64,000 bases of DNA, from contig NZ_AUEG01000001.1 of the NCBI RefSeq assembly GCF_000425865.1, positions 1-64,000 of the forward strand. The letters are read 5' to 3'. The notes under the pieces are model-generated. The model did no database searches and was not told the origin of the DNA. It worked only from the letters and a program-made list of their open reading frames with translations. The DNA is from Lacticigenium naphthae DSM 19658. Its GTDB lineage: Bacteria; Bacillota; Bacilli; Lactobacillales; Carnobacteriaceae_A. This document shows, piece by piece, positions 1-64,000 of this stretch (positions within the stretch are counted from its first letter, which is position 1; the number at the start of each line of letters is the position of its first letter). The position numbers and the translations under genes are program-made.

Positions 1-24
1 AGCAACGAACAATGAAAAGCGCAT

Positions 25-57
25 AAAAAAAGGTAGAAAACAGTTCTGTTTTCTACC
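25..57 (-). terminator. Intrinsic terminator of the rlmL-type gene
   Basis: A perfect inverted repeat (GGTAGAAAACAG at 32-43 and its complement at 46-57) lies just after the methyltransferase stop codon. On the minus strand it is followed by a run of seven T residues at 25-31. Confidence 0.85.
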
Positions 58-98
58 TCGGGAAATACTGACCAACACCATTTGACATAGAACCTTTA

Positions 99-1235
99 TT
101 ATTTACGTGGGGGTCTTTTGCCCCAGTATTGGAAGTAGTCTACGCGTAAAGCACCGTTGTAGAGTTTTCTTTTCTTGGTCGCTCTTTTACCGTAGAATTG
201 TTCAAAGTCTAGATCACTGGTCAAGATGTACTTGCTCCATGTGTCTAATGGTTTGAACGCTGCACCCATTTCTCTGTAGATCTGTTCAACTAACTCTTTG
301 TCTCCTAACCGTTCCCCATAAGGAGGATTAGAGACGATGACGCCGAATTCTTTATCGGTACGGAAATCTTTTAACTGCAATTGTTTAAATACAATACTGT
401 CTTGGACTCCAGCTTCCATGGCATTGCGTTTCGCAATTTCGATCATCGATCCGTCAATGTCGGTGCCGGTGATGTCTAATTCGATATCGTAATCGGCTTT
501 GCTTTCAGCATCTGCCCGTTCTTCTTCCCAAACGGATGCATCAAACCAGTTCCAGTCTTCACTCATAAATGTGCGGTTAAATCCGGGTGCGATATTGTGG
601 CCGATCAAAGCGGCTTCGATTGGGATCGTTCCTGAACCACAGGTAGGATCCACAAAAGGTTTGTCGGCTCTCCACGTTGTCAACATGACTAAAGCTGCGG
701 CCATGTTTTCTTTTAAAGGAGCGCCCCCTTTTTCTGTCCGGTAGCCACGTTTGAACAAGCTTGGTCCAGTCGTATCCAATGTTATCAGCACGTGATCTTT
801 TAAAATCGCTACTTCTAACGGGAATTTTGCTCCTGTTTCTGGAAGTTTTCCTCTTCTGTGGTAGACGTCACTGATTTTGTCTACAATTGCTTTTTTAACG
901 ATCGATTGACAATCCGGTACACTGTAGAGTTTCGATTTATGCGATTTTCCGTTTACTGGAAATTCGGCGTCCATGGGCAAGAAATCTTCCCAAGGCAATG
1001 CTTTTGTTTGTTCGTACAATTCGTCAAATGTGAAGGCATCAAATTCTCCTACAATGATTTTGACACGGTCTGCCGTACGTAACCATAAGTTTGCGCGTGC
1101 AATGTCATTGACGGTCCCTTCGAAACGGACACGACTATTTTCTGTCTCGGTTTCATAACCTAAGTCTTTCAATTCGCTGTTGACCAGCGCTTCAATTCCA
1201 CTTGCGGCTGTTGCGAGTAGCTTAAAAGTTTTCAT
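99..1235 (-). CDS. rlmL: THUMP-domain class I SAM-dependent rRNA methyltransferase (YpsC/RlmL type)
   Basis: The 378-residue protein has an N-terminal ferredoxin-like/THUMP RNA-binding region (about residues 1-160) and a C-terminal Rossmann methyltransferase domain. Motif I is DPTCGSGTIPIEAAL near residue 200 and binds S-adenosylmethionine. The catalytic SNPPYGERLG motif near residue 305 is the N-P-P-Y signature of base N-methyltransferases. By family it should make N2-methylguanosine in 23S rRNA; this is inferred from homology to Bacillus YpsC and the first half of E. coli RlmL. AAAGGATG lies before the ATG. It follows rnpB and gpsB in the order known from Bacillus (gpsB, rnpB, ypsC), and it has its own terminator. 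Confidence 0.92.
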   Translation of the reverse strand: MKTFKLLATAASGIEALVNSELKDLGYETETENSRVRFEGTVNDIARANLWLRTADRVKIIVGEFDAFTFDELYEQTKALPWEDFLPMDAEFPVNGKSHKSKLYSVPDCQSIVKKAIVDKISDVYHRRGKLPETGAKFPLEVAILKDHVLITLDTTGPSLFKRGYRTEKGGAPLKENMAAALVMLTTWRADKPFVDPTCGSGTIPIEAALIGHNIAPGFNRTFMSEDWNWFDASVWEEERADAESKADYDIELDITGTDIDGSMIEIAKRNAMEAGVQDSIVFKQLQLKDFRTDKEFGVIVSNPPYGERLGDKELVEQIYREMGAAFKPLDTWSKYILTSDLDFEQFYGKRATKKRKLYNGALRVDYFQYWGKRPPRK

Positions 1236-1274
1236 TTCAACATCCTTTCGTTCTCTGTTTTTTTTATGTTTAGT

Positions 1275-1307
1275 TAAAAAAGAATAATCCTCCTAAAAAT
1301 AGGAGGA
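1275..1307 (-). terminator. Intrinsic terminator after rnpB
   Basis: A perfect 8-bp stem TCCTCCTA/TAGGAGGA (1288-1295 and 1300-1307) with loop AAAA is followed on the minus strand by a T-rich tail (1275-1287). It ends the RNase P RNA transcript. Confidence 0.85.
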
Positions 1308-1316
1308 CTACCTGAA

Positions 1317-1711
1317 AATGCAAATTACTGTAAGCCATGTTCTGTCTAGAAAGTGGATCAGGAATCACTTTCCGAGATAATCATCTGTCTGCAAAGTCAA
1401 AGACTCTGCCTCTTTCTTTCGTTCATTTCCGAAGAAAAAGTGCCCCTACCAATGTTTGGGTTGCTCGCTCGAGGGGTTTACCGCGTTCCACCATTTCCGT
1501 TTCCAAAAATGCTTCGTCACTGTGGCACTTTCAAGAATACTCAAGCATAGTCAAAGACCGTAGCTTTTTTTTCTGCCGTCTCTTTAGCAAATGCTAAAGG
1601 CCCCAGCTTATTTTTTCGCTGAGCACGAACACTACAAGCAATCTCAGCTTGTGCGAGCATGGACTTTCCTCACACATCTTTAAAAAGGTGTGCGATTATC
1701 CGTAATTTGCA
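1317..1711 (-). ncRNA. rnpB: RNase P RNA, bacterial class B
   Basis: Catalytic RNA subunit of ribonuclease P, which removes 5' leaders from tRNA precursors. Read on the minus strand, it contains the near-universal GAGGAAAGTCCATGCTCGC block close to the 5' end, and the ACAGAACATGGCTTACAG block close to the 3' end. The two ends pair over GCAAATTAC/GTAATTTGC (P1). At about 395 nt and with Bacillus-like spacing it fits type B. It lies between gpsB and the rlmL-type gene, as in Bacillus. Exact ends are inferred from P1 and the promoter position. Confidence 0.96.
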
Positions 1712-1716
1712 TTTAA

Positions 1717-1745
1717 ATTATTCCTTTTAATCGTCTAGCTTTGAA
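1717..1745 (-). promoter_or_regulatory. Probable rnpB promoter
   Basis: On the minus strand TTCAAA (1740-1745) and AATAAT (1717-1722) are separated by 17 bp. A start about 7 nt downstream falls exactly at the first base of the P1 helix of rnpB. The promoter overlaps the 3' end of gpsB. Confidence 0.6.
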
Positions 1746-2035
1746 CCAAATACATGCCGCTCCAAATTTGACAACCGTTTGAGGATGTCAAAATTGGTGA
1801 CCGTGGTAGTAGATCCTCCGCCACTTACGGAAGAAGATCCTCCTCTTGATGTTTCGTCTAATTTATTGACTAATCGATCATTTTCAGACCGCAAGTTGTT
1901 GATTTCACTTTGGAACGCTTCATAGTCGCGTATAACAACATCCAAAAATTCATCTACTTCTGTTTGGTTGTATCCACGCATACTGGTTTTAAATTCTTTT
2001 TCTAAAATTTCTTTAGGCATTAACTCGTTATTCAT
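1727..2035 (-). CDS. gpsB: Cell division/peptidoglycan synthesis regulator GpsB
   Basis: GpsB is a DivIVA-like cytoplasmic coiled-coil protein that docks class A penicillin-binding proteins at the septum and shuttles them to the lateral wall. The N-terminal KEFKTSMRGYNQTEVDEFLD segment is the membrane/PBP-binding DivIVA fold, followed by a coiled coil (about residues 35-65), a Ser/Gly/Thr linker and a short C-terminal trimerisation helix ending LERHVFG. I start at the ATG at 2035 (102 aa); an upstream in-frame GTG at 2047 lies inside the ribosome binding site GAGGTG. Its known partner PBP1 (ponA) is encoded 1.4 kb away. Confidence 0.95.
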   Translation of the reverse strand: MNNELMPKEILEKEFKTSMRGYNQTEVDEFLDVVIRDYEAFQSEINNLRSENDRLVNKLDETSRGGSSSVSGGGSTTTVTNFDILKRLSNLERHVFGSKLDD

Positions 2036-2093
2036 GTCAGATAGCACCTCTTCTGTTTAACTGGTTTACACAAGAATAGTTTTTCACTCCCTT

Positions 2094-2102
2094 AGTATAC
2101 CA
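2094..2102 (-). promoter_or_regulatory. Extended -10 promoter of gpsB
   Basis: The minus strand reads TGG TATACT (TATACT at 2094-2099), an extended -10 element about 60 bp before the gpsB start. No good -35 box is visible, which is common with the TGN extension. Confidence 0.55.
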
Positions 2103-2152
2103 AATAAACTGTGAAAACAAAACACTTAACGGCATCCTTTCGTCTTTTTTTA

Positions 2153-2707
2153 CTAATCGATAAATCCGTCATCTTCTTCGCGCACGCTTTCCTCCAGATC
2201 CTCGAATGTAATCAACTGTATCGGATACGGACTGTGTTCTTGCCGGTTTTTGAGATAGTTATATAAAAAGGTGCTCTTGCCTTCAAATTCCGTATCGTAT
2301 AATAGCAGCGCTCCGTGCGTATGATCGACCATGAATTGTTGGTGCTGCTGCAATTGGCGAGGCTTCGTATAGCCCTCCTTGCTTGTCCAATTGACATAGT
2401 CCGCTCCGTTGGTCACTTTTTCTAAAAGAAGCTTGTTCTCTTCATTCCATTTTTCACCAAATCCCTTGAAGGGGAAAATAATGGACAAGCGAATGTCGGG
2501 ATACTCTTTTTTTAATTCGATGAGCACTTCTCCGCTCCAGAGTTCGGTCCCGAGCTGCCCTCCAATCAAAAACCATTGCGTACCTTCTTCAATGGCTTGA
2601 ATAAAATTCTCGCGTAAGACTTTCTTGATATAAGGTAACTTGGGATCTTTTCTATTAAAAACATTTAATTCGTAAGATCGGTACCCACTAATTAATAAGT
2701 TTTTCAT
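2153..2707 (-). CDS. ypsA: YpsA family protein (DUF1273, SLOG-type Rossmann fold)
   Basis: This is a 184-residue member of the YpsA/DUF1273 family. The N-terminal LLISGYRSYELNVF and the central FLIGGQLGTELWSGEV glycine-rich loop are the family hallmarks; the fold belongs to the SLOG/TIGR00725-like nucleotide-binding superfamily. Its biochemical activity is not settled. In Bacillus and Staphylococcus, YpsA has been linked to cell division, and it sits next to gpsB there as here. Two in-frame ATG codons (2719 and 2707) are possible. I prefer 2707, because the first is only 1 nt from the GGGAAAGG box and the second gives the family N-terminus. Confidence 0.88.
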   Translation of the reverse strand: MKNLLISGYRSYELNVFNRKDPKLPYIKKVLRENFIQAIEEGTQWFLIGGQLGTELWSGEVLIELKKEYPDIRLSIIFPFKGFGEKWNEENKLLLEKVTNGADYVNWTSKEGYTKPRQLQQHQQFMVDHTHGALLLYDTEFEGKSTFLYNYLKNRQEHSPYPIQLITFEDLEESVREEDDGFID

Positions 2708-2742
2708 AAATGTTTGCATACCTTTCCCTATTTAACTACAAT

Positions 2743-2757
2743 TTGGTATAATACCAA
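2743..2757. promoter_or_regulatory. Symmetric divergent promoter core between ypsA and recU
   Basis: An inverted repeat TTGGTAT-A-ATACCAA gives an extended -10 box on each strand: TGG TATAAT on plus (TATAAT at 2747-2752) facing recU, and TGG TATTAT on minus (2748-2753) facing ypsA. Neither has a clear -35 box. The two genes are divergent and only 66 bp apart. Confidence 0.65.
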
Positions 2758-2773
2758 AAGGAGCGTGATTTTT

Positions 2774-3400
2774 TTGACTATACATTATCCCAATGGTAAA
2801 CTTTATCGACCTAAAAAATCAACTGCTTCAAAATCTGACACCCCTGCAAAAAAGAAAATCAATTACAGCAAACGCGGCATGTCTCTTGAACAAGAACTCA
2901 ACGACAGCAATGAATATTATCTTGCAACAAATCGAGCAGTGATCCATAAAAAACCGATCCCTGTTCAAGTCGTGAATGTGCACTATCCAAAGCGAAGTGC
3001 GGCAGTGATTACGGAGGCGTACTATCGTAAAGCTTCCACTACAGACTATAACGGTCTGTACCGTGGGTATTATCTCGATTTTGAAGCCAAAGAAACAAAG
3101 AATCAAACCTTGTTTCCGCTAAAAAACTTTCATGAACACCAAATCGTTCATATGCGTCAATGCAGTGACCATGGTGGAATTGTATTTGTGATTATTCTCT
3201 TTTCATTTTACAATGAACTGTATTTAATTGAAACAAAAGATATCCTTCCCTTCTGGGATGATCAAGACACTGCATCTGGTAGAAAATCGATCCCGCTTGA
3301 CTATATACGTGAAACAGGCTATAAATTAAATTATTCTCTTGCTCCTCGGATTCCTTATTTGGAAGCCGTCGATCAAATCATTGAGAAACACAAACAGTAA
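2774..3400 (+). CDS. recU: Holliday junction resolvase RecU
   Basis: RecU is a dimeric endonuclease that resolves Holliday junctions during recombinational repair and chromosome segregation in Gram-positive bacteria. The 208-aa protein carries the family N-terminus (IHYPNGKLYRPK), the NKRG-like block SKRGMSLEQELNDSNEYYL, and the nuclease core DYNGLYRGYYLDFEAKET (catalytic D and E-x-K). I start at TTG 2774, 10 nt after AAAAGGAG, because it gives the known RecU N-terminus and no ATG is available there. A longer upstream reading from 2714 would run through the promoter. It is followed 14 nt later by ponA, the conserved recU-ponA pair. Confidence 0.93.
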   Translation: MTIHYPNGKLYRPKKSTASKSDTPAKKKINYSKRGMSLEQELNDSNEYYLATNRAVIHKKPIPVQVVNVHYPKRSAAVITEAYYRKASTTDYNGLYRGYYLDFEAKETKNQTLFPLKNFHEHQIVHMRQCSDHGGIVFVIILFSFYNELYLIETKDILPFWDDQDTASGRKSIPLDYIRETGYKLNYSLAPRIPYLEAVDQIIEKHKQ

Positions 3401-3414
3401 GGAGATACATTCAT

Positions 3415-6252
3415 ATGAGTAAAGATATGTCCCGTACAGAAAGAAAGCAAGCCAAGAAAAAAGGTAAGAAAACGACACCGGATAAAAAGAAATCTTCTTT
3501 ATTGAAAAAAATCGTTATCGGTATTGTCGGTCTGCTCGTTTTACTATTTGTTGGAGGTGCCAGTTTATTTGCCTATTATGCTTCCGATGCACCCGAGTTA
3601 ACAGACGAAGCGTTGGTTGGATTCTATCCTTCGACTTTATATGATAAGAATGGTGAAGAGTTCCATACGCTCGGTGCAGAAAATAGAGAACAAATCGAAT
3701 ACGAAGAAATTCCGCAAGTATTGGAAGATGCGATCATCTCGATCGAAGATCAGCGCTTTTATGATCACTTGGGCGTGGATCCTATCCGTATTTTAGGAGC
3801 GGTATTCGCAAATGTGACGGATGGCTTTGGCGCTGAGGGTGGAAGCACGATTACCCAGCAGTTGATCAAATTGTCAGTCTTCTCTACTCTGCAAGAAGAT
3901 CAAACACTCGAGCGGAAAGCGAAAGAAGCTTGGTTGGCTGTTCAATTGGAACAAGAATTATCAAAAGAACAGATTCTTGCCTTGTATGTCAATAAAGTGT
4001 ATATGTCAGACAATACGTATGGCATGGGTACAGCGAGTGAATATTACTATGGTAAACCCATCAGTGAATTAGAATTACATGAAGCTGCTTTATTTGCCGG
4101 TATGCCGCAGTCTCCTAATGGATACAATCCGTTTACAAATCCAGAAAGAGCAAAAAGTCGTCGCGATACTGTTTTATACGTGATGGCGCAAAATGAGGTC
4201 ATTACGACTGAAGAAGCGGAAACAGCCATGAAGATTCCTGTTGAAGAAGGGTTGATCGATCATTCCGAAGAAAACATGGATGAATTGGTCTTCGATTCCT
4301 ATATCCAAGAAGTGCTCGAAGAAGTACGTGAAAAAACGGATTTGGAACCCCAAACGGCTGGTTTAGACATTTATACCAATATCGATTTAGATGCACAACA
4401 GCGAATGTTTGATATTTTGAACTCTGAAGATTACGTCGACTACCCTCTTGAACAAATGAATGCAGCGATGACAATGGTCGATGTGAAAACCGGAGCTGTT
4501 CGCGCAATCGGTGGCGGAAGAAATCAAAAAGAGTTGCGTGGATTCAATTATGCGACGGAAAATAATAGCAGTGTCGGTTCAAGCATGAAGCCCCTTACGG
4601 CATATGGCCCGGCAATTGAATATTTGCAATATTCCACATACGAGCAAGTAGTTGATGAAGCTTGGCAATGGCCAGGTACCGATACAACATTGACGAACTA
4701 CGATAACAGCTACAAAGGCCAGATGAGTATACGTGAGGCTTTAGTAGATTCAAGGAACGTTCCTGCAGCGAAGACGTTGCAAGAAGTTGGTCTAGACAAT
4801 GCTGAAGGTTTTGTCAAAGGATTGGGTATCGATGTAGATAAACTAAATGCTGGCGATACAGACGGATTGGTTGCTTCCAATGCGATCAATGGAGCTATTT
4901 CTTCCTTTGATTTAGCCGCTGCCTATGCTGCATTTGGAAACAATGGTGTCTACAATGAACCGTATACCGTCAGCAAGGTCGTTATGCAAGATGGTCGGGA
5001 AATCGAATTGACACCAAAAAGCAATAAGGCAATGGAAGAATCTACTGCTTATATGGTTACCGATATGCTAAAAGATGTGACCAATTATTATCAAAGTTCT
5101 GTCGGCATTCCAGGATTGATCCATGCTGGAAAATCGGGTACATCAAACTTTGATGCTGAAGATTATAAAAAAATGGAAGAAAAAGGCGTCTCCGTCCCTT
5201 CTGACGGTGTTCCAGATACTTGGTATACAGGTTATTCTACAAACTATGCTATTTCTGTCTGGACAGGGGTAACCAACCGAACAGAAGGATATGGTTTAAG
5301 CTTCGAAGACGGCTCACGAACCACTGCCCGTGCAATCTATGCAGAAATCATGGGATATGTATCTGAATCGGTCGATAATGGGGACTGGAAGCGTCCAATT
5401 AATGTCGTCGAAGTGGCTGTAGAAGATGGCAGCATGCCCGCTAAACTGCCTGGACCGAATACTCCAGAAGATGAAATCGTCCGCGAACTCTTTATTAAAG
5501 GGACGGAACCAACCGAAGAATCGACTGAATTCGGTGTAGAATTATCTGAACCGACCGGCTTAAAAGCAACATACGATGAAAAATCAAATGAAGTACAAAT
5601 TCAATGGGATGCGTACACATTGACAAATGAAGAGGATACTCCACTTTACGAAGTGACGATCAATGGTGAAACGACAGAAACCGAAGATACTTCTGCTGTC
5701 TACACTCCTTCTCCTGGTGAGAAAGTAACTATCAGTGTCGCAGTGGTCGCTTATGACATCACTGGACCTGCAGCTACCACTTCTGTAACTGTCCCGGGAA
5801 TAGAGTTAGGAAAAGTCACCGGATTGAAGGCCACATACAATAAAGAGGCTGATCAAGTTCAAGTGAACTGGGATGATTATCCAAAAGATGACTCCATGGA
5901 TTCTGTGACCTATAGTATTACGATCAACGGACGATCTGGAACTACTCAACAATCGCAGTACCAAATCGATGATCCTGAACCAGGTTCGACAGTTGAAATA
6001 GCTGTTGCAGTCGTTTCTAACGGAAAAACCGGACCAGCCACGACCACCAAAGTCTCCATTCCTAAAGAAGAAACCACTCCTCAAGACGAGGAAGAGCCTG
6101 AAAAAGAAACAGATGACACTTCCTCTCAAGAGCCTGAAGAAGAAACAACTCCAGATACAAGTGAAGACGATGGAAACACCGATGAGGCCGAAATGAATGG
6201 TGCCAATAAGCCCAATACCAATACGGCTGATGACACAGCAGATGAAGAATAA
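3415..6252 (+). CDS. ponA: Class A penicillin-binding protein 1 (bifunctional transglycosylase/transpeptidase)
   Basis: Polymerises lipid II into glycan and cross-links the peptides outside the membrane. The 945-aa protein has a Lys-rich cytoplasmic tail (1-32), one membrane anchor (33-55), a GT51 domain with the catalytic Glu in EDQRFYDHLG (E111) and GGSTITQQLIK, and a transpeptidase domain with S389-S-M-K392, S446-R-N448 and K573-S-G-T. The third motif is KSGT rather than the commoner KTGT. After about residue 705 come two similar fibronectin-III-like modules (beginning EPTGLKATYDE and KVTGLKATYNK) and an acidic Glu/Thr-rich tail. AAGGAG precedes the ATG. It is the second gene of recU-ponA, with a terminator after it. 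Confidence 0.96.
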   Translation: MSKDMSRTERKQAKKKGKKTTPDKKKSSLLKKIVIGIVGLLVLLFVGGASLFAYYASDAPELTDEALVGFYPSTLYDKNGEEFHTLGAENREQIEYEEIPQVLEDAIISIEDQRFYDHLGVDPIRILGAVFANVTDGFGAEGGSTITQQLIKLSVFSTLQEDQTLERKAKEAWLAVQLEQELSKEQILALYVNKVYMSDNTYGMGTASEYYYGKPISELELHEAALFAGMPQSPNGYNPFTNPERAKSRRDTVLYVMAQNEVITTEEAETAMKIPVEEGLIDHSEENMDELVFDSYIQEVLEEVREKTDLEPQTAGLDIYTNIDLDAQQRMFDILNSEDYVDYPLEQMNAAMTMVDVKTGAVRAIGGGRNQKELRGFNYATENNSSVGSSMKPLTAYGPAIEYLQYSTYEQVVDEAWQWPGTDTTLTNYDNSYKGQMSIREALVDSRNVPAAKTLQEVGLDNAEGFVKGLGIDVDKLNAGDTDGLVASNAINGAISSFDLAAAYAAFGNNGVYNEPYTVSKVVMQDGREIELTPKSNKAMEESTAYMVTDMLKDVTNYYQSSVGIPGLIHAGKSGTSNFDAEDYKKMEEKGVSVPSDGVPDTWYTGYSTNYAISVWTGVTNRTEGYGLSFEDGSRTTARAIYAEIMGYVSESVDNGDWKRPINVVEVAVEDGSMPAKLPGPNTPEDEIVRELFIKGTEPTEESTEFGVELSEPTGLKATYDEKSNEVQIQWDAYTLTNEEDTPLYEVTINGETTETEDTSAVYTPSPGEKVTISVAVVAYDITGPAATTSVTVPGIELGKVTGLKATYNKEADQVQVNWDDYPKDDSMDSVTYSITINGRSGTTQQSQYQIDDPEPGSTVEIAVAVVSNGKTGPATTTKVSIPKEETTPQDEEEPEKETDDTSSQEPEEETTPDTSEDDGNTDEAEMNGANKPNTNTADDTADEE

Positions 6253-6266
6253 TATATACAGATTTC

Positions 6267-6304
6267 AAGAGACGAGAGTGCCCCCCACTCTCGTCTCTTT
6301 TTCT
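6267..6304 (+). terminator. Intrinsic terminator of recU-ponA
   Basis: A perfect 12-bp stem GAGACGAGAGTG/CACTCTCGTCTC with loop CCCCC, followed by a T run, begins 16 nt after the ponA stop codon. Confidence 0.92.
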
Positions 6305-6346
6305 CTTTCATTGGAACGATCAGCTGCGATCAATAGCCGCAAACAG

Positions 6347-6386
6347 CAAAAAAGCTAGGAGAGGTTTATTTTCTCCTAGCTTTTTT
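6347..6386 (-). terminator. Terminator of dnaD-nth, T-runs on both sides
   Basis: AAGCTAGGAGA/TCTCCTAGCTT arms are flanked by A and T runs, so the hairpin can end transcription from both sides. It lies between the convergent ponA and nth genes. Confidence 0.85.
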
Positions 6387-6395
6387 AGAACTCTT

Positions 6396-7076
6396 CTATT
6401 CGTTTGTGTTTGATTCTGTTCGTTTTTTATCTGCTTCGATCAGTTCTCTTAGCTTTTCCACACATTCCTCGTGATCGTGCGTACGGGCTGGACACTGATA
6501 TCTTCCAAAGAATATCAAGCGATGATGAGCTACACTCCATAATTCTTTTGGAAGTTTTCGTTTCAATGTATTTTCCACTTCCAAAACAGTGGCCGATTGT
6601 TTCACTATATTCAACCGTTTGCTCACTCTTTCAACATGAGTGTCGACAGCGATGGCCGGTTCATTGAATGCTACACTCATGACAACATTCGCCGTTTTAC
6701 GCCCCACTCCGGCTAACGATTGCAATTCTTTCATCGTCTGTGGTACTTCGCCATTAAACTCTTCCACCAATTGGCGTGCACATTTTTTGATGTATTTCGC
6801 CTTATTTCGATACAAACCAATCGTTTTGATCTGTTCCATGATATCTTCCACTGGAGCTTCCATCAGAGCCTCTGGGGTAGGGTATTTCTCAAATAATCTT
6901 GGTGTTACTTGGTTGACGCCCACGTCCGTCGTCTGTGCACTTAAAATGACAGAAATCAATAACTCAAAAGAATTTTGATGGATCAATTCCGCTTCTGCAT
7001 GGGGAAACATTTTCCCCATGGCTTCAATAACATCCACCGTCTGCTGTTTATTTAGTAATCGCTTCTGTTTGATCAT
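6396..7076 (-). CDS. nth: Endonuclease III (DNA glycosylase/AP lyase) lacking the full iron-sulfur motif
   Basis: Nth removes oxidised pyrimidines and nicks abasic sites in base excision repair. The 226-aa protein has the helix-hairpin-helix LAGVGRKTANVV (with the catalytic Lys) followed by the Gly/Pro...Asp element ending AIAVDTHVERVSKRL (catalytic Asp). The family's C-terminal cluster motif C-x6-C-x2-C-x5-C is incomplete: from the CPARTHDHEEC segment, positions 1 and 3 are Cys but positions 2 and 4 are His and Glu, so a 4Fe-4S cluster is unlikely in its usual form. AAAGGAAACAGG precedes the ATG. It lies directly after dnaD, as in Bacillus. Confidence 0.93.
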   Translation of the reverse strand: MIKQKRLLNKQQTVDVIEAMGKMFPHAEAELIHQNSFELLISVILSAQTTDVGVNQVTPRLFEKYPTPEALMEAPVEDIMEQIKTIGLYRNKAKYIKKCARQLVEEFNGEVPQTMKELQSLAGVGRKTANVVMSVAFNEPAIAVDTHVERVSKRLNIVKQSATVLEVENTLKRKLPKELWSVAHHRLIFFGRYQCPARTHDHEECVEKLRELIEADKKRTESNTNE

Positions 7077-7100
7077 CCTGTTTCCTTTCTTGCTCGTTTC

Positions 7101-7811
7101 TTATTCCTCAGTTTCCAGCCAATTGTATAAAGAAATCGGTTTGTCATTGGTTTTTTTGTAAGAATCCGTAGACTTTTCAGCTTTCTTCTGCTTATACTTT
7201 TCACTTTCTTTTTGTACCTGTTGCAATGTAGTGATATTTTTCTTTTCCCAATTCAATAAAATGCGATCGACATAATTGAAATTATAAATCTGGTTCATCA
7301 CAGCTTCTCTTAATGCGTATTCAATTAGATCAAGAGAATAATTATCCTTATCTATCCACGCACTGATTTTTTCTATCTCTATTTGAGACAATGGGCGACT
7401 AAATTCATGTTCAAATCGTTTGAAAATTTCCGTTTCAGATAATTCGTTTTTTGTATTTTCCACGCTTTTCTTTTCCTGCACTAACACCTGATACAATCTC
7501 TCCCACAACGAATCAAAGGAATAATAGTCTCTTGCTTTCCCCTCATCATTTTCTATTGTTTGAATGGAAAGAACTTTGTTTTGCAAAAGTTTGTGCAAAG
7601 TTGAATAGACTTGTTCAGTCGGTAATTGCATCGCTTCCCCAATGTTAGTCAAATCAGGAAAGGAGTTTCCCTTATCGATCTCATTTTTCAATTGTAAAAT
7701 AAGAATAAATTCTTCATGTGTAATGCCTAATTTACGATAGTATGTCAATAACATACTGGGGATGGTCACATTGCCCTTACTGATCCATTCCATAAATATT
7801 GTTTCGTTCAC
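7101..7811 (-). CDS. dnaD: Replication initiation protein DnaD
   Basis: DnaD works with DnaB and DnaI to load the replicative helicase at oriC and at restart sites in Firmicutes. The 236-aa protein has the N-terminal winged-helix oligomerisation domain (about 1-125) and a C-terminal DnaD/DnaB2 domain (about 127-205), with the conserved helix YVDRILLNWEKKNI and the terminal YNWLETEE. The start is GTG at 7811 after GAAGGA; an in-frame ATG at 7793 is an alternative. It is followed by nth 24 nt later. Confidence 0.92.
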   Translation of the reverse strand: MNETIFMEWISKGNVTIPSMLLTYYRKLGITHEEFILILQLKNEIDKGNSFPDLTNIGEAMQLPTEQVYSTLHKLLQNKVLSIQTIENDEGKARDYYSFDSLWERLYQVLVQEKKSVENTKNELSETEIFKRFEHEFSRPLSQIEIEKISAWIDKDNYSLDLIEYALREAVMNQIYNFNYVDRILLNWEKKNITTLQQVQKESEKYKQKKAEKSTDSYKKTNDKPISLYNWLETEE

Positions 7812-8150
7812 ACTATTCCTTCTTTCTTTAAGTGTAACTCCGTCACTCTCATCTCATAATTGAGGATGACAAAATGCATACAGACCCGCGTCACTTCATG
7901 AATATACTACGCTAGTCTACGACTAGGGAATACATACACAGTCTGCTGTAGTTGTCAGTTGCCAACTCCGTAAGCTTCGTTTCTTTGCATAAGGTACTGT
8001 AAACTGCTAAAACAGTGACAGCTTTTGCAAAGCAACAACAACTACAGCATCATTAAGTGGACGTCGGGTCTGCCTTTTGGAGCAGTTTCTTATAAACGGT
8101 TCCTTTGTAAAACCGGTAGAGGCTCGGACTGTTCGCCTAGCTTCTTGTGG
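7812..8150. other. Gene-free stretch between asnS and dnaD, rich in inverted repeats
   Basis: No credible gene is visible in these 339 bases. There are several inverted repeats: CTAGTC-TAC-GACTAG (7912-7926); TGCTGTAGTTGT (7944-7955) paired with ACAACTACAGCA (8038-8049); and nested inside that pair CTTTGCA/TGCAAAG (7983-7989, 8026-8032) and ACTGT/ACAGT (7996-8000, 8012-8016). A further CGGTT/AACCG hairpin is near 8097. Together they could form a folded RNA or be a remnant of a small mobile repeat. I match it to no RNA family I know. A 23-codon open frame ends at the dnaD start, with no clear binding site. Confidence 0.5.
7944..8049. repeat. Nested inverted repeat (possible structured RNA or MITE-like element)
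   Basis: Two perfect 12-bp arms, TGCTGTAGTTGT and ACAACTACAGCA, enclose 82 bp that contain two further nested arm pairs (7 bp and 5 bp) in register. The whole can fold as one long interrupted hairpin on either strand. Confidence 0.6.
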
Positions 8151-9446
8151 TTATGGGTAAATCCTGTTCAACAAGCGTGGGAATGGAATAGCTTCACGAA
8201 TATGTTCCGTTCCTGCTATCCACGTTACCGTGCGTTCTAGACCAAGTCCAAAACCTGAATGCGGTACAGATCCATATCTTCTCAAATCTAAATACCATTC
8301 ATAATCAGCAACGGTCAACCCAAACTTCTTGATCTCTTCGAGTAAAAGATCGTAATGGTCTTCCCGCTCACTTCCACCAACGATTTCTCCATATCCTTCA
8401 GGTGCGATCATATCTGCACATAAGACGATTTCTGGTCTGTCAGGGTGAGGCTTCATGTAAAAAGGTTTGATCGCTTTAGGGTAGTTTAAAATAAAGACTG
8501 GACGATCAAATTGTCGCGCAATAAAGGTTTCTTCTGGAGAACCAAAATCTGCGCCCCACTTCACATCGAATCCGTTATCTTGAAGCAACGTGATCGCTTC
8601 ATCATATGAGACACGTGGATAAGGTAATTTGGTATAGTTTTCAAGCAATGTTTTGTCTCTTTCCAAAACATCCAAAGACTGTGAACAATTATCAAGAACA
8701 CTTTGAACTAGATAAGCTACATATTTTTCTTGAACTTCTAAACTTTCGTCTTGATCCATAAAAGCCATTTCGGGTTCGATCATCCAAAATTCGATTAAGT
8801 GACGACGTGTTTTGGATTTTTCAGCTCTAAAAGTCGGACCAAAAGAAAAGACTTTTCCGAACGCCATTGCCCCAGCTTCCATATATAATTGACCACTTTG
8901 TGTTAAATAAGCATCCCGATCAAAGTATTTGGTGCTGAATAAATCTGTCGTGTTTTCTGCTGCGGTCCCTGTTAAAATAGGCGGATCTATTTTGATAAAG
9001 CCTTCTTTATTATAAAATTCATATGTTGCTCGAATAATTTCATTACGTACCTGCATCACTGCATGTTGTTTTGAAGAACGCAACCATAAATGACGATTGT
9101 CCATCAAAAATTCTGTACCATGTTCTTTCGGTGTGATCGGATAATCGTGACTTTCACCAATTAATTCAATAGACGAAACATGAATCTCATACCCAAATTT
9201 GGAACGGGCATCTTCTTGAATCGTTCCCGTTACCCAAACAGAACTTTCCTGGTTAAGATTCTTAGCCAATAAGAATACTTCTTCTTCCACTTCACTTTTC
9301 ACAACTACTCCTTGAAAGAAAGCTGAACCATCACGTAGTTGTAGAAATGCAATCTTTCCGCTTGAGCGTTTATTTGCGACCCAAGCTCCAATTTTGACCG
9401 TCTCGCCTACGTGCTGTTTAGAATCCTTGATTTGAATCTTTTCCAT
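8151..9446 (-). CDS. asnS: Asparaginyl-tRNA synthetase
   Basis: Charges tRNA-Asn with asparagine in the cytoplasm. The 431-aa class IIb enzyme has an N-terminal OB-fold anticodon-binding domain (about 1-105) and a catalytic domain with motif 2 [20 protein letters not shown] and motif 3 [13 protein letters not shown]. The length is normal for the bacterial enzyme. AAGGGAG precedes the ATG. It lies between ypmB and dnaD, as in Bacillus. I see no T-box leader before it; the gap to ypmB is only 20 nt, so it is probably co-transcribed with ypmB. Confidence 0.96.
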
Positions 9447-9466
9447 TCGTATAAACTCCCTTTTAT

Positions 9467-9940
9467 CTAAATATTCTCAATATCTTTTATCCAATTTCCA
9501 TTTTGCATTGAAAGAACGTAATAACCTAGTGACCCACTCTCAGAAAGATAACTCACTTCCCATACCGGTTCATTGTTCTCCATCCCTATTCGAGCTTGTA
9601 AAATTTCAGCTGGATTTTTTTCCTGTTTCGTTAACGCGATCGCTTCTTGTTCAGTCAAGCTTTCTTCTGCATCATGCGTCGTCACTTTGCCACTTTCACT
9701 CTCAATAATAGCAATGAGCTTTTTGTTTTCCGCATCATTTCCAATCACCGCAAAAAAAGTTTCTTCACCATTGTACCAGTAGAAGTCTTCAAATTCAGTT
9801 AAATCTGTTTTTTTTCTTACGTAAGACTCTGCCTGGGTACGTGCTGAATTATAAGGAGATTGGGTAGAATGGTAGACAGCTATCACTCCCAGTACAAAAA
9901 GTGCCAACAGAACGCTTATTCCTAAAATGATTTTTTTCAT
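9467..9940 (-). CDS. ypmB: YpmB-like membrane-anchored PepSY/DUF5590 protein
   Basis: The 157-aa protein has one N-terminal membrane segment (about residues 4-24) and an extracellular part of about 130 residues. The middle ([17 protein letters not shown]... and [11 protein letters not shown]) resembles the cystatin-like DUF5590/PepSY fold of Bacillus YpmB. Its position between dinG and asnS is the same as in Bacillus. Its function is unknown. AAGGGGAAAATAA precedes the ATG. Confidence 0.82.
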
Positions 9941-10008
9941 TTATTTTCCCCTTATGGTGTTTACAAAAGCAATGTTTTCATTATATCAAAAATTTAGTCA
10001 TTTTCCCG

Positions 10009-12807
10009 TTAATTTTCAAAAAAATCTTTAAATTTCTGTTCATATTCAGTAGTGGCAACTGTTTGGATAGAAACTTCAGCGGGAAAACTCTTTTGGATAA
10101 TTTTTGCATAGCTCGAATGGACAAACCGTTCGTCCATAATGATGAAAATCCCTTTATCTTCTTTTGAACGGATCAACCTTCCAAAACCTTGTTTCAAATT
10201 TAACATGGCTTTCGGCAATGTGTCTTTGATAAAAGGATTTTCTCCTTTTTTTATCCATTCACTCTGCCGCGCTTTCACTTCTGGTAAATCAGGCGATTCA
10301 AATGGCAATCGGGTCAAGCAAACGATTTTAAGATAATTTTGGGGAAAATCGATCCCTTCAAAGAAGCTGTTTGATCCAAGCAAAATGGAGCCTTTCGAGC
10401 GCATGAATCTTTTGTACAGGCGCTCTCTACTGCCACTGATGTTTTGAGCTAAAATTTCTCGGGAGTCGATTTTTCTAGATGTATACAATCTACCATAGAC
10501 TTCTTGCAAGTCGTCTAAGGAGTTGAATAAGACAAGGAAACCTTCCTCTGTTGTTTTGGCGATCGTTAAAATTTCAGAAACAATCGCAGCAATATGTTCT
10601 TTCTTGGAAAACTGCTGTTTATCGATTGTGTTCTCTGGTATCCATATTTGTGCTTGTTTTGCATAGTCAAAGGAATCCGACAAGAAAACTTTTTCGATTT
10701 TCCCTTTTGTGTAGTCTTCAAGAACAAATTGATCCGGATAATAGAACAGCGTTCCACTCGTATAAACGATCTTCGGTATTTTTTTCAATGATTCTACAAC
10801 AGTATTCACTCGTTTTCCTTGATAGTAACAAAGTTTAGCTGTATTTTTCGGGTTTTTTTCTTTAAATTCCAACCAAAACGAATCCAGTTGATTCGCCTGC
10901 TTGATCATCCAATCGATAAAGTCTGCGTGCTCGGCGATCCGTTCGATTAGAGCGAGAAAAAAGTTGACGGTCTCTTTTTGTTTTTCTGATAAATATCGTT
11001 CAGTCTCTATAAAAAGATTCCGTAATTTCTGTTGTAGAAATTCGTTCTCTTTTAAGAGGACTTGAATCGTTTTCAGTTGTTTTCGCAAATTAAAACGCGC
11101 ATAGGAATCGTCCAGATTGATTTCGATCCGTTTATTTATTTGGGATTTCTTCCCTAAGTTTTGTTTTGCCTGATACAGATATTCTTCTAATAAATCTGCA
11201 TATTCCGTTTCTAAGTATTCCAGATTCGCTGACCAGTTCGTTACTAGAGTGGGATTGTTTTTATTTACTAATTGAATCAATTGATCGATTTGAAAAACTA
11301 ATGACTCTTCATCTTGTACTGATCCGACTTTTTTTCGCAGGTTCTTAATATACACAAAATCAAATTCTTGTTTGGATAAGGAAAAAGCTAAGTCGGCTAA
11401 GTGGTGGGCTTCATCCATAACCAGATAGTTAAAGCGCGGAAGGATGCGTTTATCCGATTGCAGCTGATGCAACAAGTACGCATGATTCGTCACAATAATT
11501 GCAGCGGATCGAGCTTTCCTTTTCATACGCTCGTAAAAATCAACTAACTCCCACTTTGACTGATGTTCTGGAAAAATCGACTCCACTTTCCGTATTCTTT
11601 CCCAAAAGGATTGGGTACTATTTTGAAGGGACAATTCATTCAGATCGCCTGTTTTTGTTTCCGTCAACCAAACGGTCGCTTGCATTAAATAAAAAGATTC
11701 CTGTGTATTCAAATCAGAAGTCCGTAGCAATTTAGAATAAAAAGCTAAATCGATAAAATGACGGTGACTTTTTAATAGAGCCACTTCTACAGGAAACGGC
11801 AGCATCTCTTTCAATTGTTCCATATCTTTATAGACCAACTGTTGCTGTAATAAAGTAGTATACGTGCTAATGACTGCTTTTTTTTGTTTTGTTGCTGCAT
11901 AAAACAGTGGAAGCAGATAGCCATATGTCTTTCCCATTCCAGCTGGCGCTTCAATTGCCAGAGATTCTTTCTCCTGTGTCTGTGGTTTTTTTATATAGCG
12001 GTGAATAGCATCCATCATTTCTAGCTGATTTTCTCTTACTTGAAAAGAATCCGAGAGTATCGCCTGTTTTTCTTTAGTGGTTTCGGGGTAGGGAGAATCC
12101 CACTTATAATCGTATTCAAAACTTTCTCGATCATTTGCTAAAGCCAGTCCTTCAACGATTATGTAATCCTCAGAAAGTTTCGGTACATTCTGTTTGGTGC
12201 GTGCCAAAATCCCCTGAAAAAAGTCCACCGTATCATAAGACAACTGTTGCCCATGATCAACTAAGGTTTCTAAGGTGACCAAGGGTAACTTTTCAGCTTT
12301 TTGCGTGAGCGTTTCTAAAAGGTAGGCAGTTGCTTCGGCATCTCTAAGAGCATCGTGTGGACGGTTTAAATTGAGTTCAAACACATCAGATAAATCACTC
12401 AGGGTATAGCTATCGAGAGTAGGAAATAAAATTTGTGTCAACTCGACAGTATCTATTGCTGTATTTGTCAAGGGAGAAAGCCCCACTCGTTCCAGTTCAT
12501 GATTCAAGAAATTAAAATCAAAATGAACATTATGCGCAACAAATATGCAATCCGATAACAAATTTTTCAAGTAACCAGCCACATCCTCAAAATAAGGAGC
12601 CGACTGAATATCATCCTGTGTTATTCCAGTCAACTTTTGTATTTGCTCTGGAATTTTGCGCAAAGGATGAACCAAGGTCCCGTATTGCTGAACAATTTTT
12701 CGCCCTTGTACAATGACACAACCAAATTGAATGATTCGGTCACCTTTTTGTGATCGACTTCCCGTCGTTTCTAAATCTACGATTGCATAATACGTGCTTT
12801 CATCCAC
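10009..12807 (-). CDS. dinG: DinG-type fusion of DEDD 3'-5' exonuclease and superfamily 2 helicase
   Basis: The N-terminal DnaQ-like exonuclease (about 1-165) has Exo I AIVDLETTG, Exo II HNVHFDFNF and Exo III HDALRDAEAT with all acidic residues. The C-terminal XPD-like part has Walker A APAGMGKT, a DEAH box (VMDEAHHLADLA) and motif VI QGFGRLIRS. No four-cysteine iron-sulfur cluster is visible between Walker A and DEAH, in line with Firmicute DinG proteins, for which exonuclease activity on DNA/RNA has been described. The start is uncertain. I choose GTG 12807, 6 nt after GAGGTG; the open frame continues to a GTG at 12816. It is likely co-transcribed with cca, 28 nt upstream. Confidence 0.92.
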   Translation of the reverse strand: MDESTYYAIVDLETTGSRSQKGDRIIQFGCVIVQGRKIVQQYGTLVHPLRKIPEQIQKLTGITQDDIQSAPYFEDVAGYLKNLLSDCIFVAHNVHFDFNFLNHELERVGLSPLTNTAIDTVELTQILFPTLDSYTLSDLSDVFELNLNRPHDALRDAEATAYLLETLTQKAEKLPLVTLETLVDHGQQLSYDTVDFFQGILARTKQNVPKLSEDYIIVEGLALANDRESFEYDYKWDSPYPETTKEKQAILSDSFQVRENQLEMMDAIHRYIKKPQTQEKESLAIEAPAGMGKTYGYLLPLFYAATKQKKAVISTYTTLLQQQLVYKDMEQLKEMLPFPVEVALLKSHRHFIDLAFYSKLLRTSDLNTQESFYLMQATVWLTETKTGDLNELSLQNSTQSFWERIRKVESIFPEHQSKWELVDFYERMKRKARSAAIIVTNHAYLLHQLQSDKRILPRFNYLVMDEAHHLADLAFSLSKQEFDFVYIKNLRKKVGSVQDEESLVFQIDQLIQLVNKNNPTLVTNWSANLEYLETEYADLLEEYLYQAKQNLGKKSQINKRIEINLDDSYARFNLRKQLKTIQVLLKENEFLQQKLRNLFIETERYLSEKQKETVNFFLALIERIAEHADFIDWMIKQANQLDSFWLEFKEKNPKNTAKLCYYQGKRVNTVVESLKKIPKIVYTSGTLFYYPDQFVLEDYTKGKIEKVFLSDSFDYAKQAQIWIPENTIDKQQFSKKEHIAAIVSEILTIAKTTEEGFLVLFNSLDDLQEVYGRLYTSRKIDSREILAQNISGSRERLYKRFMRSKGSILLGSNSFFEGIDFPQNYLKIVCLTRLPFESPDLPEVKARQSEWIKKGENPFIKDTLPKAMLNLKQGFGRLIRSKEDKGIFIIMDERFVHSSYAKIIQKSFPAEVSIQTVATTEYEQKFKDFFEN

Positions 12808-12835
12808 TTCTCTCACCTCACCCTGCCTACTTCCT

Positions 12836-14053
12836 CTAATTAGTTGCTTCCTCTTTAAACCACGCTAAAATCTCTTCTCTCTGATTGCTCAACCTCTGCT
12901 CTACTATCGCTCTTTCAATGTCATCTAACGCATCAGCGATCCATTTTCCCGGCTTTCGCTCACTCGCTTGAATCAGATCTGTTCCTGTGATTGCAATATC
13001 TTCGCGCGTTTTGATCGGCAATTGATCCCATAGTTGATCTAATTCCGTAGAACTGTCTGGAAAATCAAACAACTCGACATAGCTTTCGATCGTCTTGACT
13101 CTTTCTAACCCAAACGTATACATATAATAAGCTGAAGGGATAGCTGTTTTTCGACAATAGACAGCCGCTAGTAATGCCTTAGACTCTTTGATTTCTTTCT
13201 TTGAGCATTTCCATTGTCGCAAGAATTTTTCCAACTGTTTGTGATTGAATTCCATAAAATAACCCAAAACAGCCCACATTTCTTCAGATGAAGAAAACCG
13301 AGTGGGGATTCCTTCTATTTTTTCTAAAGCTCGTTGCCCATTTTCCAGACTTGGACAATACCGATATAATTCAGATTCAATAAAATAAGCTAACCCTTTA
13401 TTGCGTGCATTTCCTAACATCAACTTAATAAATTCGATTTGGATGCGTTCAACAGAAATCTTCTGCAGTAAAAAATTGTGTTCCTGGATAGCCAGAAAGG
13501 TTTCACTATCCAAATCGAAGTCTAGTTTGGAAACAAACCGGACTGCTCTCATCATACGCAAGGCATCTTCATAGAACCGTTCTTTCGGATTGCCGACTGC
13601 CCGAATTTTTTTCTCTTCGATATCTTTGATTCCATTGAAATAATCAAAAATTTCTCCCTTTTTATTCAAGGCGAGGGCATTGATGGTGAAGTCTCTCCGC
13701 TTCAGATCCTCTTTTAGAGAGCGTACGAAAGTCACTTCATCGGGTCTTCTAAAGTCTTTGTAATCCCCTTCTGTACGAAAAGTTGTTACTTCGTAGGTGC
13801 TTTCTTCGAATAAGACCATTACTGTCCCGTGTTCGATTCCAACATCTATGGTATGCGGAAAGATGTCTTTTATTTCGTAGGGAAAAGCACTTGTGGCAAT
13901 ATCGATATCATTTATCGTACTGTTTAACAGCACGTCTCTTACACTTCCGCCTACAAAAAAAGCCTCGAAATCGTTCTCTTCTATTCTTTTAATAACGGGC
14001 AATGCTTCTAAAAAAGGAGGAAATACATTTAAGTCAATTCGCTTTTTTTCCAT
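12836..14053 (-). CDS. cca: CCA-adding tRNA nucleotidyltransferase
   Basis: Adds or repairs the 3' CCA end of tRNAs without a template. The 405-aa class II enzyme has the head-domain motif FFVGGSVRDVLL, the metal-binding Asp pair in INDIDIATSA, the ribose-binding RRDFTINALAL and the base-selecting neck (ERFYEDALRMMRAVRF). AAGGGATG precedes the ATG. It lies between the MazG-like gene and dinG, with short gaps on both sides. Confidence 0.95.
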   Translation of the reverse strand: MEKKRIDLNVFPPFLEALPVIKRIEENDFEAFFVGGSVRDVLLNSTINDIDIATSAFPYEIKDIFPHTIDVGIEHGTVMVLFEESTYEVTTFRTEGDYKDFRRPDEVTFVRSLKEDLKRRDFTINALALNKKGEIFDYFNGIKDIEEKKIRAVGNPKERFYEDALRMMRAVRFVSKLDFDLDSETFLAIQEHNFLLQKISVERIQIEFIKLMLGNARNKGLAYFIESELYRYCPSLENGQRALEKIEGIPTRFSSSEEMWAVLGYFMEFNHKQLEKFLRQWKCSKKEIKESKALLAAVYCRKTAIPSAYYMYTFGLERVKTIESYVELFDFPDSSTELDQLWDQLPIKTREDIAITGTDLIQASERKPGKWIADALDDIERAIVEQRLSNQREEILAWFKEEATN

Positions 14054-14067
14054 TTAGACATCCCTTC

Positions 14068-14406
14068 TCATTCAGAAATACGTCCATCTTTTCGCTCAAA
14101 TCTATACTTATCTCGTTCTGTAAATTTGTGCATGGTTAAAGCGAACGCCTCACTTAAATCGATTTCTAATGAATTAGCTAAAGAAATCAGAACAAATAAT
14201 ACATCTCCTAGTTCTTCAGTCAATTCCTTTGGTATCTCTGTTTCTTTCTTTTGCTTTTCACCATACACATGATTTATCTCCCGAGCCAATTCGCCTACTT
14301 CTTCTGTCATCCGGGCTAATTGAACAAGCGGAGAAAAATACCCCTCTTTAAATTGAGAAATGTATGCTTCCACTTCTTTTTGCATAGAGTGCATCTCTTT
14401 AGTCAT
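14068..14406 (-). CDS. MazG-like nucleotide pyrophosphohydrolase (YpjD type)
   Basis: The 112-aa protein has the all-alpha NTP pyrophosphatase signature: EEVGELAREI near residue 30 and EELGDVLFVLISLAN near residue 64, whose Glu/Asp residues bind Mg2+. It is a single-domain member like Bacillus YpjD, which probably hydrolyses NTPs or dNTPs as house-cleaning; the substrate is unknown. AGGAGG precedes the ATG. The gene is 14 nt from cca, so it is probably the first gene of a unit with cca and dinG. Confidence 0.9.
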   Translation of the reverse strand: MTKEMHSMQKEVEAYISQFKEGYFSPLVQLARMTEEVGELAREINHVYGEKQKKETEIPKELTEELGDVLFVLISLANSLEIDLSEAFALTMHKFTERDKYRFERKDGRISE

Positions 14407-14464
14407 TTAGGTGCTGCCTCCTCTATCGATCCGTTTCCAGTCCATTGTCGCTTTGTAAGCTTAC

Positions 14465-14497
14465 AATAAAAACTTGAGACGAAAAGCAGTCTCAAGT
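14465..14497 (-). terminator. Intrinsic terminator after ypiA-reoY
   Basis: Perfect 9-bp arms ACTTGAGAC (14472-14480) and GTCTCAAGT (14489-14497) are followed by TTTTTATT on the minus strand, about 27 nt after the reoY stop codon. Confidence 0.88.
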
Positions 14498-14523
14498 CTC
14501 TTGCCTTTTCAATTGCTCCATAT

Positions 14524-15102
14524 TCATAAAGAAAAATGCTTGTGCTCTTCTAGTTTCTTTTCTATTTCAATCAATTCTTGAGAAAGGACTGCAAATGATT
14601 CTTTGTTTTTATTTTCTAATGCTTTATCAATGTGAGATAAAAGGAGGTCCCTTTGTTGCAGGAGCTCGTACTCACTTATCCCAAGGGTCGCCTTTTGTTT
14701 GACTTGCATCGGAATGGTGTCATTCCAATCAAAATAAGGATTGTCTTCGAGTACGCCTAGGTATTCAGAAGACGTCCAGGCGTCGTTAAAAATCAATTCA
14801 ATATACAAATCTTGATGCCAGTTTAATCTTACTTCGTGAAAGGCTTGTTCGGGGTTGTCAAAGGCGACACCTTCTTTAGAAAAAAGGAAAGAATCTGCAT
14901 CACTTTCTATGGTCGACATAATGATCCCACGGGGCGTCTTATCCGCTCTTTCGACAAAATGGACCTTATTCAGCACAATGTCGTGATTGAGGAGATAATT
15001 TAAAATCCACATGGACTCTCTTCGCTTCAATTGATTATTTTCTAAAAACCAGCTTAAAAACTTTTTCTTTTGTTCTAAAGGAATCGTCCATTTCATTTTC
15101 AA
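14524..15102 (-). CDS. reoY: UPF0302 protein YpiB / ReoY (regulator of MurA turnover)
   Basis: The 192-aa soluble protein matches the YpiB/UPF0302 family over its full length (KFLSWFLENNQLKRRESMWILNYL at the start, Glu/Lys-rich helix at the end). The first half is the family-specific part; the last 45 residues form the small IDEAL-like helical region. In Listeria the homologue ReoY, with ReoM, is needed for ClpCP-dependent degradation of MurA, the first enzyme of peptidoglycan synthesis; the same role here is inferred. It follows ypiA by 42 nt, as in Bacillus. Confidence 0.88.
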   Translation of the reverse strand: MKMKWTIPLEQKKKFLSWFLENNQLKRRESMWILNYLLNHDIVLNKVHFVERADKTPRGIIMSTIESDADSFLFSKEGVAFDNPEQAFHEVRLNWHQDLYIELIFNDAWTSSEYLGVLEDNPYFDWNDTIPMQVKQKATLGISEYELLQQRDLLLSHIDKALENKNKESFAVLSQELIEIEKKLEEHKHFSL

Positions 15103-15144
15103 TTCCCCCTCTCAGCCCCATTAAAGATAGCTCTTTTACGGGAC

Positions 15145-16410
15145 TTAACGTTCCTCTATGAAACTACTTAATTGTTCAATGAAAAGCAAGTCAGTTTCTT
15201 TCATCCGTTTATATACAGGCAAGATTTTTTTAATATCTTCTTTTCTTCCTTCATCACGCATGAAAGCAAGATAATCACTTAAGAACTGAATGTTATCTTG
15301 AAGGAAAGGGACGGCTTCCTGGTAATAGGTCAACGCCTGCTCGTATTCTTCCAATTCGTTATAAGCATAAGCGACTTTCCAATAGACCTGTGGTTCGATC
15401 CCTTCATCTTTACCCAATTCTTCATATTCTTTGATAACTGCTTCGTGTTCCTGGGTAGCGTTAAGGAATTCCAGATAGTGCAGCAAGATGGCTATATTGC
15501 TTGGAGCCAAAGTCCGCGCCTGCGTATAATATTCTGTTGCTTTTTCAAATTCTTGAAGTTGTTCAGCTAGTTGTGCAGCATTAGCATACAAGGCTTCATT
15601 CATTTGATCGTATTTCATTCCTTCTTCTACTGTAGCCAGTGCCTCTTTGTGTTCCTGCAATTTTTCTTTTGTGCCTGCCAAATATAGGTACACACTTGAA
15701 TAGGTGGGATCGATTTCCACCACATTTTCAAAATGAGACCGTGCAGGGAGCCACTCTTCTAATTGATAATAGGTGAACCCCATTTGAAAATGAACGTCCG
15801 CTGTCTCTTCCAATTCCACTGCTTTTTCATAAAAGGGGATCGCTTGTGACCAATCACCCAAAGCACTGTAAGAATTCGCACAACGCAAGTGTAAATTAAC
15901 ACCTGCAAAAGTATCTGTCTGATCTTGAATAAGTTTTTCGTATAATTTGATTGCTTGAGCATATTTCCCGGCCGAAAAGAAAGACTCAGCTAGTGCAAAA
16001 TCGATGACCGGTTCATCTGGCATCAATTTTTTAGCTTCTTGTAGTTTGTATTCGCTGACTTCAAACAATCCCTGTGACAAAGCTAAATCCGCTTGAACGA
16101 GTAAAGCTTGTGGATAGGCTGTGCTCGTGTCTTCAATGGATGCCAACCATTCGATCGCCTGACTTTCTTCTCCGTTCTCGATCGCAATTTCTGCTAAATT
16201 TATCCGTATTTCATCTTCATGCGGATAGCGTTCCAATAGATGGTGAAGAATTTTTTTAGTTTCTTCTAAAAATCCGAGTTGATAGAAAGCTTCTGAAAGT
16301 GCGAAGATTTCTTCATCGGAATCATTGTGGAGTGCATTAGAAACTAGTTCTTCATTGGTTTCATAGTATCCATTTTCTAATTGTTCTAAAATCATTTCTG
16401 CGTAACTCAT
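15145..16410 (-). CDS. ypiA: Tetratricopeptide repeat protein YpiA
   Basis: The 421-aa soluble protein is made almost entirely of TPR helix pairs, about ten of them (for example QAIKLYEKLIQDQTDTFAGVN and QAIPFYEKAVELEETADVHF). TPR arrays bind other proteins. It is the homologue and positional equivalent of Bacillus YpiA, encoded directly before ypiB/reoY. The linkage suggests a partner in the same wall-synthesis control, which is inference. GAAAGGAAGCGACT precedes the ATG. Confidence 0.88.
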   Translation of the reverse strand: MSYAEMILEQLENGYYETNEELVSNALHNDSDEEIFALSEAFYQLGFLEETKKILHHLLERYPHEDEIRINLAEIAIENGEESQAIEWLASIEDTSTAYPQALLVQADLALSQGLFEVSEYKLQEAKKLMPDEPVIDFALAESFFSAGKYAQAIKLYEKLIQDQTDTFAGVNLHLRCANSYSALGDWSQAIPFYEKAVELEETADVHFQMGFTYYQLEEWLPARSHFENVVEIDPTYSSVYLYLAGTKEKLQEHKEALATVEEGMKYDQMNEALYANAAQLAEQLQEFEKATEYYTQARTLAPSNIAILLHYLEFLNATQEHEAVIKEYEELGKDEGIEPQVYWKVAYAYNELEEYEQALTYYQEAVPFLQDNIQFLSDYLAFMRDEGRKEDIKKILPVYKRMKETDLLFIEQLSSFIEER

Positions 16411-16835
16411 AGTCGCTTCCTTTCTTTCATTCTTTCCTTCATTCTATCATATAACCGGGTGAAATTCATTGATTGTACCGAAGTTCTAAAAGAGGAAAAG
16501 GGAAAGGCATACCCGACTTTTGATTCCTCCAGCGTATGGGGACACAGATTATTTAAACGGTTCTGCATCTCTTGCATGCTTATTACTTTAGCGTGCAGTT
16601 GATCTGGATTTTTCCTTGTTCTAGCTTTACGTTAAGACCCATTTTAATAACCATTTCCAAAAAGAATTTTCCCCGTATTGGATGCTTATTATTCAGTGAA
16701 CTCCTTTTTAGAAAATATAGCCGCACTCTTTTTCCTACGTTTAGTCAATACAGTACAAAAAAAAGTAGATCATCTCAAAGAGACGATCTACTTTTTTAAA
16801 AAATAACTTCAATTGATCTAATAGAAATTATTCAA
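16411..16835. other. Gene-free stretch between hup and ypiA
   Basis: These 425 bases hold the hup terminator (16755-16797) at one end and the presumed ypiA promoter at the other (TGATAGAAT-like extended -10 about 20 bp before the start). In between, a minus-strand frame is open without stops for roughly 70 codons and ends in TGA overlapping the ypiA ATG; from its first ATG (16577) it would give 56 aa. It has no ribosome binding site and no recognisable motif, so I do not call it a gene. It could be a decayed reading frame. Confidence 0.4.
16755..16797 (-). terminator. Terminator of hup, T-runs on both sides
   Basis: Arms AGTAGATC/GATCTACT with inner TCTC/GAGA pairing and loop AAA are flanked by A and T runs. 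On the minus strand eight T residues follow. Confidence 0.88.
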
Positions 16836-17114
16836 TTATTTTTTTACAGCATCTTTTAACGCTTTACCTGGTTTGAATGCAGGTACTTTGCTTGCAGCAA
16901 TTTGGATTTCTTCCCCTGTTTGTGGGTTACGTCCTTTTCTTGCAGCACGGTCACGTACTTCAAAGTTACCAAATCCGATAACTTGAACTTTATCACCTTC
17001 GCTTAAAGTTTCTTTGATTGATTCAAAAACTGCATCAACTGCTGCTGAAGCATCTTTTTTAGAAAGATCTGTTTTTGATACTACGCTATCAATTAATTGT
17101 GCTTTATTCGCCAT
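16836..17114 (-). CDS. hup: DNA-binding protein HU
   Basis: HU is the main nucleoid-associated protein; it bends and compacts DNA as a dimer. The 92-aa protein shows the family signature [20 protein letters not shown] (beta arm start) and the Pro in the DNA-intercalating arm, and ends [28 protein letters not shown] precedes the ATG. It is a single-gene unit with its own terminator and an inverted repeat 90-125 bp upstream that may be regulatory. Confidence 0.97.
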
Positions 17115-17202
17115 TTAACTTTCACCTCCCTCAAAAGAGAATCGATGTATTTTGAAAACAAAATAAACATCTTCAGTCACCCTTGAGTGGTCCAAGAATG
17201 AG

Positions 17203-17238
17203 TATAGTGAAATGCATAAGAAAAAACATTTCACTATA
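17203..17238. repeat. Perfect 12-bp inverted repeat upstream of hup
   Basis: TATAGTGAAATG (17203-17214) and CATTTCACTATA (17227-17238) are perfect complements separated by 12 bp. On the minus strand the last arm runs into TATACT (17201-17206), a possible -10 box of hup. No T run follows, so it does not look like the terminator of der. It may be an operator or a hairpin in the hup leader. Confidence 0.65.
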
Positions 17239-17322
17239 AAAGATATCACACAAATGTTGATATAGCAATGTATTTCCATTTAATATTCATTTTCATTCCC
17301 ACTATTTGTGTAAATCTCTCAT

Positions 17323-18636
17323 TTATTTTCGCTTACGTGGAATGAGTCGGATCGTTGTTCCTTCGAAAGTGAAAGTTTCTCTGATACGATTTTCTAAATA
17401 ACGCGCATACGAAAAATGCATAAGTTCAGGATCATTTACAAAAATCACAAAAGTTGGCGGTTTGACAGCTACTTGAGTAGCATAATAAATCCTTAACCGT
17501 TTCCCGTTATCGGTAGGTGTTGGATTCATTGCTACAGCATCCATGATAACATCATTCAACAAGGAAGACTGAATTCTTAAGTTTTGATTCATACTCACTT
17601 GTTCAACTAAATCAGGAATTTGGGACAACCGTTGTTTCGTTTCAGCTGAAACGAACAAAATTGGTGCATAATGCAAGTAAGCAAATTCTTTGCGAACAGT
17701 TTTTTCAAATTCTCTCATTGTATTTGTTTCTTTTTCGATGACGTCCCATTTATTGACTAAAAGAACAATACCTTTACCTGCTTCATGCGCATAGCCTGCC
17801 ACACGCTTGTCTTGCTCACGTATGCCTTCTTCTGCATTTAAAACGACTAATACTACATCTGAACGCTCAATTGCTGTGAAAGCTCTTAAAACACTATATT
17901 TTTCAGTGTTTTCATAAACTTTTCCTCGTTTTCTGATCCCAGCAGTATCGATGATGACATACTCTCGTCCTTCAGGATTTACAAACGTTGTGTCGATGGC
18001 ATCCCGTGTTGTTCCGGCAACATTTGAGACAATTACTCTCTCTTCTCCGACCATTGCGTTAACTATTGAAGATTTCCCAACATTTGGTCTACCGATCAAA
18101 CTAAATTTAATGACGGAATCGTCGTATTCTTCTCCATTGTTTTCAGGGAAATGTTTGAATACTTCGTCTAGCAAATCGCCGAGTCCTAATCCGTGACTAC
18201 CCGAGATTGGATACGGATCGCCTAATCCTAATGAATAGAACTCATATATATCGCTTCTTTTTTCAGGATTATCGACTTTGTTCACAGCAAGCACGATCGG
18301 TTTTCCAGATTTAAATAAGATATTTGCAATTTGCTCATCTGCATCCGTGATTCCTTCGTTCACACTTGTTAAAAATATGATGACATCCGCTTCGTCCATC
18401 GCAATTTCTGCTTGGAAGCGTATTTGAGTCATCAATGGGGCATCATCCATTGTAATTCCACCCGTATCAATAACGGAAAAACTTTTCCCTAACCATTCTG
18501 CTTCTGCGTAGATTCTGTCACGCGTAACACCTTCAACATCCTCCACGATCGCAATTCTTTCTCCGGCAATACGGTTAAATATTGTCGATTTCCCTACGTT
18601 TGGTCTTCCTACTATCGCTACTACTGGTTTAGTCAT
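17323..18636 (-). CDS. der: Ribosome biogenesis GTPase Der (EngA)
   Basis: Der is a double GTPase required for maturation of the 50S subunit. The 437-aa protein has two Era-like G domains, each with GRPNVGKS (about residues 10 and 182), DTAG/DTGG switch II and NKxD (AVNKVD, LVNKWD), and a C-terminal KH-like domain. I start at the ATG at 18636 ([10 protein letters not shown]), matching the family length; an ATG two codons earlier is equally near the AAGGA box. The frame stays open upstream without a binding site. rpsA lies upstream. Confidence 0.96.
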
Positions 18637-18775
18637 ATTCATCCTTCTTCCTTCTCTACCTTTTCCTTCATAAGAAAAGCGTTGCAAACCTACTCGCCTC
18701 ATGCGCGAGTGGAGGCCTACATCGCTAGACATGTACTTGAGTACAAGCTAAAAATTGACATCAACAATAAATCAA

Positions 18776-18816
18776 GAAAAGACGACGTTTGGAATCACTG
18801 TCCCTAACGTCGTCTT
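18776..18816 (-). terminator. Intrinsic terminator after cmk-rpsA
   Basis: Arms AAGACGACGTT (18779-18789) and AACGTCGTCTT (18806-18816) pair perfectly; TTTTCTTG follows on the minus strand. Confidence 0.85.
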
Positions 18817-18833
18817 CTGGGAATTCAGCGTTT

Positions 18834-20210
18834 TTATTCCTCTGAATCTTCGCCAGTAATCTCAGAAAGTTGATCACCTAACAAGTCACCAAATGTGAAG
18901 CCTGTTTCGGTTTCTTGATTTTGGAATTTTTCTTGTTTTGGTTGGTTTCTTTGTTTTTGTTTTGGTTCATCTGTTTCAGGTTTTTCTTCTAATGCTTTTA
19001 TACTTAACGAAAGTCTTTGGTCTGTTGGGTTAACTTCCAATACTTTCACTTGGATTTTTTCTTCAGGAGTAAGCACTTCATGTGGAGTTGCAATGTGTTT
19101 GTGTGAAATTTGAGAGATATGAACCAAACCTTCTACTCCTGGGAAAACTTCAACGAAAGCTCCGAAATCAGTTAATCGCTTAACTGTTCCATCCACTACA
19201 TCGCCCTTTTGAACTTTATCTTCAATTCCATCCCACGGACCCGCAAGTGTTTCTTTAATAGATAAAGAAATTCTTTCTTTTTCTTTATCTACAGATAGAA
19301 TTTTCACTTCTATTTCTTCGCCGACTTCTAATTTATCGGAAGGATGTTTTACATGCTCATGTGAAATTTGGGAAATGTGAACCAATCCATCCACTCCACC
19401 TAAGTCAACAAACGCTCCGAAATCAGTTAGACGGGCAACTTTTCCAGTTACAATAGAACCTTCTACTAGATTATCTAAAATTTCGTCTTTTTTAACTGAA
19501 TCTTTTTCTTCTAATAATGCTTTTCTTGAAAGGATCAAACGATTTTCGCTTGGTTCGATTTCAATGATCTTATACTCATATGTGTTACCTTTATAGGCAG
19601 AAAAATCATCTACGAAAGCTGTATCTACTAAAGATGCTGGTATGAAACCACGTACGCCTACATCTACAACTAATCCACCTTTAACAACATTTGTTACAGG
19701 TGCTTCAATTATTTCGCCAGCTTTATATTTTCTTTCAAGTTCTTCCCAAATTTTCTTGGCATCTACGCGACGTTTGGAAAGTAAATAGCCACCTTGTTCT
19801 TCATTTTTGATTTCCTTGATAACGACTACTTCGATTTCTTCACCTTTTTCAACAACTTCTGAAGGAGATTCAACTGGTGATGAAGCAAGTTCTTTAAATG
19901 GAATGACCCCTTCTTGACCATTTTCGAGACCCACAATTACTTGTTTCTCTTCAATAGCTAAAACTTTTCCTCGAACTGTATCACCAATAGTGATTTCTTT
20001 AAATCCTTCTAAAACGTCTGACATGGTTTGTGGAGATTCTTCATCTTGCGATGTATGTGTAGCTTGTACCTCAACTTCGGATTCAGCCATCACATCTCCA
20101 ACTGATATGTCTAGAGGAGAGTTTACATCCACTTGCTCCTTGGCAACTTCTCTTGCTTCTTTACTTTCATTGGTCTCTTCGACCTCTTGGTTAATATCTT
20201 TTTCTGTCAT
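18834..20210 (-). CDS. rpsA: 30S ribosomal protein S1-like RNA-binding protein (four S1 domains)
   Basis: The 458-aa protein has an acidic N-terminal region (1-70) and four S1/OB-fold RNA-binding domains at about 73-140, 157-225, 243-315 and 328-400. The third and fourth carry the strongest signature (RLTDFGAFV...GLVHISQISH). The tail is Gln/Lys-rich. Gram-positive homologues such as Bacillus YpfD have four domains instead of the six of E. coli S1; they assist mRNA binding but their role on the ribosome is less clear. TAGGAGGACG precedes the ATG. It lies between cmk and der, as is usual. Confidence 0.92.
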   Translation of the reverse strand: MTEKDINQEVEETNESKEAREVAKEQVDVNSPLDISVGDVMAESEVEVQATHTSQDEESPQTMSDVLEGFKEITIGDTVRGKVLAIEEKQVIVGLENGQEGVIPFKELASSPVESPSEVVEKGEEIEVVVIKEIKNEEQGGYLLSKRRVDAKKIWEELERKYKAGEIIEAPVTNVVKGGLVVDVGVRGFIPASLVDTAFVDDFSAYKGNTYEYKIIEIEPSENRLILSRKALLEEKDSVKKDEILDNLVEGSIVTGKVARLTDFGAFVDLGGVDGLVHISQISHEHVKHPSDKLEVGEEIEVKILSVDKEKERISLSIKETLAGPWDGIEDKVQKGDVVDGTVKRLTDFGAFVEVFPGVEGLVHISQISHKHIATPHEVLTPEEKIQVKVLEVNPTDQRLSLSIKALEEKPETDEPKQKQRNQPKQEKFQNQETETGFTFGDLLGDQLSEITGEDSEE

Positions 20211-20313
20211 AATCTACGTCCTCCTAATAGCCAATTATTCCTACATGCTTAATTGTAACGAAATTCCGGACAAAATTCCACCAAAACCTCTTGAAAATGC
20301 AAAACTATCGCTT

Positions 20314-20994
20314 TTAATTGGAATATTTTTCGTGTTTGATAATAATATCTTTGATTTTTCCAACTACTTCTTTAATAGATAAAGAAGTGGTGTCAACCAG
20401 TATTGCATCTTCAGCTTGCTTTAAGGGTGAAACTTTCCTGGTCATATCTTTATGATCTCGTTCTTTTATTTCTTTCGTTAATTCTTCAAGAGAAGATTCC
20501 ATTCCTTTTTCAACGTTCTCTTTGTGCCTACGCATCGCTCTTTCTTCTACACTCGCATTTAAATAAATTTTCACTTCTGCATCTGGAAACACTACGGTCC
20601 CTATATCTCTTCCATCCATAACGACCGATTGATCTGCAGCCATTAACCGCTGCTGTTTCACTAATTCATTCCGTACATATGGGTGTGCCGCTACCGTGGA
20701 AACTGCAGCCGTGACATCCGATCGTCTGATTTGCTCGGTTATATAGTCGCCATTGACTTTTACATGTTGCCCACCTTTTGTTCTTTCAAATGAGATCTTG
20801 ATAGAATGAATTAGATCTACTAATTCTGTTTGATTGGTAATATCCACTCCGTTTTTCAAGGCCATATAAGTTAAAGCTCTATACATAGCACCTGTATCGA
20901 CATATATCATATTTAATTCATCCGCAAGTATTTTAGCTACTGTGCTCTTGCCCGAAGATGCGGGTCCATCTATAGCAATTCTCATAATTGACAT
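20314..20994 (-). CDS. cmk: Cytidylate kinase
   Basis: Phosphorylates CMP and dCMP with ATP, feeding nucleotide pools. The 226-aa protein has the P-loop IDGPASSGKSTVAK at the N-terminus, YVDTGAMYRALTYMAL (CMP binding), and the VMDGRDIGTVVFPDA motif. The ATG at 20994 lies 8 nt after AGGTGAG; the in-frame GTG at 21003 is inside this box. The enzyme is long form, with the extra CMP-binding insert typical of bacteria. rpsA follows about 100 nt downstream. Confidence 0.95.
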   Translation of the reverse strand: MSIMRIAIDGPASSGKSTVAKILADELNMIYVDTGAMYRALTYMALKNGVDITNQTELVDLIHSIKISFERTKGGQHVKVNGDYITEQIRRSDVTAAVSTVAAHPYVRNELVKQQRLMAADQSVVMDGRDIGTVVFPDAEVKIYLNASVEERAMRRHKENVEKGMESSLEELTKEIKERDHKDMTRKVSPLKQAEDAILVDTTSLSIKEVVGKIKDIIIKHEKYSN

Positions 20995-21028
20995 ATTCAT
21001 CACTCACCTATAGTTAGTTTTCAACTAA

Positions 21029-21065
21029 AAAAGCTGAGACCTTTTGAGGTAAAGTCTCAGCTTTT
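21029..21065 (-). terminator. Intrinsic terminator between ypbE and cmk
   Basis: Arms AAAAGCTGAGAC/GTCTCAGCTTTT with a T run on the minus side; it ends the LysM gene's transcript. Confidence 0.85.
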
Positions 21066-21090
21066 CTCTTTTATCTTAAAAAAAGCTTGC

Positions 21091-21762
21091 TCATTCAACA
21101 ATTAGTTCCGTTCCTACCATTACATCATTGCCTGTCATTCCATTTAACTCTTTCAATTCATCCGTTGTCATTCCATTGTTTAGAGCTATACGGTATAAAT
21201 TGTCACCAGCTTGAACAACATATGTTTTCGTAGAAGCTTCTGGAGTCGTTTGACTTTCTTCTTCTACTACTACTTCCGTTTGTGTATCGGTTTCTTCTTC
21301 TTCAACCGGTTGTGTTGTTTCTGTAGTTTCATCTACTTCTTCAGGTTTCGATTCTTCTTCGGCAGCTTGTTCAGCCTCTTTTTGTTCTGCTTCTTTTTGT
21401 TTAGCTTCTTCTTGTGCAGCTTTTTCTGCTTCAAGTCGTTCAGCTTCTTCTGCCTTCTCTAATTCTTCATTTTCTTTTGTTTCCTCTTCTTTTGTAGCTG
21501 TATCATTCTCTGCTACCTGGACAGAACTTTCGTTCCCAGCGAACAGTGGAGAGACATCATTGTTTGTCCACCAGAAGTACGCTCCTGTTGGAAGAGTGAT
21601 CAGTAAAATCAAAAATACAAACGTTAATTTAGCAAGCGGAGAAATTTCGCTTTCTGACTTTCTTTTTTGAGACCGAGAATAAATCTTTTCTTCTTCATTT
21701 TCTTCATCGAAGCGTTTAGACCATAATTCTTCATGATTGGACTGAGAATCTTTTTTAGTCAT
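21091..21762 (-). CDS. LysM-domain membrane protein (YpbE-like)
   Basis: The 223-aa protein has a charged cytoplasmic N-terminus (1-44), one membrane segment (about 45-66), a long Glu/Lys/Ala/Thr-rich linker (about 80-175) and a C-terminal LysM domain (TYVVQAGDNLYRIALNNG...), which binds peptidoglycan outside the cell. The order recQ, this gene, cmk matches Bacillus recQ-ypbE. It probably anchors to or surveys the wall; no enzymatic domain is visible. GGGGGGATGGAAGT precedes the ATG. Confidence 0.87.
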   Translation of the reverse strand: MTKKDSQSNHEELWSKRFDEENEEEKIYSRSQKRKSESEISPLAKLTFVFLILLITLPTGAYFWWTNNDVSPLFAGNESSVQVAENDTATKEEETKENEELEKAEEAERLEAEKAAQEEAKQKEAEQKEAEQAAEEESKPEEVDETTETTQPVEEEETDTQTEVVVEEESQTTPEASTKTYVVQAGDNLYRIALNNGMTTDELKELNGMTGNDVMVGTELIVE

Positions 21763-21832
21763 ACTTCCATCCCCCCTGAACCATTTTTCACTCAGTATTA
21801 TACCACACGTCAGTAGAGTACTTTCCTCTTTT

Positions 21833-23266
21833 TTATAATTTTAATAGTTTTTTCATTACAAATTGCCAATTCTCATTCACTGTTGCCTTCGATTTCACCA
21901 TTTTTGTTTCTTTAAAGTGGGCGATCAACTGCTCATTGCAACTTGAACAACACCCATTGGAATTGCTTTTTATAGTTTCATCGAAGTACGCTAACAAGGT
22001 TTTTCGTTTGCAATCCGCGGTCCTGATAAAATCTAACATAAATTGCAACTGTTGTTGTTTTGTTTCACTGTACTGATCAACTCGATCGTAAGCCTCTTCT
22101 AAAGTAAAATGGTTGGAAAAATAATACCAACCAACTTGGGCTTGGACATTCTCTATTAATGCATGCGGGATTTTTCTTTCCATATAAATTTGATGAATGA
22201 TTTCTTTGCTAGGAAAATTATCTGCTTGCAAGTATAAGGGAATTCTTTCATCTCCCGGTTCGTATAATAAAATAGCCAAACTTGCTTTTCCATCTCTCGC
22301 GCATCTGCCAATCTCTTGTAAGTACGATTCAGGATTTGCAGGCAAGTGGTAATGAATGACAAACCGTATATTTTGTTTATCGACACCCATTCCAAAAGCA
22401 CTCGTAGCGCAAATAACTTGTAATTCGTCATCCAGAAATTGTTGTTGGATTTTAACTTTATCTTCTGATGGCACATCTGCATGATAAACCTCTACGGCTA
22501 AATCTGTCTTATCTTTTAACATTTTCGAAACTGATTGGGCCATTTTTTTGCTCGAAAAATAGATGATTCCCGGTTTTTGTAAATAATTCACATAATTGAT
22601 TATCCGTTCATCTTTATCTCGTTGACAGATTTCCGTCATCAACTCGATTTCCGGACGATCCATCGAATAAACGATCTCGCTTGTCGTTTCTTTTTTCATG
22701 CCCAAGACTGTTTTGATATCTTGCTGAATAGCTTCCGTTGCCGTGGCGGTCAGAGCCATTGTTGTAGGAAAACCGAGTTTCGAGCGCACAGTTCCTAAGG
22801 ATAAATATTCGGGTCTGAAATCAATTCCCCATTGGGAAATACAATGGGCTTCATCGATTACAAATAGAGAAATGTTTTCTTGCCTAAATTTTCTCAATAC
22901 GTTCTCTTGTAACAGCATTTCCGGAGAAATAAATATAAATTGATAAGCAGACAACCGCTTCAAGATAGCCGTTTTCTCTTGATACGTTAACATGCTATTC
23001 AAGGCGACGACTCTTTTTTCTCCCTGTTGCTTCATTTTTTCAACCTGATCATGCATTAATGACAGTAAAGGAGACACAATAACTGTCAGTCCACCCAAAG
23101 CGTAGCCGGCCATCTGATAGCAGACAGATTTCCCGCTACCCGTCGGCAATAGTACGAGAGTATCATTGCCTTTCAGCGTCTCTTGAATGGCTTCTTCTTG
23201 ACCCAACCGAAAAGATGCAAACTGAAATTTTTCACTCAGTAAATTCGTCAACTCATTCGTATCCAT
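21833..23266 (-). CDS. recQ: ATP-dependent DNA helicase RecQ (short form)
   Basis: A 3'-5' helicase for recombination and fork repair. The 477-aa protein has Walker A PTGSGKSVCYQ, the DEAH box with the following aromatic loop (IDEAHCISQWGIDFRPEY), motif VI SYLQEIGRCARDG, and a zinc-binding Cys set (DCKRKTL...GCCSSC) near the end. It ends soon after, so it lacks an HRDC domain. I start at ATG 23266, 9 nt after AAAGGA; the frame stays open 59 codons further into ypbB but without family similarity. It overlaps the end of ypbB by 14 nt, which suggests translational coupling. Confidence 0.94.
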   Translation of the reverse strand: MDTNELTNLLSEKFQFASFRLGQEEAIQETLKGNDTLVLLPTGSGKSVCYQMAGYALGGLTVIVSPLLSLMHDQVEKMKQQGEKRVVALNSMLTYQEKTAILKRLSAYQFIFISPEMLLQENVLRKFRQENISLFVIDEAHCISQWGIDFRPEYLSLGTVRSKLGFPTTMALTATATEAIQQDIKTVLGMKKETTSEIVYSMDRPEIELMTEICQRDKDERIINYVNYLQKPGIIYFSSKKMAQSVSKMLKDKTDLAVEVYHADVPSEDKVKIQQQFLDDELQVICATSAFGMGVDKQNIRFVIHYHLPANPESYLQEIGRCARDGKASLAILLYEPGDERIPLYLQADNFPSKEIIHQIYMERKIPHALIENVQAQVGWYYFSNHFTLEEAYDRVDQYSETKQQQLQFMLDFIRTADCKRKTLLAYFDETIKSNSNGCCSSCNEQLIAHFKETKMVKSKATVNENWQFVMKKLLKL

Positions 23267-24329
23267 GTTTACGCATCCTTTCAATTTGAAGAAGGCGGTA
23301 ATGGAAAAAATCAATCTCGCCAACTTTTTTTTGAACCATTTTAAAGGGTAAAAAGAACTCTTCCTCTTGTAATTTCTTGATTGTCTCTTTTCTTTCTTGG
23401 GGAATAAAATCAGCGACAGAAAAATGGTCCTGTGATAAAGCAATTTCTAATATATGTTCTTTAATTGTTCCAATTTTTAAATTGCGTACGTGCGCGATTT
23501 CTTCAATGGATTGGCTTTTTAATAATTCTACTGTAACAAAGGTACTTTCATTTAGTCCATAGAAGGTTTCTTTATCGACACTCGCTAGCAGCTTGGCGAG
23601 GTGTTTATATCGTTCAGGCGACTCCTGAATGTAGCGGACCAAAAGCAACTGTGTTTGAATAAGTAACAATAAAAAGCCGGTATTGCTTTTAATAGCCCAT
23701 AGTTCTTTTAATTGATTCATGGTACGTCCATTTTTTTCGTGACCCGTTAGTAGAAGAGTTACTAATTCAGCTTTTTCTTGCGGCAAAGAAGCGAGGAGCG
23801 AAAAAATTTCTCCAGCAGCTTCTTCTGCCAAACCAGCAAAATCATCCTGGTTTTGAAGGATCCAGCCTTTGATCCACCTCTGATGGGACAATTCGTTTGT
23901 GATAGGCCGATAATTTACTTTTTGATGTCTTTTTTCAGAAACAATTTGGATGAACAACTGGAACCTGATCCAAAATACAGGCAAAAGTTTTTGGTAACGA
24001 AAAAAACCGAGCAGATACGTATCTAACTGATCTTTTGATGTATATCGGGATCTTTCTTTAACTGTTGACGGTACAGTATACACATCCGCTTCCTGCAGTT
24101 GAACGAATTGCTTTGTAATCAATTTTTTTAGTATCTGCTGAAATTGTTCACGTGTTAATTGTTCAAATAACGAAAAATAGTTCTCCAAACCCAATCGCTT
24201 TGCTTGAAAGAGGACAGACGGTGTCCTTTTCCCAACTAAAATAGAATAAAGCAAAGCAGCTTTCATTTCTTTTTGACTACCGATCAAGGCGAGTATAATT
24301 GTTTTTACTGTATATGCAGAAGTATCCAT
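23253..24329 (-). CDS. ypbB: YpbB-like protein with C-terminal helicase-associated HTH
   Basis: The 358-aa protein is rich in Leu, Lys and Gln helices. Its C-terminal region (about 265-330: LKSQSIEEIAHVRNLKIGTIKEHILEIAL) fits the helix-turn-helix (HTH_40) domain of RecQ-linked YpbB proteins. In Bacillus ypbB lies directly before recQ, as here. Its function is unknown; the overlap with recQ suggests a helicase accessory or regulatory role, which is inference. AAAGGGAAGATT precedes the ATG. Confidence 0.85.
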   Translation of the reverse strand: MDTSAYTVKTIILALIGSQKEMKAALLYSILVGKRTPSVLFQAKRLGLENYFSLFEQLTREQFQQILKKLITKQFVQLQEADVYTVPSTVKERSRYTSKDQLDTYLLGFFRYQKLLPVFWIRFQLFIQIVSEKRHQKVNYRPITNELSHQRWIKGWILQNQDDFAGLAEEAAGEIFSLLASLPQEKAELVTLLLTGHEKNGRTMNQLKELWAIKSNTGFLLLLIQTQLLLVRYIQESPERYKHLAKLLASVDKETFYGLNESTFVTVELLKSQSIEEIAHVRNLKIGTIKEHILEIALSQDHFSVADFIPQERKETIKKLQEEEFFLPFKMVQKKVGEIDFFHYRLLQIERMRKHGYE

Positions 24330-24505
24330 ATAATCTTCCCTTTACTATCAAATTAGAATTTATATCGCATGACTTGATCCATTTTTTAGATCAACAAAGG
24401 CTTTTACTGAATATTTTCTATTAGTTTAACATAGATATCTATTTATCCTCGATTTAAATAATGAATGAATACTCATCACAACACTAGCTATCCAAAGGTA
24501 AATAA

Positions 24506-24535
24506 AAAAGACTGAGAATCAGGTCTCAGTCTTTT
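24506..24535 (-). terminator. Intrinsic terminator of ribU
   Basis: Arms AAAAGACTGAGA/TCTCAGTCTTTT with a T-rich tail on the minus strand, about 50 nt after the ribU stop. Confidence 0.85.
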
Positions 24536-24585
24536 CCTATTATCTGCACAGGCTCAATTTAAATTGATTCTTAATGTGAATGTTT

Positions 24586-25194
24586 TCAAGAAGATTGAAT
24601 ATTCAATTTCGTTCTTTTTTTAATGCCTAATTTCTTTTTGTTTTTATCGATCCATGGTTTGAGTTTTGAGTAAACTGCAAAGAACGCAAATGCAACCATC
24701 GGCCCTTTCAATAAGTTAAAAGGAACAACTGCAAGCAGTAGATAGTTACGCATGGATCCCACATCAAATCCCATAACAGCCATATAAGCCGGAGCGATGA
24801 CTGCCCAGTTCAAGAACGAAAGGACAATTGTCAACGATAAAGTTGCACTAACAGTCGCCGCAATTTTACTTTTTATTCCTGAGTAATGGTTCTTCACAAT
24901 ATAATAAATCGGTAACGTATAAACAATGGATGCTATAAAGGCTGTTGTGTCCCCAATTGGAATCCCCAATTCTCCACCTGTTTGTACGTAATGTAACAAT
25001 GAACGGATAAATGCAATGACTATCCCACTTACCGGTCCGTATAAAAACATTCCAAGTATTACAGGTACATCACTGAAGTCTACCTTCAAGAAACTAGCAG
25101 CTGGAAGTATTGGAAATGATAATTGAGCGAGTACAAAAGCCATGGAAGCAAGCACCGCTATCCCAACGAGTTTCTTTGTCTTACTATTTTGCAT
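24586..25194 (-). CDS. ribU: Riboflavin ECF transporter, substrate-binding S component
   Basis: RibU is the membrane protein that binds riboflavin and works with the shared ECF energising module (not in this window) to import it. The 202-aa protein has six hydrophobic segments, with the family motifs FPILPAASFLKVDFSDVPVILGMFLYGP and NLLKGPMVAF. The C-terminus is basic. AGGAGGATTTTAT precedes the ATG. An FMN riboswitch directly upstream is strong independent evidence for a riboflavin gene. No rib biosynthesis genes are seen here. Confidence 0.96.
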   Translation of the reverse strand: MQNSKTKKLVGIAVLASMAFVLAQLSFPILPAASFLKVDFSDVPVILGMFLYGPVSGIVIAFIRSLLHYVQTGGELGIPIGDTTAFIASIVYTLPIYYIVKNHYSGIKSKIAATVSATLSLTIVLSFLNWAVIAPAYMAVMGFDVGSMRNYLLLAVVPFNLLKGPMVAFAFFAVYSKLKPWIDKNKKKLGIKKRTKLNIQSS

Positions 25195-25311
25195 ATAAAA
25201 TCCTCCTAAAAGGATTCATCGATTGGTGGCCGGGATTTTTAAAGTGAGTCATTTAGGCTGTTATCTAAAGTAAATAAGAGGATGGCATTCATGACCAATT
25301 TTTTCCAAAAG

Positions 25312-25352
25312 AAAAAAGCCCTATTATTTACTTCAGAGAAAATAACAGAGCT
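25312..25352 (-). terminator. Riboswitch-controlled terminator before ribU
   Basis: On the minus strand AGCTCTGTTATTT (25340-25352) pairs with AAATAATAGGGCT (25317-25329) over 13 bp with two G-U pairs, followed by six T residues. It lies between the FMN aptamer and ribU and is the expression platform. An alternative pairing just upstream (GCTTTTTAAGTGA with TCATTTAAGC) could be the antiterminator. Confidence 0.8.
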
Positions 25353-25381
25353 TAAATGATTTTGAGTTCACTTAAAAAGCC

Positions 25382-25499
25382 CCATCTTCTTTATCCAGAC
25401 TTTACTGTCGGTACTGGAGTTACACCAGTTCAGCCAATCGAAATCAGCTCGTGGACTTTAACCACCGGTCGGGAATTACACCCTGCCCCTGAAGATGAA
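25382..25499 (-). promoter_or_regulatory. FMN riboswitch (RFN element)
   Basis: Read on the minus strand, the conserved core is present in order: ATCTTCAGGGGCAGGGTG, AATTCCCGACCGGTGGT, AGTCCACGAGC, and the closing GAAGATGGGG, with P1 arms ATCTTC and GAAGAT. It senses flavin mononucleotide; when bound, the downstream terminator should form and ribU is switched off. Confidence 0.97.
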
Positions 25500-25555
25500 T
25501 CTATATTTTTTTTAACACTTTTAATTATAGTTCATTTTTATGAAATGTCAAGACC

Positions 25556-27364
25556 TTATTCCTTCTCGCCTAACGGTAAATGAATAATAAATGAAGACCC
25601 TTTGTTTAAATCGCTTTTCACTTCAATTGTACCATCATGTGCTTCGACTATATTTTTTACTAAGGATAACCCTATACCTGTCCCAGAACGGTTTTCTGCG
25701 TTGTTGATGCGTGCTTTATCTGCTTTATAGAATCGTTCAAATATGAATGGAATGTCTTCTTTTGGTATTCCTGTCCCATTATCTTTGATGGTGATCAATA
25801 ACTCGTCCGTTACCATTCCAGCTTCAACGATCAAAGAAACATGACCGCTTTGATTCTCAGCCTTGGCAGTATGACGAATAGCATTATTGATAAGATTGAC
25901 AAACACCTGGTCCATTTTATCCGGGTCCATATAGATTTCGTTGATCTCTGGGTCAATTTGATAATCCAATACTACATTTTTTTCTTTAGCCATTTTATTA
26001 AACCGTGCAAGTAATTTCATGATGTAAGGACTCGTTTCGATCCACTCTTTATGAACATCGATGAAGCCGGCTTCCATTCGTGATAAATCAAGCATTTCAT
26101 TGACTAAACGATTCATTCGTTGCGCTTCGTCTCGGATTATCGTAGCCATTTCGTGTTTCTCTTCTCGTGTTTCAGCTACATCATCTATTATCGCTTCGCT
26201 GTACCCTTGTACCATCACGAGTGGTGTCCGTAATTCATGGGAAATATTATTGATAAAATCAATGCGCATTTGATCCAGCTGATGTTCTTTCGTTAAATCT
26301 TGAGAAGAAACGACTACTCCCCTTACTTCTTGAGTGTCTTCATTCACTAAAGGCACGATATTCACAGAGAAATAATAATCGTTTACTGCAATGTCCAATT
26401 TTTTAGATTCTTTTTTCTCTATAACGATATTCATCTGATCATAGAGAATATCTTCATCATTCCTAATTTCATCTTTTTTGATTGTCTGATAATCAGTCAA
26501 AAATAAATCCCCCGTTGGATTCGAGAGTAAAAGCGTCTTTTCTACATCAAAGTAAAGCAGTCCGGGCTGAATATTGTTCAAAATTGTACTCAGTAGTTCT
26601 TTTTCTTGTCTAACAGCTGTCCCTTGCATTTCTAAGGAATGTCCCATTTTATTCATAGCCATCCCAAGTGCAGCTAAATCATCGCGCCCTTGAATAGGAA
26701 CTTGCTTACTAAAATCATTTTTACTGTAGTCAAAAGCGATATTCGTCATCACATTTATTGGTTCAGATAATTTCCTTCTTAAATAATGATAAAAAAACAA
26801 TACCAATAATCCATAGAAAAAAACTAAACTAACGAGTATCCACATCATGGTTGTTTCAATCTGGTGTAAAAAAGTTAGATCTGCATAAGAATACAGGATA
26901 GCTTCTTGATTCTCGTAAGTAAATTCTTTTCCTTTAAATAAAAAAGGAATAGCATCCCCCTCCTGATTCTCCAGCTCACCTCTAAGTGAAAATCCTTCAT
27001 TTGAAGCTACAGCTTCTACTAGCATATTATTGGATAGAATATTTCCTCTAATAGCTTCTGGTAGCAGTTCAATACCGGCTAGCACATTTTCCTCTTTTTC
27101 ATCCAACAAAGCATACGTATAAAATATTTTAGAGTTGACCAAGTCCAGGTCCGGTAACACATCGACCAACATATTTGTCCGGCTTTCGGCAATAAATTCC
27201 ACCTCAGAAATCAACTTCTCAAAGTCTGTTAAATAGTTATTTTCTACTTGGTCAGAATAAAAATACCCATAGATAAAAGTTGTTGCTAGAAAAGAAAAGA
27301 GCGTGAGTCCAATAGTAAAGAGCCACACCCTTATTGCTACAATATTAAGTTTCAACAAATCCAC
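25556..27364 (-). CDS. resE: Sensor histidine kinase, ResE/SrrB-like
   Basis: The 602-aa kinase has two membrane segments (about 12-34 and 172-194) around a 135-residue outside sensor domain, then HAMP (about 195-250), a PAS-like domain, HisKA with the phospho-accepting His in NNISHELRTPLVMVQGY, and an ATPase domain with N (NLINNAIRHT), G1 (DNGTGIPKE) and G2 (GTGIGLSLVK) boxes. The GTG start directly follows the response-regulator stop; a TTG at 27355 is better spaced from AGGTGG. Homology and the place beside rluB point to ResE/SrrB, but the signal is not known here: resABC are not next to it. Confidence 0.88.
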   Translation of the reverse strand: MDLLKLNIVAIRVWLFTIGLTLFSFLATTFIYGYFYSDQVENNYLTDFEKLISEVEFIAESRTNMLVDVLPDLDLVNSKIFYTYALLDEKEENVLAGIELLPEAIRGNILSNNMLVEAVASNEGFSLRGELENQEGDAIPFLFKGKEFTYENQEAILYSYADLTFLHQIETTMMWILVSLVFFYGLLVLFFYHYLRRKLSEPINVMTNIAFDYSKNDFSKQVPIQGRDDLAALGMAMNKMGHSLEMQGTAVRQEKELLSTILNNIQPGLLYFDVEKTLLLSNPTGDLFLTDYQTIKKDEIRNDEDILYDQMNIVIEKKESKKLDIAVNDYYFSVNIVPLVNEDTQEVRGVVVSSQDLTKEHQLDQMRIDFINNISHELRTPLVMVQGYSEAIIDDVAETREEKHEMATIIRDEAQRMNRLVNEMLDLSRMEAGFIDVHKEWIETSPYIMKLLARFNKMAKEKNVVLDYQIDPEINEIYMDPDKMDQVFVNLINNAIRHTAKAENQSGHVSLIVEAGMVTDELLITIKDNGTGIPKEDIPFIFERFYKADKARINNAENRSGTGIGLSLVKNIVEAHDGTIEVKSDLNKGSSFIIHLPLGEKE

Positions 27365-28090
27365 CTACTTTTCATCAGTTGCTGGATAAGAATTGAATTT
27401 ATAACCTAATCCCCATACTGTCTCAATCATCCTCGGGGCTTCTTCAGATTGTTTCGCCAATTTTTCACGTAAACGTTTGACATGTGTATCGACTGTTCTT
27501 AAATCACCAAAAAATTCATATTTCCATACTTCTCGTAATAATTGTTCTCTTCCGAATATTTGATCTGGAGATGAGGCCAGATAATACAGTAGGTCATATT
27601 CTTTTGGTGTGAGATTAACTTGTTTACCATCAGCGATCACACGGTGAGATCGGTTATCTATTTCAAGATGGGGTAGTTGAATCAAATTTGCATTTTTTAT
27701 TTCAGTTTCCTTCAAAGATTGCGTACGTTTTAAAATTGCGGCTACACGTAACACAATTTCGCGTGGACTGAATGGTTTTACAATATAATCATCCGCTCCC
27801 ACTTCGAATCCTTGAATTCGATTCAACTCTTCTCCTTTAGCTGTTAACATCATGATCGGCGAGTTTTTTTCTTCGCGAAGTTGTTTAGCCACTTCAATGC
27901 CATCCAGTTTTGGAAGCATAAGATCCAATAAAATTAGATCGTAGTCCTCTTCTAAAGCTAAATCTAAACCTTCCTGTCCGTCTGCTGCTTCTTCAATGAT
28001 ATAATTTTCTTTTTCCAAATACATTCTTAGCAAACGTCGAATTCTTTCCTCATCATCTACTATCAAGATAGTTTTTCTATCATCCGCCAA
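27365..28090 (-). CDS. resD: OmpR-family response regulator, ResD/SrrA-like
   Basis: DNA-binding partner of the adjoining kinase. The receiver domain (about 8-122) has the acidic pair DDEE, the phospho-accepting Asp in LILLDLMLP, and conserved Thr (MLTAKG) and Lys (IVKPF). The C-terminal winged helix (about 140-240) has LTPKEYDLLYYLA and RTVDTHVKRLREKL. I start at TTG 28090, about 10 nt after AAGGAG; a GTG at 28099 is only 1 nt from that box. The stop codon touches the kinase start. Confidence 0.9.
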   Translation of the reverse strand: MADDRKTILIVDDEERIRRLLRMYLEKENYIIEEAADGQEGLDLALEEDYDLILLDLMLPKLDGIEVAKQLREEKNSPIMMLTAKGEELNRIQGFEVGADDYIVKPFSPREIVLRVAAILKRTQSLKETEIKNANLIQLPHLEIDNRSHRVIADGKQVNLTPKEYDLLYYLASSPDQIFGREQLLREVWKYEFFGDLRTVDTHVKRLREKLAKQSEEAPRMIETVWGLGYKFNSYPATDEK

Positions 28091-28197
28091 AATCGACACT
28101 CTCCTTCTACCTCAACTACATATTCTTTCAAGATTAAGTATACAGAAGAAAACGGTTAATTTCTATTGATTTGATTGATTTGCTTCTTTATAATGTT

Positions 28198-28923
28198 TTA
28201 ACTATTCTTTAGAGCTTCTTTTTTCAACGAATCAATTTCGAAAGCTTTTAGTACTCTCGATTCACCTGGTTGCAAGCCTGCTAAATTTAATTGTCCGTAA
28301 GTTTCTCTCTTTAATTTTAAAACTGGATGTCCGACTGCTGTAAACATATTTTTAACTTGATGATTTCTTCCCTCATGAATCTTGATTTCAACCATAGTTA
28401 CTTCCTTTTTTCTATCTTGTGAAATGACTCTGGCTTTAGCAGGAGAAGTTTTTTTACCTTCGATCACAAGACCCTTTTCAAGCTTCTTGATAGTTTCTTT
28501 TTTCACCAAACCTCTAACTTTGGCTACATATGTTTTTTCAATTTCGTATTTTGGATGCATCAATAGTTGTGCGAAGTCCCCATCGTTCGTCAGGATGATG
28601 GCACCAGTAGTATCGTAATCTAATCTACCAATTGGATAGATTCGCTGTTCCACTTGAGGAAAAAATTCTCGTACAGTCTTTCTCCCTTTATTATCTTCCA
28701 CAGTTGAAATCACACTGCGTGGTTTATTCAGCAAATAATAAACAGGTTCTTCTTTATCTATGGGAACATTGTCAACTTTTATTTCATCTTGATTTGATAC
28801 TTGAATTCCTAGTTCTCTTACAACTTCTCCATTGACTTTTACTCGTCCAGTCTTAATTAACTCTTCAGACTTTCTGCGGGATGCTATACCTGCATGAGCC
28901 ATTACTTTCTGTAGTCTTTCCAT
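28198..28923 (-). CDS. rluB: Pseudouridine synthase RluB type (23S rRNA U2605)
   Basis: Isomerises a uridine in 23S rRNA. The 241-aa protein has an N-terminal S4 RNA-binding domain (MERLQKVMAHAGIASRRKSEELI) and the RsuA/RluB catalytic domain with the catalytic Asp in YPIGRLDYDTTGAIILTNDG. The ATG at 28923 follows AGGAGG and lies one base after the scpB stop, so the genes are translationally coupled; an upstream in-frame extension is not needed. It is the last gene of the lysA-ribT-scpA-scpB-rluB run. Confidence 0.95.
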   Translation of the reverse strand: MERLQKVMAHAGIASRRKSEELIKTGRVKVNGEVVRELGIQVSNQDEIKVDNVPIDKEEPVYYLLNKPRSVISTVEDNKGRKTVREFFPQVEQRIYPIGRLDYDTTGAIILTNDGDFAQLLMHPKYEIEKTYVAKVRGLVKKETIKKLEKGLVIEGKKTSPAKARVISQDRKKEVTMVEIKIHEGRNHQVKNMFTAVGHPVLKLKRETYGQLNLAGLQPGESRVLKAFEIDSLKKEALKNS

Positions 28924-28924
28924 G

Positions 28925-29515
28925 TTACTCCTCCTGTATTGTTTCAAAATTTTGATTGAAAGATTCAAAAAACAAACTTGTCTCATTTTCTGACTCTTCT
29001 TCTAATAATTGAATATCTGGTAATTCTTCTAAAGCATTTAAGTTGAAATAATCAAGAAAGTAATCAGTTGTAGCGTACAATATAGGCTTTCCTGGAACTT
29101 CCATTCGACTATGCTCACAAATTAAATCTCTAATGGCTAGCTTATGAATTGTATTTCCACATTGGACGCCACGAATTTCCTCTATTTCACTTCTCGTGAT
29201 TGGCTGTTTATAAGCAACTATTGCTAATATTTCTTTCGCCGCTTTACTCAATGGAACAGTTAACGGTGATTGTGCATATTTTTTGATTAATTCAGAATAA
29301 TGAGTTTTAGTGGCCAATTTATAGCGATGATTTGTTTCAATCACGGTTATACTTTTTCGTTCATCTTCTTCGTAGTTTCTTTTTAATTCGATAAGCCCTG
29401 CTTGTACTTCTGAATCTGAGCAGTTTAAAAGCGTTGCTAAATTCACGGATGTCATCCCTTCATCTCCGGATACAAAAAGCAACGCCTCAATTTGTCCAAT
29501 CCCATTTTTTTCCAT
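28925..29515 (-). CDS. scpB: Segregation and condensation protein B
   Basis: ScpB is the winged-helix kite subunit of the SMC-ScpAB condensin, which compacts and segregates chromosomes. The 196-aa protein shows IEALLFVSGDEGMTSVNLA at the N-terminus and LAIVAYKQPITRSEIEEIRGVQ in the second winged helix, followed by an acidic tail of variable sequence. It lies 15 nt after scpA; smc itself is at 56.2-59.8 kb in this window. Confidence 0.95.
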   Translation of the reverse strand: MEKNGIGQIEALLFVSGDEGMTSVNLATLLNCSDSEVQAGLIELKRNYEEDERKSITVIETNHRYKLATKTHYSELIKKYAQSPLTVPLSKAAKEILAIVAYKQPITRSEIEEIRGVQCGNTIHKLAIRDLICEHSRMEVPGKPILYATTDYFLDYFNLNALEELPDIQLLEEESENETSLFFESFNQNFETIQEE

Positions 29516-29530
29516 ATTTACACCTACACC

Positions 29531-30274
29531 TTATTTTGCAGACTCAATTATAATTTCACTATAATTATTAACTTGGAATACAGCAATAGTATTTTCTTTC
29601 ATTAATTCTAGCAATGCTAGAAAAGTCGATACAATTTCCTTGCGGTTCATCACTTCAAATAAATCTGCAAGCGAAAGTGGCGTACTTGAACCTTGAAGCT
29701 TTCGTTCGATCCACAGCATTTTTTCTTTTACTGAAATTTCATCTGCCTCAACCGTTGTTTTCAATGGCGCCTGATCTTTTTTCCTCTCAATGGCTTCAGA
29801 GAAAGCCGCAAGTAAATCCCTGGTATCTATCTGTTGCCTCTTCAAAGGGATTTTTTCTTGATAATGAGTTAAATCACTTTGTTCACGTGTGAAAAAATGC
29901 TGCCGTTCGCTTTCTTTTTCATCCAAGATAGTTGCCGCTTTTTTGAATTTCTTATATTCAATGAGCATTTCCACTAATGAATCTCTCGGATCTTCTTCAT
30001 ATTCAAAAGTATCATTGGCTAACTCATCAGTTCCAAGATCTACTCTTGGAATCAACAAGCGACTTTTAATAGACATCAACGTAGCAGCCATGTATAGATA
30101 CTCTCCTGCTACATCTAGTTGCAGTATTTTCATCGAATGCAAATAGTCTAGATATTGCTCAGTGATTTTTGCAATAGGAATATCGTAAATGTCAATTTCC
30201 AACTTTTTGATTAAATGCAACAGTAAATCCAGAGGGCCCTCAAAGACAGTTGTTTTGATCGTCAATTCTGCCAT
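29531..30274 (-). CDS. scpA: Segregation and condensation protein A
   Basis: ScpA is the kleisin that bridges the SMC dimer heads. The 247-aa protein has the kleisin N-terminal FEGPLDLLLHLIKKLEIDIYDIPIAKIT, a charged middle (about 95-165), and the C-terminal winged helix (SLADLFEVMNRKEIVSTFLALLEL). The ATG directly follows the TAA of ribT. It is downstream of lysA and ribT and upstream of scpB, the order seen in Bacillus (ribT-scpA-scpB). Confidence 0.95.
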   Translation of the reverse strand: MAELTIKTTVFEGPLDLLLHLIKKLEIDIYDIPIAKITEQYLDYLHSMKILQLDVAGEYLYMAATLMSIKSRLLIPRVDLGTDELANDTFEYEEDPRDSLVEMLIEYKKFKKAATILDEKESERQHFFTREQSDLTHYQEKIPLKRQQIDTRDLLAAFSEAIERKKDQAPLKTTVEADEISVKEKMLWIERKLQGSSTPLSLADLFEVMNRKEIVSTFLALLELMKENTIAVFQVNNYSEIIIESAK

Positions 30275-30685
30275 TTACAAGGGACCTTCTTCTGATGTGA
30301 TTTTTTGATTTGAAGAACGGTCATTAGCAGTCTGGTACTTTTGCCATTTACTAATTAAAGGAGCCGTTTCAAATGTCCCCATAATTTTTTTATCAAAAAA
30401 TTTATGGGCTAATGCATCAAACATTTCGTAACTTAATTTTTCGTGACGAAAAGAAGGATTTAATGCAATATGCCTGATCAAGACAACATTATCGGTGATT
30501 TCTATACCAATAACTCCTACAAAATCTTCAGTTTCTTCACTTTTCCATAAATAAAGTACACGATTCTCTTCTTGATCGTACCAATCTAGTTCTGCCAATA
30601 GTCTTTTAGTTTCTTTTAAATCGGGTATAAAAGACAACAATCCCATCGTTATCTTTTGGTAATCAAGTTTGAATTTCACTAACAT
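30275..30685 (-). CDS. ribT: RibT-like GNAT-family acetyltransferase
   Basis: The 136-aa protein resembles RibT, the GNAT-fold protein at the end of the Bacillus riboflavin operon just before scpA. The VGVIGIEITDNVVLIRHIALNPSFR segment is the GNAT core strand and acetyl-CoA loop region. Here the gene is not linked to riboflavin synthesis genes, only to scpA. The substrate is unknown. I start at ATG 30685, 7 nt after AGGTGG; an upstream ATG gives a 6-residue longer form. Confidence 0.83.
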   Translation of the reverse strand: MLVKFKLDYQKITMGLLSFIPDLKETKRLLAELDWYDQEENRVLYLWKSEETEDFVGVIGIEITDNVVLIRHIALNPSFRHEKLSYEMFDALAHKFFDKKIMGTFETAPLISKWQKYQTANDRSSNQKITSEEGPL

Positions 30686-30716
30686 GTAAATTCCACCTAT
30701 CAATTTCTTCCATTTT

Positions 30717-32027
30717 TTATTGTAGAGAATTTTCTAGTCTAAACATATCTTCCATTGTTTCTCTGCGAATAGCCAAAAAACTTTTCCCGTTTTCGACAAA
30801 TACGACTGCAGGTTTCAAAAGTCGATTGTAATTGTTCGCCATACTGTATCCATAAGCTCCTGTAATGAATACGGCAAGCAGATCACCTGACTCTACTTCT
30901 GGTATCGGTAAATCCCATATTAACATATCGCCACTTTCACAGCATTTTCCCGCAATTGCCTGTTTTTTTAAGCTTTTTTCATTACTTATTTTATTCGCAA
31001 CAATTCCAGTATATTTAGCACCGTATAAAGCTGGTCTTATGTTATCTGTCATTCCTCCGTCTACAGCTACATAGTCGCGCACATTCGGAATGTGTTTTTG
31101 CGACCCGATTGTATAAAGAGTCGTACCAGCTTCTCCGACTATACTTCTTCCCGGCTCTATCCATAAATCTGGAACAAATTTCTGCTGATTTATTGGTAAG
31201 TCGTGCAATTCCTTAGCTATGATATTAATTATTTCTTTGATCGGAAAAGTTTTGTCTTCTTCAGTATAGCGAATACCAAAGCCACCGCCAATGTTCAGAA
31301 CCTTCATCGACAAACTAAATTTTTCATTCCATCCATGTAACGCTTTGCTCAATAGTTGGATCAAAAGTTGATAGCCTTTTGCCTCATGAATTTGAGACCC
31401 AATATGACTGTGAATGCCAATAACGTTCAAATGAACGGATTCGCTTAATAATTGAATGGCCTTTTCTGCTTGACCATTTTGGTAGTCAAACCCAAATTTA
31501 GTATCCACTTGTCCAGTCGATATATATTCATGCGTATGCGCAGATATTCCTGGCGCAATTCGAATGAGTACATCCATTGTTCTATTGGAGCGGTTCGTCA
31601 AATCGATCAAGCGTTCGATTTCTAGAAAATTATCAATGATGATGCTGCCAATTTGGTTATCCAAAGCAAATTGCAATTCTTCTAAAGATTTGTTGTTTCC
31701 ATGAAAATGAATTTTTTCAGAAGGCAGTCCTGCTTTTAAAGCTAATTGCATTTCTCCGCCTGAAACAACATCAACAGATAAAGATTCTTGATTTATGATC
31801 TCGTACATTGCTAAAGATGAAAAAGCTTTGCTTGCATAAGAAATTTTCCCAACTAGAGCATTGTCTCTGTATGCTTGCTTAAATTCACTAATTTTATCTT
31901 TGATCAATCGTACATCATAAACAAAAGTAGGCGTCCCAAATTGCTCAGCAATTTTGACTGTATCCACTCCACCAATTTCTAGATGGTCTAAGTTATTGAA
32001 TTTCATCGTTCCATTAAATTTAGTCAT
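30717..32027 (-). CDS. lysA: Diaminopimelate decarboxylase
   Basis: PLP enzyme of the last lysine step, meso-diaminopimelate to L-lysine. The 436-aa fold-type III protein has the PLP Lys in ISYASKAF, the glycine loop LNIGGGFGIRY, the substrate motif EPGRSIVGEAG, and the C-terminal active-site Cys-Glu pair (CCESGDML). AAAAGGGATTAAACT precedes the ATG. It is the first gene of a run through ribT, scpA, scpB and rluB, with its own promoter; no lysine riboswitch is seen. Confidence 0.96.
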   Translation of the reverse strand: MTKFNGTMKFNNLDHLEIGGVDTVKIAEQFGTPTFVYDVRLIKDKISEFKQAYRDNALVGKISYASKAFSSLAMYEIINQESLSVDVVSGGEMQLALKAGLPSEKIHFHGNNKSLEELQFALDNQIGSIIIDNFLEIERLIDLTNRSNRTMDVLIRIAPGISAHTHEYISTGQVDTKFGFDYQNGQAEKAIQLLSESVHLNVIGIHSHIGSQIHEAKGYQLLIQLLSKALHGWNEKFSLSMKVLNIGGGFGIRYTEEDKTFPIKEIINIIAKELHDLPINQQKFVPDLWIEPGRSIVGEAGTTLYTIGSQKHIPNVRDYVAVDGGMTDNIRPALYGAKYTGIVANKISNEKSLKKQAIAGKCCESGDMLIWDLPIPEVESGDLLAVFITGAYGYSMANNYNRLLKPAVVFVENGKSFLAIRRETMEDMFRLENSLQ

Positions 32028-32058
32028 AGTTTAATCCCTTTTATTTTTTATCTTATAT

Positions 32059-32087
32059 ACTTTACCATAAACAAAATATGAACTCAA
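32059..32087 (-). promoter_or_regulatory. lysA promoter
   Basis: On the minus strand TTGAGT (32082-32087), a 17-bp spacer and TAAAGT (32059-32064) preceded by TGG. The start codon is about 30 bp downstream. Confidence 0.55.
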
Positions 32088-32217
32088 TTTTTGCCAAGTA
32101 TTCCCTTGGATTGCTTTATCTACTCCGAAAAAGCGACACCTCTTTCCCTCAAAGAGAACAAGCTCCATGTCACATTAAAAAATGACTTGGCGTCCGTTAT
32201 CCATTGCAGAAAGAAAT

Positions 32218-32268
32218 AAAACTTCCCTCAGTTAAAGAAAATTTTCTCTAACAGAGGGAAACTTTATT
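32218..32268 (-). terminator. Terminator of deoB-punA
   Basis: A long near-perfect hairpin with GTTTCCCTCTGTTA and TAACTGAGGGAAG arms (one mismatch) and a short AAAATTTT top is followed by TTTTATTTC on the minus strand. Confidence 0.85.
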
Positions 32269-32331
32269 TTAGCAATCAGCCGCCTTAGATGAATTCGGCA
32301 ACTGATTGCTCCAATAGATAGTGGTGATATG

Positions 32332-33165
32332 TTATTTGAATAGATTAGACACAGAGTGTTTAACCAATTTTTTAAATGTTTCTCTCACACGTGTTGTAGT
32401 TTCTACAACTTCTTCGTGATTTAAATTCGCTTGCATACCAGCTGCTAAGTTGGTGATACAAGAAATACCGACAACGCGCATGCCAGCGTGACGAGCAACG
32501 ATTACTTCAGGTACAGTTGACATTCCTATCGCATCTGCTCCTACTGTCCTGGCCATTCTGATTTCTGCTGGTGTTTCATAAGTAGGCCCTGTCATGCCCA
32601 TATAAACACCTTCTTTAAGGTCGATATTCAATTCTTTACCCGTTTGTTTAACGATATCGCGGTATTCTTTATCATAAGCAACACTCATATCAGTAAACCG
32701 TGGTCCCATATCTTTATCATTTTTCCCCATCAATGGATTGGTACCCATGAAGTTGATATGATCGGTAATGATCATCAAATCACCTGGAGTAAAGTTTTCA
32801 TTTACCCCTCCAGCCGCATTTGTAACCAATAAAGAATCGATTCCCAATTCTTTCATGACGCGAACAGGGAATGTAACTTCTTTCATATCGTATCCTTCAT
32901 AAAAATGAAATCTGCCTTGCATAGCTAGCACAAACTGGTCACCCAGTTTACCATAAACGAGTTGTCCAGCATGTCCTTCGACAGTCGAAACAGGAAATCC
33001 AGGTATGTCTTTATACGGAATAGTGATCTGGTCCGTAGCTTCGTTAGCTAATTCGCCTAATCCAGATCCAAGAATCAATCCAATTTTCGGGTTTTTGACA
33101 CCTTGATTTTTTATATAATCTGCTGCTTTTTTTATAGAATCTTTCCATTCATTCATATTTTCCAA
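32332..33165 (-). CDS. punA: Purine nucleoside phosphorylase (PNP-I, PunA/PupG)
   Basis: Splits purine nucleosides to free base and (deoxy)ribose-1-phosphate for salvage. The roughly 277-aa trimeric-type enzyme shows GLILGSGLGELA (phosphate loop), EGHAGQLVYG, the FHFYEGYDM active-site segment, TNAAGGVN, and the purine-binding GPTYETPAEIRM. I choose TTG 33165, 8 nt after AAAGGGG; ATG 33156 and ATG 33192 are alternatives. It follows deoB by 13 nt; the pair converts nucleosides to pentose-5-phosphates. Confidence 0.93.
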   Translation of the reverse strand: MENMNEWKDSIKKAADYIKNQGVKNPKIGLILGSGLGELANEATDQITIPYKDIPGFPVSTVEGHAGQLVYGKLGDQFVLAMQGRFHFYEGYDMKEVTFPVRVMKELGIDSLLVTNAAGGVNENFTPGDLMIITDHINFMGTNPLMGKNDKDMGPRFTDMSVAYDKEYRDIVKQTGKELNIDLKEGVYMGMTGPTYETPAEIRMARTVGADAIGMSTVPEVIVARHAGMRVVGISCITNLAAGMQANLNHEEVVETTTRVRETFKKLVKHSVSNLFK

Positions 33166-33178
33166 GTTAGTTGCCCCT

Positions 33179-34348
33179 TTATTTAATTTCATTTAAAAAA
33201 CTATCTCCAAATCCAGTATCTTTTACTGCAAAGTTTTCGGCAATGGTTGCACCGATATCAGCAAAATGACCTTGCTTTATTTCTCCATGTCCCTCTAGGG
33301 ATGGAGAATAGATGAGAACTGGTACATATTCTCTTGTATGATCCGTTCCTTCAGCAGTTGGGTCGTTCCCGTGGTCTGCAGTAATAATGAGCAAGTCATC
33401 TTCTTTTAACTTACTATACATTTCAGGAAGACGTGCATCAAATTCTTCTAACGCATCTGCATATCCTTGGACATTTCTACGGTGACCAAATTTCGCATCA
33501 AAATCGACTAAGTTCGTAAAACTCAATCCAGTGAAATCTTTCTCCATCACTTCAAAAAGTTTGTCTACCCCATCCATGTTATCTACAGTACGAACCATTT
33601 CTGTGATACCTTGACTATTGAAAATATCATTTATTTTCCCTACTGCGATGACATCTTTGCCGTCATCTTTCAGAAAATCAAGAACAGTTTTTCCAAATGG
33701 ATCTAATGCATAGTCATGACGATTGCTTGTCCGAGCGAAATTGCCTCGAGTTCCTAAGTATGGCCGTGCAATGATGCGTCCGATCATATATGGTTCATCT
33801 TTTGTAATTTCACGTACATATTCACATATTTCGTATAATTCTTCTAACGGGATAACTTCTTCATGAGCAGCGATCTGTAAAACAGGATCTGCAGAAGTAT
33901 ACACGATCAGGTCTCCCGTTTCCATTTGATGTTCACCATATTCTTCGATGATTTCGGTTCCACTTGCCGGTTTGTTGGCAACAACTTTTCTTCCCGTATG
34001 TTCTTCGATTTGGTTAATTAAGTCCTCAGGGAAGCCTTCTGGAAATACTCGGAATGGTTTTTGAATATTTAACCCCATGATTTCCCAGTGTCCGGTCATG
34101 GTATCTTTACCGACAGAAACTTCTTCTAGTTTTGTATAGTACCCTTTTGCTTCATCGACAGGATCAATTCCTTTTAAACTTTCAATATTTCCTAATCCTA
34201 GTTCTTTCAGATTAGATAATGTAAGCCCTGCTTTTTCAGCAATGTGTCCCAAAGTATGTGAACCTTCATCTCCAAATTTCTTTGCATCAGGAGCTTCACC
34301 AATTCCTACAGAATCTAGTACGATTAAATGTATCCGCTTGTAATTCAT
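33179..34348 (-). CDS. deoB: Phosphopentomutase
   Basis: Interconverts (deoxy)ribose-1- and 5-phosphate. The 389-aa alkaline-phosphatase-superfamily protein has the metal motif [13 protein letters not shown] at the N-terminus, the phosphorylated Thr region [10 protein letters not shown], and the metal-binding TADHGNDPT and DHTREYVP near the end. AGGAGGAATACACAA precedes the ATG. It provides the second step after punA in nucleoside breakdown. It lies after xerD. Confidence 0.96.
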
Positions 34349-34369
34349 TTGTGTATTCCTCCTATAATA

Positions 34370-35287
34370 TTAAGCTCTTGGATGGTATGTCTTGTATACC
34401 GAGCTTAGTCTTTGTTTTGTGATATGGGTATAAATTTGGGTAGTAGAGATGTCCGAATGACCTAAAAGTTCTTGTACCACTCTCAAGTCTGCACCGTTTT
34501 CGAGCAAATGTGTGGCAAAAGAATGACGCAAAGTGTGTGGCGTGACCCTTTTTTTGATCCCAGCATCTCTAACAAGAGCATTTAAATTTTTCCAGATACC
34601 TTGCCGTGTGAGCTGTCCGCCTCTGTGGTTCAAAAACAAATAAGGGACTTCCTTGGTAACTTTTTTTAATAATTTTAACCGAGCTTCCGCTAAATAATAT
34701 TGAATCCACTGTGATGCTTCTTCCCCAATAGGGATAATTCTTTCCTTATCCCCTTTACCTTTGGTTTGAATCAACCCCATTGACAAATGCAGATCGTCTA
34801 CTCTCAAATCTACCAGTTCAGAAACTCGCAAACCGGTGGCGTACATCACTTCTAAAATAGTCCGATCCCTGATCCCTAAAGTTTTTTTCGTATCCGGCGT
34901 TTCAATCAATTTTTCAACTTCGACAGTGGATAAAATTTTAGGTAGCGTCTGTGCTTTTTTGGGTGTATCTATATACAACATAGGGTCATTGGTAACAATA
35001 TTTTCTTGCTTCAAAAATTGATGAAATTTCCTAAGAGAAGAAACCATACGGATAATTGTGTTTGGAGATTTCTTTTCTTGTTTGAGTTCCTGCAGGAAAT
35101 TCAAAATATCAAACCGATCGATTATTTCCCAATCTCCTATGTCTTCTGCTCTCAAGAAATGGGAATAACGCACCAAATCTCTCTGATAACTTTTAATGGA
35201 ATTTTCGGCTAATCCCTTTTCAACAATTAAAAAAGTAACATAATCTTCAATGACTGCTGTCATTTTTTCGAATTGTTTCTCTTCCAT
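34370..35287 (-). CDS. xerD: Tyrosine recombinase XerD
   Basis: Resolves chromosome dimers at dif with XerC. The 305-aa protein has the N-terminal SAM-like DNA-binding core (about 8-95) and the catalytic domain with Arg in YATGLRVSELV, Lys in TKGKGDKERIIP, H-x-x-R in TPHTLRHSFATH, His in LGHSDISTTQ and the nucleophile Tyr in QIYTHI. I start at ATG 35287, 8 nt after AGGTG. It is a chromosomal XerD and not a phage integrase: the order xerD-deoB-punA is conserved in Firmicutes. fur lies 16 nt upstream. Confidence 0.95.
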   Translation of the reverse strand: MEEKQFEKMTAVIEDYVTFLIVEKGLAENSIKSYQRDLVRYSHFLRAEDIGDWEIIDRFDILNFLQELKQEKKSPNTIIRMVSSLRKFHQFLKQENIVTNDPMLYIDTPKKAQTLPKILSTVEVEKLIETPDTKKTLGIRDRTILEVMYATGLRVSELVDLRVDDLHLSMGLIQTKGKGDKERIIPIGEEASQWIQYYLAEARLKLLKKVTKEVPYLFLNHRGGQLTRQGIWKNLNALVRDAGIKKRVTPHTLRHSFATHLLENGADLRVVQELLGHSDISTTQIYTHITKQRLSSVYKTYHPRA

Positions 35288-35303
35288 TTTCAACACACCT
35301 ACA

Positions 35304-35765
35304 TTAGCTTTTTTTAGCTTTCTCCTGACAATCACTGCAAATCCCATGAAAAGTTAAGCGATGATCTTTCACGAAAAAATTGAATTTTTTTTCAACTTCT
35401 TTTTCAATCTCATCCAACATATCTTCATGCACTTCTTCAATATTGCCACATTGAATACAGAGAAGGTGATGATGGAAATGCCTTGCACCATCTCTATTCA
35501 AGTCATAGCGAGCTAATCCATCTTGAAAGCTGATTTTATTAACTATTTGCAAATCAGTTAAAATTTCCAACGTTCGATAAACTGTAGCCAGACCAATTTC
35601 AGCATGTTGATTTTTCACTTGCATATATATTTCTTCCGCACTTAAGTGATCCTTTTCATTTTCCAAAAGGATCTTTACAGTAACTTCACGTTGAGGGGTC
35701 AGTTTAAACCCCGCTTCATGAAGTTGTTGCTTGATTTTTTTTAGTGATTCTTCCATCACGATCAT
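35304..35765 (-). CDS. fur: Fur-family metal-responsive repressor
   Basis: The 153-aa protein has a winged helix (about 10-90: LTPQREVTVKILL, GLATVYRTLEILTDL) and a C-terminal dimerisation domain with the His-rich motif ARHFHHHLLCIQCG and the second Cys pair GICSDC, giving the two C-x2-C structural zinc sites. The HHHLLCIQCG region favours Fur or Zur over PerR; position next to xerD and sequence suggest iron-responsive Fur. GAGGG precedes the ATG. Confidence 0.88.
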   Translation of the reverse strand: MIVMEESLKKIKQQLHEAGFKLTPQREVTVKILLENEKDHLSAEEIYMQVKNQHAEIGLATVYRTLEILTDLQIVNKISFQDGLARYDLNRDGARHFHHHLLCIQCGNIEEVHEDMLDEIEKEVEKKFNFFVKDHRLTFHGICSDCQEKAKKS

Positions 35766-35855
35766 ACGCTACCCTCATTTATCTCATTCATACAGAATGC
35801 ATATACATCCAGTTTAATCAAGCAGAATAGAGTTTTCAACTTTTCTAAACACTCT

Positions 35856-36734
35856 TTAACCTTTTTCTTCTTCTTTCTCATCTAAAAGCCATGTTTCTTC
35901 TTTAGTCTGATTGATTTTTCTGCTTTTCATTAATCTACCTAGAGCTCTTTTGAATTGTGCTTTACTGATACCAAATTGTATTTTAATCGCTTCTGGATCA
36001 CTTTTATCCGTAAAAGGCATTTTTCTTCCTGGAGAACGACTCAAGTATTCCAGTATCATCGCTGCATCGTCATCTATGACTTCGTGTGCGCGCGGAAGTA
36101 AAGAAACATTTGCAGTTCCATCTTCTCTTAAACCGATAACGCGGCCTTTCACTTGTTGACCCAAACGTGGTTCGATTTCTCTTTCGCTTGGATGGACAAA
36201 TCCATGATAGCCATCATCAATGTAAATAAAAGTTCCAATCATTTTCGTAGAATAAGCTATTCCTTCGATATCTTTGTTGTGCATTTCTTTGGTAGCGGGG
36301 CGAGTCATTTCTTTCATGACCACATCATCTGCCAAATGGCCCCAAATACGGTCTTGGTTATCTACTTTAATGGAAATAAATAATTGATCACCTTTTTTGG
36401 GCCACAATTTGTTTTCGGAAGGTAAATCATCCATTGATACCACGATATCTTTATCTTCTAAACCGATATCAACAAAAACACCTAAATCTCTTCTCGTTTT
36501 AACGACCGTTCCCCAGCCATATTGATTTTGCGAGACAGTTGGGATTTTTGTAGTTAACTTATTGCGACCAGATTGATCTACGTAAGCAAAACCTTCAACT
36601 GTGTCACCAAGAGATAATTCCTTTTCTTGAACATTTACTATTTGATACGTGGTTCCTTCTTTTTGAGCAAAAATATCGTCTTCGTTTTTGTCCGTTACGA
36701 GTGCTGTAATTACTTGTCCTAAAGATTGATTCAT
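35856..36734 (-). CDS. cvfB: S1-domain RNA-binding protein CvfB
   Basis: The 292-aa protein has S1-like RNA-binding domains (about 5-60, 65-130 with WGTVVKTRRDLGVFVDIGLED, and about 150-210) and a C-terminal winged helix (about 225-285: FGISKAQFKRALGRLMKSRK). This matches CvfB (Bacillus YitL), which binds RNA and affects virulence and other gene expression in Staphylococcus. ATG 36734 follows AGGTGAAAGT; the longer frame to 36779 has no binding site. It lies after pyk, with that gene's terminator between. Confidence 0.9.
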   Translation of the reverse strand: MNQSLGQVITALVTDKNEDDIFAQKEGTTYQIVNVQEKELSLGDTVEGFAYVDQSGRNKLTTKIPTVSQNQYGWGTVVKTRRDLGVFVDIGLEDKDIVVSMDDLPSENKLWPKKGDQLFISIKVDNQDRIWGHLADDVVMKEMTRPATKEMHNKDIEGIAYSTKMIGTFIYIDDGYHGFVHPSEREIEPRLGQQVKGRVIGLREDGTANVSLLPRAHEVIDDDAAMILEYLSRSPGRKMPFTDKSDPEAIKIQFGISKAQFKRALGRLMKSRKINQTKEETWLLDEKEEEKG

Positions 36735-36814
36735 ACTTTCACCTATATCCTTCATTTGAATTCTAGAATAACCATACAAAAATCACTATGATGATCGTCC
36801 GGTTTAAATATTTT

Positions 36815-36882
36815 TTTAAAAAAGCCGTTTAACCTATATGAAGAACAATCAAACTCTCTTGATTTCCTCTAGATTAAACGGC
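36815..36882 (-). terminator. Terminator of pfkA-pyk
   Basis: Arms GCCGTTTAA/TTAAACGGC (36824-36832 and 36874-36882), with an inner AATCAA/TTGATT pair, are followed by TTTTTT on the minus strand. Confidence 0.82.
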
Positions 36883-36911
36883 AAAACTAAGCTTTTTTCA
36901 ATAATTAATGA

Positions 36912-38669
36912 TTAGATAGCTGTAGTTGCTCCACGGTATACAATACCACGACGAGAATCAACTGTTATTAATTCGCCATCTTCAATCAATCCTGTTGCAT
37001 TTTCAGCACTTACAACCACGGGGATCCCCATAGCAATACCAATAACTGCAGCATGACTAGTTAATCCACCTTGCTCTACAATCAAAGCAGATGCTTTTTC
37101 AATTGCTGGCAAATAATCTTTGTCTGTTGTTTTTAATACTAAGATACTATCTTGAACTGCTTTTTCGTTTGCTTCTTCAGCATTTGAAGCCACAACAGCT
37201 TTACCAATGACGGATTCAGATCCTATTCCTTGACCTCTAACTAATTTTGAACCAATTAATTGAATTTTCATTAGGTTTGTTGTTCCTCTTTCACCAACTG
37301 GAACACCTGCTGTAATAATAATCAATTCGCCTTCTTTAGCAAATCCATGTTCTACTGTAATTTGTGTAGCAAGATTAAACATATCATCAGTAGAAGTAGG
37401 TTTTTTACTGATGGTTGGGTTTACTCCCCATTGTAAAGCGAGTCCGCGATAAGTTTCTTCAGAGAAAGTCACGGCTACAATGTTTGCTTTAGGACGGTAT
37501 TTGGAAATCATACGTGCTGTATGACCAGATTCTGTAGCTGCAACAATTGTTTTTATATTTAAGTTGCGTGCAGTATGTCCGACAGCTTGTCCAATAGCTT
37601 CTGTCATGTCCGCTTCATCAAATGCTTTCAATGCATAGACATCTTGATTGCGAAGAGCTTCTTCTGTACGAATAGCAATGTTGTACATTGTTTGTACAGA
37701 TTCTACTGGGTAATCCCCTGCAGCTGTTTCACCAGAAAGCATGATTGCGTCTGTGCCATCAAAAATAGCATTCGCAACGTCACTCGCTTCAGCTCTTGTC
37801 GGACGTGGGTTGTCTTGCATTGAGTCCAACATTTGTGTAGCAGTAATGACAGGTTTCCCTACCTTGTTACATCTTCTGATCATATCTTTTTGTACGATAG
37901 GAACTTCTTCTGCTGGAATTTCTACACCTAAATCTCCACGAGCAACCATCAAACCGTCAGCAACTTTAAGAATATCGTCTAAGTTGTTCACACCTTCTTG
38001 ATTCTCGATCTTCGCAATGATTTGGACGTGTGTTTTTTCTTCTTGTTCTAATAATTCTGTGATTTCTAAAACATCTTTTGCTCTTCTTACAAAACTAGCA
38101 GCGATAAAGTCTATACCATTTTGTACTCCAAAACGAATATCAGAAGCATCTTTTTCAGTGATCCCTGGTAATTGTACAGAAACTCCTGGTACATTTACAC
38201 CTTTTTTGTTTTTCAATGTTCCTGGATTTTGCACTGTAGTAACAATTTTACCATTTTTTGTATCGATTTCTGTAACTTCTAAATCAATCAATCCATCATC
38301 AAGAAGGATATGAGATCCCGGTTCTACATCTTCAATCAATTGTGGATAAGTGATTGAAAATTTTTCGGGTGTTCCTTCTACTTCTGTCATTGAGACACGG
38401 ACGATGTCACCTTCATCAAATTCGATTTTTCCATCTTTCATGTTATGTGTACGAATTTCCGGACCTTTTGTATCCAGCATGATCGCAACCATTTTCCCAG
38501 TGATTTTTTGAGCTTCGCGGAGATTTTTTATACGGTTTAAATGTTCTGCATGATCTCCATGAGAGAAGTTCAAACGGGCAACATTCATTCCTGCCTCGAT
38601 CAATTTGACGAGTAAATCTACTTCTTCACTAACAGGACCGATCGTACAAACAATTTTAGTTTTTTTCAT
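36912..38669 (-). CDS. pyk: Pyruvate kinase with C-terminal PEP-utilising domain
   Basis: Last ATP-yielding step of glycolysis: PEP + ADP to pyruvate + ATP. The 585-aa protein has the barrel motif [19 protein letters not shown] (catalytic Lys), [12 protein letters not shown], and the C-terminal allosteric domain. After about residue 475 an extra domain of about 110 residues is added ([12 protein letters not shown] is its His-bearing signature), as in Bacillus and other Firmicute pyruvate kinases. AAGAAGGATGAAT precedes the ATG. It is 30 nt after pfkA. Confidence 0.97.
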
Positions 38670-38699
38670 TATTCATCCTTCTTTCTTATGATAGTTTCT

Positions 38700-39677
<978 letters not shown>

Positions 39678-39743
39678 TCATAGCTATTTTTTATGTGAGT
39701 CTTCATGAAACACAATTGAAAACTTGTGCCCACTACATTCACC

Positions 39744-39772
39744 ATTTTAACATGTTTTCAAACACTTGTCTT
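39744..39772 (-). promoter_or_regulatory. Possible pfkA-pyk promoter
   Basis: On the minus strand AAGACA (39767-39772), 17 bp, then TGT TAAAAT (TAAAAT at 39744-39749). It is weak at -35 but has the extended -10. No clear CcpA site is visible beside it. Confidence 0.4.
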
Positions 39773-39811
39773 ATGAAATCTTTTAATTTATTCAATTTCT
39801 TCTCATTTTCG

Positions 39812-42800
39812 CTATTTTTTGACAACAATATTCTGAGAATCGACAATGGCAGCAAGCTCTTTTAAGAAGCCCGGTGACAATGTTATATTAAACTGTTTAT
39901 TCATTTGGATTTTCTTTCCCGATTTTTCATCAAAGACTATTACAGGGACTGTTCCCGGATGGTTTTTCAACACTTGTTTGATTTCTTCAAAACTAGAGAC
40001 CGTCTCAATAGCAGAGTGTATTTTTATAAAGCACGTTGCCGTTTCAACTGGATCCTCAGCTTGTTCCTTTAACACATTTTCAATAGCAGCAACTTTATTG
40101 ACTAGGACATTCTTTTTCCCCTGTCTTGATTCTACTTTTCCCTCTATATAAATAACAGCATGCGGCTGTATCAACGCCCCAAATTTACGATAAACTTCTG
40201 GGAAAAAGGTCAAAGAAATCGTGTCTGTTTCATCCGTTACATCCGCAAATAGCATAAATTCCCCGTTTTTTGTCTGAATTCGTTTCGTGTTTTTGACATA
40301 AACGAGTGACCGAATCGGTTTACTCGGTTGATACTCCGAAATAAAATCTAACTTCTGTTGTTCTCTAAACACTTGATATTTTTCAACTGGATGACCAGAC
40401 AAATAGAATCCTAAAGTTTCAAATTCTCCTTCTAATTTTTGTTCAACCGTCAGCTCTCCACCTTTTTCATATTTGGGTTTCAAAATGGCAAGCAACTCTT
40501 GGCTATCTCCGCTGTACTCAACACTCTTGATGATCCCTTCAACCGATTGAATCAACGCTCCCCTATTCATACCAAACGAATCAAAGCAACCAGAATAAAT
40601 CAACTTTTCTAAATATTCTGATTTTCGGTATCTTTTTTCAATGCGTCCCACAAAATTGATGAAATCTTTATACGGACCGTGCTGATTGCGTTCAGATATA
40701 ATGGACTCAATGAAATCCCTGCGTATCCCTTTGATTGCATTAAATCCTACGAGCAGATCATGAAAGTGAGTAGAAAAGTCTTTATTACTTAAATTAATAT
40801 CAGGAGATAACACACTTATGCGTATTTTTTTTAATTTCAACAACATTTCAGCAGTTTTTTCCTTATTCCCCTTGACCGAATTTAATAAAGCTGTATAAAA
40901 TTCAAGCGGATAATGTGTCTTGAAATAAGCTAATTGATAGGCCAACAACGAATAAGCAACAGAATGCGAACGGTTGAACCCGTAATTAGCAAACCGTTCA
41001 ATATAATCATAAACTGTTTGGGCTACAGATTTTGAGTATCCCTTGTTTGCTGCACCTTCAATAAAAGCAATTCTTTTTTTCTGCAAAGCTTGCTGATCTT
41101 TCTTGCTCATCGCTCGCCGAAGTAAGTCTGCTTCCCCTAGACTGAAGCCAGCCATTGAAGTCGCAATTTTCATTACTTGTTCTTGGTACACGACTACCCC
41201 GTAAGTCACTTCTAAAATGGGTTTCAAATCAGGGTGCGGATAAACGATTTCTTCCTTGCCCTGTTTTCTCTTAACAAAATGAGGGATTTGTTCCATCGGG
41301 CCCGGACGATACAGAGCATTCACCGCAACTAATTCTTCAAGGGACTCAGGATGGATTTGTTTCAGCACATTTTGAATACCACGTGATTCAAATTGGAAAA
41401 TACCCACCGTATCGCCTTTTTGAAACAGCTGAAATGTTTCCTCGTCTGTTGGAGAAATGGTTTTCAATTCAAATGCTGGTTCTTTTTTCTTCACAAATTG
41501 TAGAATATCAAAAAGAAGGGTCAAGTTTTTCAACCCTAAAAAGTCCATTTTTAACAATCCTATTTCCTCAATGTCTCCCATTGGAAACTGTGTTAATTGA
41601 AGGACGCCGTTCCCTTTTTGAAGTGGGATCCATTCATCCAAAGGACTTTCACTGATTACCACCCCCGCTGCATGCGTAGATACATGACGCGGGATCCCTT
41701 CTATCGTTTGGGCAATTGTAAAAACTTTTTGGTAGAGTGGTTTAGATTCTACCAATTTTTTTAAAGAAGCTGACTGTTTGTATGCCTGTTTCAACGTAAG
41801 TCCTTGTTCCTCGGGTATCGTTTTAGCAATCTCTGCTAATTCATTTTGGGATAACCCAAATACGCGGCCAACATCACGCAATGCTTGGCGCGCTTTGAAT
41901 GTTCCAAAGGTAGCTATCTGAGCAACGTGATCTTTCCCGTATTTTCTTTCGACATATTCAAGGATCATCTCTCTTTTGTTATCTGGAAAGTCCAAATCAA
42001 TATCGGGCATCGTTGCTCTTTCTTCATTTAGGAATCGTTCAAACAACAAATCGTACTGTATCGGGTCAACATCAGTGATTTTCAATACGTATGCCAATAA
42101 CGAGCCGGCTGCAGAACCCCTGCCCGGTCCGGTCAATATGTTTTTTTTGCGGGCATACCCCATCAGATCCCAGACAATTAGAAAATAATCAGAAAACTCC
42201 ATTTTTTCAATGACGGCTAATTCTTTTTTTAATCGTTGCAGGTATCGTTCGTCAAAGGACGGGACCCTTTCCTGCAATCCTTTCATGGCTAGATCTTTTA
42301 GAAAGATATTCCGATCCACACCTTCGCTCAAAGGGAAATGAGGCAACAATTTTTGATGAAGTGGAAAAGCAAGATCCATCTTTGAAGAAAATTCAGCAAA
42401 TGGAGGAGTATAGTTTTTCGGAAAATAAGTATCCAGATGACTGTTTACTACCTGTGGTGTGTACAGATAAGTACCCTCTATTTCTGAATTCATCTTTTCT
42501 TCGATCTTGCTATTTTCATCAATGTATTTTAAAACCCCAACTGCTTCTTGCTGACTTTGGTGTAAGTAACGCACAGGAAAGAGTGGCAAAATATTAGCTG
42601 AATGATTAAACCATTCCTTTATTTCAGTTGGGGGTGCTTCTCTTATATAATCCTCCGGCATCCCTATATAAAAATCATCAGCAAATGACTCCTTCAAAAA
42701 ATCCAGGAAATCCAAATCGACACGTCCACGAACTGTTTCCCCATTCATTTCTTTAGATTGTACAACTGGAACTAGTGCAACCAGATTTTCTTTCGATCGT

Positions 42801-43129
42801 ATCAATTTTTCAATCGTTATTGCCTGATCGAACTGAGTTAGCGAAGAGAGCTTCGCTAACTCTTTAAATCCTTCATAATTTTTTGCATACAAAAGCAAAG
42901 AATACACTGCTTCTTTATGCTCGATCGGAATCGATAAACCCAAAATGGGTTTTATATTTTCTTTTTTACATGCCTTATAAAATTCAAGTGCACCATACAA
43001 CACTTTTTCATCTGTTAAAGCGAGTGCAGTATAGCCTATTTTTTTAGCATAGTTGACATATTCTTGAATCTTTATTGTGCTTTGCAACAAACTGTAAGAA
43101 CTTTGTACTTGAAGAGGTACAATCTCCAT
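39812..43129 (-). CDS. dnaE: DNA polymerase III alpha subunit DnaE
   Basis: In Gram-positive bacteria DnaE works beside PolC, extending RNA primers on the lagging strand. The 1105-aa protein has an N-terminal PHP domain (about 1-210), the palm with catalytic acids in PDIDLDFPDNKREMI, the finger region and helix-hairpin-helix, and a C-terminal OB fold. The PHP metal motifs are degenerate: QVQSSYSLL in place of HVHSEYSLL, and TDEKVLYGA in place of TDHGxMYGA, so no PHP nuclease is expected. GGGGGGAAAGT precedes the ATG. It is followed by pfkA and pyk. Confidence 0.95.
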   Translation of the reverse strand: MEIVPLQVQSSYSLLQSTIKIQEYVNYAKKIGYTALALTDEKVLYGALEFYKACKKENIKPILGLSIPIEHKEAVYSLLLYAKNYEGFKELAKLSSLTQFDQAITIEKLIRSKENLVALVPVVQSKEMNGETVRGRVDLDFLDFLKESFADDFYIGMPEDYIREAPPTEIKEWFNHSANILPLFPVRYLHQSQQEAVGVLKYIDENSKIEEKMNSEIEGTYLYTPQVVNSHLDTYFPKNYTPPFAEFSSKMDLAFPLHQKLLPHFPLSEGVDRNIFLKDLAMKGLQERVPSFDERYLQRLKKELAVIEKMEFSDYFLIVWDLMGYARKKNILTGPGRGSAAGSLLAYVLKITDVDPIQYDLLFERFLNEERATMPDIDLDFPDNKREMILEYVERKYGKDHVAQIATFGTFKARQALRDVGRVFGLSQNELAEIAKTIPEEQGLTLKQAYKQSASLKKLVESKPLYQKVFTIAQTIEGIPRHVSTHAAGVVISESPLDEWIPLQKGNGVLQLTQFPMGDIEEIGLLKMDFLGLKNLTLLFDILQFVKKKEPAFELKTISPTDEETFQLFQKGDTVGIFQFESRGIQNVLKQIHPESLEELVAVNALYRPGPMEQIPHFVKRKQGKEEIVYPHPDLKPILEVTYGVVVYQEQVMKIATSMAGFSLGEADLLRRAMSKKDQQALQKKRIAFIEGAANKGYSKSVAQTVYDYIERFANYGFNRSHSVAYSLLAYQLAYFKTHYPLEFYTALLNSVKGNKEKTAEMLLKLKKIRISVLSPDINLSNKDFSTHFHDLLVGFNAIKGIRRDFIESIISERNQHGPYKDFINFVGRIEKRYRKSEYLEKLIYSGCFDSFGMNRGALIQSVEGIIKSVEYSGDSQELLAILKPKYEKGGELTVEQKLEGEFETLGFYLSGHPVEKYQVFREQQKLDFISEYQPSKPIRSLVYVKNTKRIQTKNGEFMLFADVTDETDTISLTFFPEVYRKFGALIQPHAVIYIEGKVESRQGKKNVLVNKVAAIENVLKEQAEDPVETATCFIKIHSAIETVSSFEEIKQVLKNHPGTVPVIVFDEKSGKKIQMNKQFNITLSPGFLKELAAIVDSQNIVVKK

Positions 43130-43284
43130 ACTTTCCCCCCGTTAACAGATACTTTTCTTATAGTATACCGTATAAATTTAAATATAAAAATGAATGCCTA
43201 ACTGATAAATAAATAATTTGAATTTTCTATTCTGTACAAAAGAATAATTACCTAAATCACTCGTCTTTTTTTCGCCTTTTCTTT

Positions 43285-43328
43285 TATAAAAAGAGAAGAA
43301 GCCAGGACAAAAGTCTCAGCTTCTTCGT
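43285..43328 (-). terminator. Terminator of clpB
   Basis: Arms GAAGAAGC (43296-43303) and GCTTCTTC (43320-43327), followed on the minus strand by TCTTTTTAT. Confidence 0.78.
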
Positions 43329-43416
43329 TTTTATGAACGTTTCTTTTTAAAATGTGTCTCAAAAAGCAGACCCGGTATTCACTTTACACTAGGGAGACTA
43401 CTATCTTTTCAATCTA

Positions 43417-46032
43417 TTAGTTGGTCTCTTTTGGTTTGGTTTCAAATACAAGTGTATTGTTTTCTGCTTTGACATAAACAGTGTCTCCGGAGCCGATTTT
43501 TTCTTCAATGATCATTTTTGCAATCGGTGTTTCAACATACCGTGTTAAATACCGTTTAATGGGTCTAGCCCCATAATGTGGATCATAGGCTTGATCACCG
43601 ATGAAAGCCGTCGCTACTTCACTGAAAATCAGAGAGATGTTTTGATCTTCCAATCTATCCATCAGATCTTCAGCAAGTTTGATTACGATCTTTTGAATGA
43701 CTTCTTTAGTTAAGGGTGCAAAAAGAATCGTTTCATCAATTCGATTTAAAAACTCAGGTTTGAACGAAGAACGGAGTAAACTAAACACTTGGTTTTCTGT
43801 CGTTGCAGAAAGGTGACCTTCCTCATTTTCATCTTCTAACATCAAGTGAGACCCAATATTACTTGTCATTATCAAGACCGTATTTCGGAAATCCACAGTA
43901 CGTCCATGTGAATCTGTTAAACGGCCATCATCCAATACTTGCAGAAGAATATTAAAGACATCCGGATGAGCTTTTTCAATTTCATCCAATAATAAAATAC
44001 TATACGGATTTCTTCTAACTGACTCTGTGAGATGACCACCTTCTTCATACCCTACATAACCAGGAGGAGACCCAATCAGTCTCGAAACACTGTGTTTTTC
44101 CATGTATTCACTCATATCCAACCGAATCAAATGATCAACTGAATCGAATAGGTTCTCAGCCAATGTCTTCGCTAATTCCGTTTTCCCTACACCTGTTGGA
44201 CCCAAGAACAAAAACGACCCCAAAGGCTTGTTCGGGTCTTGAATACCGGCACGTGCACGAATAACAGTATCTGTGATACTATCCACGGCTTTATCTTGCC
44301 CAATCACTCGTTCTTTTATCGTTTCGTTTAATTTGAGTAATTTTTCCCGTTCACCTTTAATCAACCGGTTAACCGGAATGGATGTCAGCCGAGCGACCAC
44401 ATGGGCTATTTCTTCTTCAGAAACAGTTTCTTGAATCATTTTTTTGCCCGATCCGTTGTCAGCTGCTTTTTCTAATTCAGCGAGCTCTTTTGTCAATTCC
44501 GGAATTTTTCCATGCCTTAATACGGCAGCTCTTTCAAGATTATACTCGCTTTCAGCTTCTTCAAGTTCTCTCTTGGCCCGATCGATTTCTTCACGTTTTT
44601 CACGAACTTTTTGTGTCTCTTCTTTTTCCTTTTCCCATGTGACCCGTAATTCTTTTTCTTGCTGATACAGTATGGATAACTCGTCTTGAATTGCTTGAAG
44701 TCTCTGTAAACTATTTTCATCCGTTTCTTCTTTTAGTGCTTCTTCTTCAATCTCCAGTTGCATCTTTCTTCTCAATACTTGATCTAATTCGGTCGGCATC
44801 GAATTCATTTCTACCCGAATCGTTGCACTAGCTTCATCAATTAGATCGATCGCCTTGTCTGGAAGGAAGCGATCGGTAATATAACGTTGTGAAAGCTTAA
44901 CTGCAGCCACTAGAGCATTATCTTGAATAGAGACTCCATGGTGGATTTCATAGCGTTCTTTTAATCCCCTAAGGATACTCACAGCTTCTTCTGTAGTTGG
45001 TTCTTGGACCACCACTTTTTGAAACCGTCTTTCTAAGGCTTTGTCTTTCTCCATATAGAGTTTGTATTCATCGGTCGTAGTTGCACCGATACAATGCAAC
45101 TCACCTCTAGCTAACATCGGTTTAAGCAGGTTCCCTGCATCCATACTTCCCTCTGTTTTACCAGCCCCAACAATCATGTGGATCTCATCAATAAATAAAA
45201 TGATTTGACCGTTGCTTTTCTTCACTTCTTTTAAAACAGATTTTAAGCGATCTTCAAATTCACCACGATATTTAGCCCCGGCAATCAATGCACCCATATC
45301 AAGTGAATAAATCACTTTATCTTTTAAGTTCTCTGGTACATCTCTCTTGACTATCCGTTGGGCCAATCCTTCCACAATAGCCGTCTTGCCAACACCAGGT
45401 TCACCCATTAAAATAGGGTTGTTTTTAGTTTTCCTAGATAAAATACGAATGACATCCCGTATTTCTTCATCTCTTCCTATGATAGGATCTTGCTCATTTG
45501 ATTGAATCAGTTCATTCATATTCGTCGCATATTGAGCCAATGCTTGATCAGTGTCTTCTTGATTATACGATTCCACTCGATCTCCCCCTCTTAACTTTTC
45601 TACGGTCTCCCTCATCATTTTTTCGTCTACACCAATTTTATTTAAATAGACTGTAATCGGATGCTTCTTGATCCGGTGTATAGCCACCATCACTGTATCA
45701 ACTGAAATGAATTTGTCTTGCTGGTCAGTCGCTATTTTTTCTGCTTTTTCAAAAAGCTCAAATAAATTTCTGCTTAACGTTCTGCCATAAGACACCGAAT
45801 CTCCCTCGACGACCGCAATTCTACTTAACTGTTCTTGAATATATCGATCAAATAATTTTAGCTGTTCCTCACTCAATACAAGACCATATACCTTTCTACC
45901 GAAATGTCCTGGAGCGAGCATGACTTTCCATATATGAAAAATAGAAACTTCTTGGTGTCTGCTCTGCTCGGCTAATTTTTGAGCAGATTTCACTGTTTCC
46001 TGTAATAATTGCGTCATTTTTTCTATATTCAT
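43417..46032 (-). CDS. clpB: ATP-dependent disaggregase ClpB
   Basis: A hexameric AAA+ machine that rescues aggregated proteins with DnaK. The 871-aa protein has a divergent N-domain (1-140), AAA1 with GEPGVGKT and a DEIH Walker B, the coiled-coil middle domain (about 395-520) that distinguishes ClpB from ClpC and ClpE, and AAA2 with [20 protein letters not shown] and [12 protein letters not shown]. No ClpP-binding loop is expected. I start at ATG 46032, after GAGGTGTACGG; the longer frame to 46089 would cover the promoter. It has a CtsR operator and its own terminator. Confidence 0.94.
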
Positions 46033-46070
46033 CCGTACACCTCGCTTTGATAGTTTACTCTTATAGCCAT

Positions 46071-46100
46071 AGTATACTTTCTTGGTCAATAAAGGTCAAA
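46071..46100 (-). promoter_or_regulatory. clpB promoter with overlapping CtsR operator
   Basis: On the minus strand TTGACC (46094-46099), 17 bp and TATACT (46071-46076) form a good SigA promoter. On plus, GGTCAAT-AAA-GGTCAAA (46084-46100) is the tandem heptamer bound by the heat-shock repressor CtsR. It covers the -35 box, so binding should block transcription until heat stress. Confidence 0.88.
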
Positions 46101-46174
46101 CATTTTATCTAAAAAAATTAGCACGATGAAACATACTTTCCAGTAGTCATTCTGCTAATTTCTTACTATTATGT

Positions 46175-46513
46175 TTAACGAATCCCTAGGGCAATTCGTG
46201 CGTAGCGAGACATTCTATCCGTAGTCCAGGCAGGATACCAAATTAACTTGACCTCAGTTTCTTTAATTTCCGGCACATTTTTCATTGCATCCATAATATC
46301 TTGAGTAATGACATCAGCTAAGGGGCAACCCATGGTAGTCAATGTTATTTTAATTTCACAATAACCGCCGTTGTATAAATTCACTTCGTAAACTAATCCT
46401 AAATTGACTATATCGATTCCCAATTCTGGATCGATAACTTGTTCCAAATTTTCCATTATCACTTTCTTGATTTCTTCAATTTCTGTTTCAGACCACATTT
46501 TGTTTTCATCCAT
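46175..46513 (-). CDS. SufT/MIP18-family protein (DUF59, YitW type)
   Basis: The 112-aa protein has the DUF59 fold: VIDPELGIDIVNLGLVYEV, LTTMGCPLADVI (single conserved Cys) and the C-terminal IWYPAWTTDRMS. The family helps iron-sulfur cluster maturation (SufT, MIP18, PaaD); in Bacillus the nearest relative is YitW. No suf genes are in the window. GAAGAGGTGAGAGATA precedes the ATG. It is divergent from the HAD phosphatase gene. Confidence 0.88.
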   Translation of the reverse strand: MDENKMWSETEIEEIKKVIMENLEQVIDPELGIDIVNLGLVYEVNLYNGGYCEIKITLTTMGCPLADVITQDIMDAMKNVPEIKETEVKLIWYPAWTTDRMSRYARIALGIR

Positions 46514-46670
46514 TATCTCTCACCTCTTCAATTACTTAGTTTATCTATTTCTCTTTAACTTGTCTAGTATTCCACTTTTTTTACATAAATTGCTCACAAT
46601 TTATTTTGGCACTCAATACGTCCCATCAAAGAAACTGGACGACCGCTCATTCCATTTTCTGCAGGATCTA

Positions 46671-46679
46671 TGGTATAAT
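46671..46679 (+). promoter_or_regulatory. Extended -10 promoter of the HAD phosphatase gene
   Basis: TGG TATAAT on plus (TATAAT at 46674-46679), about 45 bp before the start codon at 46724; no good -35 is seen. Confidence 0.6.
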
Positions 46680-46723
46680 AGTAAAACAAACTTTTATACT
46701 AGAATAAAATCACGGGGGATATT

Positions 46724-47545
46724 ATGAATAAAAAATTAATTGCACTAGATTTAGATGGAACAACTTTAAATAATGAATCTCAAATTACTGCACGTACAAA
46801 AGCTGTTTTGACCACACTCAAAAATGATGGACATATAATTTCTATCGCTACTGGAAGACCTTACCGTAGTAGTAAACAATATTATTCAGAATTGAATTTA
46901 TCTTCACCTATTGTGAATTTTAACGGTGCCTTATGTCACAATCCTTATGACGACAACTGGAATAGACAATACCATAAAACACTCAGTCTAGAACTAGCTC
47001 ATGACATGATAAAATTAAGAAAATGGAATCATGTTTTATTAGTTGCTATCGAAACAAAAAAACACGTATACGTAAGTGATTCGTTTATTCCGTATCCCGA
47101 TTTTTTTGCAGATAGCAAAAAAGATATCCGTATCCTCACAAAGGATAATCTCAAAGAAAATCCAACCGCTATATCAATTTTCACTTCCAACAATGAACAA
47201 CAACCCATAATCAAAAATCAAATCGTTGCAGAGTATGGCAATGCAGTTGAGGTACGCACTTGGGGAGGCGATGTTCCTTGTTTGGAAATTGTCGCTCCCG
47301 GAGTTCAAAAAGCATTGGGTGTTGAACAAGTTGCTTTTGAATACGCCATTGAACGAAAAGACATCCTGGCTTTTGGGGACGAAGACAACGACTTTGAACT
47401 GATCCAATTTGCCGGACATGGCGTCGCTATGAAAAATGGAATTACAAAACTCAAAGAAATTGCAGCGGATGTGACCACAGAAGAAAACAACGAGGATGGA
47501 TTAGCAAATTATTTAATGCGCTATTTTAATCTCTCTACAGTTTAA
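46724..47545 (+). CDS. Cof-type HAD-superfamily phosphatase
   Basis: The 273-aa protein has the HAD motif I ALDLDGTTLNNE (nucleophile Asp), motif II ISIATGRPY, and the final acidic motif LAFGDEDNDFEL; the C2B cap is the Cof type, as in the Bacillus YwpJ/YkrA/YcsE phosphatases, which act on sugar phosphates or flavin and PLP precursors. The substrate is unknown. CACGGGGGATATT precedes the ATG. It is alone on the plus strand. Its native terminator is interrupted by the insertion sequence just downstream. A second Cof-type gene lies at 55408-56214. Confidence 0.92.
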   Translation: MNKKLIALDLDGTTLNNESQITARTKAVLTTLKNDGHIISIATGRPYRSSKQYYSELNLSSPIVNFNGALCHNPYDDNWNRQYHKTLSLELAHDMIKLRKWNHVLLVAIETKKHVYVSDSFIPYPDFFADSKKDIRILTKDNLKENPTAISIFTSNNEQQPIIKNQIVAEYGNAVEVRTWGGDVPCLEIVAPGVQKALGVEQVAFEYAIERKDILAFGDEDNDFELIQFAGHGVAMKNGITKLKEIAADVTTEENNEDGLANYLMRYFNLSTV

Positions 47546-47550
47546 TTGAA

Positions 47551-47565
47551 TAAAAAAGGTAGGAA
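47551..47565 (+). terminator. Left half of the HAD gene's terminator, split by the IS
   Basis: The arm GGTAGGAA (47558-47565) after an A run has its partner TTCCTACC and T run at 49059-49073, on the far side of the insertion sequence. Removing the IS and one GAA copy restores arms GGTAGGAAC/GTTCCTACC with an 8-nt loop, then CTTTTTT. Confidence 0.8.
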
Positions 47566-47572
47566 GGTACCA

Positions 47573-47618
47573 ACCCCCAAAAGTTAGAGTAAACAATCTA
47601 ACTTTTGGGGGTCTTTTT
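47573..47618 (+). terminator. Hairpin at the IS left end that acts as a terminator and covers the orfA ribosome binding site
   Basis: A perfect 16-bp stem ACCCCCAAAAGTTAGA (47573-47588) / TCTAACTTTTGGGGGT (47597-47612) with loop GTAAACAA is followed by CTTTTTG. The GGGGG of its right arm is the only Shine-Dalgarno-like box for orfA (start 47621). Confidence 0.8.
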
Positions 47619-47620
47619 GT

Positions 47621-48184
47621 ATGGCTAAATATAGTGCTGAATTTAAATTGAAAATTGTGAAGGAGTATCAAAATGGAACGTTGGGATATAGTTTATTGGC
47701 AAAAAAATACGGTATGCCAAGTTCCTCACCTATAGAAAATTGGGTAAATCTATATACTCACTATGGGAAAGAAGGGTTAATTCGAAAAAAATCAAAAGAA
47801 GTCTATTCTGTTCATTTCAAACTAGATGTATTACACTTTATGAAACGAACAGGTGCTTCTTATCAAGAAACGGCTAATTCCTTCGGAATCAGAGAACCCT
47901 CTATCATTGCGAACTGGAATCGTGCATTTAATACAGAAGGTATAGAAGGCCTGGAATCTAAACTTAAGGGGCGACCTTCTATGTCTAAACAACCAAAGAA
48001 AAAGAAACCAAAAGATAATGGAACTATGTCTAAAGAGCAAGAACTTGAACGTGAAAATGAGCTTCTCCGTTTGGAGAATGCTTACTTAAAAAAGTTAAGA
48101 GCTTACGAGGAGAATCCGAATGCTTACCTCGAAAAGCACAAGCAGCGGTGGCATTCGAGCTCAAAGAAGAAGGATACAAATTAA
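47621..48184 (+). CDS. IS3-family transposase OrfA (helix-turn-helix)
   Basis: The 187-aa protein has two helix-turn-helix units (about 5-50 and 60-110: KYSAEFKLKIVKEYQNG and HFKLDVLHFMKRTGASYQE), a basic middle and a Leu-rich coiled coil (about 138-160) that serves OrfA-OrfAB dimer contact. It binds the element ends. An A AAA AAG frameshift site lies at 48088-48094 within its last third. Its ribosome binding site is inside a hairpin. The last 37 nt overlap orfB in another frame. Confidence 0.93.
   Translation: MAKYSAEFKLKIVKEYQNGTLGYSLLAKKYGMPSSSPIENWVNLYTHYGKEGLIRKKSKEVYSVHFKLDVLHFMKRTGASYQETANSFGIREPSIIANWNRAFNTEGIEGLESKLKGRPSMSKQPKKKKPKDNGTMSKEQELERENELLRLENAYLKKLRAYEENPNAYLEKHKQRWHSSSKKKDTN
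48088..48131 (+). other. Programmed -1 frameshift signal between orfA and orfB
   Basis: The heptamer A AAA AAG (48088-48094) is in the orfA zero frame (codons AAA at 48089 and AAG at 48092). After slipping back one base the frame is open and joins orfB without a stop. A CGAGG/CCTCG hairpin (48106-48110 and 48127-48131) follows. This would make the full OrfAB transposase. Confidence 0.85.
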
Positions 48185-49014
48185 AGGATGTCTTTATAGT
48201 TATAGGAATTCCAGAAGCTACGTACCATTACCATTTAAAGCGGTTGAACTCAGAAGACCAAGATAAAGATCTAAAAGATAAGATTTCAGAGCTCTTTTAT
48301 CAATTTAAAGAACGCTACGGATACAAACGAATTACTAATGAATTGAATAATAATGGACTGGTGATCAATCATAAAAAGGTTTATCGTCTGATGAAAGAGT
48401 TGGGCCTGAAGTGCGTTAAATTCACTCGTAAGACTCGAAAGTATAACTCTTACAAAGGAACGGTTGGGAAAGTCGCAAAAAACCTACTAAACCGACGGTT
48501 TTCTACTCCATTTGCATTACAAAAATTGGTGACAGATATAACTGAATTTAAATGTTTAAATGATCAGAAACTTTATCTTAATCCAATTTATGATTTATAT
48601 AATGGAGAAATCATCTCGTTTGGTATTAGTAAACGTCCAACATTAGACCTAGTATTAGGTCCTTTAGAAGATGCAATTCAGATAGTAAAAAAGAACGGTA
48701 CAGTTCGCACAACGATTCACTCAGATCAAGGATGGCATTATCAGCATAAAAAATGGAGACAACATTTAAAAAAGAACAAAATCTTTCAAAGTATGTCTCG
48801 CAAAGCTACCTGTTCTGATAATGCCGCAATGGAGAATTTCTTTGGAATTATGAAACAAGAAATGTATCATGGAGAGCCTCTAGTTACCTACGATCAACTT
48901 AAGAAACAAATCGAAGAGTATATCGATTGGTATAATACAATCCGCACAAAACAAAAACTGGCGGGCTTAAGTCCAGTAGAATACCGAACTCAAACCAGCC
49001 AGTTGGCTGCATAA
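48148..49014 (+). CDS. IS3-family transposase OrfB (DDE integrase domain)
   Basis: The 288-aa open frame (from a GTG) is normally made as a fusion with OrfA. It has the HTH_21 part (SELFYQFKERYGYKRITNEL) and an rve/DDE catalytic core with the Asp in VTDITEFK, the Asp in IHSDQGWHY and the Glu in AAMENFFGIMKQE, plus the terminal WYNTIRTKQKLAGLSPVEY. All three acidic residues are present, so the enzyme should be active. A free OrfB from the GTG may be an artefact of frame reading. Confidence 0.94.
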   Translation: MAFELKEEGYKLKDVFIVIGIPEATYHYHLKRLNSEDQDKDLKDKISELFYQFKERYGYKRITNELNNNGLVINHKKVYRLMKELGLKCVKFTRKTRKYNSYKGTVGKVAKNLLNRRFSTPFALQKLVTDITEFKCLNDQKLYLNPIYDLYNGEIISFGISKRPTLDLVLGPLEDAIQIVKKNGTVRTTIHSDQGWHYQHKKWRQHLKKNKIFQSMSRKATCSDNAAMENFFGIMKQEMYHGEPLVTYDQLKKQIEEYIDWYNTIRTKQKLAGLSPVEYRTQTSQLAA

Positions 49015-49058
49015 TATTAAACTCTAACTTTTCGGGGTCAGCACCGAACCGTCAACAG

Positions 49059-49073
49059 TTCCTACCCTTTTTT
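49059..49073 (+). terminator. Right half of the HAD gene's terminator, split by the IS
   Basis: TTCCTACC and the following C and T run are the partner of GGTAGGAA at 47558-47565. On its own it cannot form the hairpin. Confidence 0.75.
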
Positions 49074-49252
49074 CGTTTTCAGTTGTTTGCTCTCCTTGAT
49101 GAGAATAGAGAAAAATACTCCTAGTCTTTTACAGGAGAACATACGCGTCAACGGATGATTGTTTCTTACCCGCACTCTACTTGAATCATCCCGTCTAGTT
49201 TAATTGATCGGTCTAGCTAAAAAAGATTTTTTGATTCAATTACAGTCACTGT

Positions 49253-49699
49253 TTATTTAGTTGTGGTTGTGTCTTCACCTGTGATTTTTTCGATTTCAGG
49301 AAGTAACGCTTTAGCAATGCTTCCACCCATGACCATCATTTCATATACTGGACGGATATCTTCTCCCGTTCTTGCCAAGAGACGCATGTATATTTCGCCA
49401 TCCCCACCAATACATAAACGATAATAGCCAGCTTTCATTTCATTAAATTCATTGATCAAGTCCATCACTTCACTACGTTTACTATATTCTTTAACATAAG
49501 CTAATTTGTGATACACAATTTGATAATCCACTGTAGCTGAGTCTTTCGTATCAAATACGATCCCAAAAGGCAAACGTAGATTCTTTCTTATACGAAAAGC
49601 TCCTTTAAACAATATTTGACCATTTTTAATTTCTTGTTTCTTTAAAGGCATTTTTTTCTCTTCTAATACTTTCTCAAAATTCTCTGTTATGGTTGTCAT
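49253..49699 (-). CDS. Small conserved protein, YbjN-like fold (function unknown)
   Basis: The 148-aa soluble protein has no signal or membrane segment. The arrangement ITENFEKVLEEKKMPL, then beta strands (QILFKGAFRIRKNLRLPFGIVFDT), helices, and a last IRPVYEMMVMGGSIAKALLPEIEK helix is reminiscent of YbjN/secretion-chaperone-like folds, but I do not recognise the family with certainty. TGGAGGATCAGC precedes ATG 49699; a longer frame to 49738 has no binding site. It stands alone between the IS and rplS, with its own promoter. Confidence 0.8.
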   Translation of the reverse strand: MTTITENFEKVLEEKKMPLKKQEIKNGQILFKGAFRIRKNLRLPFGIVFDTKDSATVDYQIVYHKLAYVKEYSKRSEVMDLINEFNEMKAGYYRLCIGGDGEIYMRLLARTGEDIRPVYEMMVMGGSIAKALLPEIEKITGEDTTTTK

Positions 49700-50148
49700 G
49701 CTGATCCTCCAAAAGATTATTTGACTGATAAAAGCCATGTATTAGTTATTATAACTCAAAATAGGATAAAAAAACAGATAGCGTTTTCTCTTTTCCCTAT
49801 TTTATACAAAAAAAATGTTGCATTAGAGACCAAATATGTAGCAAGAAAAAAGAAATGGGTTCATAGAGGATGCATTACACTCTGCTTTCTGCAAATCCCT
49901 TGTTGTTTATCTGGATAATCCCGTCACTTTTTTATGCAACGTGATCGTCCGCTCAACTAACCAACAGCCATCCCGTGAGAACCTAATTCATCGATAGTCT
50001 TTAGAAAACAGTCTGCACTTTTTACAACCGAATGATAACAATATAATTGAAAATAAAATCCTATCCAAAGAAAGTGATCTTCTAGGTATCTATAAAAAAA
50101 GAAGAGTTGAGTCTCAAATGAGAACTCAACTCTTCATCTTTTATCTTT
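49700..50148. other. Gene-free stretch between the YbjN-like gene and rplS
   Basis: At the low end lies a promoter for the YbjN-like gene (minus-strand TATAAT at 49748-49753, TGTTTT 17 bp upstream). At the high end lies the rplS terminator. The middle 300 bases show one plus-strand open frame (49721-49918) with no binding site and no recognisable similarity. Nothing else is seen. Confidence 0.55.
50092..50135 (-). terminator. Terminator after rplS
   Basis: Arms GAAGAGTTGAGT and ACTCAACTCTTC with inner CTCA/TGAG pairing are followed by seven T residues on the minus strand. Confidence 0.9.
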
Positions 50149-50499
50149 TTAACGACGTCCGCGCTCAGGAATACGAGCAGCTTTACCGCGTAAGTTACGT
50201 AAGTAGTACAATTTAGCACGACGTACGCGACCTTGGCGTATTACTTCAATTAGTGCAACACGGGGGGAATGAACTGGGAATGCACGTTCCACACCTACAC
50301 CATTAGAAATCTTACGAACGGTATACATTTCGCTGATTCCTTCACCACGGCGTTTAATTACAACACCTTCAAAAAGTTGAATACGTTCTCTAGTGCCTTC
50401 CACGATTTTTGCATGAACACGAACTGTGTCTCCAGGGCGAAAATCAGGAATATCTGAACGTAATTGTTCTTTAGAAATTTCTTCAATTAATGGATTCAT
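50149..50499 (-). CDS. rplS: 50S ribosomal protein L19
   Basis: L19 sits at the 30S-50S interface. The 116-aa protein has [29 protein letters not shown], the signature [19 protein letters not shown], and the basic C-terminus [31 protein letters not shown] precedes the ATG. It is the last gene of the rpsP-rimM-trmD-rplS set but has its own promoter and a likely autoregulatory leader. Confidence 0.98.
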
Positions 50500-50504
50500 T
50501 AATT

Positions 50505-50552
50505 ATTCTCCTTCCGACAAATATTCTTATCATTTAAATAACAGCGGAATAT
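50505..50552 (-). promoter_or_regulatory. Probable L19 autoregulatory leader
   Basis: In the transcript before rplS, ATTCCGCTGT (about 50541-50550) can pair through TTCCG with CGGAA directly before the AGGAG ribosome binding site (CGGAA complement at 50512-50516). The position and the ATTCCGCTGT block resemble the L19 leader family of Firmicutes. Confidence 0.55.
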
Positions 50553-50591
50553 TGTTAATTTTTTTGAGTAATCGAAATTACTCACTTAGAT

Positions 50592-50620
50592 AATTTATCA
50601 TAAATACACACCCGTGTAAA
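50592..50620 (-). promoter_or_regulatory. rplS promoter
   Basis: On the minus strand TTTACA (50615-50620), 17 bp, then TGA TAAATT (TAAATT at 50592-50597). It lies directly before the leader. Confidence 0.65.
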
Positions 50621-50630
50621 GTAAAATTGC

Positions 50631-51368
50631 TTACTTGTTTTCTTTTTTCCATTCTGTGATCCATTTTTTTTGTTGAACGGTCAGCTGATTAAAATGAATC
50701 AAGTCTGGTCTTCTTTCAAATGTACGCCGCAAGGACTCTTTATCGCGCCATTCTTCGATCAATTTATGATTTCCACTCATCAGCACATCCGGCACTTTTA
50801 ATCCTTTGTATTCCGCAGGACGGGTATATTGAGGGTGTTCCAACAATCCGTTTGAATACGAATCGGTATGGGCAGATTCGGTATTTCCCAAAACACCAGG
50901 AATTAAACGGACAGTTGCATCCATGATCACCATAGTAGCCAATTCCCCACCTGTTAATACATAATCACCCAGCGAAATCTCATCCGTTACTAACTGACGA
51001 ATTCTCTCATCATAGCCTTCGTAATGTCCACAAATGAATACCAAATGTTCCTCTTGTGACAACTCTTCTGCTACCTTTTGTGTAAAAGGCTTTCCGGCAG
51101 GATCCACTAAAATAATTCTTTTTTTAGTTTCCGGACTGTTCCGCTCGATTTGTTCAATTGACTCATAAACAGGTTCAGGCTTTAAAAGCATTCCTGCCCC
51201 GCCTCCATATGGGGTATCATCCACATGTTGATGTTTTCCTTCTCCAAATCGTCGAAAGTTCACATAGTTTACTGTTAGAGCTCCTTTATCGATCGCTCTT
51301 TTCATCATTGAATGACCTAGAGGACTTTCGAACATTTCTGGAAAAAGTGTCACGATATCGATATTCAC
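50631..51368 (-). CDS. trmD: tRNA (guanine-N1-)-methyltransferase
   Basis: Methylates G37 of tRNAs with SAM, which prevents frameshifting. The 245-aa SPOUT enzyme has [21 protein letters not shown], the knot residues [14 protein letters not shown] and [13 protein letters not shown], and the PQYTRPAEY loop. The GTG start at 51368 overlaps the rimM stop by one base (TAGTG), so translation is coupled. Confidence 0.96.
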
Positions 51369-51883
51369 TAATCATCCAGTCCTTCCATCACATCTACAAT
51401 GACCTCTTGTTTTTCTAAATCTATTGATTTGATCACTTCATCAATATAGGGTAGTAATAAATCATTTTTATTTTGACGTTGGATCACCCAAACATCATTT
51501 GCGCCTGTGGCCAAAACCTCTTTTACTTTGCCTAAAATGTTTCCTTCAAGATCTTGTACAGTTAATCCGATTATTTCATAGAGATAATATTCATCTTGGG
51601 ATAATTGTGTTAGATTCTCTTCGGAAACTTTCAGAACACCGCCAACAAATTCCTCCACATCATTGATTGTAGGGTATCCCGTCAGGGTCAACAAATCAAA
51701 AGTTTTATGTTTTCGATGTGCTTTTACAGTTACTTCGCGAACAAACTTATCCGCTTTGAAAAATGCAAGAACAGATCCAGGTTGATATCTTTCTTCAGGT
51801 GAATCAGTGAAAGAAATAACTCTGATTTCTCCTTTTAATCCATGTGTATTTACTATTTTTCCTACTTCATAATATTGTGTCAT
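51368..51883 (-). CDS. rimM: 16S rRNA processing factor RimM
   Basis: Helps 30S maturation by binding S19 at the head. The 171-aa protein has the N-terminal RimM barrel ([24 protein letters not shown]) and the C-terminal PRC-barrel ([26 protein letters not shown]...NDVWVIQR and [14 protein letters not shown]). AGGAGTAAAAT precedes the ATG. It is coupled to trmD. Confidence 0.95.
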
Positions 51884-51928
51884 ATTTTACTCCTAAAATT
51901 TCTTCATTTTTCCAGCCATTATGCTAAG

Positions 51929-51957
51929 AAAAACCATTTCATAAGGAAATGGTTTTT
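51929..51957 (-). terminator. Terminator after khpA
   Basis: Arms AAAAACCATTTC/GAAATGGTTTTT with loop ATAAG; a T-rich run follows. The same hairpin could act in both directions. It separates rpsP-khpA from rimM-trmD. Confidence 0.75.
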
Positions 51958-51970
51958 CTTTTTTATTCTT

Positions 51971-52216
51971 TTATTTGTCTTCTATAGTTAGTCGTACACG
52001 TTTATTATCCTCTGTACGAACACTATAAACAATAGTACGGATTGCTTTTGCAATACGTCCTTTTTTCCCAATAATTCGTCCTACATCATCTGAATGCACG
52101 GATAGATTGTATTCATGAAATTCATCTGATTCAGATACTTGAATAGCTATATCGTCTGGATAACTTACCAAGGGTTTTACAATTGTACAAATCAATTCTT
52201 TGATATCAGTCATCAT
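51971..52216 (-). CDS. khpA: KH-domain RNA-binding protein KhpA
   Basis: The 81-aa protein is a single KH domain with the RNA-binding loop in VGRIIGKKGRIAKAIRTIV. KhpA pairs with KhpB/Jag (not in the window) to bind RNA and control cell elongation in Streptococcus and other Firmicutes. AAAGGAATGTAAA precedes the first ATG; the second codon is also ATG. It lies between rpsP and rimM, the usual position. Confidence 0.95.
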   Translation of the reverse strand: MMTDIKELICTIVKPLVSYPDDIAIQVSESDEFHEYNLSVHSDDVGRIIGKKGRIAKAIRTIVYSVRTEDNKRVRLTIEDK

Positions 52217-52227
52217 TTTACATTCCT

Positions 52228-52500
52228 TTACTTGCTGTATTTAGCTTCATGGAATTTTTGCATGATACCTTCTCTAGAAAGGATATTGCGAACAGTATCG
52301 GATGGTTTTGCACCATTGTTCAACCATTTCATAACTAAATCTTCGTCTACTCTTATAGCTACAGGTTCTGAAACTGGGTTATACGTTCCAACTGTTTCGA
52401 TATAACGACCGTCACGTGGTGAACGTGAATCAGCTACCACCATACGATAAAATGGATTTCTTTTAGAACCCATACGTTTTAGGCGAATTTTTACTGCCAT
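52228..52500 (-). CDS. rpsP: 30S ribosomal protein S16
   Basis: The 90-aa protein starts [25 protein letters not shown], the family signature, and is of normal length. The ATG at 52500 follows GGAGGTGTTAGTA. khpA follows 11 nt downstream. Confidence 0.98.
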
Positions 52501-52557
52501 TACTAACACCTCCATATTCAATCTCACAAGAAACATCTTACCAGTTTATAAAAGCTT

Positions 52558-52579
52558 TGTAAAGTGTTTTTTCTTTACA
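52558..52579 (-). terminator. Weak hairpin after ffh
   Basis: Arms TGTAAAG/CTTTACA with an 8-nt loop lie between ffh and rpsP. The following tract is only partly T-rich, so it may allow readthrough. Confidence 0.4.
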
Positions 52580-52582
52580 GTC

Positions 52583-54007
52583 TTATTTTTTCTTCTTTTT
52601 TATTTTCTTCTTGTTTTTATTCGCTTTGCGCGTCATCGTTTTCATAGCTAGTTTACTCATTTTTCCTTTTGGACCGTTCCCGAGCAACCCTTCCATTCCA
52701 CTCATATTCCCCTTAGAAACTTTGCTCATCATTTTTTTAGATTCTTTAAATTGTTTAATAAGACGATTGACTTCCACCAAAGGCCTTGCAGAACCATTTG
52801 AAATACGTTTCCTTCTTTTTTGTGAAAGAACGTCTGGATCTTGTCTCTCATCGGGAGTCATGGATAAGACAATGGCTTTCATATGATCTAAGTCTTTCGG
52901 ATCGACTTGCATTTGATCGAGTCCAGGCACGTTATTCATTCCAGGAATCATTTTGATCAAATCTTCTAACGGACCCATGTTCCGAACCTGGTCCATTTGT
53001 TCAATGAAATCATTTAAATCGTATGTGTTCTCTTTCATCTTTTCAGCCATTTCTCTGGCTCTATCTTCATCAACCTCTTGTTGGGCACGTTCAATTAAAG
53101 TGAGGATGTCTCCCATACCCAAGATACGATTGGCCATTCTCTCAGGATAAAACGGTTCTAAAGCATCTAGTTTTTCACCCGTACCTGTAAATTTGATTGG
53201 CTTCTCTGTCACAGCACGAATGGATAAGGCTGCACCCCCACGTGTATCTCCATCTAATTTAGTTAAAATGACACTACTGATTTCTAGTTTTTCATTAAAA
53301 GACTGCGCCACATTGACTGCGTCCTGACCGGTCATCGCATCTACCACTAGGAAAACTTCATCTGGGTCGACAACCGTTTTGATTTCGGAAAGTTCATCCA
53401 TTAAACCTTCATCAATGTGTAAACGACCAGCCGTATCTATGATGACTACATCTCTGTTTTCATCTTTTGCTTGTTGGACCCCTCTTTTGGCAATTTCAAC
53501 AGGACTGACTTGATCGCCCATTGAAAACACAGGCATTTCCAACTCTTTTCCTATCGTTTGTAATTGATCGATAGCAGCCGGTCTATAAATATCAGCTGCA
53601 ACTAGCAGTGGTTTCTTATTTTCGTGTTTACGTAAATAGTTGGCTAACTTCCCAGCAGTTGTTGTCTTCCCTGCTCCTTGCAGACCGATCATCATATATA
53701 CAGTTGGTGGTCTCTCAGAAAAAATGATTTTTTCCTGCTCGCCACCCATTAATTTCGTCATTTCATCGTTTACTATTTTAACAACTTGCTGACCAGCTGA
53801 TAAACTGTTGAGAACTTCTTCTCCAATAGCTTTATCACGTACCGTCCGAACAAAGTCTCTCACTACTTTGTAATTTACATCAGCCTCTAATAAAGCTAAG
53901 CGAACTTCTCGCATGACATCTCTGACATCTTGCTCTGTAACTTTCCCTTTTTTTCGTAAAGCTGAAAAAGCATCTTGTAATCGTCCTGTCAATCCCTCAA
54001 AAGCCAT
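52583..54007 (-). CDS. ffh: Signal recognition particle GTPase Ffh
   Basis: Ffh binds signal peptides with 4.5S/scRNA and delivers ribosomes to FtsY. The 474-aa protein has the N domain (1-85), the G domain with GLQGAGKTTTAGKLA, DTAGR and TKLDG, and a Met-rich M domain (from about 300) that ends in a Lys-rich tail. GAGAGGAACTTATT precedes the ATG. It is preceded by ylxM and ftsY. Confidence 0.97.
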   Translation of the reverse strand: MAFEGLTGRLQDAFSALRKKGKVTEQDVRDVMREVRLALLEADVNYKVVRDFVRTVRDKAIGEEVLNSLSAGQQVVKIVNDEMTKLMGGEQEKIIFSERPPTVYMMIGLQGAGKTTTAGKLANYLRKHENKKPLLVAADIYRPAAIDQLQTIGKELEMPVFSMGDQVSPVEIAKRGVQQAKDENRDVVIIDTAGRLHIDEGLMDELSEIKTVVDPDEVFLVVDAMTGQDAVNVAQSFNEKLEISSVILTKLDGDTRGGAALSIRAVTEKPIKFTGTGEKLDALEPFYPERMANRILGMGDILTLIERAQQEVDEDRAREMAEKMKENTYDLNDFIEQMDQVRNMGPLEDLIKMIPGMNNVPGLDQMQVDPKDLDHMKAIVLSMTPDERQDPDVLSQKRRKRISNGSARPLVEVNRLIKQFKESKKMMSKVSKGNMSGMEGLLGNGPKGKMSKLAMKTMTRKANKNKKKIKKKKK

Positions 54008-54028
54008 AATAAGTTCCTCTCTCCATTC

Positions 54029-54361
54029 TTACTTCTTCAATAGTTGATTGGCTAGCTCTACTAGTCTTTCATCCGTAGAGTAATGCAAATCAATATAATC
54101 CTTCAATTGTTGAATTCGCCTATTGTTTTTGTTGAATTCTTCAACTAAGCGTAATTTTGACTCGTATGCTTCTAAAATTACTTCTGTCCGTTTAATATTA
54201 TCATAAATGGCTTGTCGACTCACTTGGAAATCTTCAGCAATTTCTCCCAAAGAGAAGTCATCTGCATAGTATAATTGCATGTACGCTTGTTGTTTTATAG
54301 TTAGTAAGGACCCATAGAATTCAAATAGTGTATTCATATGATTCGTTTTTTCTAATTCCAT
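54029..54361 (-). CDS. ylxM: YlxM family SRP-associated HTH protein
   Basis: The 110-aa protein has a Sigma-70 region 4-like helix-turn-helix ([30 protein letters not shown]). YlxM is encoded next to ffh in many Firmicutes and has been found to bind the SRP in Streptococcus. It lies between ftsY and ffh, with gaps of 13 and 21 nt. AGAGGATATGT precedes the ATG. Confidence 0.94.
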
Positions 54362-54374
54362 ACATATCCTCTTC

Positions 54375-55403
54375 TCATAGTGTATCTCGAATTAGCTCGC
54401 TGAAGAGACCGTAGACAAATTTTTCTGTATTGAATGGGCGCAAATCATTCATGGTTTCGCCCAAACCGACAAATTTGACCGGAATTCCTAACTCCTTGCC
54501 AATAGCCAGTACTATTCCACCTTTGGCTGTTCCATCTAGCTTCGTTAAAACGATCCCCGTAACATTGGTGGTTTCTCTAAATTGTTTTGCCTGATTTAGC
54601 GCATTTTGACCTGTTGTAGCATCTAACACTAACAATACCTCATGTGGTGCATCCGGTATCTCTCGTGTAATGACGCGTTTCATCTTATCCAATTCATTCA
54701 TTAGATTTTTTTTGTTCTGTAAACGTCCAGCCGTATCAATAAATAATACATCCGCCTGTTGATCTTGTGCTTGCTTTATTCCATCGAACACAACCGCAGC
54801 TGGATCTCCACCTTGTTTGGTTGAAACTACCTCTGCGCCCACACGTGACCCCCAAACCTTTAATTGTTCTATAGCTCCCGCACGGAATGTGTCTCCTGCA
54901 ACTAAAAGAACTTTCTTTCCTTCTTCTTTAAATTGATGGGCCATTTTTGCTATTGTTGTGGTTTTTCCGACACCATTGACGCCGACAAATAAGATAATAG
55001 TCAATCCATCTTTATTAAAATGAATACTCTCGGAATCCGGACTGACTTCACCATACATATCGACCATCGTTTCTACGATCACACGCTCGGCATCTTTCAT
55101 TGATTTAACATTATTTACTTGAGCTTCGTATCTTAATTTATCAGAAATTTCCATCGTGGCTTCGAATCCAACATCTGATTCAATTAAGATATCTTCTAAA
55201 TCTTCAAAAAAATCTTCATCGATATAACGAAAATTAGCAAACAATTCATTCATCTTACGAGAAAATGAACTTCTAGATTTTTCAAGACCTTTTTCGTATT
55301 TATCTATTTCGCCTAAATTCGCTTCCTCAGTTTTTTCTACTTTCTCGACTGGCTTATCTTCTACTCCAGTAAAAGCTTTTTTTATTTTATCAAATAGTCC
55401 CAT
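54375..55403 (-). CDS. ftsY: SRP receptor FtsY
   Basis: Membrane-associated GTPase partner of Ffh. The 342-aa protein has a short charged A region (1-45), the N domain, and the G domain with [40 protein letters not shown] and the C-terminal [13 protein letters not shown]. It begins four bases after the HAD gene's stop. Confidence 0.97.
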
Positions 55404-55407
55404 TTGC

Positions 55408-56214
55408 TCACTCTTTCGTAAATTTATTAATGGCTACAGCTACACCATCATTTTGATAATCTTCTGTAATATACTGGGCTGCTCTTTTAACAGAGTCGAT
55501 TGCATTTCCCATTGCAACTCCTATTCCAGCATACTCGATCATGGCCAAATCATTCTCTTGATCCCCTATAGCCATCACTTCTGATTGTTGGATCCCTAAA
55601 ATTTCAACTAATTTCGCGATTCCGTTTCCTTTATCGACATCTTTTGGTAAAACTTCCAGCAATATCGGTCTGGATTTCATCAAAGTATATTTTTCAAAAT
55701 ACGATTGAGGAATCTTTTCGATTGCGTTATCCAGATGATATTGTGGAGTACAGAATACGATTTTGTTTATCTCAGCATCTGGTGTATTTTTCCCATTGAT
55801 TTTTTCAAAAGGTAAGATGTTCATTATTTCTGGGTACATTGATGGGCGTCCCTCTGGATAAGAAGGTTCATAAACCTTTTCTAAATCAATGAAATTACAG
55901 GGCACGCCGATTGTTTGACTCATCTGATAAATATCTTCTACTTCTTCAAACTGAAAACTTTTGGAATAAATAGTTCCTCCAGTGTGCGTTTCTTGTACGA
56001 GTCCACCGTTATAAGTTATGGCATAATTCCCTGGATTATTCAGATCCAGCTCTTCCAATAAATGTTTCATTCCCAACAATGGACGACCTGTACATAGAAT
56101 AACATGAATCCCTTTTTCTTTTAGCATTCCAATAGCTTTTTTGTTTTTTTCTGATACTATTTTTTTCTCATTCAATAATGTTCCGTCTAAATCTAACGCC
56201 ACTAATTTAATCAT
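55408..56214 (-). CDS. Cof-type HAD-superfamily phosphatase
   Basis: The 268-aa protein has motif I LVALDLDGTLLNE, motif II VILCTGRPL, Lys in DKGNG, and the acidic motif MAIGDQENDLAM. The cap is Cof-type; the substrate is unknown. The gene sits between smc and ftsY, a position frequently taken by a HAD gene in Lactobacillales. AAAGGAGAACAA precedes the ATG. It is a distant paralogue of the protein at 46.7-47.5 kb. Confidence 0.92.
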   Translation of the reverse strand: MIKLVALDLDGTLLNEKKIVSEKNKKAIGMLKEKGIHVILCTGRPLLGMKHLLEELDLNNPGNYAITYNGGLVQETHTGGTIYSKSFQFEEVEDIYQMSQTIGVPCNFIDLEKVYEPSYPEGRPSMYPEIMNILPFEKINGKNTPDAEINKIVFCTPQYHLDNAIEKIPQSYFEKYTLMKSRPILLEVLPKDVDKGNGIAKLVEILGIQQSEVMAIGDQENDLAMIEYAGIGVAMGNAIDSVKRAAQYITEDYQNDGVAVAINKFTKE

Positions 56215-56232
56215 TTGTTCTCCTTTGACCTT

Positions 56233-59200
56233 TTAATTTTTTAATGAAGTCATGTCTACTTCTTGTAATCTAACAGACACAATTTTAGAAACTCCTTTTT
56301 CCTGCATGGTTATTCCATACAATGAATCAGCTTCTTCCATTGTTCCTTTCCGGTGTGTAATTACAATGAACTGTGTATCTGTTTCAAATGTATGCAAATA
56401 TTTCCCGAAACGCGCGACATTGGCTTCATCCAATGCAGCCTCTACTTCATCCAATACGCAAAAAGGAATGGGTTTTACTTGAATAATGGAAAACAACAAA
56501 GAAATAGCAGTCAATGCCCGTTCTCCACCAGATAATAAGCTTAACTGTTGTAATTTTTTCCCAGGGGGTTGAGCAATGATTTCAACTCCGGAAGACAAAA
56601 GATCTTCTGGATCTGTCAACTTGAGCTCTGCTTTTCCGCCACCAAACATTTGAGGGAAAACTTGTGAAAATCTTTCTTTAATATCCATGAAAGTTTTTTT
56701 AAATCGTTGAGATACTTCTGCATCCATTTCACCCATTGTCTCATACAACTGTTCTTTTGCATTAATCAAATCAGCCTGTTGTTCACTCAAAAATTCCCAT
56801 CTTGATTTAACCTTGTGGTATTCGTCAATAGAGTTTAAGTTGACCGGTCCAATTTCGTCTATACTTCTTTTTATCAATTTAACTTTCTTTTTAGCTATTT
56901 CTAACTCTTCTTTCAAACGATAAGCTAGTTTTGCTTCTTCAAAACTGACTTGGTATTCTTCTTGAAGGTAAACCAACAAATGATCGATACCGACATCTTT
57001 CCTGTTATAAGCAACAGTCAAATCGGATTGTTCCAATAAATAGTTCTCTTTTTTATTCTCCAAACTTTGTATGGCTTCTTCAATCTGCTCCCTGTCTTTC
57101 TCTTTAGAATCCTTTTCTATCTTCATTTGGTGCAGTTGTATATTCAAATTTTCTTTTTCAGCCTTGAAATACTCTAGGTGCTTAATTATTTCTTCTATTG
57201 ATAAAGAATTTTTAGTTGTTGAACGCAACTTCTTGACGTTTTCCAAGTCTTCAATTGTATTCTTTGCTTTTTCTATTTGCTTAGTTAAATGGTTCAGCTC
57301 ATTTTCAAAATTTTTAATGATTTGTTCTAATTTGATTTTTCTTTCTCTTTCTTGACTCACTTTATCAATCAGATTCATTTTTCGCTTTTCTTTTTCATCT
57401 GTTTCTAAATTAAACAGATCCATTTCTTGTTTTAAATCTTTGATCTTACTAAGGGTAGACTCGATTTCCTTACTCGTTTCCCCTACCTTATTTTCGGCTA
57501 TCAGACTGTCTTCGCTTAATTCACCTTTTTCATAACGAAGAGCCTTCATTTGTTTATTGAGTTGTTGCATACGTTCTTCTATTGCTTCTTTTTTGTTTGC
57601 TTCTTTTTGTTCGGCCAACCGCTTCTCTTCACCTTGAGTACGGATCGAATTAAACTGTTCCTCTAGCTTTTTTTTCTCTGACTTTAGTTTTTTTACACTT
57701 GATTCACGCTTTTCTAGTTCATCTTGTAACGTTTTCTTTTGAAGAGAGAGTTGCTTGATCTTGTTCTTTTGAGAAATCAAATTACGTGAAGAAGAATTCT
57801 TATTTTGACCACCAGTCATCGATCCACCGGCATTCATCAAATCTCCCTCTAAACTGACCACTCTGAATTTATATTGTAGTTTTTTAGAAATTTCCGTTGC
57901 TGCTTGTAAATTTTCTGCTATTAAAGTATTTCCTAATAAGTTTTTTATAATAGGCTGTAGTTTGGAGTCATAATCAACTACCTCAGCAGCTACTCCGATA
58001 AAGCCGTTACTGTTTTTTATCGTAGACAGCAGGGAATCGCTAATGTTTCTTTGCGATACAGTTGTTAAAGGTAGGAATGTTGCTCGCCCTCCCTTGATTT
58101 TCTTCAATAATTGTATAGCCTGTTGAGCATGTGTTTCATTATCCATAACAATAAATTGACTAGCAGAACCTAAAACAGTATCAATAGCTATTTCATATTT
58201 TTTCGAAACTTGAATGACATCTGCAACAGTACCTATTATTCCTGCTACTTGATCTTTTTGTTTCATAACAGTTTGAACACCTTGAAAGTATCCAGAATAA
58301 TTGTTAACTATTTGCTGTAGGCTCTTCTCGTTTGCTTGAACTTGCTGTAAAACGCGTAAGGAATCATACATCTTTGTTTCATCGCTATCTAAATCCCGTG
58401 TTATCAATTGTATCTTATTGCTTATTTGTCTAAAGCTTTTAGTTAGCTCATCAAGTTCAGCTGTTATCTCTTGATGGTGTTGTGTTATGTTTTCTAAATT
58501 TATTTCTAATTTTATTTTTTCTTGGCTTAGTTTTTCAATCTCCAGTTGCAGTTTATTTAATGAAAATTCTCGCTGTTCCTTTTCTTTAGAAAAATAATTT
58601 AACTCATTTTTTAAAGCCGCACTTTTTTGTAGTGCAGAAAAATATTCCTCACGTAATGTTTCCGTGTTTCTCTGACTATTCCGATCAAATTGGCTCAAGC
58701 TTTTTTTCAACTGCGTAACCAAGCTTTGACTTTTTTTTAATTCTTTGTTTTTGGTCTCGATTTTTGCTTTTACTTCTTTTTTTACATTGATTAATTCAGT
58801 TAGTTCTTGATTATTTTGAACTAATTGTTGATCATAATAAGCTATCTGTTCTTCTGCATTTGTTTCTTTATAGTGAACGAGTTCTTTTTGAGACTCATAT
58901 CTTTCAACATTTTTAACGGCCTCTAGATAGTTATTTTGAACAATTTGCTGATTACTTTCAATTTGATGTAATTCCACTTTTATTGCTCGAGTTGCCTCTT
59001 CTTTGCTTCTGATAGTCTCGTTGATTTGTTGAATATTTTTATTTGACTGACTGATTTTCTCGTTTAATTCTTTTGAATCTAGACTAAATTGTTCTATTTG
59101 AGTTACTGTTACTGAAATATCTAGGTCAGTCAATTCTTTTTTGTGCCCTACATAAGCATTAGCTAGACTTGCTTGCTCTTTTAACGGATCCACTTGCGCT

Positions 59201-59796
59201 TCTAATTCGTATAAAATATCTTGAACACGATCTAAATTTCCTTGTGTTTCATCTAATTTTTTTTCTGCAGCTTTTTTTCTTTGTTTATATTTCAAAACTC
59301 CCGCAGCTTCTTCGAAAATAGATCTTCTATCTTCAGCTTTACTGTTAAAAATTGCTTCAACCTGTCCCTGACTAATAATAGAAAAAGATTCTTTTCCTAA
59401 TCCAGAATCCATGAACAAGTCCACTATATCTTTCAATCGACACGGTTGTTTGTTTAATCGGTATTCACTTTCACCATTTCTATGCAGGCGGCGACTGATA
59501 CTTACTTCTTCAAAGTCTATAGGTAAGAAAAAATCCGAATTGTCTAAAAGCAAAGTAACTTCAGCAATATTAACTGGTTTCCGTGCATGAGTACCTGAAA
59601 AAATGACATCATGCATTTTTCCACCCCTGAGGTTGCGAGCTGATTGTTCTCCCATGACCCAGCGTAAAGCTTCAATAACATTGCTTTTTCCACTTCCGTT
59701 TGGACCTACAATTGCTGTGACTCCTTGATCAAAATCAATTGTAGTTTTATCGGCGAAAGATTTGAAGCCATTTAATTCTATTTTTTTTAATTCCAC
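56233..59796 (-). CDS. smc: Chromosome segregation protein SMC
   Basis: The ATPase of condensin, which folds and segregates the chromosome with ScpA and ScpB. The 1187-aa protein has an N-terminal head with VGPNGSGKSNVIEALRWVMGE, two long coiled-coil arms (about 165-490 and 670-1010), a hinge (about 515-635, with GFIGVAAEVVDYDSKL), and a C-terminal head with LSGGERALTAISLLF and the Walker B CVLDEVEAALDEANV. The start is GTG, 9 nt after AAAGGAG. rnc lies 14 nt upstream. Confidence 0.97.
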   Translation of the reverse strand: MELKKIELNGFKSFADKTTIDFDQGVTAIVGPNGSGKSNVIEALRWVMGEQSARNLRGGKMHDVIFSGTHARKPVNIAEVTLLLDNSDFFLPIDFEEVSISRRLHRNGESEYRLNKQPCRLKDIVDLFMDSGLGKESFSIISQGQVEAIFNSKAEDRRSIFEEAAGVLKYKQRKKAAEKKLDETQGNLDRVQDILYELEAQVDPLKEQASLANAYVGHKKELTDLDISVTVTQIEQFSLDSKELNEKISQSNKNIQQINETIRSKEEATRAIKVELHQIESNQQIVQNNYLEAVKNVERYESQKELVHYKETNAEEQIAYYDQQLVQNNQELTELINVKKEVKAKIETKNKELKKSQSLVTQLKKSLSQFDRNSQRNTETLREEYFSALQKSAALKNELNYFSKEKEQREFSLNKLQLEIEKLSQEKIKLEINLENITQHHQEITAELDELTKSFRQISNKIQLITRDLDSDETKMYDSLRVLQQVQANEKSLQQIVNNYSGYFQGVQTVMKQKDQVAGIIGTVADVIQVSKKYEIAIDTVLGSASQFIVMDNETHAQQAIQLLKKIKGGRATFLPLTTVSQRNISDSLLSTIKNSNGFIGVAAEVVDYDSKLQPIIKNLLGNTLIAENLQAATEISKKLQYKFRVVSLEGDLMNAGGSMTGGQNKNSSSRNLISQKNKIKQLSLQKKTLQDELEKRESSVKKLKSEKKKLEEQFNSIRTQGEEKRLAEQKEANKKEAIEERMQQLNKQMKALRYEKGELSEDSLIAENKVGETSKEIESTLSKIKDLKQEMDLFNLETDEKEKRKMNLIDKVSQERERKIKLEQIIKNFENELNHLTKQIEKAKNTIEDLENVKKLRSTTKNSLSIEEIIKHLEYFKAEKENLNIQLHQMKIEKDSKEKDREQIEEAIQSLENKKENYLLEQSDLTVAYNRKDVGIDHLLVYLQEEYQVSFEEAKLAYRLKEELEIAKKKVKLIKRSIDEIGPVNLNSIDEYHKVKSRWEFLSEQQADLINAKEQLYETMGEMDAEVSQRFKKTFMDIKERFSQVFPQMFGGGKAELKLTDPEDLLSSGVEIIAQPPGKKLQQLSLLSGGERALTAISLLFSIIQVKPIPFCVLDEVEAALDEANVARFGKYLHTFETDTQFIVITHRKGTMEEADSLYGITMQEKGVSKIVSVRLQEVDMTSLKN

Positions 59797-59810
59797 CGTC
59801 TCTGACTCCT

Positions 59811-60524
59811 TTACTGATCCATCGTCTGTTTGTTGTTTTCTTTTAAATGACGAAGGGCATTTTCAGCCGCAGCTTGTTCTGCATTTTTTTTGGAGGAACC
59901 TTTACCTTCCCCAACTACATCTTCTTCTACAAATACTTGTGTCACGAACTCTTTCATATGAGCTGGACCAATCTCTTCAACTATTCTATATTGAATAGAT
60001 ACTTCACCATTTTTTTGTAAAAATTCCTGAAGTTCGGTTTTAAAATCCATCCCATGTGAAAAAGCACCTGAGTCTATCTTCTTGTATACTGTTTTCTTTA
60101 AGAATGTTTGCACAGACTCCACGCCTTGATCCAAATATAACGCACCTATGAAAGCTTCAAATAAATCACAAAGTAAAGCGGGTCTCTGTTTTCCATTCAT
60201 ACGCTGTTCACCTTTGCCCAACAACACATACTGATTAAATCCGCATTCTTTTGCAAATTGGCTTAAACTCGCTTCACAAACTATGGATGCACGCATTTTA
60301 GTTAGGTATCCTTCTGGAAATTCGGGATATTTTTCGTATAAATATTCTGAAACCGTCAATTCCAATACGGCATCTCCTAAAAACTCTATTCGCTCATTAT
60401 CATTTAACTTCTGTTTTTGATGTTCATTTACATAAGATGAATGTGTGAATGCTTCTTTCAATAGCTTAGGATCATTAAATTCAATAGCATATGTTTCTTT
60501 CAAAAATTGTTGCAATTTTTTCAT
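59811..60524 (-). CDS. rnc: Ribonuclease III
   Basis: Cuts double-stranded RNA in rRNA and mRNA processing. The 237-aa protein has the RNase III signature NERIEFLGDAVLELTVSEYL (catalytic Glu and Asp), a second acidic set in LCDLFEAFIGALYLD, and a C-terminal double-stranded-RNA-binding domain (about 160-228). ATG 60524 follows AAAGGAAG; a longer frame to 60551 has no binding site. It heads the rnc-smc-HAD-ftsY-ylxM-ffh run. Confidence 0.96.
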   Translation of the reverse strand: MKKLQQFLKETYAIEFNDPKLLKEAFTHSSYVNEHQKQKLNDNERIEFLGDAVLELTVSEYLYEKYPEFPEGYLTKMRASIVCEASLSQFAKECGFNQYVLLGKGEQRMNGKQRPALLCDLFEAFIGALYLDQGVESVQTFLKKTVYKKIDSGAFSHGMDFKTELQEFLQKNGEVSIQYRIVEEIGPAHMKEFVTQVFVEEDVVGEGKGSSKKNAEQAAAENALRHLKENNKQTMDQ

Positions 60525-60612
60525 ACTGTGTTCTTCCTTTCTTTCAATCATATCCCTTTCATTATACTGGTTCTAATCAAAAAAATAAACCTTACGAATA
60601 ATTGAATTTAAG

Positions 60613-60641
60613 CAAAAAAAAGAAAGCCGGTATTCCGGCTT
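60613..60641 (-). terminator. Terminator after oppA
   Basis: Arms AAGCCGG/CCGGCTT with loop TATT are followed on the minus strand by a CTTTTTTTT tail. It ends the opp transcript. Confidence 0.9.
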
Positions 60642-60668
60642 CCCTTTCCTAATTTTTATTTAGTTATA

Positions 60669-62495
60669 TTATTCGGTTGCAGCGTCATCAGACGTTACAC
60701 CAACTGTGTGCCATCCGAAATCAGATGGAGCATCATAACCCCATTGATATTCACTTACACGATTATTGACCGGTAATGTTTCATTACGGAACAATGTAGG
60801 AATAATCGGTGCTTGTTCGCTAAAGTATTCTTGCCATTCGTGGAAGACACCTTCACGCCAATCAATATCAAAGGACTTATCACTAGTCATGTCAGCTAAG
60901 AACTGATCATTTTCTTCTGAAGCCCAACGAGTGTAGTTAAATGGAGCTGTACGGCCATATAAGCCTTCTGGAGTAGGATCTGTACCTGTTCCCCATGCTC
61001 CTTGATAAATATCGATTTCAGGATCATCCGCTTCAACACGGTCATAGAAACTATTGAATTCAAGCAAACGACCATCAGTAAGAGTTACGTTCAATCCTAC
61101 TTGAGCCCATGACTGCATGTAATACTCAGCGATAGGTTCAGCAGTTTCTCCACCAGCCATTGATGCAAATTTGATTTCTAATGGTTTACCGTCTGGATCT
61201 TCACGGAATCCATCGCCATCAACATCTTCATAGCCAGCTTCGTCTAATAATTGCTCAGCCATTTCAGGATCATATGGATATCCTGCTACATCAGGATTGT
61301 GGTATCCACCAAATGCAGGAATGATAGCTGAGTTCGCACGGCTACGTAATCCATCATAGAATTGTGCCCCAACTGCATCGTTATCCATAGCGTATCCCAT
61401 TGCTTGACGAAGAGCTAGGTCTGCCATCTTAGCATTTTCATCAGGAACAACTTCCCCAGCTTCAGCATCCCATTCGCCTAATTTAAATCCGATATAAGTA
61501 TAAGCTAATTGCTCTCTACCTAAAATAGTATAACCAGGTAAATCAGAATAAGTTTCATACAAATCTGTTGGCATACTTAAAGCAAGGTCGTACTGACTAT
61601 TTTCTAAAGCAGCCACGATACTTGAAGAAGGAACAACTTGAACAACTACTTTATCAAGCTGAGGTTCACCTTTATAGTAATGTGGGTTAGCTACGTATTC
61701 TACAGACTCACCTGCAACAATATTTTCAACATAGAAAGGTCCAAAACCAACTGGATTTTCTCTAACTTCTGGAGAAGATTCCAAATCAGCGATTGCAATG
61801 TCTTCTAGTTGATGTTTAGGCATAGCTCCTGACCAAATCCCACCACCAGATTGAAGCATTTGAACTCCAACTTCTTGATATTGAATTTCCATTGTTTGGT
61901 CATCGACCAATGTGATTCCAGAAATAGTATCAGCATCACCATTGTGATATTCTTCCATTCCAACAATGTTTGTCATTGTAGGGTCATAACGGATTCCTGT
62001 GTAATCAGGGTGTCCAATTACTTCATAAGAATAGAGTAAATCTTCAGTTGTTACAGCTTCCCCATCAGACCATGTAACACCATCTTTTAATGTAATAGTT
62101 GCCATATTATTTTCTTGATCTAAATCTAATGTGGCAGCACCTGAATCATCAATCTGGAAGTTTTCATCAGCTCCAAAAATTTCTTCGATTGTGAATTGGA
62201 ACAAGTCTGCATCATATGCATCTTCATATAATTCATAACTGAATAATCCTTGGAATGGAGTGTCAGTAACTAATGCAACGTTTAATGTTCCACCATCTAT
62301 TACTTCTCCATCATTTACTACTGCAGATTCGAAATCAACGACGCCTTCTGCTACTTCACCGTTAGAAGTATCTGAAGTATCGCCTGAGCCCGAAGAATCA
62401 GTTGTGTCGGTAGTATCCCCACTACCACCACATGCTGCTAATACAAAAGCAATAGCTGCCGTGCTAGTTAACAAACTATATTTTTTCTTCAACAT
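60669..62495 (-). CDS. oppA: Oligopeptide-binding lipoprotein OppA
   Basis: Extracellular solute-binding protein of the oligopeptide ABC importer. The 608-aa protein has a lipoprotein signal peptide ending in the lipobox LAACG (Cys at about 22), a Ser/Thr/Asp/Gly-rich linker (to about 65), and the SBP_bac_5 fold, with the family pattern KDGVTWSDGEAVTTEDLLYSYE and IVAALENSQYDLALSMP. Peptide specificity cannot be read. AAAGGGGAGAGAGAT precedes the ATG. oppC lies 17 nt upstream, and a terminator follows. Confidence 0.94.
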   Translation of the reverse strand: MLKKKYSLLTSTAAIAFVLAACGGSGDTTDTTDSSGSGDTSDTSNGEVAEGVVDFESAVVNDGEVIDGGTLNVALVTDTPFQGLFSYELYEDAYDADLFQFTIEEIFGADENFQIDDSGAATLDLDQENNMATITLKDGVTWSDGEAVTTEDLLYSYEVIGHPDYTGIRYDPTMTNIVGMEEYHNGDADTISGITLVDDQTMEIQYQEVGVQMLQSGGGIWSGAMPKHQLEDIAIADLESSPEVRENPVGFGPFYVENIVAGESVEYVANPHYYKGEPQLDKVVVQVVPSSSIVAALENSQYDLALSMPTDLYETYSDLPGYTILGREQLAYTYIGFKLGEWDAEAGEVVPDENAKMADLALRQAMGYAMDNDAVGAQFYDGLRSRANSAIIPAFGGYHNPDVAGYPYDPEMAEQLLDEAGYEDVDGDGFREDPDGKPLEIKFASMAGGETAEPIAEYYMQSWAQVGLNVTLTDGRLLEFNSFYDRVEADDPEIDIYQGAWGTGTDPTPEGLYGRTAPFNYTRWASEENDQFLADMTSDKSFDIDWREGVFHEWQEYFSEQAPIIPTLFRNETLPVNNRVSEYQWGYDAPSDFGWHTVGVTSDDAATE

Positions 62496-62512
62496 ATCTC
62501 TCTCCCCTTTTC

Positions 62513-63430
62513 TTAACCTAATCTTTGTTTAGCGTCAGCCGCACGTTTCAATGCTTGACCGACATAGTTTATACTCAACATCAGCGTTAAAATCAACAAC
62601 GATGCTGGTAACCAAACCCACGTTTTATTCTCCAAAATATCTGGAGAAGATGCATAACTGACTAATGTTCCCAAACTAGGTGTGGAAGATGGTAATCCAA
62701 AACCTAAGTATGTTAAGCCAGTCTCAATACCAATGTTTGCCGCAAAGTTCAATGTAACGTTAACAATAATTAATGAACTAAGATTCGGCATGATTTCACG
62801 AAACATAATATATAGAGAAGGTGTTCCCATTGTCTTGGAAGCACTGATATAATCTCTTCTTCCTTCAGACAAAGCTTTACTTCTTATCAGGCGAGCTTGG
62901 CCGACCCAATAAAATGCGCTCATAATTAAAATGAAGGACCAGACATCATAGTTTTTTACAATAGTAACAAACACTATAATTAACATCGTTGTCGGAAGCA
63001 ACATAATAAAATCTACAATACGCATGAGAATATTATCGATCACTCCACCATAAAAACCTGCAGTGATCCCTACAAGGACACCCAATATACTTGTAAGTAT
63101 AGTAACGGCGATCCCGATAAGAATTGAGTTACGCGCTCCAACAATTAGTTGGCCTAATATATCTCTTCCGCCTGAATCAGTTCCAAGCAGAAAATCTGCA
63201 CTAGGAGGTGCGTATTGGTCCATCAAACTAACCCGCATGACTTTATCTAAGTCAATCGCTAATGAACCCACAAAAATTCCTACTATCAATAAAACTAATA
63301 TAACGAATGCTCCAAGAGCAACTCGATCTCTTAAAAATTCTCTTGCAATAACTCGAAATCCCATCGGTGGTGTACTAATGGGGATATCTCCAGTCATTAC
63401 TTCAGCATCTGTGTTTTTATTTCCTGACAT
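62513..63430 (-). CDS. oppC: Oligopeptide ABC transporter permease OppC
   Basis: The 305-aa protein has an N-terminal OppC_N segment, six predicted membrane spans (about 40-60, 100-120, 135-155, 160-178, 215-240, 270-290), and the BPD-type loop ISASKTMGTPSLYIMFREIMPN that contacts the ATPase. GTDSGGRDILGQLIVGAR marks the start of the permease domain. oppB is upstream. The ATPase genes oppD/oppF do not lie between oppC and oppA; they may be before oppB, outside the window. Confidence 0.94.
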   Translation of the reverse strand: MSGNKNTDAEVMTGDIPISTPPMGFRVIAREFLRDRVALGAFVILVLLIVGIFVGSLAIDLDKVMRVSLMDQYAPPSADFLLGTDSGGRDILGQLIVGARNSILIGIAVTILTSILGVLVGITAGFYGGVIDNILMRIVDFIMLLPTTMLIIVFVTIVKNYDVWSFILIMSAFYWVGQARLIRSKALSEGRRDYISASKTMGTPSLYIMFREIMPNLSSLIIVNVTLNFAANIGIETGLTYLGFGLPSSTPSLGTLVSYASSPDILENKTWVWLPASLLILTLMLSINYVGQALKRAADAKQRLG

Positions 63431-63461
63431 TCTTTTTCATTCCTTTCCGCTGTATGTTTCA

Positions 63462-64000
63462 TTAGTCGATTCGGATACGTGGATCCACAATACTCATAAT
63501 AATATCAGACAATAATGTCCCAAATAATGTAGCCACACCGAACAGCAGAACGAGCGCAGTAATTACACTGTAATCGCGACTATTAATTGAACTTACAAAT
63601 AATTGTCCCATTCCTGGGAAAGCAAAAATTTGTTCAATAAATACAGATCCACCAATTAAGAAGGTAATTTGATAACCTAAAGTAGATGCAATTGGTAATG
63701 CAGAGTTTCTGAAAATATGGCGATTATAGACGACTGTTTCTGGTACTCCTTTAGAGCGTGCCGTTTTAACGTAATCTTGTGTTTTTGCATCAATGACTTC
63801 ACTTCTTAAATACTGAATAATACTCGTTGTTCCTAGAAAGGCAGCTGTAATACCTGGCAAGACTAGATGGTATGCTCTATTTAAGAAGTAATCCATCGAA
63901 CCGCTCGCATACGTTACGTCAACTGATCCGCTTGTAGGGAACCAATTTAATGTATAACCGAACAACCAAAGCATTAACAAGGCTAAAACGAATGTCGGAA
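63462..64000 (-). CDS. oppB: Oligopeptide ABC transporter permease OppB (5' end outside the window)
   Basis: Only the C-terminal 179 or so codons are in the window. The frame is open up to base 64000 and reads ...VLALLMLWLFGYTLNWFPTSGSV, which is the middle of OppB, so the real start is beyond the edge; an in-window TTG at 63980 should not be taken as the start. The BPD loop YVKTARSKGVPETVVYNRHIFRNSALP and the terminal VDPRIRID fit OppB/DppB. oppC begins 31 nt after the stop. Confidence 0.93.
   Translation of the reverse strand, partial: PTFVLALLMLWLFGYTLNWFPTSGSVDVTYASGSMDYFLNRAYHLVLPGITAAFLGTTSIIQYLRSEVIDAKTQDYVKTARSKGVPETVVYNRHIFRNSALPIASTLGYQITFLIGGSVFIEQIFAFPGMGQLFVSSINSRDYSVITALVLLFGVATLFGTLLSDIIMSIVDPRIRID

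Follow-up and report, generated by a model that had tools for sequence, protein, structure and literature searches.

The ypsA-recU region

The window, that is, the whole 64-kb stretch of DNA that was analysed, contains a divergently arranged gene pair, ypsA on the minus strand and recU on the plus strand, with a class A penicillin-binding protein gene of the ponA/PBP1 type following recU, and with a gpsB-like gene and RNase P RNA downstream of ypsA (Table 1). Translation of recU begins at a TTG codon, as had been proposed in a first-pass annotation made from the letters of the DNA. The same annotation had placed the two divergent genes 66 bp apart, which holds if ypsA starts at the in-frame downstream ATG at position 2707; from the ATG at position 2719, which has the better ribosome binding site, the gap measures 54 bp. 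In this gap the two genes are separated by a perfect palindrome, TTTGGTATAATACCAAA, composed of 8-bp arms around a 1-nt centre. It had been described before as a 15-bp inverted repeat with overlapping extended −10 elements, and the repeat itself, its letters, its coordinates and both −10 elements were found again, the length being corrected to 17 bp. The gpsB-like gene beyond ypsA was absent from that annotation. The candidate extended −10 element in front of this gene has the prefix TTTGG in common with the recU site.

Table 1. Features of the ypsA-recU region, with positions in the window
Feature	Position	Strand	Basis or remark
RNase P class B RNA, directly downstream of gpsB	1326..1707	-	Rfam
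gpsB-like gene, DivIVA family, downstream of ypsA	1727..2047	-	PF05103
Candidate separate gpsB promoter, extended −10 TGG TATACT, between ypsA and gpsB	2094..2102	-	read directly
ypsA, SLOG family; alternative in-frame start at 2707	2153..2719	-	PF06908
Candidate ypsA ribosome binding site AGGGAAAGG, just upstream of ATG 2719	2721..2729	-	read directly
Predicted ypsA transcription start	2741..2742	-	placed from the −10; 17-18 bp from the predicted recU start
Palindrome, perfect, 17 bp	2742..2758	n/a	8-bp arms, 1-nt centre; read directly
Extended −10 TGG TATAAT toward recU-ponA, without −35 box	2744..2752	+	read directly
Extended −10 TGG TATTAT toward ypsA, without −35 box	2748..2756 (reads 2756-2748)	-	read directly
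Predicted recU transcription start, first base of AGGAG	2759	+	7 nt after the −10
recU Shine-Dalgarno AGGAG	2759..2763	+	read directly; commonest such motif in relatives
recU, Holliday junction resolvase family, TTG start	2774..3400	+	PF03838
Rival ypsA promoter candidate TGG GATAAT, inside recU over HYPNG codons	2784..2792	-	second-best score
ponA/PBP1-type class A penicillin-binding protein, N-terminus with SRTERK	3415..6252	+	PF00912, PF00905

Two overlapping extended −10 elements and their register

An extended −10 promoter element, defined by TGn before a near-consensus −10 hexamer with a weak or missing −35 region, is present on both strands of the palindrome, and reading of the letters at a spacing of 16-18 bp revealed no recognisable −35 box on either strand. 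The −10 hexamers of the opposite strands overlap, as in bidirectional promoters with a shared −10, and the bases A2748 and T2752 serve both strands: A2748 is the −11 base of the recU element and pairs with the −7T of the ypsA element, and T2752 is the −7 base toward recU and pairs with the −11A toward ypsA. A shift of one base between the two −10 elements makes this −11A/−7T relationship reciprocal and places the predicted starts at a distance of 18 bp. Reciprocal −11A/−7T bases with starts at this distance are the most frequent arrangement of bacterial bidirectional promoters (PMC10268837; PMC12825309; here and below, published work is cited from the parts of the papers that were available).

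At the usual distance from the plus-strand −10, the recU transcript is predicted to start with the first base of its Shine-Dalgarno box and to have a leader of about 15 nt, which agrees with the earlier placement of the plus start at about this box. If a distance of 7 nt between −10 and start is assumed in both directions, the favoured T at −18 is present for ypsA (base 2759), and the corresponding base for recU is an A (base 2741). The predicted ypsA start at the ideal distance of 7 nt falls on a T of the minus strand with an A adjoining it, which makes a less good start. The published work on recU and ypsA promoters and on bidirectional promoters of Gram-positive bacteria, in its available parts, contained no mapped start for this gap.

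Scoring of minus-strand promoter candidates ranked the reverse element of the palindrome first (5.86), closely followed by a TGG GATAAT site inside recU (5.54). The small distance between these scores is in favour of a reading which we regard as unlikely, though to be taken seriously, namely that the recU promoter acts in one direction, that its ypsA half is coincidental and that ypsA is transcribed from elsewhere, either from TGG GATAAT (2792-2784) or from several weak sites. TGG GATAAT sits on conserved codons of RecU (HYPNG) and therefore has another cause for its presence, and no site in the scored stretch of the gap has a higher minus-strand promoter score than the palindrome; furthermore, a near-symmetric −10 alone has been reported to suffice for divergent starts (PMC12825309). 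As another candidate for the recU promoter, a consensus scan returned TTTGCA-18-TACAAT (2713-2742, plus strand) with 9 of 12 consensus matches, in which case the palindrome would be incidental. We consider this highly improbable, because the −35 hexamer of this candidate lies at the ypsA start codon, because the scan yields 15 such sites compared with 17.6 in shuffled sequences, and because the TGnTATAAT-type site is the one kept in relatives.

Palindromes with 8-bp arms and a 1-nt centre were produced by 0.12% of 5000 dinucleotide shuffles of the 54-bp gap; the proportion was 0.44% when the centre was allowed to be 0-4 nt long, and no shuffle produced TGNTATWATANCA. Five palindromes of the same geometry (8-bp arms, 1-nt centre) are present in the 64-kb window, and the whole genome contains 2 TGNTATWATANCA sites where 2.8 are expected by base composition from its 152 TGNTATAAT sites; thus, what sets the site apart is its position and not its existence, and the agreement with chance is a further point for the one-way reading. 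The motif TGNTATAAT occurs 152 times in the genome compared with 99 times for the reversed control, and over 60 genomes of the order TGNTATWATANCA was counted 228 times compared with 137 for its reversed control. Enrichment of TGNTATWATANCA in the order is therefore about as strong as the one that TGNTATAAT shows in the own genome, and the symmetry shows no extra enrichment. The second genomic TGNTATWATANCA site (L083 1501-1513; C4:43144-43156) has a haemolysin-III-related gene on one side and a GDSL lipase gene on the other, so that both genomic sites sit between divergent genes, two sites being too few for a test.

Perfect 8-bp arms could also be the mark of an operator at which a dimeric regulator controls both genes, and palindromes over promoters often are operators. 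No other site of the own genome matched with fewer than 2 mismatches, and with up to 3 mismatches there were 25 sites compared with 18 for a reversed control; of five more sites that were looked at (L112-L116), L113, L114 and L115 at least are inside long reading frames. An operator is recognised by a palindrome that orthologous loci have kept or that recurs at other promoters, and neither was found. The right arm is not conserved in relatives, and the one relative that has a perfect palindrome (L145, see below) has it in different letters, which fits promoter symmetry better than a single regulator. We accordingly give the operator very little credence.

Conservation of the two halves in relatives

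For comparison, 185 recU loci were used, comprising the window, 80 loci from named genomes, 24 from the family and 80 from the order, the latter taken from among the matches listed outside the family. L108-L110 (a fragment and weak second matches) were left out, and same-strain loci from two collections were merged solely via identical 18-base sites. The ypsA gene is divergent within 150 bp of recU in 121 of these loci, farther away in 8 and was not found in 56.

The recU-facing element recurs throughout this set. TGnTAnnnT precedes recU in 119 of the 121 loci with divergent ypsA, in 6 of the 8 with ypsA farther away and in 41 of the 56 in which ypsA was not found (47 of the 64 others taken together); among the divergent loci it was not found in the searched stretch of L138 and L142. 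Inspection by eye of loci named Streptococcus-like by inference, of which 20 were fetched, revealed the same forward site in 19 of 19 with divergent ypsA and the reverse TG in none of these 19. The start codon follows the −10 at a distance of 20-24 nt in 57 of the 93 distinct sites with divergent ypsA, and across the order (L002-L200) the mode of this distance is 22 nt, so that −10, ribosome binding site and start codon are tightly packed; given this tight and conserved spacing, recU mRNA is predicted to begin at or adjoining the Shine-Dalgarno box. Between the −10 and the beginning of the ribosome binding site there are most frequently 7 bases (33 of the 93 sites), and at the recU start position TTG ranks second among the codons (46 of 166 sites). 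Since TGnTAnnnT and its spacing recur across the loci, the recU-facing promoter and a predicted leader of very short length are conserved features, and a short leader together with a TTG start is ordinary for recU in the order. In Streptococcus pyogenes, leaders of 15-35 nt were reported for 43% of the coding transcription units (PMC6431027). In the Marinilactibacillus loci L005 and L009 the expected ypsA start lacks ATG, GTG and TTG, and the open frame begins behind a TGA.

The half that faces ypsA shows another pattern, and this asymmetry, a forward element that is conserved and a reverse arm that is not, speaks for a one-way promoter. A complete reverse extended −10 (T at −12 plus TG) was found 6 times among the 93 distinct divergent sites and in none of the 40 others (Fisher p 0.18). 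The three reverse bases occur jointly 6 times compared with 2.5 expected under independence (p 0.043, a value that ignores kinship and multiple looks), and the reverse T at −12 is not enriched where ypsA is divergent (53 of 93, compared with 28 of 40 elsewhere). When the divergent loci were compared with the others, which may hold another divergent gene, four Fisher tests gave p values of 0.09-0.18, two of them in the wrong direction, and selection of the symmetry for ypsA expression is unsupported by these tests. Complementarity of the arms is lower than in permuted data (mean of 1.63 compared with 1.84 matches of 6). Full 8-bp arms are found in 2 of 93 distinct divergent sites, those of the window and of L145, with 7 of 8 in L150; the permutation p value for the number of sites with full arms is 0.11 without the window, which is nothing out of the ordinary, and 0.043 with it. 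On the basis of the rarity of full arms and the low mean arm match a conserved symmetric element was rejected. The repeat had been put forward as a shared element, and with the ypsA half complete in 6 of 93 sites and arms less complementary than permuted ones it cannot be upheld as a conserved one; the comparison comes close to what the first-pass annotation itself had named as speaking against it, a palindrome not conserved in relatives.

In the Enterococcus-like genus g41 the reverse TG is present in three of four members examined (L145, L150 and L250) and absent from L165; L250, which is the same stretch as L042, has a reverse TGn TATTAT, and L145 has the perfect palindrome whose letters are unlike those of the window. 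The reverse element was also detected in two Limosilactobacillus-like loci (L048, L049) and in one Paucilactobacillus strain (L023, occurring again as L134), and its occurrence is thus sporadic. Taken from the letters and their comparison, the recU promoter appears conserved and its symmetry largely lineage-specific and sharpened here, and it probably also fires toward ypsA.

A candidate two-way promoter and its meaning

The explanation which we favour, and hold to be reasonably probable, is that in this lineage the extended −10 promoter of recU-ponA also fires toward ypsA. An extended −10 promoter of the sigma-A type would drive the recU-ponA operon, and RNA polymerase would be able to read its near-symmetric −10 backwards as well; three bases (A, C, A) would have completed this reverse reading into a full extended −10 toward ypsA. 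At any one time polymerase would bind in a single orientation and would start either recU, with a 15-nt leader from the Shine-Dalgarno box, or ypsA, with a leader of about 22 nt. The letters, the register and the conservation of the recU half are direct observations, and from these we infer the two start sites, the activity of the ypsA half and the mutual exclusion.

Two-way promoters between divergent genes are a known and common kind, of which the site in the window, as judged from its letters, is probably a modest example. The bidirectional promoters of Escherichia coli and Salmonella described by Warman, Grainger and co-workers likewise have overlapping opposite −10 elements with −11A/−7T between divergent genes; their starts are most often spaced by 18 bp, a spacing which in the window is a prediction from the letters. 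In comparison with them the site in the window has an extended −10 TGn in both directions as well, and a T at −18 toward ypsA only. The TGG TATAAT of the window is like other extended −10 promoters without a −35 box, and its recU-facing half is kept across the order, but it differs from ordinary ones by a second such element overlapping on the other strand. The order of recU followed by a class A penicillin-binding protein gene, with a promoter upstream of recU, is the same as in the recU-pbp operons of other Firmicutes (recU-pbp2 of Staphylococcus aureus, recU-pbp1a of streptococci); a second promoter inside recU was reported for S. aureus (PMC3584850) and an antisense RNA to recU for streptococci (PMC6431027).

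The claim that the two directions must compete for polymerase does not agree with the E. coli cases, since all five bidirectional promoters tested there were too weak at basal level for this; loss of one direction gave no substantial help to the other, and repression was seen once one direction was strongly activated (PMC12825309). In view of this low basal activity, a coupling of PBP1/RecU and YpsA levels is possible and not expected by default, and our analysis likewise treats regulatory coupling of recU-ponA and ypsA as possible and not indicated. In S. aureus, division was undisturbed when recU was expressed away from pbp2 (PMC3584850).

The two units have links to cell division. Overproduction of YpsA inhibits division in Bacillus subtilis (PMC6459960), and B. 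subtilis GpsB binds the N-terminus of PBP1 via an SRxxR(R/K) motif (PMC6335420). The PBP1-type protein of the window starts with MSKDMSRTERK (3415-3450, plus strand) and fits this motif, and gpsB is located in the divergent unit; its link to the palindrome promoter is uncertain because it has its own candidate extended −10 (2102-2094). A cis ratio switch, in which one polymerase site would set the ratio of recU-ponA to ypsA (plus gpsB by read-through), here and independently in the Enterococcus-like genus, is conceivable and in our estimate quite improbable.

The site provides a clean candidate for a two-way promoter outside E. coli and Salmonella, with a full extended −10 on both strands, and the candidate sits between two units that share a connection to cell division, through the block caused by YpsA overproduction and through GpsB-PBP1 binding. 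Moreover, the comparison shows how few base changes could turn a conserved one-way promoter into a two-way promoter.
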